NCBI GenBank assembly: GCA_025774865.1
Contig: JALGZO010000540.1
Location: forward strand, 1 to 6,204
Length of the DNA stretch: 6,204 nucleotides
Direction of reading: 5' to 3'
DNA from: a bacterium
GTDB lineage: Bacteria; ARS69
Part shown: positions 1 through 6,204 of the stretch, one piece after another
How positions within the stretch are numbered: the first letter of the stretch is position 1
Layout: each line of letters starts with the position of its first letter
The notes under the pieces: generated by a model
The model's database searches: none
Told to the model about the DNA's origin: nothing
The model's input: the letters and a program-made list of their open reading frames with translations, nothing else
Position numbers and translations under genes: made by a program

Positions 1-1
1 G

Positions 2-1054
2 CGTTCCCTCGCGCGGCCGCCGGAGCACTATGGCCTCTCCCTGGTACTCGGCGGCGGTGAGATCACCCTCCTGGAGTTGGCGGACCTCTACGCATCGCTG
101 GCCCGGCACGGGCGGAAGATCGGGATCGCGATGCTCGCGGACTCGGCCCGCGGGGACGTCGAAACGCGTCTCTTCTCCGCGGAGGCTGCTGCGATGGTTC
201 TCGACATCCTGACCGACGTCCCGCGACCCGAGCTGGGGGCGGTATGGCGTTCGGGAAGGCGCACGCTCCCGGTTCCGTGGAAGACCGGCACTTCGTTCGG
301 GCGCCGGGATGCCTGGAGTGTGGGCGTTGCCGGGAAGTACGTCGTGGCCGTATGGCTCGGCAACTTCGACGGCGCGGGAGTTCCTTCGCTCGTAGGCGTC
401 GAGGTAGCGGCTCCGCTCTTGTTCGAGGTCGTGGAGGTGCTTCCCCACGACGAAGCGGGCAGCTGGCATCGTGAGGCGCGAGACCTGGAGCCGCGCCTGA
501 TCTGTGCGACGAGCGGCCGGCCCCCGGGCCCGCACTGTTCACACACGCAGTGGGGATCCCACATCCCGGGCGTGTCCCCGGCGACACCTTGCGACGTGCA
601 CCGGGAGATTCTCGTCGACACGCGTAGTGGCTGCGCGGTGTGCTCCCGCTGCCAGGAAGAGGGGACGACGTCTCGGCGCATCGTCGAGTGGTGGCCGAGT
701 CCGGTGGCACGGCATCTTCGGGTGGGGCGCCTCATGGGAAGCGAGATCCCACCCCACAATCCGCGCTGTCGTGCGCTCGAGCCCGGGAAGCCCCCGCAAA
801 TCACGAGCCCTCAAAAGGAGGCCGTCTACTACGTGCGCCCTCAGGTTCCGGTCGAAGATCAGCGGATCGCGCTCACCGCGGCGGTGTCGGCCGGAACGTA
901 CGAGGTTTTCTGGTTCGTCGACGGGAAGCTGGTTTGGAAAGGCCCACCCGATCGTCCCGTGTTCGTGGAGCCGGAGGAGGGTGTGCACGACCTCTGTCTC
1001 AAGGACGACCGAGGGCGCTCGGCCCGGCAAGTGCTTCGGGTGAAGAAGCTCTGA
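2..1054 (+). CDS. pbpC: Penicillin-binding protein 1C, C-terminal part (cut by left edge)
   Basis: This is the C-terminal 350 residues of a class A penicillin-binding protein of the PBP1C type, which polymerises and cross-links peptidoglycan in the periplasm from a membrane anchor. The glycosyltransferase domain and the active-site SxxK and SxN motifs lie outside the window. Visible are the transpeptidase segment YGLSLVLGGGEITLLELADL (residues 10-29), the KTGTS active-site motif (residues 94-98, bases 281-295) followed by GRRDAW, and the VAVWLGNFDG strand. Next comes the cysteine-rich connector typical of PBP1C (Cys168, 179, 197, 211, 214, 217, 256), and then a C-terminal BiPBP_C-type beta domain (about 264-350, with PPQITSP, VFWFVDGK and DDRGRS). 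The frame is open from the first bases, so the true start is upstream; TTG at 77 is internal to the conserved transpeptidase region and is not the start. In E. coli and many relatives pbpC lies beside an alpha-2-macroglobulin gene, but any such gene here would be outside the window. The 24-bp gap to the convergent RHH gene shows no clear terminator. Confidence 0.93.
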   Translation, partial: RSLARPPEHYGLSLVLGGGEITLLELADLYASLARHGRKIGIAMLADSARGDVETRLFSAEAAAMVLDILTDVPRPELGAVWRSGRRTLPVPWKTGTSFGRRDAWSVGVAGKYVVAVWLGNFDGAGVPSLVGVEVAAPLLFEVVEVLPHDEAGSWHREARDLEPRLICATSGRPPGPHCSHTQWGSHIPGVSPATPCDVHREILVDTRSGCAVCSRCQEEGTTSRRIVEWWPSPVARHLRVGRLMGSEIPPHNPRCRALEPGKPPQITSPQKEAVYYVRPQVPVEDQRIALTAAVSAGTYEVFWFVDGKLVWKGPPDRPVFVEPEEGVHDLCLKDDRGRSARQVLRVKKL

Positions 1055-1078
1055 GGGCGCGCCCCCCGGGAATGCGTT

Positions 1079-1270
1079 TCACGAGCGGCCGCTTCGACGA
1101 CTTCCAGGCGCGTCGCCCCTGTCGCGTCGTCCGCGCTCCTCGCGCACCGCCTTGCGCAGCACGTATTCGATGTGCCCGTTGACGCTCCGGAGCTCGTCCG
1201 CGGCCCAGCGGCTCAGCTCTTCCCAGAGCTCCGGTGACATGCGCAGCAGAAACGCCTTCTTCTTCGCCAC
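1079..1270 (-). CDS. Small ribbon-helix-helix (Arc/CopG-type) DNA-binding protein
   Basis: This 63-residue protein has the order of an RHH domain: a short strand (KAFLLRMS, residues 5-12), helix A ([15 protein letters not shown], 13-27), a turn RSVN (28-31) and helix B ([14 protein letters not shown], 32-45). RHH proteins dimerise so that the paired strands enter the DNA major groove, and most act as repressors or antitoxins. The tail (46-63) is rich in Arg, Gly and Ser, is probably disordered, and may add non-specific DNA contact. The start is GTG at 1270-1268, preceded on the minus strand by a GAGGGG ribosome-binding site with a spacer of about five bases. No ATG lies near the conserved N-terminus. 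The gene sits 33 bp downstream of the SPFH gene on the same strand, so the two are almost certainly cotranscribed. From memory, this RHH type is often found next to this SPFH subfamily. No toxin gene is adjacent, so a classical toxin-antitoxin role is unlikely. An autoregulator of the operon is the simplest inference, with the 2183-2212 palindrome as candidate target. Confidence 0.85.
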
Positions 1271-1303
1271 GACCGCCCCTCGTGCGTCCTCGTCCGACGC
1301 CGA

Positions 1304-2167
1304 TCAGTAGAGGGAGCCGGCGTTCACGACCGGCTGCGCATCCTGATTGCCGCAGAGCACGACGAGCAGATTCGATACCATGTTCGCTTGTCGCTCGGGA
1401 TCGAGCTCGACCAGGTTGCGCTCCGCCAGGTGCGTCAACGCTCCCTCCACCATGCCCACCGCGCCCTCCACGATCTTGGCACGCGCGGCGATGATGGCGT
1501 CGGCCTGCTGGCGCTGGAGCATGGCGCCCGCGATCTCCGGCGAGTACGCGAGGTGCGAGAGGCGCGCCTCCGTCACCTTGACGCCGGCGCGCCCGAGACG
1601 ATCCGCCAGCTCTCGCTCGAGCTGCTCGCTCACGGTGTCGATGTCGCCGCGGAGCGAGGGCTCGCTCCCATCGGAGTCGTACGGATAGGACGTCGCGAGA
1701 TGGCGCACCGCGGACTCGCTCTGAGTCTCGACGTAGCCCTCGTAATCGTCGACGTCGAACAAAGCCTCCGCCGTGTTGTCCACTTCCCACACGACGACCG
1801 CCGCGATCTCGATCGGGTTGCCCGCCTTGTCGTTGACCTTGAGCTTCTCGCCGTTCAGGTTCCGGGCGCGGAGCGAGATCTTCTTCTTGATCGTGAACGG
1901 GTTGACCCACCAGAAGCCGTTGTCCTTCACGGACCCCGTGTACCGTCCGAAGAACGTCAGCACCGCCGCCTGGTTGGGTTGCACCACGAAGAACCCCACG
2001 CACAGCAGGCCGAACCCGAGAGCTCCGAGAATCCCGAGGATGATGATCCCGGCGTTGGAGCCCATCGCTCCCCCGATGACGAGGAACACGGACAGGATGA
2101 AGATGGCGATCGTGAGCATCAGCATGAGGCCGCCGGACGCGGGTCGGCGGCGCTTTTCGCGGGTCAT
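1304..2167 (-). CDS. SPFH (band 7/stomatin-like) membrane protein with two N-terminal TM segments
   Basis: This 287-residue protein begins with a basic stretch ([10 protein letters not shown]), then two hydrophobic segments (about residues 14-34 and 39-62). The SPFH/band 7 domain follows (about 62-235), opening with [20 protein letters not shown] and containing [18 protein letters not shown] and the VVWEVD strand. The later part is helix-forming ([14 protein letters not shown], then [20 protein letters not shown], with [20 protein letters not shown] after it), as in stomatins and prohibitins. The protein ends in the subfamily signature [20 protein letters not shown] followed by AGSLY. SPFH proteins oligomerise into rings on the membrane and are linked to membrane microdomains, proteolysis control and stress tolerance. 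The substrate of this one is unknown. ATG at 2167-2165 is preceded by a perfect AAGGAGG at five bases. It is the first gene of a two-gene operon with the RHH protein. It is not a flotillin, since the long flotillin coiled coil is absent, and no NfeD-like partner is present. Confidence 0.92.
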
Positions 2168-2172
2168 GGCTC

Positions 2173-2179
2173 CCTCCTT
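2173..2179 (-). promoter_or_regulatory. Strong Shine-Dalgarno of the SPFH gene
   Basis: On the minus strand AAGGAGG lies five bases before the ATG at 2167. This is a full match to the anti-Shine-Dalgarno core and fixes the start of the SPFH gene. With the predicted transcription start near 2186-2187, the leader would be only about 20 bases long. Confidence 0.85.
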
Positions 2180-2181
2180 GG

Positions 2182-2210
2182 TTGATACCGGTATGATATC
2201 ACCATAGTAT
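2182..2210 (+). promoter_or_regulatory. Possible divergent promoter for the FecR-VIT-vWA gene
   Basis: On the plus strand TTGATA (2182-2187, five of six to the -35 consensus) is followed after 17 bases by TAGTAT (2205-2210, four of six to the -10 consensus). It overlaps the leftward promoter and the palindrome. If used, it would give a leader of about 130 bases before the ATG at 2351. The -10 match is weak and part of the resemblance is a by-product of the palindrome, so this is tentative. No better plus-strand promoter was seen between 2213 and 2350. Confidence 0.25.
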
Positions 2211-2212
2211 CA
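2183..2212. promoter_or_regulatory. 30-bp palindromic candidate operator over the SPFH promoter
   Basis: The block reads TGATAC-N5-TGATATCA-N5-GTATCA. The outer arms TGATAC (2183-2188) and GTATCA (2207-2212) are exact inverse complements. They are centred on the same point (between 2197 and 2198) as the inner perfect palindrome TGATATCA (2194-2201). The two half-arms match at 10 of 15 positions. The left arm and the inner site also form a direct repeat (TGATAC, TGATAT) with an 11-bp period, about one helical turn, which suits side-by-side dimers of an Arc/MetJ-type RHH protein. The RHH protein encoded by the downstream operon is the natural candidate ligand, but this is inferred from symmetry and position. 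Confidence 0.62.
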
Positions 2213-2289
2213 GCCTCGTCAAGGGTCGTGGTCCTCTCGAGCCCCTCCCGCGCTCCCCCGGGAATAAACCCCTCGCCACGCCGGTATGA
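2188..2289 (+). repeat. Pair of CCGGTATGA direct repeats in the divergent intergenic region
   Basis: CCGGTATGA occurs at 2188-2196, inside the candidate operator, and again at 2281-2289, 93 bp to the right. Both copies are closely followed by a TGATA-like element (TGATAT at 2194 overlapping the first copy; TGATAA at 2291-2296 after the second). The second copy lies about 60 bases before the start of the FecR-VIT-vWA gene and could be an auxiliary binding site for the same regulator. A nine-base match could be chance, but it is less expected in such GC-rich DNA. Confidence 0.35.
2193..2222 (-). promoter_or_regulatory. Sigma70-type promoter of the SPFH-RHH operon
   Basis: Reading the minus strand, a -35 box TTGACG (2222-2217, five of six to consensus) and a -10 box TATCAT (2198-2193, five of six) are separated by 18 bases. 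The -10 is preceded by TG plus one base (TGATATCAT), giving an extended -10. This AT-rich element stands out against the GC-rich surroundings. Transcription would start near 2186-2187, a short way before the strong ribosome-binding site. The 2183-2212 palindrome covers the spacer, the -10 and the start point, so a protein bound there would block RNA polymerase. The assignment rests on sequence match alone. Confidence 0.7.
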
Positions 2290-2350
2290 CTGATAAGGGC
2301 CCAGCGGCCCCCGCCGATCACGCGTCGACTCGATCCCGTCGATACGAGGC

Positions 2351-5300
2351 ATGGAGGAGGCCGCCACCGGCAGAAGCTACTGGAGAGAGGGAATCGACGA
2401 ATTGGCAACGAAGCTTCGGGTGAGCATTCGAACGGTAATCCTGCTTCTCGGTGCTGCGGCAGTGCTCACAGGCGTCCTGACCCTCCAGCCACCGGCGCCC
2501 GCCGTTCCGCCGACCTCCGGGCCGGCCACGTTCCACGACGGCGAATTCCTGGGAAAGGTCGTTGATCGCGAGGGCAACGCACAGGTGCGAGCTCGGAACC
2601 GGGAGCGCTGGGACGTCGCGGGTGAGGCGCGTTCCCTCTTGCCCGGGGACTGGGTGAAGACGGGCTCGCGCGGGGCCAACGCGATCGCGTTGCAGCTGTC
2701 CCGCGGCGCGCGGCTCATCCTCGGCCCGGCGGGTCTCCTGGAAATGGTGGATGCCGAGACCGTCAAGCTGTTGCGCGGGGAGCTCGAGGTCGTGGCGGCG
2801 GACGGCGGCGAGCTGCGGGTGGAGGCGCCCGCGGGCAAGCCTCTTTCGATTCGAGGTACCCGGGTCGTGCGCGTCCGCGAGTCGCACCTCCCCGCCGATC
2901 TCGAAGTGCTGAAGGAAGAGCCGGCGTGGCTGAAGGGATACAAGAACAATGCGTCCACCGAGGCGATGGGGTCGCTGCTCGCGAACGTCGACGGGCGCAA
3001 CGTGCCGCTCACCATGGGATATCACAAGGTCACCGTGGACATCCGGGATCAGATCGCGCGAACGGTGGTGGAGGAGTCGTTCGTCAATCACACCCACCAC
3101 GTGCTCGAGGGTGTGTTCTATTTCCCGCTTCCGGGCGACGCGTCGATTTCCGGATTCGCCATGTGGATCGGCGACGAGAAGGTCGAAGGGGAGATCGTCG
3201 AGAAGCAGCGCGCGAGAGAGATCTACGAGACGATCCTGGCGGAGAAGCGTGACCCCGGGCTCCTGGAATGGACCGGGGGGAATCTCTTCAAGGCGCGCGT
3301 CTACCCGATCGGATCCGAGAAACGAATCCAGATCACCTACACTCAGGTGCTGCCGAAGGTCGGGGACACCTATTCCTACCACTACGCGCTTCGCAGCGAG
3401 CTGACCCGGCTCACGCCGCTCGAGCGTCTCGAGATCTCCGTCGAGATTTCCTCGGCGCAGGCTCTTTCCTCGGTCACCTCACCCACGCACTCCTGCCGCA
3501 TCAACACGACCGAGCACGCGGCGCGGATCGAGTTCTCGGCCGAAGACACGACTCCGCAGCGCGACTTCGAGGTGCGGATCCAGACTCCGTCGAACGGCAG
3601 CCCGGTGACGATGGTTCCGCACCGCCGCGGCGACGAGGGGTACTTCCTGCTGCTCGTGGACGCCCCGCCCGAGGGGGAGGCCGATCGCGATTCGGCGCCT
3701 CGCGACGCTTCGCCCTTCGACTGCGTTTTGATCGTCGACACCTCGGGGTCGATGGCGGGTCCGCAGCGGGAGACCCAGCTCGCGATCCTCGAGGCCTTCC
3801 TCGGCGGTCTCGGCTTTCGAGACCGTTTCCAGCTTCTGACGGTGGACACCGAAACGCGGGCGGCGTTCGACGCCCTCGTGGTGAACGACTCCGCCAGCCG
3901 AGAGAAAGCGCTTTCGTTCGTCCAAGCGCGCCGACCGCTCGGGTGGACGGACCTCGAGTCGGCGTTTCGGGCGGCGTTCGACGAAGCCGGGAAGGAGACC
4001 CACCTCATCTATATAGGGGATGGCGTGGTCACCCGCGGAGATACGGATCCCGCGGCGTTCCTGTCCCGCGTCGAACGCCTCGGGAAGAACCGGGGCACCG
4101 TTCATACGGTGGCGCTCGGGAGCTCTCACGAACCGCTCGTGATGGGGGGCCTGGCGCACATCGGCGGTGGCACTGCTCGCACGATCACGGAAGCGGGCGA
4201 CCCGGCGCTCGTCGCGCATCGGCTGCTTCGCGACATCACGACTCCCCGGGTCCGGGATCTCGAAGCGTCGTTCTCCGGGATCGATGTCGCCGCGGTGTAT
4301 CCGGATCGGATCTCGAACCTGGCCGCCGGCACTCAGGCCGTGATCGTCGGCCGCTTCGATCCCGCGTTCGGTGACGCGTCGGGTGAGGTGCACATTCGCG
4401 GACGTTTCGAAGGAAACGAGCTGAGCTACCGAGTCCCGGTGTCGCTCGAGGAAGCCGATCGGGGGAACTCCTTCATTCCGCGGCTTTGGGCGCGCCGGCG
4501 GCTCGATCATCTTCTCCGGCAGGGGAGAAGCCCCGGGATCCGGGAGGGGATCATCGCTCTGTCCGAGGACTATCAGATCATCACGCCCTATACGTCGTTC
4601 CTCGTGCTCGAGAGCGAAGAGGACCGGGAACGATTCCGGGTCAGGAAGCGCTTCCGGATGCGCGACGGCGAGGAGTTCTTCGCCGAAGGGCGCGATCGTG
4701 CGGAGTTCGAGCTGACTCGTGAGCAGATGCGACTGGCGCGGCTCTGGCGGTTGCACCTGCGCGAAGGAATCCTGCGAGAGCTCCAGGGAATGAGTCGCGA
4801 TCTGACCGAACAGTTGCGCGGACCGGACGACGGCTCGCTGGCGTGGCACGGAGACGCCTTCGCACTCGGGGTCGCCGGCAGCATCCGCGATAGCAACGGT
4901 CGCTTCTACGACGGTCTGGCCCGGAGCCTGAGCAGTCTGAACGGCGAGGTGGAAGAGGGCTCCGAGGAGCTCGAGCTCGACGCCGACGAGGTTGCTCGCT
5001 TGCCGTCGAGGACGGAATCCGAGGACGAGCTGCTCCCCGGGACCCTCGAGGAGGCGCTGGACCTCCCTCTCGCCGAACCCGAAGCCCAAGTCCCCGCGTC
5101 TTCGCCGCTGGTGGAGTACCGGCTCGATTTCAAGAAACGCGCTTCCCCCGACGCGCGGGTTGTGGGAGGACGCGCGCGGGAGGCGGCGAAGCGCGCGAAC
5201 CTCGGGAGCTTCGAGGCCTACGGACCGCCGTACTACTCCGCGGACCCTCTCGAGGCCCTGTTCCCGCACATCCCCCCGGTCCAGGCGCCGGGCGATTCGG

Positions 5301-6204
5301 ATTGGCCCGAGGAGATCCGGAACCTCGTGCGCCCGTTGAACCGGCGCCCGTGGGTGGCGGCGCTCGAAGGCGGTGTCGCAATCGATTTGACGTTCCGGCC
5401 GCGCGACTCGCGGCGTCGCCCGATCGGCGACGCGAGCGCCGAGTACCTGCTCGGCCCGAGCGCCTGGTGGACGACCACGCAGCACCTGATCGGCGACGAC
5501 GTTCGCTACGACTGGTTGCTGGATGATGAGCGGGGCGCCCTGACGGAGTCCTGGCTCCTCGGACGGGTGCAGCGGAGGCAGAACCCGGACGAAGAGGGCT
5601 GGAGCGCGCCTTTCTCTTACTATTTCCAGGATCTCGACCGCTCGTACTCGATCTACGAGCCTTCGGTGGAGGCGCTGGCCGATGGGCGGGTAATGCTGAC
5701 CCTCGGCCACGAGCGCAACCCCGAGTACCGCCTGGAGCTCCTGATCGAGCCAGAGCGGGCGCTGCTGCTCGAGGCCCGCAGCTACCAAGGAGAGAGGCTC
5801 ACCTCGGTCACGTCTTACGACGGATTCGTCCGCGTATCCGGCACCTGGCTCCCGCAGCAGATCACCACCCGCGACGCCGAGGGACGAACCACCGGCGAGA
5901 TTCGCGTGGCGTTCGGGGAGCTCTCGCGAGAGGAGCTCGATCGGCGCATTCGCGGGCGGCTCGAGAAACGAGATCGAGCCATCGTGCGCCGCGTCGAGCC
6001 CGCGAGTCTCGTGGAGGCGAAGCAGGCGATCGCGGACGGGAAAGCCGGCTTCGACGATTACTGGATGCTCCTTCGGGAGCTCGCTTCCCGTCAGGTGTGG
6101 AAGCCGGCCGCGTCGCACGTCGAGGCCATCGCGGGGCTGACGAAGGGCAAGAGAGGTGGCGACCGGATTCTACTCGCGGTGCGACTCGCATCCCGGCAGA
6201 ACGA
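2351..6204 (+). CDS. Large membrane-anchored FecR-VIT-vWA domain protein (cut by right edge)
   Basis: The frame is open from after a stop at 2294-2296 to the window end, giving 1284 residues without a stop. The order is: a short N-terminus, a TM/signal anchor (residues 29-45, VILLLGAAAVLTGVLTL), and a Pro-rich linker. A FecR-like domain follows (about 68-175; LLPGDWVKTGSRGANAIALQ, LRGELEVVAADG), then a VIT domain (about 215-345; VFYFPLPGDASISGFAMWIG, QRAREIYE). The vWA domain (about 457-640) has a complete MIDAS: DTSGS at 463-467, Thr533 and Asp557. A conserved post-vWA segment carries FIPRLWARRRLDHLL (708-722) and ITPYTSFLVLE (744-754). After these come an acidic linker (about 865-915), a beta-rich region (about 1000-1190, VSGTWLPQQI) and a helical region. 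VIT plus vWA is the architecture of inter-alpha-trypsin inhibitor heavy chains and of many secreted bacterial proteins; MIDAS binds a metal ion and usually a protein ligand. The anchor implies that most of the protein lies outside the cytoplasm. ATG 2351 has a poorly spaced GAGG; TTG 2402, after GAGAGAGGG, is a plausible alternative that places the basic n-region directly before the TM. Partner and exact role are unknown. Confidence 0.88.
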   Translation, partial: MEEAATGRSYWREGIDELATKLRVSIRTVILLLGAAAVLTGVLTLQPPAPAVPPTSGPATFHDGEFLGKVVDREGNAQVRARNRERWDVAGEARSLLPGDWVKTGSRGANAIALQLSRGARLILGPAGLLEMVDAETVKLLRGELEVVAADGGELRVEAPAGKPLSIRGTRVVRVRESHLPADLEVLKEEPAWLKGYKNNASTEAMGSLLANVDGRNVPLTMGYHKVTVDIRDQIARTVVEESFVNHTHHVLEGVFYFPLPGDASISGFAMWIGDEKVEGEIVEKQRAREIYETILAEKRDPGLLEWTGGNLFKARVYPIGSEKRIQITYTQVLPKVGDTYSYHYALRSELTRLTPLERLEISVEISSAQALSSVTSPTHSCRINTTEHAARIEFSAEDTTPQRDFEVRIQTPSNGSPVTMVPHRRGDEGYFLLLVDAPPEGEADRDSAPRDASPFDCVLIVDTSGSMAGPQRETQLAILEAFLGGLGFRDRFQLLTVDTETRAAFDALVVNDSASREKALSFVQARRPLGWTDLESAFRAAFDEAGKETHLIYIGDGVVTRGDTDPAAFLSRVERLGKNRGTVHTVALGSSHEPLVMGGLAHIGGGTARTITEAGDPALVAHRLLRDITTPRVRDLEASFSGIDVAAVYPDRISNLAAGTQAVIVGRFDPAFGDASGEVHIRGRFEGNELSYRVPVSLEEADRGNSFIPRLWARRRLDHLLRQGRSPGIREGIIALSEDYQIITPYTSFLVLESEEDRERFRVRKRFRMRDGEEFFAEGRDRAEFELTREQMRLARLWRLHLREGILRELQGMSRDLTEQLRGPDDGSLAWHGDAFALGVAGSIRDSNGRFYDGLARSLSSLNGEVEEGSEELELDADEVARLPSRTESEDELLPGTLEEALDLPLAEPEAQVPASSPLVEYRLDFKKRASPDARVVGGRAREAAKRANLGSFEAYGPPYYSADPLEALFPHIPPVQAPGDSDWPEEIRNLVRPLNRRPWVAALEGGVAIDLTFRPRDSRRRPIGDASAEYLLGPSAWWTTTQHLIGDDVRYDWLLDDERGALTESWLLGRVQRRQNPDEEGWSAPFSYYFQDLDRSYSIYEPSVEALADGRVMLTLGHERNPEYRLELLIEPERALLLEARSYQGERLTSVTSYDGFVRVSGTWLPQQITTRDAEGRTTGEIRVAFGELSREELDRRIRGRLEKRDRAIVRRVEPASLVEAKQAIADGKAGFDDYWMLLRELASRQVWKPAASHVEAIAGLTKGKRGGDRILLAVRLASRQN

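Follow-up and report, generated by a model that had tools for sequence, protein, structure and literature searches.

In the window (the whole stretch of 6,204 nucleotides analysed here), a two-gene operon encoding an SPFH protein and a small RHH protein is preceded by an array of 8-bp palindromic units set 11 bp apart. This array overlaps the predicted promoter of the operon, retains its register in relatives from many phyla, co-occurs with the RHH gene and is nearly unique within the genomes in which it was sought. We consider it highly probable that it is the operator of an autoregulated SPFH–RHH operon, covered cooperatively by RHH dimers that repress transcription. Since the same array stands before the same two-gene operon in many phyla, the RHH protein very probably switches its own operon off.

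On the forward strand, TGATAC (2183–2188), TGATATCA (2194–2201) and GTATCA (2207–2212) share one centre of symmetry at 2197.5, with gaps of 5 and 5 bases, exactly as an earlier sequence-only reading had described them. The symmetry around the central palindrome holds, but the proposed half-sites give way to three 8-bp palindromes with 2, 0 and 2 mismatches to TGATATCA, which fit better; on the minus strand, they read TGATACTA / TGATATCA / CGGTATCA, with centres 11 bp apart (Table 1). The best TGATATCA pair at this spacing in the upstream region of the window has 2 mismatches in 16 positions, a value that none of 40 dinucleotide shuffles of the region reached (mean 7.4 mismatches). A search for TGATACN5TGATATCA revealed no second exact site in the 4.7-Mb genome to which the window belongs, its two matches being both strands of one site.

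Table 1. Features of the SPFH–RHH operon and its putative operator in the window
Feature	Position	Strand	Basis or remark
RHH protein gene, 63 aa, GTG start, presumed repressor	1079..1270	-	weak Pfam RHH_5/HicB/Arc matches; Arc (PDB profile match); AmrZ and Arc folds
SPFH / Band 7 gene (287 aa); its ATG start and the putative operator are 15 bp apart	1304..2167	-	Pfam PF01145, E 7e-24
Putative operator unit 3, start-proximal	2183..2190	-	minus-strand sequence CGGTATCA, differing from TGATATCA at 2 positions
Predicted -10 element TATCAT, TG extension, 18-bp spacer	2193..2198	-	promoter prediction
Putative operator unit 2, central	2194..2201	.	perfect palindrome TGATATCA; holds most of the -10 TATCAT
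Putative operator unit 1, distal	2205..2212	-	minus-strand sequence TGATACTA, differing from TGATATCA at 2 positions; in relatives, matches at register -11 are strongly enriched
Predicted -35 element TTGACG	2217..2222	-	promoter prediction

As the sequence-only reading had claimed, the array overlaps a predicted minus-strand TTGACG-18-TATCAT promoter with a TG extension, which carries 10 of the 12 consensus bases and is one of two sigma-70-like sites found in the window, against 0.3 expected. A promoter-like TTGATA-17-TAGTAT (9/12) also lies inside the array on the forward strand (2182–2210), pointing to a VIT/VWA gene at 2351, and binding of the RHH protein could affect this divergent gene as well.

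The SPFH protein of the window contains a Band 7 domain (PF01145, 85 bits against a cut-off of 23.6), and the RHH gene starts 33 bp past the SPFH stop codon. That the operon under this promoter encodes an RHH protein is borne out by this 63-aa gene, the family profile of which matches Arc in the PDB. Pfam and NCBIfam detect no toxin domain in the operon, where the partner of the RHH protein is a Band 7 protein; the toxin gene that marks a HicB-type/type II toxin–antitoxin operon is therefore not found. Upstream of the array, an ORF of at least 1284 aa (2351–6202, forward strand), which runs off the window, encodes VIT and VWA domains and shows partial similarity to marine proteobacterial sortase target proteins. 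At the other end, positions 2–1054 of the forward strand, convergent with the RHH gene, encode the C-terminal portion of a protein that resembles penicillin-binding protein 1C and contains a BiPBP_C domain.

Taken alone, the RHH protein of the window gives Pfam matches below the gathering cut-offs. A profile of 30 RHH members, however, matches Arc entries in the PDB (E 1.6e-4 to 0.007), and individual members match Pfam RHH_5 (22/30) or Arc (12/30; E<=0.01). Judged by these matches, the RHH protein is Arc-like, and Arc is its nearest solved sequence relative. An AlphaFold monomer model predicts helices at residues 13–25 and 30–50 with high confidence, and its best PDB fold matches in Foldseek are AmrZ, Arc and CopG-type proteins, with E-values of 0.14 and up that are modest because the chain is short. 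The lone monomer contains no beta strand, so that the ribbon is not seen directly; such a strand would be expected only once it pairs within the dimer. All 81 sequences compared share R10, R28 and S29, and W22 and a DELRSxN motif are further conserved features of the family. At residue 32, the position aligned with Arc S35, every one of the 81 has A, G or S; in Arc, S35 sits at the dimer–dimer interface (PMC2812701). A residue that is always small at this position fits side-by-side dimers.

A scan of species genomes identified 76 SPFH relatives, to which a whole-genome scan added more close ones, giving 80 non-redundant SPFH loci after de-duplication, the window included. The relatives belong to Gemmatimonadota, Latescibacterota, Planctomycetota, Hydrogenedentota, Acidobacteriota, Pseudomonadota, Actinomycetota, Bacillota and others. 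In 75 of these 80 loci, an iterative profile located an RHH gene, which in nearly every case follows the SPFH gene directly and on the same strand; the loci without it are L077, L102, L109, L110 and L111. We scored an array as present where two TGATATCA units at 11-bp spacing, with at most 4 mismatches in 16 positions, occurred within 430 bases around or upstream of the SPFH start. The conservation upstream of homologous operons on which the sequence-only reading had staked its proposal was observed: an array is present in 71 of the 75 loci with an RHH gene vs none of the 5 without, and dinucleotide shuffles of the relatives' upstream regions average about 5.5–9 mismatches. In L013, for example, an exact unit is followed by a second unit 11 bp on.

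Eight further annotated loci came from a plasmid collection, seven with an RHH gene (from Deinococcota, Actinomycetota, Alphaproteobacteria, Bacteroidota and Bacillota) and one without. Six of the seven carry the array, namely those of Deinococcus sp. NW-56, Nonomuraea, Qipengyuania, Bosea (weakly), Parabacteroides and Acetoanaerobium. Within Deinococcus, D. radiophilus has the SPFH gene but neither the RHH gene nor the array, whereas Deinococcus sp. NW-56 has both. Combining the two sets, the array is found in 77/82 loci with the RHH gene vs 0/6 without it (Fisher P 8.5e-7, with related loci treated as independent), and the two appear to be present or absent together. Among 22 distant SPFH loci lacking an RHH gene, a pair with <=4 mismatches occurs in one and a pair with <=3 in none. 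The loci that have an RHH gene and lack the pair are L055, where the upstream region is cut at the contig end, L085, with just 64 bp before the start, L015, L103, which carries one exact TGATATCA unit alone, and L139 of Rhizobium. Little space separates L015 from the gene upstream, so the operator may instead be found at the operon head. In the plasmid records, the RHH genes are annotated as hypothetical protein, HicB family antitoxin or Arc family DNA-binding protein.

When 72 loci with an RHH gene were anchored on their best unit (an exact TGATATCA in 55), the mean match to the 8 bases of TGATATCA was highest at +11 (5.4, z 20), followed by -11 (4.5, z 15) and +22 (3.2, z 7); the background is 1.9, and offsets 10 and 12 are depleted. 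The 11-bp register, which unit 3 of the window also keeps among relatives, is conserved, in agreement with the earlier suggestion that such a period is what side-by-side RHH dimers would need. Contiguous units number three in 45 loci, two in 19, four or five in 6 and one in 2, so that the three-unit array of the window represents the commonest architecture; in a 13-bp control register, 66/72 loci show a single unit. Information content falls to approximately zero beyond about -11 to +19, save for a weak -35-like TTG at -20. Judging from these alignments, the general form of the putative operator is two to four TGATATCA units in 11-bp register. The literal TGATAC-N5-TGATATCA-N5-GTATCA, by contrast, has to be abandoned as a universal motif: its exact form is not conserved among the relatives and constitutes a local version, of which close variants do occur in the window's own family.

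Both the RHH gene and the array behave as dedicated to this operon. Strong matches to the RHH profile occur in 8 of 60 genomes, one in each and adjacent to the SPFH subfamily, which itself occurs in the identical 8 genomes. With one mismatch allowed, TGATATCAN4GNTATCA is found only at the SPFH–RHH locus in five genomes (G000, G001, G002, G004 and G055). A sixth, G056, contains six other one-mismatch places; we rejected a wider regulon there, since five of these lie inside ORFs and the sixth, although intergenic, is imperfect.

Some relatives carry altered operators. In the plasmid set, the lowest-scoring RHH proteins and the most altered operators are both those of Bosea and Rhizobium, two cases that hint at co-evolution of protein and site. 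Bosea L136 has an extra palindrome, AATCCATCAC-G-GTGATGGATT, at 1223–1258, and Rhizobium L139 has GATATC copies 25 bp apart, in another register, at 1217–1260. About 305 bp upstream of position 3001 in the acidobacterial locus L088, a perfect 30-bp palindrome, GTATTGCAAAGTGATATCACTTTGCAATAC, surrounds a single exact unit and stands where a clear tandem array would be. In the Hydrogenedentota loci L053 and L101, the region upstream of the SPFH gene contains TGCTATCA-N3-TGATAGCA, in which the unit is altered symmetrically so as to give an inverted pair.

We propose that each 8-bp TGATATCA palindrome would be the site of one Arc-like RHH dimer, the two-stranded ribbon of which would enter the major groove. 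With three sites 11 bp, or about one helical turn, apart, three adjacent dimers could occupy a single face of the DNA, and neighbouring dimers would touch and bind cooperatively over the -10 region and the start site. RNA polymerase would thereby be excluded, and the RHH protein would hold down its own synthesis along with that of the SPFH protein. The RHH protein as the binder, the cooperativity and the repressive effect are what we infer; repeated sites about one helical turn apart that overlap the predicted -10 of their own operon, the arrangement characteristic of Arc-type control, are found in the sequence itself.

A simpler account would regard the conserved TGATATCAT as a mere extended -10 element (TGnTATCAT) with flanking copies arising by chance. 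It draws some support from 26/72 loci: there, the best predicted -10 is TATCAT-like, falls within the anchor unit and in most cases has a -35 some 17 bp further upstream. Yet the copies at -11, +11 and +22 exceed the background by far, and the presence of the array follows the RHH gene. Moreover, the anchor unit is followed by C in 27/72 loci (TATCAC), which spoils the -10 through the loss of its key last T. Although the predicted -10 occupies an equivalent place within a unit in 40/72 loci, that place is +3 in 26 and -8 or +14 in 14, and the best predicted -10 of the remaining loci lies elsewhere. The changing position of the -10 and the C after the unit indicate that the array overlies promoters rather than being merely a promoter itself. 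The 11-bp copies, the TATCAC variants and the changing promoter register largely refute the promoter-only account, which we regard as extremely improbable.

Another transcription factor, perhaps a global one, could also bind the array, with the RHH protein acting elsewhere, given that the identity of the binding protein is beyond what sequence can show. We deem this very unlikely, because a global regulator would be expected to have many sites and not to track one gene through many phyla, whereas the array is missing from all six loci without the RHH gene, comes and goes with that gene, and has its close matches at the SPFH–RHH locus alone in five genomes. About as unlikely, in our estimation, is that the RHH protein, once bound to the array, acts as an activator of the operon, or that it is an antitoxin-like partner of the SPFH protein for which autoregulation is secondary. 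AmrZ, an RHH relative, does activate as well as repress (PMC3325190), and one plasmid record labels the RHH gene a HicB-family antitoxin; in most loci, however, the array covers the predicted -10 and start, where a bound protein would block the polymerase, and the partner is a Band 7 protein devoid of any detected toxin domain. Repression by the RHH protein itself remains the reading we favour.

Among known systems, one close parallel is Arc of phage P22, in which neighbouring dimers occupy tandem sites 11 bp apart. Like Arc, the RHH protein is small, lacks extra domains and retains a small residue at the dimer–dimer contact; Arc is also its nearest sequence match in the PDB, and autorepression would be shared. 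Arc, however, is a phage regulator with two half-sites, whereas here there are usually three palindromic units in front of an SPFH operon. The conserved W22 and DELRSxN of the RHH family are a further difference from Arc. In MetJ-type repressors, one dimer binds each 8-bp palindromic box, the tandem boxes lie 8 bp apart and a corepressor is bound. The tandem 8-bp units, each proposed to take one dimer, resemble this arrangement, but their spacing is 11 bp and the RHH protein shows no corepressor domain. AmrZ of Pseudomonas, likewise an RHH protein and the best fold match, autorepresses at a site of two half sites with a five-base linker (PMC3325190), but it recognizes GGC half sites and regulates many genes, some by activation. 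In RelB and other RHH antitoxins, autorepression involves a palindromic operator on which RHH dimers sit side by side (PMC2812701), yet RelB partners a toxin and the RHH protein described here a Band 7 membrane protein. The NfeD–SPFH operons (YuaF–YuaG and others) are similar in having two genes, one of them SPFH, but there the partner is an NfeD-type protein instead of a DNA-binding one. A 2009 survey of SPFH operons described no conserved partner common to subfamilies other than those with NfeD (PMC2636767). The searchable papers, a set outside which most subscription papers lie, contained no report on the regulation of the SPFH–RHH pair or on a TGATATCA operator, and the circuit appears to be a new and very widespread case of the RHH autorepressor type.

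SPFH proteins organize bacterial membranes, and to our knowledge little is known about the regulation of their genes. The SPFH protein might itself be a sensor, its cytosolic part binding the RHH repressor and holding it at, or releasing it from, the membrane according to membrane state. We consider this unlikely, and the tight linkage of the two genes in many phyla does no more than allow it; if true, SPFH and RHH would form a two-protein membrane-to-promoter signalling device across bacterial phyla. With an operator core unchanged from Bacillota to Planctomycetota, one SPFH subfamily appears to have a dedicated DNA-binding partner and operator across many phyla. Misleading labels (HicB antitoxin, hypothetical protein) can be replaced, the circuit is testable in cultured species, and a ready cis-element with a named candidate regulator may help to reveal when the SPFH protein is needed.
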